A stretch of DNA of 18,668 nucleotides, taken from Lachnospiraceae bacterium. Lineage in GTDB: Bacteria > Bacillota > Clostridia > Lachnospirales > Lachnospiraceae. Made by a program: the position numbers and the translations under genes. Below, one piece after another: positions 1 through 18,668 of this stretch (positions are counted from its first letter, which is position 1; each line of letters begins with the position of its first letter). The stretch spans positions 1 to 18,668 of the forward strand of contig JAILJL010000206.1 in the NCBI GenBank assembly GCA_024694785.1, in the 5' to 3' direction. Under the pieces are notes generated by a model. The model was not told where the DNA came from, did no database searches, and saw only the letters and a program-made list of their open reading frames with translations.

Positions 1-36
1 CAATATCAATCATATAGTTACAATCAATATAGACTG

Positions 37-876
37 CTAAGATTCGCCCTTGTATCCGGCGATTATCACTCTGTCCTTATCATTAAGATCCCGGTACACA
101 TCTACCGGTGTATATCCTTCATATAACAAAATATCTGACACCTCTTCTCCCTGATCGTCCCCGATTTCTAAGGCCAAATGCCCGTTTCTCGTAAGATGTT
201 CCTTGGCCTTAGCAGCTATCTGTCTATAGAAGAAAAGCCCGTCTTCTCTTCCGTCAAGTGCTTCATAAGGCTCAAAATCCTTAACTTCTTTATCCAAAGT
301 CTCGATTACTGCGCTTTTAATATAAGGCGGATTCGAAACTATCAAATCAAAGCATCCTCTGATCTTATCAAACATATCGCTTCTTACGAAGTCGACATCC
401 ATATTATACGACTTTGCGTTCTCTTTTGCCACCAGAAGAGCGGCCCTCGAGATATCGCTTGCCACGGCATCTATCATCGGGTACCGGTTCTTAAGCGACA
501 GGATAATGCATCCGCTTCCCGTACATAGATCAAGCACACGATCGCCGTCTTTTATCACTTTGGCAGCACGCAAAACCAGATTCTCGGTATCAAATCGCGG
601 AATAAGCACCGACGAATTAACCTTGAAAACCATATCCATAAAAGGCGCAAATCCCGTTATGTATTGCAATGGTATGTGTTCTGCCCTCTTGGTCAGCATG
701 ATTCTGTATTGAGTTACTTCCTCTTGGGTAAGCTTCGATTCCTTATGGGTAAGATAGAACGTCCTGTCTATCTTGCACACCAAAGAAAGCAGTGCAAAAG
801 CGTCACCTTCGGGGTTATCCAGATGAGCCTCGGTAAGAATGTACTTACCTGCTTCATACGCCTCTCGATATGTCAT
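37..876 (-). CDS. prmC: Peptide chain release factor N5-glutamine methyltransferase PrmC
   Basis: SAM-dependent methyltransferase expected to methylate the glutamine of the GGQ motif in release factors RF1 and RF2 in the cytoplasm. The 279 aa match the usual family length. Residues 1-80 form the helical N-terminal domain. IPRFDTE (92-98) corresponds to the family's IPRPDTE. SAM motif I is DLCTGSGC (116-123), and the catalytic NPPY signature is at 182-185. The ATG lies 2 nt after the stop of the DUF1385 gene, and its ribosome binding site GAGGG overlaps that gene's end, so the two are probably translationally coupled. In related Firmicutes prfA follows prmC. Here only 36 bases remain to the window edge and no start is convincing there. 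Confidence 0.95.
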   Translation of the reverse strand: MTYREAYEAGKYILTEAHLDNPEGDAFALLSLVCKIDRTFYLTHKESKLTQEEVTQYRIMLTKRAEHIPLQYITGFAPFMDMVFKVNSSVLIPRFDTENLVLRAAKVIKDGDRVLDLCTGSGCIILSLKNRYPMIDAVASDISRAALLVAKENAKSYNMDVDFVRSDMFDKIRGCFDLIVSNPPYIKSAVIETLDKEVKDFEPYEALDGREDGLFFYRQIAAKAKEHLTRNGHLALEIGDDQGEEVSDILLYEGYTPVDVYRDLNDKDRVIIAGYKGES

Positions 877-878
877 AT

Positions 879-1760
879 CTATCCCTCAATAAAAGTTCTC
901 CAATCAAATACTGCTTCGACCGACTTGATTCCCACTTCAATCATATCGTCGTCAGGTTCATTGGTTGTCAAATGCTGAAGCCAGATTCCCGGCTTTGCCA
1001 TTATATCCACAAACTTATTATCAACACTTCCCGCAAAGCGTAAGAATTCATAGGACACTCCCGCAATCACCGGGATTAACAAAAGCCTGATTCCAAACTG
1101 CAGGTAATGTGAATCCACACTTATAAAGCAATAGAATATCATACTTATTATCATTACGATAAAAAGGAATGAAGTTCCGCATCGCTTGTGGAATCTGGAG
1201 CTTTTCCTGACATTCTCCACATTAAGCTCCATACCATGCTCTATGCAATTGATGCACTTATGCTCGGCACCGTGATAAGAAAATACCCGTCTTATATCAT
1301 CAAGTCTCGATATAAGTATTACATAGGCAAAAAAGAATGCTAATCTTACAACACCTTCTATAATCGAAAGCACAAGATTTGAACTCACCCAGCTACCCAG
1401 GCAGCGCGATATTAAATACGGTATTGCCATAAATATTCCAAGAGCGATCAGAATAGAAAATGCAATCACAATGATATTGGACGCCTTTTCCTTCTTATCA
1501 TTTCTCGGCGTATTAACCGCTTCCTCATAGAAAGAAGAAGAATATGTAAGCGACTTCATTCCTATGGTCAGCGAATCGACAAACGCGACTACACCTCTCG
1601 CGAGCGGTATCTTATTGATTCTGTCTCGCGGATTCTTAATATCATATACTTCTGTTACTATCTCCTTATCAGGCTTACGAACCGCAACCGCATATTTGCT
1701 GCCGTTTCTCATCATAACGCCTTCTATTACCGCCTGTCCGCCTATCCTGGAATTCTTCAT
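879..1760 (-). CDS. DUF1385 family membrane protein (YqhQ-like)
   Basis: Integral membrane protein of the DUF1385/YqhQ family; its biochemical function is not established. Family hallmarks are visible: GGQAVIEGVMM near the N terminus (7-17), HGAEHK at 163-168, HKRCGTSFL at 191-199, and the C-terminal PGIWLQHLTTNEPDDD (257-272). About four hydrophobic segments lie near 95-115, 130-151, 196-213 and 223-243. At 293 aa it is within the normal range. Its place between rpmE and prmC is the conserved Firmicutes order. The ATG at 1760 gives the expected N terminus, but the ribosome binding site is poor (only AGAAG very close to the start), and a terminator hairpin ends 19 nt upstream, so expression may be low or depend on readthrough. 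Confidence 0.9.
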   Translation of the reverse strand: MKNSRIGGQAVIEGVMMRNGSKYAVAVRKPDKEIVTEVYDIKNPRDRINKIPLARGVVAFVDSLTIGMKSLTYSSSFYEEAVNTPRNDKKEKASNIIVIAFSILIALGIFMAIPYLISRCLGSWVSSNLVLSIIEGVVRLAFFFAYVILISRLDDIRRVFSYHGAEHKCINCIEHGMELNVENVRKSSRFHKRCGTSFLFIVMIISMIFYCFISVDSHYLQFGIRLLLIPVIAGVSYEFLRFAGSVDNKFVDIMAKPGIWLQHLTTNEPDDDMIEVGIKSVEAVFDWRTFIEG

Positions 1761-1779
1761 ATCTTCTGTATCGCTTTCT

Positions 1780-1810
1780 AAAAAAATAGGGTTGAGGCAA
1801 ACCTCAACCC
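1780..1810 (-). terminator. Intrinsic terminator after rpmE
   Basis: Read on the minus strand, a perfect 9-bp stem GGGTTGAGG / CCTCAACCC with loop TTTG is followed by TA and seven T residues. It begins 13 nt after the rpmE stop codon and ends 19 nt before the DUF1385 start codon. It is a strong rho-independent terminator by appearance. Because the next gene follows so closely, it may act as a partial terminator between rpmE and the DUF1385-prmC pair. Confidence 0.9.
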
Positions 1811-1823
1811 AAAGATTCTAAAA

Positions 1824-2030
1824 TTATTCAGCCTTAATGCCATACTTCTTGTTGAACTGATCGATACGGCCGCGAGCCTTAGTTGCCTTCTGCTGTCCTG
1901 TGTAGAACGGGTGGCACTTTGAGCAGATTTCTACGTGGATCTCCTGCTTTGTTGAACCTGTTACAAAAGTATTGCCGCAGTTGCATGTAACTGTTGCCTG
2001 ATAATACTCCGGATGGATTCCTTCTTTCAT
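1824..2030 (-). CDS. rpmE: 50S ribosomal protein L31 (bL31), zinc-binding form
   Basis: Small protein of the large ribosomal subunit, 68 aa. It starts MKEGIHPEY as typical L31 does and carries the four zinc-ligand cysteines C16, C18, C36 and C39 (CNC and CSKC), marking the zinc-containing C+ paralogue rather than the zinc-free form. A GTG at 2039 is in frame, but the ATG at 2030 is preferred because AGAGGTG sits 6 nt before it and the protein then matches the family N terminus. A good promoter lies about 80 nt upstream and a strong terminator follows the stop codon, so it can be a single-gene transcript. Confidence 0.97.
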
Positions 2031-2081
2031 GATTTTCACCTCTCACAATATATTAAACTTATTATTAACATCTCGAACTTT

Positions 2082-2097
2082 GTCTGCCTTAGCAAAC
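2082..2097 (-). promoter_or_regulatory. Hairpin at the predicted 5' end of the rpmE transcript
   Basis: On the minus strand GTTTGC-TAAG-GCAGAC forms a 6-bp stem (one G-U pair) with a 4-nt loop, almost at the transcription start predicted from the promoter at 2107-2135. Leader RNAs that let ribosomal proteins repress their own mRNA are known for many r-protein genes, including L31 in several bacterial groups. Whether this hairpin belongs to such an element cannot be told by eye. It could also simply protect the 5' end. Confidence 0.4.
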
Positions 2098-2106
2098 AGC
2101 TTAATC

Positions 2107-2135
2107 ATTGTAACATACTTAATATATATCTGCAA
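2107..2135 (-). promoter_or_regulatory. Predicted sigma-A promoter for rpmE
   Basis: Minus strand: -35 TTGCAG (2130-2135), 17-nt spacer, -10 TACAAT (2107-2112). Both boxes are close to consensus and the spacing is ideal. Transcription would start near 2100, giving an untranslated leader of about 70 nt before the ATG at 2030. Confidence 0.8.
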
Positions 2136-2147
2136 GTACTTTTATAA

Positions 2148-3350
2148 TTATTTTTGCTCAAGACTTGTAAGTCCTCTTTCACCGGCCGTTATGACTATCA
2201 CCGCTCCCGCTAATGCCATTATGCTAGATATAAGGAGCATTGTATTAACTGAAAACCTGTCTATAATCACTCCGCCCATAAGGCTTCCCACAAACGATCC
2301 CAAAGCCGTAGTCATAGTCATCATTGCCTGTCCTCTTACTCTGTTATTGTAGTCGATTATATTCTCTACGAATAGTATACTTGCTCCGGCGAAAATACCA
2401 TATCCAAGCATCGACAGCGACATTGAAAAGTACATAACCACCATGTTCTTGGCAAGATACATAACAACGTTACGCACAAATATGAAGAATACGGCAAATT
2501 TAAAGAGTGTACCGGACGGAACTTTTTTATTAATCGTACTGAGAAGAAACAATGCAGGCAATTCGCATGCGGCGGCAATAAAAATACCATATCCCATCTC
2601 AGAACTCGTAAGTCCTATATTATCGTATATCTGAAACATGTAATTACTTATGATATTGTGGCTCACGAATACAAGTATATTACCCACTATAACTATGAAA
2701 AAACGCTTATATCGCAAGATAAATCCGATAAGGGATAAATTATCTCCCGTACTCTTTCCTTCATCCGTAACGGCATTTTTTGCGTTCTCATCAATGCCCT
2801 TAAAATGAAAGGTCGCTATCGCTATAATCAAGAGAATGTATATTGCAATAATAGCATATATTATCACATTCACACCCTGTCTCTCGATAAGCACGCCGAG
2901 AATCGCAGAACAGATTGCATATGCAAGTGACCCAATACCTCTTGCTATACCAAAATCTATCGGTATTCCCTTTGACACGAAAAACATGGCAAGGGAATAT
3001 GTAAGCGGCGTCATTATCTGTGAAAAAGCTATAATAAGCGTATACAGTAAAAACACCATCCAGAATACCTTATTAAACGACAGAAGCATTCCGGCCAGTA
3101 TCATTATTATTACCGAAAACGTCATAAGAAGCTTATGCAGAATAAGCTTCTTACTTCTGTCCGCAAAGCCTCCCACCACAGGCTGCGCTATTGCGGATAA
3201 TATACTTCCGAGGGAAAGGATATAACCTATCTCGGTATTACTTAAACCTTTATCGAGAAGATACATACCGGCATATGCCAATATCGCACTGAAAGTCGAC
3301 CAGAATGCTGCCTGTAATATGCAATATCTCGCTGTTGCTTTTAATCTCAT
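2148..3350 (-). CDS. MFS transporter, LacY/MFS_1_like type, substrate unknown
   Basis: Polytopic inner-membrane carrier of 400 aa with about twelve hydrophobic segments split by a polar central loop (about 183-205), the usual two-halves layout of the major facilitator superfamily. The loop between segments 2 and 3 carries the family motif A as GGFADRSKK (60-68). The N terminus, with an aromatic WSTFSAILAYAGMYL stretch, resembles the oligosaccharide/nucleoside symporter-like branch (MFS_1_like), so a sugar or similar substrate is possible but not shown. The ATG follows the rho stop codon by 8 nt; AGGA of its ribosome binding site overlaps that stop codon, which indicates co-transcription and translational coupling with rho. 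I see no terminator after it, so transcripts may run into rpmE. Confidence 0.85.
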   Translation of the reverse strand: MRLKATARYCILQAAFWSTFSAILAYAGMYLLDKGLSNTEIGYILSLGSILSAIAQPVVGGFADRSKKLILHKLLMTFSVIIMILAGMLLSFNKVFWMVFLLYTLIIAFSQIMTPLTYSLAMFFVSKGIPIDFGIARGIGSLAYAICSAILGVLIERQGVNVIIYAIIAIYILLIIAIATFHFKGIDENAKNAVTDEGKSTGDNLSLIGFILRYKRFFIVIVGNILVFVSHNIISNYMFQIYDNIGLTSSEMGYGIFIAAACELPALFLLSTINKKVPSGTLFKFAVFFIFVRNVVMYLAKNMVVMYFSMSLSMLGYGIFAGASILFVENIIDYNNRVRGQAMMTMTTALGSFVGSLMGGVIIDRFSVNTMLLISSIMALAGAVIVITAGERGLTSLEQK

Positions 3351-3358
3351 AATTAATC

Positions 3359-4792
3359 CTAGAACATACGTCTCTTCAATATTTCTTCAGTCAATGCTCT
3401 GTTACTCGTCGATGACTGGAACGCTCTTAATAACGTCTCTGTTGCTGCCTCGGACTTGGCACCGTTAAGCGCACGTCGTGCAATCTCCATCGCCTGCTGC
3501 TCCGTCTCCGAAAGAAGAAGGTCGTCTCTTCTTGTACCGGACTTAACAATATCAACCGCAGGGAATATTCTCTTCTCGGAAAGCTTCCTGTCAAGAACAA
3601 GTTCCATATTACCGGTTCCTTTGAATTCCTCGAATACAACATCATCCATCTTACTGCCTGTCTCCACAAGTGCGGTCGCAAGAATTGTAAGACTTCCGCC
3701 TTCTCTCATCTTTCTTGCCGCACCAAAGAACTTCTTAGGCATATGAAGTGAAGCCGGATCAAGACCACCGGTCAAAGTTCTTCCACTCGGCGGAACCGTA
3801 AGGTTATACGCTCTTGTAAGTCTTGTAATTGAATCAAGAAGAATTATAACGTCCTCTCCCGATTCAACAAGTCTCTTGGCACGTTCCAAAACCATCTCCG
3901 ATACCCTCTTATGATGCTCAGGAAGCTCATCAAATGTAGAATATATAACCTCTACCTGTTTGCCCTGGATAGCTTCCTTGATATCCGTAACTTCCTCGGG
4001 TCTCTCATCAATAAGCAGAATTATCAAATGCATCTCAGGATTATTCTTAAGAACTGCACGCGCAACCTGCTTAAGAAGCGTCGTCTTACCGGCCTTAGGC
4101 GGGGATACAATCATACCTCTTTGTCCCTTACCTATAGGAGCAATCAAGTCTACGATTCTCTGTGCAACCGAACAATTCGGATATTCAAGATGAATTCTTT
4201 CATACGGAAATACAGGCGTCAAAGTCTCAAATCCCGCACGCGTACAACAGTACTCCGGTTCTCTTCCGTTAACCGATACTATATAGAGTAATGCCGCATA
4301 CTTCTCCTTCTCATCTTCTCTCTCTTTGATTCGCTTGCATCCTTTTACGTAATCTCCGGTCTTAAGACGATATTTCTTGATAAGTCCCGCACTTACATAT
4401 ATATCCTCATCACCCGGAAGGAAATTATCGCTTCTTATGAATCCGTATCCACCTTCTGTAATTTCAAGAATACCGCCAACCATTACTCCGCTGTCAAGAG
4501 CTTTAATCTCTTCAGGCATCTCGCTTCTTATATTCATATCCCTCTTTAACTCTTTCTCAGTCATATAGATATCATAATTTCTTACGGCGGTATTAGCCTG
4601 TCTTCCCGGTCTTTTGGCCTGTTCTTTTTCTTCTCCGACGCTTTCAGACTTTGATGCGGAACTTTCCTTCTCATCAAGTGCAAGCATTGCTTCCACTATA
4701 TCCGCCTTTTTCATACCTTTAACGTCAATACCTCTATGGGACGCAATATCCGCAAGAACCGTTTTCGCTAAGCTTTCATACTTTTCTCTCAT
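3359..4792 (-). CDS. rho: Transcription termination factor Rho
   Basis: Hexameric RNA helicase that ends transcription of untranslated RNA. Numbering from the ATG at 4792 (477 aa): Rho N-terminal domain about 1-40 (GIDVKGMKKADIVEAML); charged low-complexity linker about 41-75; cold-shock RNA-binding domain about 103-150 with GGYGFIRSDNFLPG; Walker A SPPKAGKTT 230-238; IDERPEEVTD 261-270; Walker B VIILLDSITR 315-324; secondary-site loop VPPSGRTLTGG 333-343. An in-frame TTG at 4858 would add 22 residues unlike Rho; the ATG has GGAAGGA 7 nt upstream and is preferred. The protein is longer than common Rho (about 420 aa), mainly through the linker, a variation seen in several Firmicutes and Actinobacteria. 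Confidence 0.96.
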   Translation of the reverse strand: MREKYESLAKTVLADIASHRGIDVKGMKKADIVEAMLALDEKESSASKSESVGEEKEQAKRPGRQANTAVRNYDIYMTEKELKRDMNIRSEMPEEIKALDSGVMVGGILEITEGGYGFIRSDNFLPGDEDIYVSAGLIKKYRLKTGDYVKGCKRIKEREDEKEKYAALLYIVSVNGREPEYCCTRAGFETLTPVFPYERIHLEYPNCSVAQRIVDLIAPIGKGQRGMIVSPPKAGKTTLLKQVARAVLKNNPEMHLIILLIDERPEEVTDIKEAIQGKQVEVIYSTFDELPEHHKRVSEMVLERAKRLVESGEDVIILLDSITRLTRAYNLTVPPSGRTLTGGLDPASLHMPKKFFGAARKMREGGSLTILATALVETGSKMDDVVFEEFKGTGNMELVLDRKLSEKRIFPAVDIVKSGTRRDDLLLSETEQQAMEIARRALNGAKSEAATETLLRAFQSSTSNRALTEEILKRRMF

Positions 4793-4872
4793 ATAATCTT
4801 CCTTCCGTATATCAAAATATAAATCAGTGAGTAGATGCCCGAACCGACATGAAATCAAAAAAACAAATCGAT

Positions 4873-4900
4873 ATTATACTAGACTCCGAATCACATACAA
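4873..4900 (-). promoter_or_regulatory. Predicted sigma-A promoter for rho
   Basis: Minus strand: -35 TTGTAT (4895-4900), 16-nt spacer, perfect -10 TATAAT (4873-4878). The predicted start near 4866 gives a leader of about 75 nt with a T-rich run early on. No stable hairpin is evident in the leader. It lies between the opp terminator and rho, as expected for an independent rho-MFS unit. Confidence 0.75.
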
Positions 4901-4978
4901 GCGATTCAACTAATTAATACAATACTCTATTTTTAAAAAAGTTTCAATCCCATATTTTTTATCTTTCTTTTCGTCCAC

Positions 4979-5014
4979 AAAAAAAGAAGAAAGACCGCAG
5001 TTTCCCGCGGCCTT
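4979..5014 (-). terminator. Intrinsic terminator of the opp operon
   Basis: About 20 nt after the oppA stop codon, the minus strand forms a 10-bp stem AAGGCCGCGG / CTGCGGTCTT (two G-U pairs) around a GAAA tetraloop, followed by a T-rich tract (CTTCTTTTTTT). It is GC-rich, well formed and placed at the operon end. Confidence 0.9.
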
Positions 5015-5035
5015 CCCTCTCAAAAAAGAAAGGAT

Positions 5036-6763
5036 CTATTTTCTGGTTGCATACGTAAAGAAGTAATATCCCAGTGGTGTCTGGAAGCAATTCTCGATAC
5101 CATCTGCTATACAGAATGCTCTTGTGTAATAGTAGATTGGGCATACAGGGAATCCGTTTTCACCAAACAACTCTTCTTCAGCCTGGTAAAGGATAGCATC
5201 ACGCTCTGCGCTGGCTGCCTTTGACTTAGCTGCCAATACATCAGCATCAAACTTGCTGTCTGAATAAAGTCCGTAGTTATATGGATTACCTGTTGTGAAA
5301 AGCTCCAGGTATGTAAGTGCATCGTTATAATCTGCGATCCAGCCAAGACGTGCTACACCGAATGTGTGCTCGCCAAGACCTGTTGTATATGTATTCCATT
5401 CCTGGTTCTGAAGTGCGATATTAAGTCCGAGTACTGTCTGCCAATCGGAACCAACTGCTTCTGCAATAGCCTTATGTGCTTCGGAAGTATTGAAGTTGTA
5501 TACTACTGTTGTATCTGCATTCCACTTTCCGTCAGCAATTGCTGAATCATAAAGTTCCTTCGCAAGTGCGCAACGTCCTGAATATGTTGAAAGATCAAAT
5601 GCCGGATATGCCTTCTGCATTGCAGAATACATAGCACCAAGCTCGGAGATTCCTTCTGAGAAGTCCTTGCCCGTTGAGTCTGTAATACCCTTAGCAACAA
5701 GTCCTGTAGCAGGAGTCTGTCCTCCCTGTGTAACGTTTTCAACGATGTTCTCTCTATCTATACTAAGTACCATAGCTGCACGTACTCTCCAGTCGGTAAC
5801 GATACTGCAGTTAATGTAGAGATAATATGTACCGATGTAAGGATCAATGAAGCAATCGCCTGATGCCTTAAGGCTTTCAATCATATCTGAAGGGAAGCTC
5901 TCGATAAAGTCGAATTCGCCTGCCTGATAGCTTGAAAGAATAGCTGTCTCGGAATCTGATAAGCCCCACTTAATCTGATCAGGACCAAGGTTATCATAAT
6001 CATAATACTTCTCATTCTTTTCCATTAAGATATAGCTGTCATGTACCCACTCAACAATCTTATATGGGCCGTTAACAACGATATTCGCAGGATCTGTCCA
6101 GTTATCATTTCCTTCAACTACATCTTCACGAAGAGGCATTAATGATGCGAAACCGCAAAGAGACATGAAATATGCACAAGGTGACTCAAGAGTAATCTCT
6201 AATGTCTTCTCGTCAATTGCCTTGATTCCGAGTTCGGACTTATCCTTATCACCTGCCTGAATTGCAGCTGCATTAAGAACGATATTGTCAAGGATGTAAC
6301 CATAATCGGATGCTGTTGCCGGATCAACGATTCTTCTCCAGGCATATACGAAATCATTAGCTGTAACTTCTACACCGTCAGACCAGTAAATATCATCACG
6401 AAGTGTGAAGGTATATACCATCTCGTCATCAGAAATCTTAACTTCTTTCGCCTGACCAAAATCAATATCGCTGTTGTACATCTGCTTTGACTCATCAGAA
6501 TACTCGGATGTAGGAACGTACTTCATTAAGCCTTCAAACTGATGCTGTGTGTAAGTAGAACCATCAACTGATGAAATGAGACCCGGATCGATTGTCTCAG
6601 GCTCAGATGCGATACATGCATTAAGAATGAATGGTCCTTTATCCTTACCTGTGTCGCCGCCGTTGTTGCCGCCATTATTACCTGTATTGGTATTTCCACC
6701 GCATGCTACAAGGGCTAATACCATAGCTGCAACAAGTAAAATTGAAACTAGTTTCTTTTTCAT
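5036..6763 (-). CDS. oppA: Oligopeptide-binding lipoprotein OppA (SBP family 5)
   Basis: Extracellular, lipid-anchored receptor that captures peptides for the OppBCDF importer. Residues 1-20 are a lipoprotein signal peptide (KKK, hydrophobic core) ending in the lipobox LVAC with C21 as the acylated cysteine. A Gly/Asn-rich flexible linker covers about 22-43, then a full-length SBP_bac_5 domain follows (575 aa total, normal). Characteristic elements are EPETIDPG near 54-61, YTFTLRDDIYWSDG and TANDFVYAWRRI, typical of the family. Peptide specificity cannot be read from the sequence, and a dipeptide receptor is not excluded. The start has a strong AAGGAGG 9 nt upstream. It is the last gene of the operon, preceded by a 62-nt gap with a hairpin and followed by a terminator; many such operons put the receptor first. 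Confidence 0.93.
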   Translation of the reverse strand: MKKKLVSILLVAAMVLALVACGGNTNTGNNGGNNGGDTGKDKGPFILNACIASEPETIDPGLISSVDGSTYTQHQFEGLMKYVPTSEYSDESKQMYNSDIDFGQAKEVKISDDEMVYTFTLRDDIYWSDGVEVTANDFVYAWRRIVDPATASDYGYILDNIVLNAAAIQAGDKDKSELGIKAIDEKTLEITLESPCAYFMSLCGFASLMPLREDVVEGNDNWTDPANIVVNGPYKIVEWVHDSYILMEKNEKYYDYDNLGPDQIKWGLSDSETAILSSYQAGEFDFIESFPSDMIESLKASGDCFIDPYIGTYYLYINCSIVTDWRVRAAMVLSIDRENIVENVTQGGQTPATGLVAKGITDSTGKDFSEGISELGAMYSAMQKAYPAFDLSTYSGRCALAKELYDSAIADGKWNADTTVVYNFNTSEAHKAIAEAVGSDWQTVLGLNIALQNQEWNTYTTGLGEHTFGVARLGWIADYNDALTYLELFTTGNPYNYGLYSDSKFDADVLAAKSKAASAERDAILYQAEEELFGENGFPVCPIYYYTRAFCIADGIENCFQTPLGYYFFTYATRK

Positions 6764-6787
6764 TAGATGAAACCTCCTTATTATTTT

Positions 6788-6817
6788 CCATATATTAAAA
6801 GGGTTAAACCCATATGG
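6788..6817 (-). promoter_or_regulatory. Stem-loop between oppF and oppA
   Basis: On the minus strand CCATAT (6812-6817) pairs with ATATGG (6788-6793), enclosing a second short stem GGGT/ACCC (6801-6811) that is followed by TTTTA. It could be a weak terminator, an RNase processing site or an mRNA-stabilising structure giving oppA a different level from the transporter subunits. The thermodynamic stability is modest. Confidence 0.45.
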
Positions 6818-6825
6818 TACTTTAA

Positions 6826-7818
6826 TTATTTCTCAAGTAAATGACATGCAGCATAATGCTTCGGTGCATACTCCTTAAGTACAGGCATATCCTGCTTACA
6901 ACGCTCTGTCGCATAAGGACATCTTGTATGGAATCTGCATCCCGAAGGCGGATTAATCGGGCTTGGGATATCTCCTTCAAGGATAATTCTCTCCCTTGCT
7001 CTGCTCTTAACAGGATCCGGTAACGGAACTGCCGATAAAAGCGTCTTGGTGTAAGGATGTATCGGATTGGAGCAAAGTTCGAAACTATCTGCAAGTTCTA
7101 CCATACAACCAAGATACATAACACCGATTCTGTCGGAAATATGTCTTACAACCGAAATATCATGTGCAATGAAAAGATATGTAAGTCCCATATCAGACTG
7201 CAGATCTTCAAGCATATTAACTACCTGAGACTGAATAGATACATCAAGCGCCGAAATAGGCTCATCACATACGATAAACTCAGGATTAACCGCCAAAGCT
7301 CTTGCGATTCCGACTCTCTGCTGTTGTCCGCCGGAGAACTCGTGCGGGAATCTGTTTGCATGCTCCGTATTAAGTCCTACTTCCGAAAGAAGCTCTCTTA
7401 TTCTATCCGTTCTGTCCTGCTTACTTTGACATAACTTATGAATGTCAAGCGCTTCTCCGATAATCTCACCTACCGTCATACGAGGATCGAGTGACGCCGA
7501 CGGATCCTGGAAAATAATCTGCATCTTTCTCCTATATGGAAGCATGTTCTCAGCTATATGCTTCCCGGAATCGTATATAGGCTTACCATCATATACGATC
7601 TTGCCCGATGTCGGCTCATGGAGTCTTATTATAGTACGGCCGAGCGTTGTCTTACCGCAGCCACTCTCGCCTACAAGGCCTAATGTCTCGCCCTTATAAA
7701 TATTAAAAGTAGCGCTTTCAACCGCCTGTACATAATTCTTCTTAAATCCGCCGGTCTTAACGGCGAAATACTTCTTAAGGTTCTCTACCTCGAGGAGTAC
7801 CTTTCTCTCTTCTGCCAT
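6826..7818 (-). CDS. oppF: Oligopeptide ABC transporter ATP-binding protein OppF
   Basis: One of two cytoplasmic ATPases powering peptide import. It is 330 aa, typical length. Walker A GESGCGKT (50-57), Q-loop [12 protein letters not shown] (101-112), ABC signature FSGGQQQR (161-168), Walker B FIVCDEP (181-187), D-loop SALD, H-loop His219. The C-terminal oligopeptide/dipeptide extension has four cysteines, C294, C300, C307 and C325 (C-X5-C-X6-C-X17-C), a pattern associated with an iron-sulfur cluster in some related transporters. The ATG is 3 nt after the oppD stop; AAGGAGGAG lies within the oppD end, so translation is coupled. OppF rather than OppD is assigned from its longer N-terminal insertion ([13 protein letters not shown]) and its position after oppD. 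Confidence 0.93.
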
Positions 7819-7821
7819 CTT

Positions 7822-8826
7822 CTACTCCTCCTTCTTTCCCTTAAGATCTTTGAAGTGTAACCAGCATGCCGATATATGACCATCACCAAGATCTGCATAA
7901 GGCGGCTTCTTGGTAAGACATATCTTCATACAGTTCTTACATCTTGGACCGAAATTACATCCTGTAGGAGGATTAAGAAGATCGATCGGAGTTCCCTCGA
8001 TAGGAATAAGTCTCTCCGGCTCTTCTTCATCAAGCCTCGGCTGTGATGCCAATAATCCCTTTGTATAAGGATGCTGGGGATTATAGAACAATTCTTCCAC
8101 GCCGGCCTGCTCAACTATTCTTCCTGCATACATAACGGATACTTTGTCACAAATCTCCGCAACTACACCCAGGTTATGTGTAATGAAGATAATTGATGTA
8201 TTCTCTTTCTTCTGGAGCTCTTTCATAAGCTCAAGAATCTGTGCCTGAATACTAACATCAAGAGCTGTTGTAGGCTCATCCGCTATAAGGAGCTTAGGTC
8301 TGCAGATAAGTGCCATAGCTATCATTGCTCTTTGTCTCATACCGCCTGAAAACTCATGCGGGTACTGATTAATACGCTTCTCGGCATTATTAATACCAAC
8401 CTTCTCAAGCATCTCAATAGCACGTGCTCTTGCTTCTTCCTTGGTAATCTTGTCATCATGAACCGTTAATGCCTCCATTAACTGATTACCGATTGTATAT
8501 ACCGGGTTAAGACAAGTCATCGGATTCTGGAATATCATACTTACCTTGTTACCGCGGAACTGTCTCATCTGCTCCGGTGTATATGCCAATAAGTCTTCTC
8601 CCTCAAAAGTAATCGAACCGCCGGTTACTTTACCGGGATTCTGTAAAAGACCGATAATTGAATATGCCTCAACACTCTTTCCGGAACCGGATTCTCCAAC
8701 GACACCCATAACCTCATTATAACCAAGCTCATATGAAATGCCGTCTACTGCTTTAACTTCGCCGGCCGGAGTGAAGAATGAAACCTTCAGGTCTTTAATC
8801 TCAATAAGTTTTTTGTTGTCTTCCAT
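7822..8826 (-). CDS. oppD: Oligopeptide ABC transporter ATP-binding protein OppD
   Basis: Second ATPase of the importer, pairing with OppF. It is 334 aa, typical length. Walker A GESGSGKS (44-51), Q-loop MIFQNPMTCLNP (97-108), signature FSGGMRQR (159-166), Walker B LLIADEP (179-185), H-loop His217. The phrase FSGGMRQR with ADEPTTALD is characteristic of the OppD/DppD branch. The C-terminal cysteines C290, C296, C303 and C321 have the same spacing as in OppF, with an additional C299. The start has GGAGGG 7 nt upstream, overlapping the end of oppC, so all four transporter subunits appear to be translated in a coupled chain. Confidence 0.94.
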   Translation of the reverse strand: MEDNKKLIEIKDLKVSFFTPAGEVKAVDGISYELGYNEVMGVVGESGSGKSVEAYSIIGLLQNPGKVTGGSITFEGEDLLAYTPEQMRQFRGNKVSMIFQNPMTCLNPVYTIGNQLMEALTVHDDKITKEEARARAIEMLEKVGINNAEKRINQYPHEFSGGMRQRAMIAMALICRPKLLIADEPTTALDVSIQAQILELMKELQKKENTSIIFITHNLGVVAEICDKVSVMYAGRIVEQAGVEELFYNPQHPYTKGLLASQPRLDEEEPERLIPIEGTPIDLLNPPTGCNFGPRCKNCMKICLTKKPPYADLGDGHISACWLHFKDLKGKKEE

Positions 8827-8838
8827 CGATTCGCCCTC

Positions 8839-10209
8839 CTACTTCTTAAGTCTAGGATCAAGTGAATCTCTTAATCCGTCTCCGACAAGGTTAAGTGATA
8901 ATACTATAACCGTAAGAATAATTGCCGGGAAGATAAGTCTATACGGGAATAAACTTATCGTCTGCAATGCATCCGAACAAAGTGAGCCTAAACTCGCCAT
9001 AGGTGCGGATACACCCATTCCCAGGAATGAAAGGAAGGACTCAAGGAATATAGCAGACGGAATCTGGAGGCAGGTTGTAATAACAAGCTGACCTACACAG
9101 TTTGGCAATAAATGTCTCTTGATAATTCTTCCGTTGGAAGCACCAAGCGCATTTGCCGCCGTTACATATTCCTGTTTCTTTAACTGAAGAACCTGACCAC
9201 GAACGATACGTGCCATTGTTACCCAGTATAAAAGTGCGAATGTAATGAAAATACTTACTATACCTGCTCCGAGGTCACTTAATCCCTTGACAAAAGCGCT
9301 TTTACTCGAATCAAACCAAGCCTGCAGAGGATCTTTAAGTACAACCTGTAAAAGTAATACTACCAATACTTCAGGAATAGAATAGATAAGTTCTACTATT
9401 CTCATCATTACAAAATCTACAGGTCCTCCGGCAAGACCGGATATAGAACCATATATAGATCCTATTAAAAGTACGATCAAGGCTGCGATTATACCGATAA
9501 TGATTGATACTCGCGCACCGAACATTGTACGCACCATGCTGTCACGTCCCTGAGAGTCAGTACCGAATAAATGCGGGAATACGTTTTTAACAAGCTTAAG
9601 CTGCTCAGCTCCTTTAGCTGCGGTATCTGTATACTGAATCGTCTCATACTCCGAGAACGAACCGTCTTTCGCAATATCTTTCATGCGCACTATTACAAGT
9701 TCTTCTTCGATACCTACAGGCTTATACATTATAATTACATTTTCCGCTACTTTGTCCAATGTAAATGCATAAGTCTTACCGCCTTTTTTGATTACGTAAT
9801 CACCTTTTTCAAGTGCGGTAATACTTCCCGGGCGAAGTGCAGTCGCATAGAATGCCTTACACTTACCTTCTATAAGCTTAACCTGCTGTTCCTGCTTGGA
9901 ATACTCCATAGGTCCAAGCTTCTGTGCATTTCTAAGCTGATCCGCATAATTATACGGAACGAACTTAGGTCCTGCAAAAGCAAATAACATACAAATTATA
10001 AATACGCCGAGCGCTACCATGGATACATGATTGCTCTTAAATCTTCTCCATGCATCAGCCCAATACGATACGCTCTTATGCATCTCAACCATCGATTCTT
10101 TCTCTATATCGTTGGCTGCGTCGAATGAATTGTCGTCCAAACCAAAAGCTTCTTCCAACTCTTTCGGATCCACCTGGAAAGGACTTATCTTAGCAAAAGT
10201 TTCCTTCAT
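8839..10209 (-). CDS. oppC: Oligopeptide ABC transporter permease OppC with enlarged external loop
   Basis: Membrane channel subunit partnering OppB. N-terminal cytoplasmic region about 1-60 with WADAWRRFKSN; first membrane segment about 62-80; the motif FGTDSQGRD at 215-223 precedes the binding-protein-dependent permease domain; the coupling (EAA) loop is EYVTAANALGASNGRII (347-363); the C terminus ends GDGLRDSLDPRL as in the family. At 456 aa it is about 150 longer than classic OppC (about 300). Most of the excess is residues about 92-208 between the first membrane segment and FGTD, where about 20 residues are usual. Topology puts this region outside the cell, beside OppA. The ribosome binding site GGGAGG overlaps the oppB stop. 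Confidence 0.93.
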   Translation of the reverse strand: MKETFAKISPFQVDPKELEEAFGLDDNSFDAANDIEKESMVEMHKSVSYWADAWRRFKSNHVSMVALGVFIICMLFAFAGPKFVPYNYADQLRNAQKLGPMEYSKQEQQVKLIEGKCKAFYATALRPGSITALEKGDYVIKKGGKTYAFTLDKVAENVIIMYKPVGIEEELVIVRMKDIAKDGSFSEYETIQYTDTAAKGAEQLKLVKNVFPHLFGTDSQGRDSMVRTMFGARVSIIIGIIAALIVLLIGSIYGSISGLAGGPVDFVMMRIVELIYSIPEVLVVLLLQVVLKDPLQAWFDSSKSAFVKGLSDLGAGIVSIFITFALLYWVTMARIVRGQVLQLKKQEYVTAANALGASNGRIIKRHLLPNCVGQLVITTCLQIPSAIFLESFLSFLGMGVSAPMASLGSLCSDALQTISLFPYRLIFPAIILTVIVLSLNLVGDGLRDSLDPRLKK

Positions 10210-10212
10210 CTT

Positions 10213-11154
10213 CTAGTCCTCCCTTGATGATAATGTGATTCGCGGATCCACAATCTTATATGCTATGTCAACAACAAGATTCATGAATATTACGAGTGCA
10301 GAAAGAACGAACGTGGTTGCCATAATTACCGTATAGTCACGGGCGAGTACGCTCTGTACGAAATACTTACCAAGACCCGGTACGGAGAATGTGGACTCGA
10401 CTACAAAACTTCCCGTAATAATACCTGCAATAACCGGTCCTATATAGGTAATTACCGGAATAAGCGAATTCCTTAACGCATGCTTAATAACGATGCTTTT
10501 GGTTGTAACACCCTTGGCTCTTGCGGTTCTTATGTAATCCTGATTAATTGCATCAAGCATACTTGTTCTTGTAAGCTTTGAAAGATAGCAGACATAATAG
10601 AAAGACAAGCTGACTATCGGCATTACATAAACATTGAAAGAGTCGAGGCTACCGCTTATTGTCGGTAACCACTGCAGTTTAACCGCAAAAGTTACGAGAA
10701 GCAATGTTGCAAGTACGAATCCCGGAATAGCAACTCCGATTGTCGTAACGACTCGTAAGAATCCGTCTAACCACGTGCCTCTGTTATAAGCTGCAATACA
10801 GCCGAGCGGTATTCCGATTATAACCGCAACAAGAAGCGCTATCAGACCTAATTTGATTGATAACTGGAATTTGCCCTGGTGGAATAAAATGTCGGTTACC
10901 GGTGTACCTTCCTGCATCTTTAACGATACTCCAAAATCACCGTGACAATATGACACCAGATAGTTCTTGAATTGAACGATAAGCGGCTTATCAAGTCCAT
11001 ATTTGGCATTGGCCGCAGCTATCTGTTCAGGTGTTGACTTCTCTGTAATAAACGGACTGCCGGGTACCGCGTTCATAAGAAAGAACGTGATTGCGAGTAC
11101 CACAAGCAGCGTGCCTACAGAGGCAAGCAAACGCTTGAGAATATACCACAACAT
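10213..11154 (-). CDS. oppB: Oligopeptide ABC transporter permease OppB
   Basis: First gene of the opp operon and one half of the transmembrane channel. It is 313 aa, normal length, with six hydrophobic segments. N-terminal LWYILKRLL and the AVPGSPF motif (about 29-35) are typical of OppB/DppB. The coupling loop is DYIRTARAKGVTTKSIVIKH, and FVVESTFSVPGLGKYFVQSV is the conserved C-terminal block. Its stop codon lies inside the oppC ribosome binding region. The ATG is preceded by TGGAGG, but 12 nt away, an unusually long spacing; no better start is visible. The upstream leader is structured, so initiation here may be regulated. Confidence 0.93.
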   Translation of the reverse strand: MLWYILKRLLASVGTLLVVLAITFFLMNAVPGSPFITEKSTPEQIAAANAKYGLDKPLIVQFKNYLVSYCHGDFGVSLKMQEGTPVTDILFHQGKFQLSIKLGLIALLVAVIIGIPLGCIAAYNRGTWLDGFLRVVTTIGVAIPGFVLATLLLVTFAVKLQWLPTISGSLDSFNVYVMPIVSLSFYYVCYLSKLTRTSMLDAINQDYIRTARAKGVTTKSIVIKHALRNSLIPVITYIGPVIAGIITGSFVVESTFSVPGLGKYFVQSVLARDYTVIMATTFVLSALVIFMNLVVDIAYKIVDPRITLSSRED

Positions 11155-11194
11155 ACTTTTTCTAAACCTCCAACCTTCTAACCCGGTAAGCCGA

Positions 11195-11244
11195 ATTTCT
11201 CACCTATCCGTGTGGTCTGCACACCCTACGGATAACAGAGAAAT
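11195..11244 (-). promoter_or_regulatory. Structured leader RNA upstream of oppB, class unknown
   Basis: The minus strand can fold as ATTTCTC / GAGAAAT (7 bp), a 3x3 internal loop, TATCC / GGATA (5 bp), a 5-nt one-sided bulge GTAGG, then GTGTG / CACAC (5 bp) with a CAGAC loop: 17 pairs in 50 nt. Two more possible stems flank it: ATGTC / GACAT (11259-11275) upstream, and GGTGAG / CTTACC (11185-11204) downstream. The downstream stem uses the same GAG bases as the long hairpin and so is mutually exclusive with it. No terminator lies between here and oppB. I do not recognise a known riboswitch or T-box consensus. The rest of the 279-nt gap 11155-11433 holds the opp promoter candidate and the preceding operon's terminator. 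Confidence 0.5.
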
Positions 11245-11311
11245 ATCGCTGACAGGACATGTCGTATTTTGACATAATCCTCTCCACTTGACCAAATTAT
11301 TTCTTAACTAA

Positions 11312-11341
11312 AGCTTACAACAACAGTCCAATTTCAGTCAA
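11312..11341 (-). promoter_or_regulatory. Candidate promoter for the opp operon
   Basis: Minus strand: TTGACT (11336-11341), 18-nt spacer, TAAGCT (11312-11317). The -35 is good, the -10 poor. An alternative slightly downstream is TTGTTG with a 16-nt spacer to AATAAT. Either lies just after the upstream operon's terminator and gives a leader of roughly 130-150 nt before oppB. Confidence 0.35.
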
Positions 11342-11344
11342 GTG

Positions 11345-11374
11345 AAAAAAGCTAAATTGAATAATTTTCAATTT
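11345..11374 (-). terminator. Intrinsic terminator of the kinase-regulator-GGDEF operon
   Basis: Minus strand: AAATTGAA-AATTA-TTCAATTT (8-bp AT-rich stem) followed by AGC and six T residues, 60 nt after the stop codon of the GGDEF-like gene. The stem is weak because it is AT-rich, so some readthrough into opp is possible. Confidence 0.65.
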
Positions 11375-11433
11375 ATTTATTTTTTGTTGAATTATTCTTC
11401 GTTTTTCGTTAACAATTCGTTTACAAGTTCTCC

Positions 11434-12918
11434 CTATAATACCCTGAACATTCTTCCTTTTCCTTCTCGCAATCTCTCCGGTCGCTTCTTTGCTGCTCTG
11501 TACTCTTTCTCGAAATCATCAATATTATCAACGATAAATGACGAGCTTCTGGCGGATACCTGCACATCATCCACCTCATAACCCGCAATTCTTTTGTCAA
11601 TACGTTTAAATACATCCTGCGCCTTTTTATCGCTTGCATTCGTCATAATAAGCAAAAGTTCATTACCGCTGGTTCTTATTACAAGATCCGGCGTGCCGGA
11701 ATACTGTTGCAGAAGCCATGCAAGACGTGACAGCGCCTTATCACCTACATCAATACCATATACTTCATTGATTCCCGAAAGATCGTTGACGGAATATACG
11801 GCGCAATACAAAGGATAATGCCCGTCCTTTTTATATTCTTCCTTGACCTTATACAGATACTTTCTTGTATATGTACCTGTCAGGGCATCATGGTCTGCAT
11901 TAAATTCCGCAAGAAGCAAAGCCTTCTTGCTTTCCGTCACATCTTCATACAGATACATCGAACCTATCTTTCGATTCTTCTTGTCCTTTAAACAGTTATA
12001 AGTTACTCTGAAATAGTATACCAGGTTATCGGAATTAATAGTTGTCTCAAACTCCTGGCGGTTCAACGCATGATTAAGCTCAAGATAAGGATTCTTCCGT
12101 AAAAATTCTTCTTCGCAGGTATCATTTTCTATTTGAAACAATTCTCTTGCTCTTTTATTAACCAAAAGCAATTCGCCCAAATGGTTGAAAAGAAGCATCG
12201 GTGTCTTCATTTCCTCCACAAAAACGGATCTTGCAGCACTTTGTACGCCCACGCTTCTGTAACGATACAAATAGAAATATATAAAACACGCCAATACAGG
12301 ATATGCAAACATCGCATAATCCACCGATGAATTCAATATTCTTGATACGATATCACATACAACGAATAAAGTAAGCCATACGGCTATAGTCAAATACTTC
12401 CCGCGGTATACCCTCGCGACTTTAAACGAATAGAAATAAAGATGGACGGTTGCCACGGTAAGCAACAAGACGCATGCTATAAAATGTATATAAAGGGCAT
12501 AACTTTGAACGCATTTAAGGTATATCTCTCCGTTAACTTCGTGCTCAATAAACGCATCCCTGATATTAACCAGATAATGCGCAGGGAACAGTATCGTGTC
12601 CATTACGAGTACAATCGATATTAAAAATGCGAATCTTCTGTTCTTAACCTCTTTGTCCGTGTAAAAAAGGACGAACACATTAAGAAAGCTTAATAACCAT
12701 ATAATGCTTACATATGTATATATCAAACCCAGGCGCATAAGATAGAAATTATCGGTCGCAAGATATACAACATAACCAATCATTGCGCTCGATACAAAAG
12801 CAAATATACCCGATACGGCTTTGCCCTGCTTTGTATTACGCCCCAAGCTTTTGAAAAAGAGCATCGCCACCACAGTTGCCAGCGTCAAAAATAACCCGGC
12901 GTAAATCTCTTTACTCAT
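11434..12918 (-). CDS. 7TM-PAS protein with degenerate GGDEF domain
   Basis: Membrane sensor-like protein, 494 aa from the ATG. Seven hydrophobic segments (about 5-220) form a 7TM sensor region, followed by a PAS-like domain (about 228-335, MLLFNHLGELLLVNKRA) and a GGDEF-fold domain (about 335-494; DALTGTYTRKYL, INEVYGIDVGD). Key residues are altered: the signature is SGNEL (417-421) instead of GGDEF, the metal-binding Asp of the DxD segment is Ser (YSVNDL), and the inhibitory-site Arg of RxxD is Gly (GTPD). Diguanylate cyclase activity is therefore unlikely; GTP or c-di-GMP binding, or a purely structural role, remain open. A GTG directly before the ATG is less likely as start because GGGAG fits the ATG better. 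It is the third gene of the operon, 24 nt after the response regulator. Confidence 0.85.
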   Translation of the reverse strand: MSKEIYAGLFLTLATVVAMLFFKSLGRNTKQGKAVSGIFAFVSSAMIGYVVYLATDNFYLMRLGLIYTYVSIIWLLSFLNVFVLFYTDKEVKNRRFAFLISIVLVMDTILFPAHYLVNIRDAFIEHEVNGEIYLKCVQSYALYIHFIACVLLLTVATVHLYFYSFKVARVYRGKYLTIAVWLTLFVVCDIVSRILNSSVDYAMFAYPVLACFIYFYLYRYRSVGVQSAARSVFVEEMKTPMLLFNHLGELLLVNKRARELFQIENDTCEEEFLRKNPYLELNHALNRQEFETTINSDNLVYYFRVTYNCLKDKKNRKIGSMYLYEDVTESKKALLLAEFNADHDALTGTYTRKYLYKVKEEYKKDGHYPLYCAVYSVNDLSGINEVYGIDVGDKALSRLAWLLQQYSGTPDLVIRTSGNELLLIMTNASDKKAQDVFKRIDKRIAGYEVDDVQVSARSSSFIVDNIDDFEKEYRAAKKRPERLREGKGRMFRVL

Positions 12919-12942
12919 CACTTATTCTCCCTTACAAATCTA

Positions 12943-13893
12943 TTAGAATAATCTGTTAAAATGGTATCCCTGGCCGTTATCAATTTCTTCTTTCGAAGGC
13001 GCAGCCACCTCTTTGATTCCACCGGTGTTAGGCTTCTTCATTGTGTCAAGAAGGTCTCTGACCAGATTCTCCGCCTCTTCATCATCGAATTCATCAAGAT
13101 GCATCTTAATCTTCGCAAGTTCCAGGCTGATACGCTCCGGTATGTCATGTTTCTGAAGATCCGATACTTTGATTGCAGCTTCCTTAATCTTGAAATTAAC
13201 AAGGTCATCGAGTATGTAAAGCAGTCTCGCATTTATCTCACCGACACTTATCGGTGCGCCTGATATACTGCCACCCGAAGATGCATTGTTCTTCTCAAGG
13301 AGTCTGATAACTCTGTCCATCATATTGGCTGCCTGCTCTACCATTCCTTTTTCAAGCTTCATCTTGGCATTCTTAATACGTCCGGACACTTCAATATCAA
13401 TCTGATATCCAAGCACTTCGTCCATTTTGTATATAGCTCCTTTTACACGGTCGTTGGCTATATCATCATGTATCTCCTTAAGCCTGTAGATAAGCTCCTC
13501 TTCTTCCATCGGAAGCTTTCCAAGACGCTTGAATACACGCTCAATACGCTTCTGCAAATCATCCGGTTCAAAGGGTTTGGTAATATAGTCCATTATTCCC
13601 AGCTTACTTCCTTCGAGAACCGTGTTTTTGTCGGTTCTTGACGTAAGAAATATAACAGGAACCGTTGTTCCGTTGGGCTGTGTTCTTATCTCTCGCAATG
13701 TATCTATTCCATCCATAATAGGCATCTGAACATCGAGCAGTATAAGATCGACTCTGTCTCTATATAAGTATTTAACTGCTCTTCTTCCGGAGATCATTGG
13801 AATGACTTCATACTTCTCCATCAAAGATTGTTCAACAGTAGCAAGATTAACAGTATTGTCATCCACAACCATTACTCTCATTTTCTCAAACAT
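12943..13893 (-). CDS. REC-domain response regulator with two tandem helical modules, no DNA-binding domain
   Basis: Cytoplasmic phosphoacceptor protein of 316 aa. Residues 1-122 are a complete receiver: acidic pair D11/D12, phosphoacceptor D54 (LLDVQMPIMDG), T84, K106 (TKPFEP). The rest is not a DNA-binding or enzymatic output domain. It holds two copies of a helical module at about 133-200 and 219-285, followed by a low-complexity tail. The second copy matches the C terminus of the upstream kinase closely (25 of 66 identical, no gaps). Output is therefore likely by protein-protein interaction, perhaps with the kinase or the GGDEF-like protein. The ATG has GAGGTG 7 nt upstream and lies 30 nt after the kinase stop. 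How it becomes phosphorylated is unclear, since the neighbouring kinase lacks an H-box. Confidence 0.88.
   Translation of the reverse strand: MFEKMRVMVVDDNTVNLATVEQSLMEKYEVIPMISGRRAVKYLYRDRVDLILLDVQMPIMDGIDTLREIRTQPNGTTVPVIFLTSRTDKNTVLEGSKLGIMDYITKPFEPDDLQKRIERVFKRLGKLPMEEEELIYRLKEIHDDIANDRVKGAIYKMDEVLGYQIDIEVSGRIKNAKMKLEKGMVEQAANMMDRVIRLLEKNNASSGGSISGAPISVGEINARLLYILDDLVNFKIKEAAIKVSDLQKHDIPERISLELAKIKMHLDEFDDEEAENLVRDLLDTMKKPNTGGIKEVAAPSKEEIDNGQGYHFNRLF
13039..13239 (-). other. Shared helical module, copy 2 in the response regulator
   Basis: Encodes residues 219-285 of the regulator. Pattern: L..IL.DL..FK.KEA, then a DL core, I, IK..L, DD..AE.L.RDL..T. It aligns without gaps to the kinase C terminus (13927-14124) with 25 identities in 66 positions. 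Confidence 0.7.
13294..13497 (-). other. Shared helical module, copy 1 in the response regulator (divergent)
   Basis: Encodes residues 133-200. From the DD pair onward it aligns without gaps to copy 2 (offset 86 residues), sharing about 14 of 57 positions, including the DD, K, A, IS, K-M, L and A-N positions. Weaker than the other match but in the same register throughout, consistent with an internal duplication. Confidence 0.55.
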
Positions 13894-13923
13894 AATTCAT
13901 CACCTCGGCAAATCCGGTTATCC

Positions 13924-16701
13924 CTATAATGTCTTAATAAGATCTCTCAAAAGATCCTCAGCCGCATCATCATCGTACAGCTTAAGTTTACTTTTAATGT
14001 TGTTAACTGCGGCCCTTCTTTCTCCGCCTATTCTGTATTGAAGCAGATCGTTAATCTCCACCATCGCCTCTTTCGATTTAAAGTCCTCAAGGTCTTCAAG
14101 TATATCTACAAGCTTATCTTTGAGGACACGCTTATCACCAATTTCCGGAAGGTTCTCTTCCTCCTTCTCCACATTGCCTATAAGCCCGTTTCTCACAAAC
14201 ATCTTCTGAAGTTCATCAAGCACTTCCCTATAATCGGCTGCCAATTTCTCGTAATTATCCATTACAAATTCTTCATTGCCATCCTTAGCCGCATATTCAT
14301 GCTCCTTCGCCTCATTTGAAAGCGCCACGGCTCCGATATTTGCAGCCGCGGACTTAAGACCATGCACCTCGATCTCATATCCTCTAAGTTCTCCCTCATC
14401 CGCATACTTTCTTATCAGATCAAGTTTATTAAGTCCGTCCTCATGGAATAACACCATAAGATCAAGAACGTTTTTGATTCCTGTCTTATGTACCTTAAGT
14501 GCTTCCTCTATATCGACATTATTCATTCTGTATGAGTCGATATTCTCATCATCATTTATTGCATCCTCGCCTTCGGATTCCCCGGAGATTTCTCCCGGCT
14601 TGGCATACTTTTTCATAAGATCATACAGCTCATCCGTATTAATCGGTTTTGCAATAAAGTCATCGAATCCGTTACCGAGAAACATTTTGTCCGTTCCGTC
14701 CAAAGCATTCGCGGTCAGCGCTATTATAATCGGCTTCTTTCCGTTATCTCCGCATTCCGTTCTTATAAGCGCGGTAGCTTCTATGCCGTCCATCTCAGGC
14801 ATCATATGATCCATGAAAATCATGTCATACCGCTTATTCTTGACTTTGGCAATTGCCTCCATGCCGCTTGAAGCTTCGTCCACATTTGCCTTATATGTCT
14901 GAAGCAGTCCTACCGCAACCTTCAGGTTAATCTTATTGTCATCAACCACAAGTATCTCTGTATTCGGGAACATAACTCTTTCTTCATGAATTATTTCAGT
15001 CTTTCCGGCCATCTTGCTTTCTTTTTCTCTGATCAATGCGCCTGCCGGCGTTTTATCTACTATTTTCTGCGGAATTATTATGGTAAAAGTGCTTCCCTCT
15101 CCGGATTTTGATTCCATATCTATAAAACCGTCCATAAGTTCCGCAAGATCCTTACATATTGCAAGTCCATAACCTTTTCCTTTCTCCGTCTCGCCTTTAC
15201 TTATGTCAATATTTCCGATGCTTTCAAGAAGCATACGCTGCTTCTCTTCACTTATACCTATTCCGGTATCACTGATTCTTATAATAAGATCAATATCCTT
15301 TTCGCCTATTATCTCATAGTCAACTTCAAGCTTCACATAACCTTCCTTGGTGAATTTAACCGCATTGCTCAATATTTTGACCGCAATCTGCTTGATCTTT
15401 TCATAATCACCAAGAAGCTTAGCAGGCATCGATTCATTAATTCCATACTTGAATTCGAGATTATGCTCTTCAACCATATACTCGACGATTGTGCACAGCT
15501 CATCCGTAAGCTTATTAATCTCATACGGTAATTCATATATATCCGTTCTACCGGCCTCAGACTTTGAACTATCCAGAATACCATTGATTATCTCCATTAA
15601 TGAATTGGATGCATTCTTAATATCTTTCACAAAATCATATACCTTCCTGCCCTGGCTCTCCTCTATAATAAACTCCGCATCCTTAGGGCTCTCTTTCTTG
15701 GCGAGCTTTTCTGCATATGCTCTTATTCCCGTAACATCAATAATTACAATCGAATAACCTCTAAGCTCATTAAAATAATCTCTGATTTCGCCGACATGTG
15801 ATTCGTAATGTCTGTCGTTATAGATAAAGCTGTTATTGCCCACATGCGTAAAGCACTCAAAGGCAAGTCCGGTTGCAAGAGTGATGGTATCGTCCTCTTT
15901 AATTGTCACAAGCTGCGGGAAAAGCTCTCCTGCAGAGTCATTGTAATAAAGAACATGGAGCCCCACATCTATCGTAATAATGGCGTCCTTAATCGATTCA
16001 AGTGTCTTTAACTGTCCGGTTCTTACCACGTCAAAGAACTTAAGTCTTACAAACATATAAATTGCGATACATACCACTATAAGTGCCGTAAGCGGCGCGA
16101 AATCAAACCCACTATTCGGATTGGTTACATGCAGTACCATTGCAAGCAAAGGAAGGAAAGATAACCCGAGAGTATAAAGCATAGTCTTTCTCTGATGGAT
16201 TTCTTTCTCTATAACTATCTGTTTCATAAGTACGGCTACGCAGCAACTTAACGGAACCAGAACGCTTAATATGTATGAGAAGAATCCCCAATTATATTCG
16301 AGTACAAGATGAGGTCTTACGTCGGTTGTAAAATCTACGCTTTTATAGAAAAAATGCGTATATCTGTCGGTCCAAACCAATACGCTCGAAACAAAACCAA
16401 GAAAAACACATACCCATATAAAGACTCTGTTAATCTGCCGATTACAGTGAACAAGAACAAAATAACAAAATGACAATGAAAAAAACGATGCCGCTACATA
16501 CTCTAAGAGTACAGCATTCATCGCGCCCTCCATTGTAGTTGATCCAAGCTCCATAAGCACACCTATATTATGCGCAGTACTTAAAAGCAATGTCATCAAC
16601 ATAAGCTTATGCTCTTTTGACGCCTCAATTGTAAGCAGATAGTAAATAGCTCTCGCTGCAATAAGAAGTCCTATAACTTCGATAATCGAGTACACAACCA
16701 T
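13924..16701 (-). CDS. 7TM-PAS hybrid histidine kinase lacking the H-box (ATPase, REC, HPt and shared module present)
   Basis: Membrane signalling protein, 925 aa. Seven hydrophobic segments (1-220); PAS domain about 230-328; remnant of the dimerisation region about 340-385 (second helix with LMEIINGILDSSKSEAG); ATPase domain about 425-545 with N446 in the N-box, G1 DTGIGI (478-483) and G2 GKGYGLAI (508-515); receiver about 580-700 with D587/D588, phosphoacceptor D631, T663 and K685; HPt domain about 730-835 with H780 in VHGLKSAAANIG; shared helical module 860-925. No SHE(I/L)RTP-type H-box exists: AEFIIEES runs straight into the second helix, with no His in 331-370. It may depend on another kinase through REC/HPt or act without autophosphorylation. 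The ATG follows GGGGTG by 5 nt, and a promoter lies 45 nt upstream. Confidence 0.88.
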   Translation of the reverse strand: MVVYSIIEVIGLLIAARAIYYLLTIEASKEHKLMLMTLLLSTAHNIGVLMELGSTTMEGAMNAVLLEYVAASFFSLSFCYFVLVHCNRQINRVFIWVCVFLGFVSSVLVWTDRYTHFFYKSVDFTTDVRPHLVLEYNWGFFSYILSVLVPLSCCVAVLMKQIVIEKEIHQRKTMLYTLGLSFLPLLAMVLHVTNPNSGFDFAPLTALIVVCIAIYMFVRLKFFDVVRTGQLKTLESIKDAIITIDVGLHVLYYNDSAGELFPQLVTIKEDDTITLATGLAFECFTHVGNNSFIYNDRHYESHVGEIRDYFNELRGYSIVIIDVTGIRAYAEKLAKKESPKDAEFIIEESQGRKVYDFVKDIKNASNSLMEIINGILDSSKSEAGRTDIYELPYEINKLTDELCTIVEYMVEEHNLEFKYGINESMPAKLLGDYEKIKQIAVKILSNAVKFTKEGYVKLEVDYEIIGEKDIDLIIRISDTGIGISEEKQRMLLESIGNIDISKGETEKGKGYGLAICKDLAELMDGFIDMESKSGEGSTFTIIIPQKIVDKTPAGALIREKESKMAGKTEIIHEERVMFPNTEILVVDDNKINLKVAVGLLQTYKANVDEASSGMEAIAKVKNKRYDMIFMDHMMPEMDGIEATALIRTECGDNGKKPIIIALTANALDGTDKMFLGNGFDDFIAKPINTDELYDLMKKYAKPGEISGESEGEDAINDDENIDSYRMNNVDIEEALKVHKTGIKNVLDLMVLFHEDGLNKLDLIRKYADEGELRGYEIEVHGLKSAAANIGAVALSNEAKEHEYAAKDGNEEFVMDNYEKLAADYREVLDELQKMFVRNGLIGNVEKEEENLPEIGDKRVLKDKLVDILEDLEDFKSKEAMVEINDLLQYRIGGERRAAVNNIKSKLKLYDDDAAEDLLRDLIKTL
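13927..14124 (-). other. Shared helical module at the C terminus of the hybrid kinase
   Basis: Encodes residues 860-925, beginning LKDKLVDILEDLEDFKSKEA and ending LLRDLIKTL at the stop codon. It is predicted all-helical with heptad-like Leu/Ile spacing and many charges, and has no His, so it is not an HPt copy. It is homologous by eye to both modules of the neighbouring response regulator. Confidence 0.7.
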
Positions 16702-16745
16702 AAGTTCACCCCATAATGCATACTAACGTCCTATTTTAGGTAATC

Positions 16746-16775
16746 ATCATAATTTTATCATATGCATTTTTTCAA
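16746..16775 (-). promoter_or_regulatory. Predicted sigma-A promoter of the kinase operon
   Basis: Minus strand: -35 TTGAAA (16770-16775), 18-nt spacer, -10 TATGAT (16746-16751). The leader would be about 38 nt. The remaining gap up to 16854 shows only a 10-bp palindrome ACCATATGGT at 16832-16841 of unknown meaning. Confidence 0.65.
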
Positions 16776-16854
16776 TAGAATACTCTCCACATTAACTACA
16801 CACTTTATTCTCTGTTTCTTCGCACCTTAAGACCATATGGTTATATGATAAATT

Positions 16855-16877
16855 AAGCGGGATATAACATCCCGCTT
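16855..16877 (-). terminator. Terminator after the nadE-linked small gene
   Basis: A 9-bp stem AAGCGGGAT / ATCCCGCTT with a 5-nt loop lies 3 nt after the stop codon. On the minus strand it is followed by AATTTATC, a poor T tract; on the plus strand it is followed by TTATTATT. Position argues for a minus-strand terminator, possibly of moderate efficiency. Confidence 0.7.
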
Positions 16878-16880
16878 TTA

Positions 16881-17585
16881 TTATTCCGCTTCGTCGGAAT
16901 TCGCCGATATCTCGACCGTTCCTCCGTCAGACGTCTTAATTCTGTAATTGTCAGTCATAAGATTCTTGATTGATATATATCCGCCCTTGCAGGCAAATAC
17001 CGCTTCGTCGGAATTAAGTATATCCACGTACAGCGTTCCGGACCCCATCACCAATGATACATATCCCAGACGCGTATCACCAACCGCTATCGAAGTTATT
17101 CCCCCTTGCGCTTTTAGCGATAATTCACTGATCACCACTGCAGGCGGTACGACAATCTCCACATAAGATCCACTCGAACTTGTTGCTTCCGCCGGGCTTT
17201 TTTGCCTTATTACTATAAGGGAGCCCACATTATTAACCGTAATCTCCTCATCACTTGAGGCTATATGCGTAAATACCTGAACGGATGTTGCCATCTCATC
17301 AAGCTTGATGTTAACGGTTGCATAATCCACTTCTATGTCAAAATTACGCACTTCCGACACTTCATAGGCATACGAGGATTCGCCGAAATCTTCCTCCTCG
17401 TAAAAATCGGAAGGCGGTTCCTCTTCATCCTCAGTCGACTCTTCGCTCTTTTGTGGCGCGTCCTTACTAATATTACTCTTTACTTCCGGCTTATTAAGCC
17501 ACATTGCAAAGCCTATGAGCAAAGCTATACATACTATCGTTACCGACAATATCCAGGCTTTGTCTTTATTAAGATTAAGCTTCAC
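16881..17585 (-). CDS. Membrane-anchored protein with acidic linker and DUF4097-like beta domain, function unknown
   Basis: Protein of 234 aa with a short Lys-rich cytoplasmic N terminus, one membrane segment at about 12-30 (an uncleaved anchor or signal, with no lipobox), an acidic and Ser/Pro-rich linker at about 38-72, then a domain of regularly spaced short beta strands (about 80-230) rich in V/I, S, G and T. The alternation resembles DUF4097/adhesin-like beta-helix domains; this assignment is tentative. The domain would lie outside the cell. The start is GTG, immediately after the nadE stop codon (TAA then GTG), with GGAGG 8 nt upstream, so it is translated in coupling with nadE. Nothing in the sequence ties it functionally to NAD synthesis. 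Confidence 0.75.
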   Translation of the reverse strand: MKLNLNKDKAWILSVTIVCIALLIGFAMWLNKPEVKSNISKDAPQKSEESTEDEEEPPSDFYEEEDFGESSYAYEVSEVRNFDIEVDYATVNIKLDEMATSVQVFTHIASSDEEITVNNVGSLIVIRQKSPAEATSSSGSYVEIVVPPAVVISELSLKAQGGITSIAVGDTRLGYVSLVMGSGTLYVDILNSDEAVFACKGGYISIKNLMTDNYRIKTSDGGTVEISANSDEAE

Positions 17586-18668
17586 TTATATATCCTCCAA
17601 CTCTTTCAACCATAATTCCGCTGAAGCATCCGACGGCATTCTTAAATCCCCGCGTGGCGAAACCGCAACAGAACCCACCTTCGGACCATCCGGCAGACAT
17701 GAGCGCTTGAACTGCTGAGCGAAAAATCTTCTGTAGAAGACATTCATCCACTTAATGATAACCTTCTCATCATACCTGTTCTCAAAAGCCAGCAGGGCGA
17801 GTCTATATATTTTCTTCGGTCCGAAACCATATCTTAAGACGTAGTACATGAAGAAATCGTGCAATTCATACGGTCCTACAAGTTCCTCCGTCTTCTGTGC
17901 TATCTTACCATCTTCAGGCGGTAAAAGCTCCGGACTTACAGGTGTATCAAGAACATCTTCAAGTACCCTAGCAAGCTTCTTATCAGCAATAACCTCTGCA
18001 TAATATCTGACAAGATGCCTTACCAATGTCTTTGGAATCGAAGTATTGACAGCATACATGGACATATGATCTCCGTTATAAGTTGCCCATCCCAATGCGA
18101 GCTCCGACATATCACCGGTTCCGATAACCATTCCGAAATACTTGTTTGAAAGATCCATAAGAATCTGCGTTCTTTCACGCGCCTGACAGTTCTCGTATGT
18201 CACGTCGTGAACGGAAGGATCATGTCCTATATCCTTAAAATGCTGATTAACCGAATCTTTAATGGAAATCTCAAGTAAAGTCGTTTTTAATCCCTTTACG
18301 AGCATAAGCGCATTCTCATACGTTCTGTCCGTTGTACCGAATCCCGGCATGGTTACCGCAATTATATCTTTGTGCGGCTTACCTATAAGGTCAAAAGCTC
18401 TGACCGTTACAAGCAATGCCAATGTGGAATCCAGGCCGCCCGATATACCTATAACTGCGGTTTTGGCATTGGTATGCTCAAGTCTCTTCTTAAGGCCGTA
18501 AGCCTGGATATCAAAGATCTCTTCACAGCGCTTTGTACGTTCCTTGTCGCCCGAAGGCACAAACGGTGAAGGATCTATATACCTTGTAAGGAACGTCTCT
18601 TCATTCTTAATGAGGAATTCACGCACCTCATAGTAATCTTCCTTATCATTCTCATATGTATTGATTCT
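17586..18668 (-). CDS. nadE: Glutamine-dependent NAD(+) synthetase, C-terminal part (5' end outside window)
   Basis: Final step of NAD synthesis: ATP-dependent amidation of deamido-NAD. The reading frame is open to the window edge (an in-frame GTG at 18626 is internal), so the N terminus is missing. Visible is the whole synthetase domain: PP-loop ISGGLDST (SGGLDS codons at 18426-18443), [34 protein letters not shown] and the C-terminal [19 protein letters not shown] block. These, together with [20 protein letters not shown], mark the long glutamine-dependent type, whose N-terminal nitrilase-like glutaminase domain would lie to the right of the window. That domain is inferred, not seen. The small beta-domain gene follows without a gap. 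Confidence 0.93.

Follow-up and report, generated by a model that had tools for sequence, protein, structure and literature searches.

The window, by which we mean the whole 18,668-nucleotide stretch of DNA that was analysed, carries an apparent operon of three genes, which lie on the minus strand together with all other features given below. A hybrid 'kinase' gene (13924..16701; 925 aa) is followed by a response regulator gene (12943..13893; 316 aa) and by a third gene (11434..12921) whose product, from Pfam matches and alignment, consists of a 7TM region and a GGDEF-like domain with a degenerate motif (SGNEL). Upstream of the kinase gene a scan picked out a promoter-like site (16746..16775; 10/12 consensus), which is weak because the scan gave fewer sites (9) than were found in shuffles (17.2). 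There was no Rfam match in the window.

The open reading frame, Pfam matches and our own domain profiles give the hybrid protein the order 7TM, middle region, HisKA remnant, HATPase, REC, Hpt and a helical module. The 7TM sensor region (HisKA_7TM, residues 10-226; 16024..16674) is a clear match (Pfam 7.6e-21). The HisKA remnant (15550..15735; Pfam and alignment) spans only positions 17-66 of 66, the first helix with the H-box His being deleted, and scores 20.6 bits against a cut-off of 26.9; the genome has 18 HisKA matches, of which the other 17 all pass the cut-off. Since the phospho-acceptor His is missing, 'sensor kinase', as the protein was called in an earlier sequence-only reading of this DNA, is the wrong label. 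The HATPase_c domain (15064..15411; Pfam 2.2e-20) keeps its N, DTGIGI and GKGYGLAI boxes, and the receiver domain (14617..14955), assigned by domain match and motifs, keeps its phospho-Asp (FMDHMMP). The Hpt domain (14221..14460) keeps its phospho-His (VHGLKSAA) and scores 27.1 bits in one profile search, above the cut-off, and 22.2 bits in another, just below it.

The regulator consists of a receiver domain with its phosphorylation residues kept (13540..13875; Pfam 1.9e-27), two helical modules and a short tail, an order supported by the reading frame, Pfam and AlphaFold2. The tail ends, after a stretch of low pLDDT, in the peptide GYHFNRLF (12946..12969), which is conserved in part of the family only. 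No Pfam match up to E 1 indicates a DNA-binding domain. NCBIfam matches to the whole window proteins were listed for 25 of 97 and 25 of 139 families, and the regulator models among those listed (25 of 97) reach residues 1-151 at most, below cut-off. The arrangement described earlier, with one module in the kinase and two in the regulator replacing a DNA-binding output, is thus borne out.

All three module copies are confirmed to be homologous. Kinase residues 860-925 (nt 13927-14124) align without gaps to regulator residues 220-285 (nt 13039-13236) with 25/66 identities, the likeness from which the earlier reading started, and the local alignment score of 116 lies far above shuffled sequences (mean 30.2, sd 5.6, z 15.4, 0/2000 shuffles reaching 116). 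The third, more divergent copy proposed in the regulator is likewise real: the kinase tail and regulator copy 1 align with a score of 62 (z 5.3) and the two regulator copies with a score of 84 (z 10.5), in each case with 0/2000 shuffles. Profile-profile comparisons, using alignments from related loci, give E 1.5e-20 for tail/copy 2, 1.2e-12 for tail/copy 1 and 2.3e-11 for copy 1/copy 2. The profiles place the module at kinase residues 856-925, directly after the Hpt domain (13927..14136; E 1.4e-24), and at regulator residues 127-201 for copy 1 (13291..13515; E 1.2e-26), a refinement of its earlier span, and 213-286 for copy 2 (13036..13257; E 1.6e-28), the copy closest to the kinase tail. An F-K-x-K and Y-D-D-x-A-E signature is common to kinase tail and copy 2, and copy 1 lacks both elements.

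An AlphaFold2 model of the regulator (mean pLDDT 80.8, pTM 0.50) shows four helices alike in both copies, at residues 131-146, 150-161, 167-181 and 185-205 in copy 1 and 217-232, 236-247, 253-267 and 271-286 in copy 2. The common fold anticipated for the three copies is therefore found in these two, and by homology we predict that the kinase tail shares it. The module also contains two hairpins that are alike (hhalign 82%; best of 48 controls 17%). It is a domain of ~70-75 residues, found mainly in Lachnospiraceae, made of two alike alpha-hairpins (four helices).

The domain corresponds to no named family that we could find, as had been suspected from the sequence: nothing above cut-off in Pfam, NCBIfam or PDB covers any module copy. 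Pfam gave no match above cut-off over the module in the window proteins, five homologues or four other kinase ends, and among 22 module sequences searched up to E 1 any one Pfam family matched at most three and any one NCBIfam family at most one, TPR_6 and TPR_8 each matching a single sequence weakly. PDB sequence searches with module profiles returned E 0.1 or worse, there was no PHROG match for regulator copy 2, and PADLOC matches were weak and lay over REC or HATPase. The matches listed in a fold comparison of the regulator model were to REC domains and are uninformative for the module, and no paper on this module or gene pair was among those listed by full-text literature searches. FIMAH and SbsC were rejected, their weak matches at regulator residues 166-203 being below their cut-offs, as were a degenerate Hpt or REC origin (hhalign probability <1%; kinase Hpt region versus the copies, z -0.7 to 0) and the PDB entry 12aw_A, for which the whole-regulator profile match extends past REC but unconvincingly.

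The gene pair was compared across related loci, most of which are metagenome bins, as is the window genome itself (69% complete). Among 80 loci drawn, 49 (L031-L046 and L048-L080) were left out since they match mainly over REC and have titles from other groups; the counts also exclude five re-fetched duplicates (L135, L137, L171, L175 and L176) and, in L006, the first kinase of a tandem pair. The hybrid protein and regulator genes are adjacent and on the same strand in 41/41 loci compared, with a gap of no more than 100 bases in 40. The pair stays together in relatives even where the hybrid protein has lost its kinase part. No regulator match at E 1e-30 was found in phage and plasmid collections that would indicate carriage by mobile elements.

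Profile searches recover the module both at the ends of Lachnospiraceae hybrid kinases and behind REC in adjacent genes, the recurrence that the sequence-only reading had proposed to look for. It lies directly behind Hpt in 29 of 31 module-bearing ORFs (loci L084-L114), the two exceptions being a weak TPR-like match and a fragment that lies at the end of its contig. It also occurs in an Hpt-module protein (L143), a REC-Hpt-module protein (L155) and a protein that has an Hpt-like domain and whose N-terminus is hydrophobic (L122-L125), as well as in three further kinases of the window's own genome. The position behind Hpt in hybrid kinases is thus the module's usual place and probably its ancestral one, and the module is not a device of this pair alone. 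In the module tree (without L085, L098 and L107) each regulator copy has a single origin (SH-aLRT 99 for copy 1, 96 for copy 2), and together with the tails of the paired kinases they group against other kinases' tails (SH-aLRT 92), although the group also takes in one other kinase, K_L090. These relationships indicate that the adjacent regulator acquired the module, which was duplicated there behind its REC. Tail and copy 2 have not been homogenised within loci (own 0.262, others 0.270), and this own-versus-other comparison gave no sign of gene conversion between kinase tail and regulator copy (p 0.90).

Whether the shared modules dock on each other was approached through co-variation, leaving out L019 and L047 (also omitted from the trees) as near copies. 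In matrix tests on 32 pairs with four distance treatments, Hpt and regulator REC co-vary with r 0.41-0.50, and tail and copy 2, one of the highest-scoring pairings, with r 0.27-0.35; hybrid REC and copy 1 (r 0.24-0.36) match or exceed the latter in places, and tail and regulator REC are also positive (0.12-0.22). Without the L003 clade the tail/copy 2 value drops to r 0.13 (p 0.09). In a branch-rate test neither the tail/copy 2 pairing (r 0.06, p 0.33) nor that of regulator REC with Hpt (r 0.10, p 0.22) showed co-variation; the pairings that it flagged were hybrid REC/copy 1 (0.36, p 0.003) and Hpt/copy 2 (0.32, p 0.007). Homotypic docking of tail and regulator modules, suggested by their sequence likeness, is possible but unproven. 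Regulators consisting of REC only, from a clade in which both regulator modules were lost, occur at seven loci where the adjoining kinases keep the module tail undiminished (75% mean identity over the module versus 77% over Hpt in the six compared), and one regulator of 213 aa (G606, L177) has REC and module 1 only; both observations count against the docking part of the proposal.

These data also bear on a different explanation, possible though rather doubtful in our judgement, in which the kinase module is a structural extension of Hpt that packs on it or pairs kinase chains, those of the regulator serve independently as an output domain binding other proteins, and the likeness is a relic of old duplication between copies that are not in contact. 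Full conservation of the kinase module beside REC-only regulators is as this explanation would have it, as are the absence of pair-specific similarity or branch-rate co-variation between tail and copy 2 and the occurrence of module-bearing hybrid kinases in genomes that lack such a regulator (none at E 1e-60 in the 7 searched of 25 other module-bearing genomes). It accounts less well for the matrix co-variation, which tells the copies apart (tail versus copy 1, r -0.00 to 0.06), and for the signature that tail and copy 2 share to the exclusion of copy 1.

The HisKA His is absent in 10 of 33 judgeable loci with a module-bearing regulator, and the losses take several forms: substitution of H to R (L001) or H to F (L002, L138), deletion (window, L134), absence of both sensor and DHp (L139), and reduction to REC-Hpt-module only (L136, L012, L023 and L172). 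L017, where the kinase is cut at the contig start, was not judged, and L177, similarly cut, was counted for Hpt residues only; in L139 it is the regulator that is cut by the contig end. On the regulator tree (without L139, L189 and L190; 35 rows with a state) the His state changes three times. All seven members of the window's genus that were drawn lack the His, by differing changes, and the window's deletion is shared by P0122 and by P0121, whose tail is 99% identical (14 contigs). The ~3 kb upstream of the reduced REC-Hpt-module genes holds no kinase remnants (best E 0.37). The relay residues are kept throughout: the Hpt His and Lys (H-x-x-K) in 42/42, the hybrid REC Asp in 41/41, and the Asp, Lys, Thr and acidic residue of the regulator REC in 41/41.

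Simple decay, with the kinase becoming a pseudogene and the pair functionless in this genus, would explain why the kinase half is damaged in several different ways and why the GGDEF neighbour is degenerate. We find it very improbable, given that reading frames are open to the contig limits, that every member keeps the module, the two Asps and the Hpt His, and that the genus regulators are 66-89% identical to that of the window.

We propose instead that the Hpt protein and the regulator carry out the final steps of a phosphorelay, a reading that we hold at about even chances. Phosphate would pass from the REC of the hybrid protein to its Hpt His and from there to the regulator REC, with the modules providing protein-interaction surfaces beside the phosphotransfer site. 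These would most likely hold the Hpt-module and REC-module-module parts together, possibly with copy 2 contacting the kinase tail, and the regulator output would be by contact with proteins and not with DNA. Having lost the phospho-acceptor His of its own, the hybrid protein in the window and its genus would be expected to receive phosphate in trans and to serve as an RcsD-like hub for phosphotransfer (or for draining phosphate). Candidate donors are the HK-REC proteins without Hpt: six ORFs in the window's genome have HisKA and REC with no Hpt match, and in two members of its genus (L002 and L138/L179) the cluster itself includes an HK-REC protein with an intact H-box and no Hpt.

That the window protein retains its HATPase motifs would not be expected of a protein that had ceased to use ATP, and counts against the hub reading. 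In CheA, P4 phosphorylates P1, and by a comparable rewiring from DHp to Hpt the His-less window protein might still be a kinase whose HATPase phosphorylates the Hpt His directly. The N-box, G1 and G2 motifs are intact in the window protein and its nearest relatives, and conservation among four His-less members is 0.70 for HATPase, 0.68 for the module tail and 0.55 for the sensor. The G1 box is, however, degenerate in L137 (the same as L002) and L138, and because four loci without any HATPase domain keep REC-Hpt-module, direct phosphorylation is not the general mechanism; for the window protein we consider it unlikely.

A broader version of the relay proposal, offered tentatively and which we would sooner expect to fail than to hold, is that the homotypic module, as a private link, made the kinase half dispensable, with at least three losses in the family and six erosion modes in one genus, and that REC-Hpt-module plus REC-module-module form a portable two-gene adapter fed by other kinases. 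More generally, the locus points out an unnamed domain with which many hybrid kinases of Lachnospiraceae end, and offers an example of a regulator carrying a piece of its own kinase. Its relatives form a natural deletion series, from full kinase through point loss of His and domain deletions to REC-Hpt-module only, which makes the question of what a hybrid kinase must keep directly testable.

Among known systems, E. coli RcsD is a kinase-like membrane protein without the conserved transmitter His (PMC3842833). Phosphate from RcsC reaches RcsB through its Hpt, its HATPase is inactive and its ABL domain, before Hpt, is reported to bind RcsB (PMC7418988). The window protein is similarly kinase-like without the transmitter His, with an intact Hpt and one further domain. 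It differs from RcsD (HATPase-ABL-Hpt as given in PMC7418988) in having an intact REC between HATPase and Hpt, so that it would work like RcsD without being one; a receiver domain is mentioned for RcsD in the accessible part of PMC3842833 and none is listed in that of PMC7418988. The extra domain of the window protein, moreover, is behind Hpt, all-helical and present twice in the regulator, which, unlike that of the RcsD system, has no DNA-binding domain. Relays that borrow the Hpt of another hybrid kinase, such as PvrS through RcsC to RcsB and LadS to GacS H2 in Pseudomonas (PMC3842833, PMC12189002), also send phosphate through another protein's Hpt as proposed here, but the lender is a full hybrid kinase, and the accessible parts of those papers mention no module that kinase and regulator have in common. 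The Caulobacter hybrid kinase CCNA_03265 lacks the conserved His and keeps the receiver Asp (PMC11481889), as the window protein does, but is a single case for which the accessible part of that paper describes no Hpt-module tail or module-bearing regulator. BarA, ArcB and TorS (NF008318, NF008302 and TIGR02956), all far below curated cut-offs among the NCBIfam matches listed, share the HATPase-REC-Hpt order, whereas the window protein has no H-box; the ArcB and TorS matches stop at residues 834 and 813, short of the module. Finally, CheY and DivK are response regulators that do not bind DNA (PMC12471899), and the window regulator may by analogy act through protein contacts of its REC, but unlike them it has two kinase-type helical modules after REC.

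Three consecutive genes on the minus strand encode, in this order, a hybrid kinase homologue (925 residues, 13924-16701), a response regulator of 316 residues (12943-13893) whose gene follows after 30 bases, and a 7TM-GGDEF protein (11434-12921). The kinase homologue and regulator are adjacent and on the same strand in all 41 loci compared, with a gap of no more than 100 bases in 40/41. The GGDEF protein and the kinase homologue have a 7TM sensor family in common. The GGDEF signature is degenerate (SGNEL) and reads SGNEI, NGNEM, NGGEM and DGGEM in the four genus relatives read (loci L134, L135, L136 and L002 respectively); because the acidic third residue is missing throughout, cyclase activity is doubtful.

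The ungapped alignment claimed for the kinase tail (residues 860-925) and regulator copy 2 (residues 220-285) is real, with 25/66 identical positions and no gaps. Local alignments of tail with copy 2, copy 1 with copy 2, and tail with copy 1 score 15.4, 10.5 and 5.3 sd over shuffles respectively (0/2000 shuffles reach the score in each case), and profiles built from related loci match with E values of 1.5e-20, 2.3e-11 and 1.2e-12 for the same three pairs. By sequence the three clearly constitute a single family, and the profiles place in it the more divergent regulator copy that the sequence-only reading had listed third. No Pfam match above cut-off covers the module in the window proteins; when 22 diverse copies were searched at E up to 1, any one Pfam family matched at most three and any one NCBIfam family at most one, and module profiles gave no E lower than 0.1 against PDB sequences. 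The domain, previously described as unrecognised, is unnamed in these libraries.

An AlphaFold2 model of the regulator (83 sequences, mean pLDDT 80.8, pTM 0.50) predicts a REC domain and then two four-helix modules with equal helix order and similar spacing, separated by a linker (residues 205-211) that, like the tail after the second module, is modelled with low confidence. Of the common fold anticipated for all three copies, the model thus covers and agrees with regulator copies 1 and 2. Helices 1-2 resemble helices 3-4 within the module (hhalign 82%; best of 48 control windows 17%), so that it is built of two alike hairpins; a relationship to TPR-like repeats is a guess. Behind the low-confidence stretch, the last residues of the regulator form a conserved peptide, GYHFNRLF (12946-12969), possibly for docking or anchoring; GYHxxRL is present in several relatives and missing from others.

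The module is mainly found in one family, the Lachnospiraceae, with matches in 26/150 of its genomes (profile of 17 copies, E 0.001); at class level a broader profile matches 7/245 genomes at E 1e-4, six of the seven being Lachnospiraceae. Loci L084-L114 contain 31 ORFs with the module; in 29 it lies directly behind Hpt, and 26 of those 29 have HATPase-REC-Hpt-module near the C-terminus. The broader profile finds it in three further hybrid kinases encoded by the window's genome. Proteins without a kinase also carry it, as REC-Hpt-module (L155), Hpt-module (L143), or ~300-residue proteins that have a hydrophobic stretch at the N-terminus and combine an Hpt-like domain with the module (L122-L125, in 4/7 genomes with REC-only regulators). 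Given this placement in both hybrid kinases and kinase-free proteins, the module is usually a post-Hpt domain. Window-like regulators are rarer (8/397 family genomes at E 1e-40). One of these eight genomes, G606, encodes a 213-residue regulator (L177:816-1454) with REC and module 1 but no module 2; the contig starts within the kinase gene, placing this locus outside the 41 pairs. A protein search with the regulator gave 1442 clusters at E 0.001, of which the best 120 were covered; many of the remaining clusters may be plain REC relatives. Both modules are present in 20/20 homologues aligned.

In a module tree, built from short sequences and with many unresolved forks, regulator copies 1 and 2 each have a single origin, and both group with the tails of the paired kinases, apart from other kinases' tails, with one non-paired kinase falling inside the group. 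Seven loci have REC-only regulators. Six of them were placed in a tree, where their kinases make up a single clade that sits within the kinases paired with module-bearing regulators, and the regulator modules were therefore probably lost. Beside REC-only regulators the kinase tail is as conserved as Hpt (mean identity 0.751 and 0.773 respectively), and it therefore has a use independent of the regulator modules. At L006:314-6024 one regulator is preceded by two tandem full kinases, each with an H-box and a post-Hpt module.

More telling than docking is a series of eroded kinases. The window 'kinase' lacks its phospho-acceptor histidine, a deletion having taken the first HisKA helix including the H-box, and the sequence-only reading overlooked this. 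The deletion is also present in two protein clusters, P0121 (near-identical, 14 contigs) and P0122. The regulator was found in 7/7 genomes drawn from the genus and an intact partner in 0/7: L134 has a larger deletion than the window, L001 an H to R change, L002 and L138 an H to F change together with a degenerate G1 box, L139 (594 aa) is missing sensor and DHp, and L136 (366 aa) is reduced to REC-Hpt-module. Outside the genus, L012, L023 and L172 are likewise REC-Hpt-module only, and a search upstream of these genes found no kinase remnant; the genus of L172 has the regulator in 3/6 genomes, and the other two of these three have a full kinase including the histidine. Among 34 module-regulator loci the histidine is present in 23, absent in 10 and not judgeable in one, it is present in 7/7 REC-only loci, and its loss requires three changes on the regulator tree. 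The Hpt histidine and lysine are invariant (42/42 loci), as are the hybrid REC aspartate (41/41) and the regulator phosphorylation residues (41/41); the conserved unit is REC-Hpt-module plus REC-module-module. HisKA matches exceed the cut-off for 17/18 in the window's genome, the sole one below being the window's, and for 142/150 in six other genus members, although this test detects deletions and not single histidine losses, since the 142 include the paired genes of genomes G158, G160 and G162.

With its own histidine missing, the window protein would take phosphate from a donor in trans or, alternatively, drain it, unless the remaining HATPase phosphorylates Hpt directly; this last route may serve the window protein but cannot apply to the loci reduced to REC-Hpt-module. 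As to candidate donors in trans, the window's genome has six ORFs with HisKA and REC and no Hpt match, and in two genus members (L002 and L138/L179) the gene cluster itself also encodes an HK-REC that retains its H-box and has no Hpt. Between the regulator and GGDEF genes, L002:10035-14477 encodes an S8 peptidase whose prodomain is of the CspB type, together with an HK-REC that has an SBP sensor; L138:5019-8703 contains an ORF of similar size and a similar kinase. Another HK-REC ORF without recognised Hpt (L189:1-1680) lies directly upstream of a paired kinase and regulator.

Co-variation was examined by partial Mantel tests on 32 kinase/regulator pairs, controlled for the other four domains, under four distance treatments. 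Hpt/regulator REC ranks first (r 0.41-0.50, p 0.0005 in 4/4 treatments), as expected for phosphotransfer partners. Tail/copy 2 (r 0.27-0.35, p 0.0005-0.008) is second in three treatments and third in one, and tail/copy 1 is near zero. The tail/copy 2 signal is non-exclusive, because hybrid REC/copy 1 (r 0.24-0.36, the upper value by BLOSUM distance) and tail/regulator REC (r 0.12-0.22) are also positive; it falls to r 0.13 (p 0.09) without the L003 clade and stays at r 0.24-0.36 in eight other leave-outs. Per-branch rates on a fixed tree give no signal for tail/copy 2 (r 0.06, p 0.33), nor for Hpt/regulator REC (r 0.10, p 0.22), and flag hybrid REC/copy 1 and Hpt/copy 2. Tail and copy 2 are no more similar within a locus than across loci. 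The docking role proposed earlier is favoured by matrix co-variation and not by branch rates or within-locus similarity; homotypic module docking is a plausible reading with partial support.

The system would be a phosphorelay containing a domain unnamed in the libraries searched. It resembles RcsC-RcsD-RcsB, in that RcsD, like the window protein, has no transmitter histidine (PMC3842833); the RcsD Hpt carries phosphate from RcsC to RcsB, and a further domain, ABL, is reported to bind RcsB (PMC7418988). In this comparison the module would have a role like that of ABL, except that copies of it also sit in the window-type regulator.
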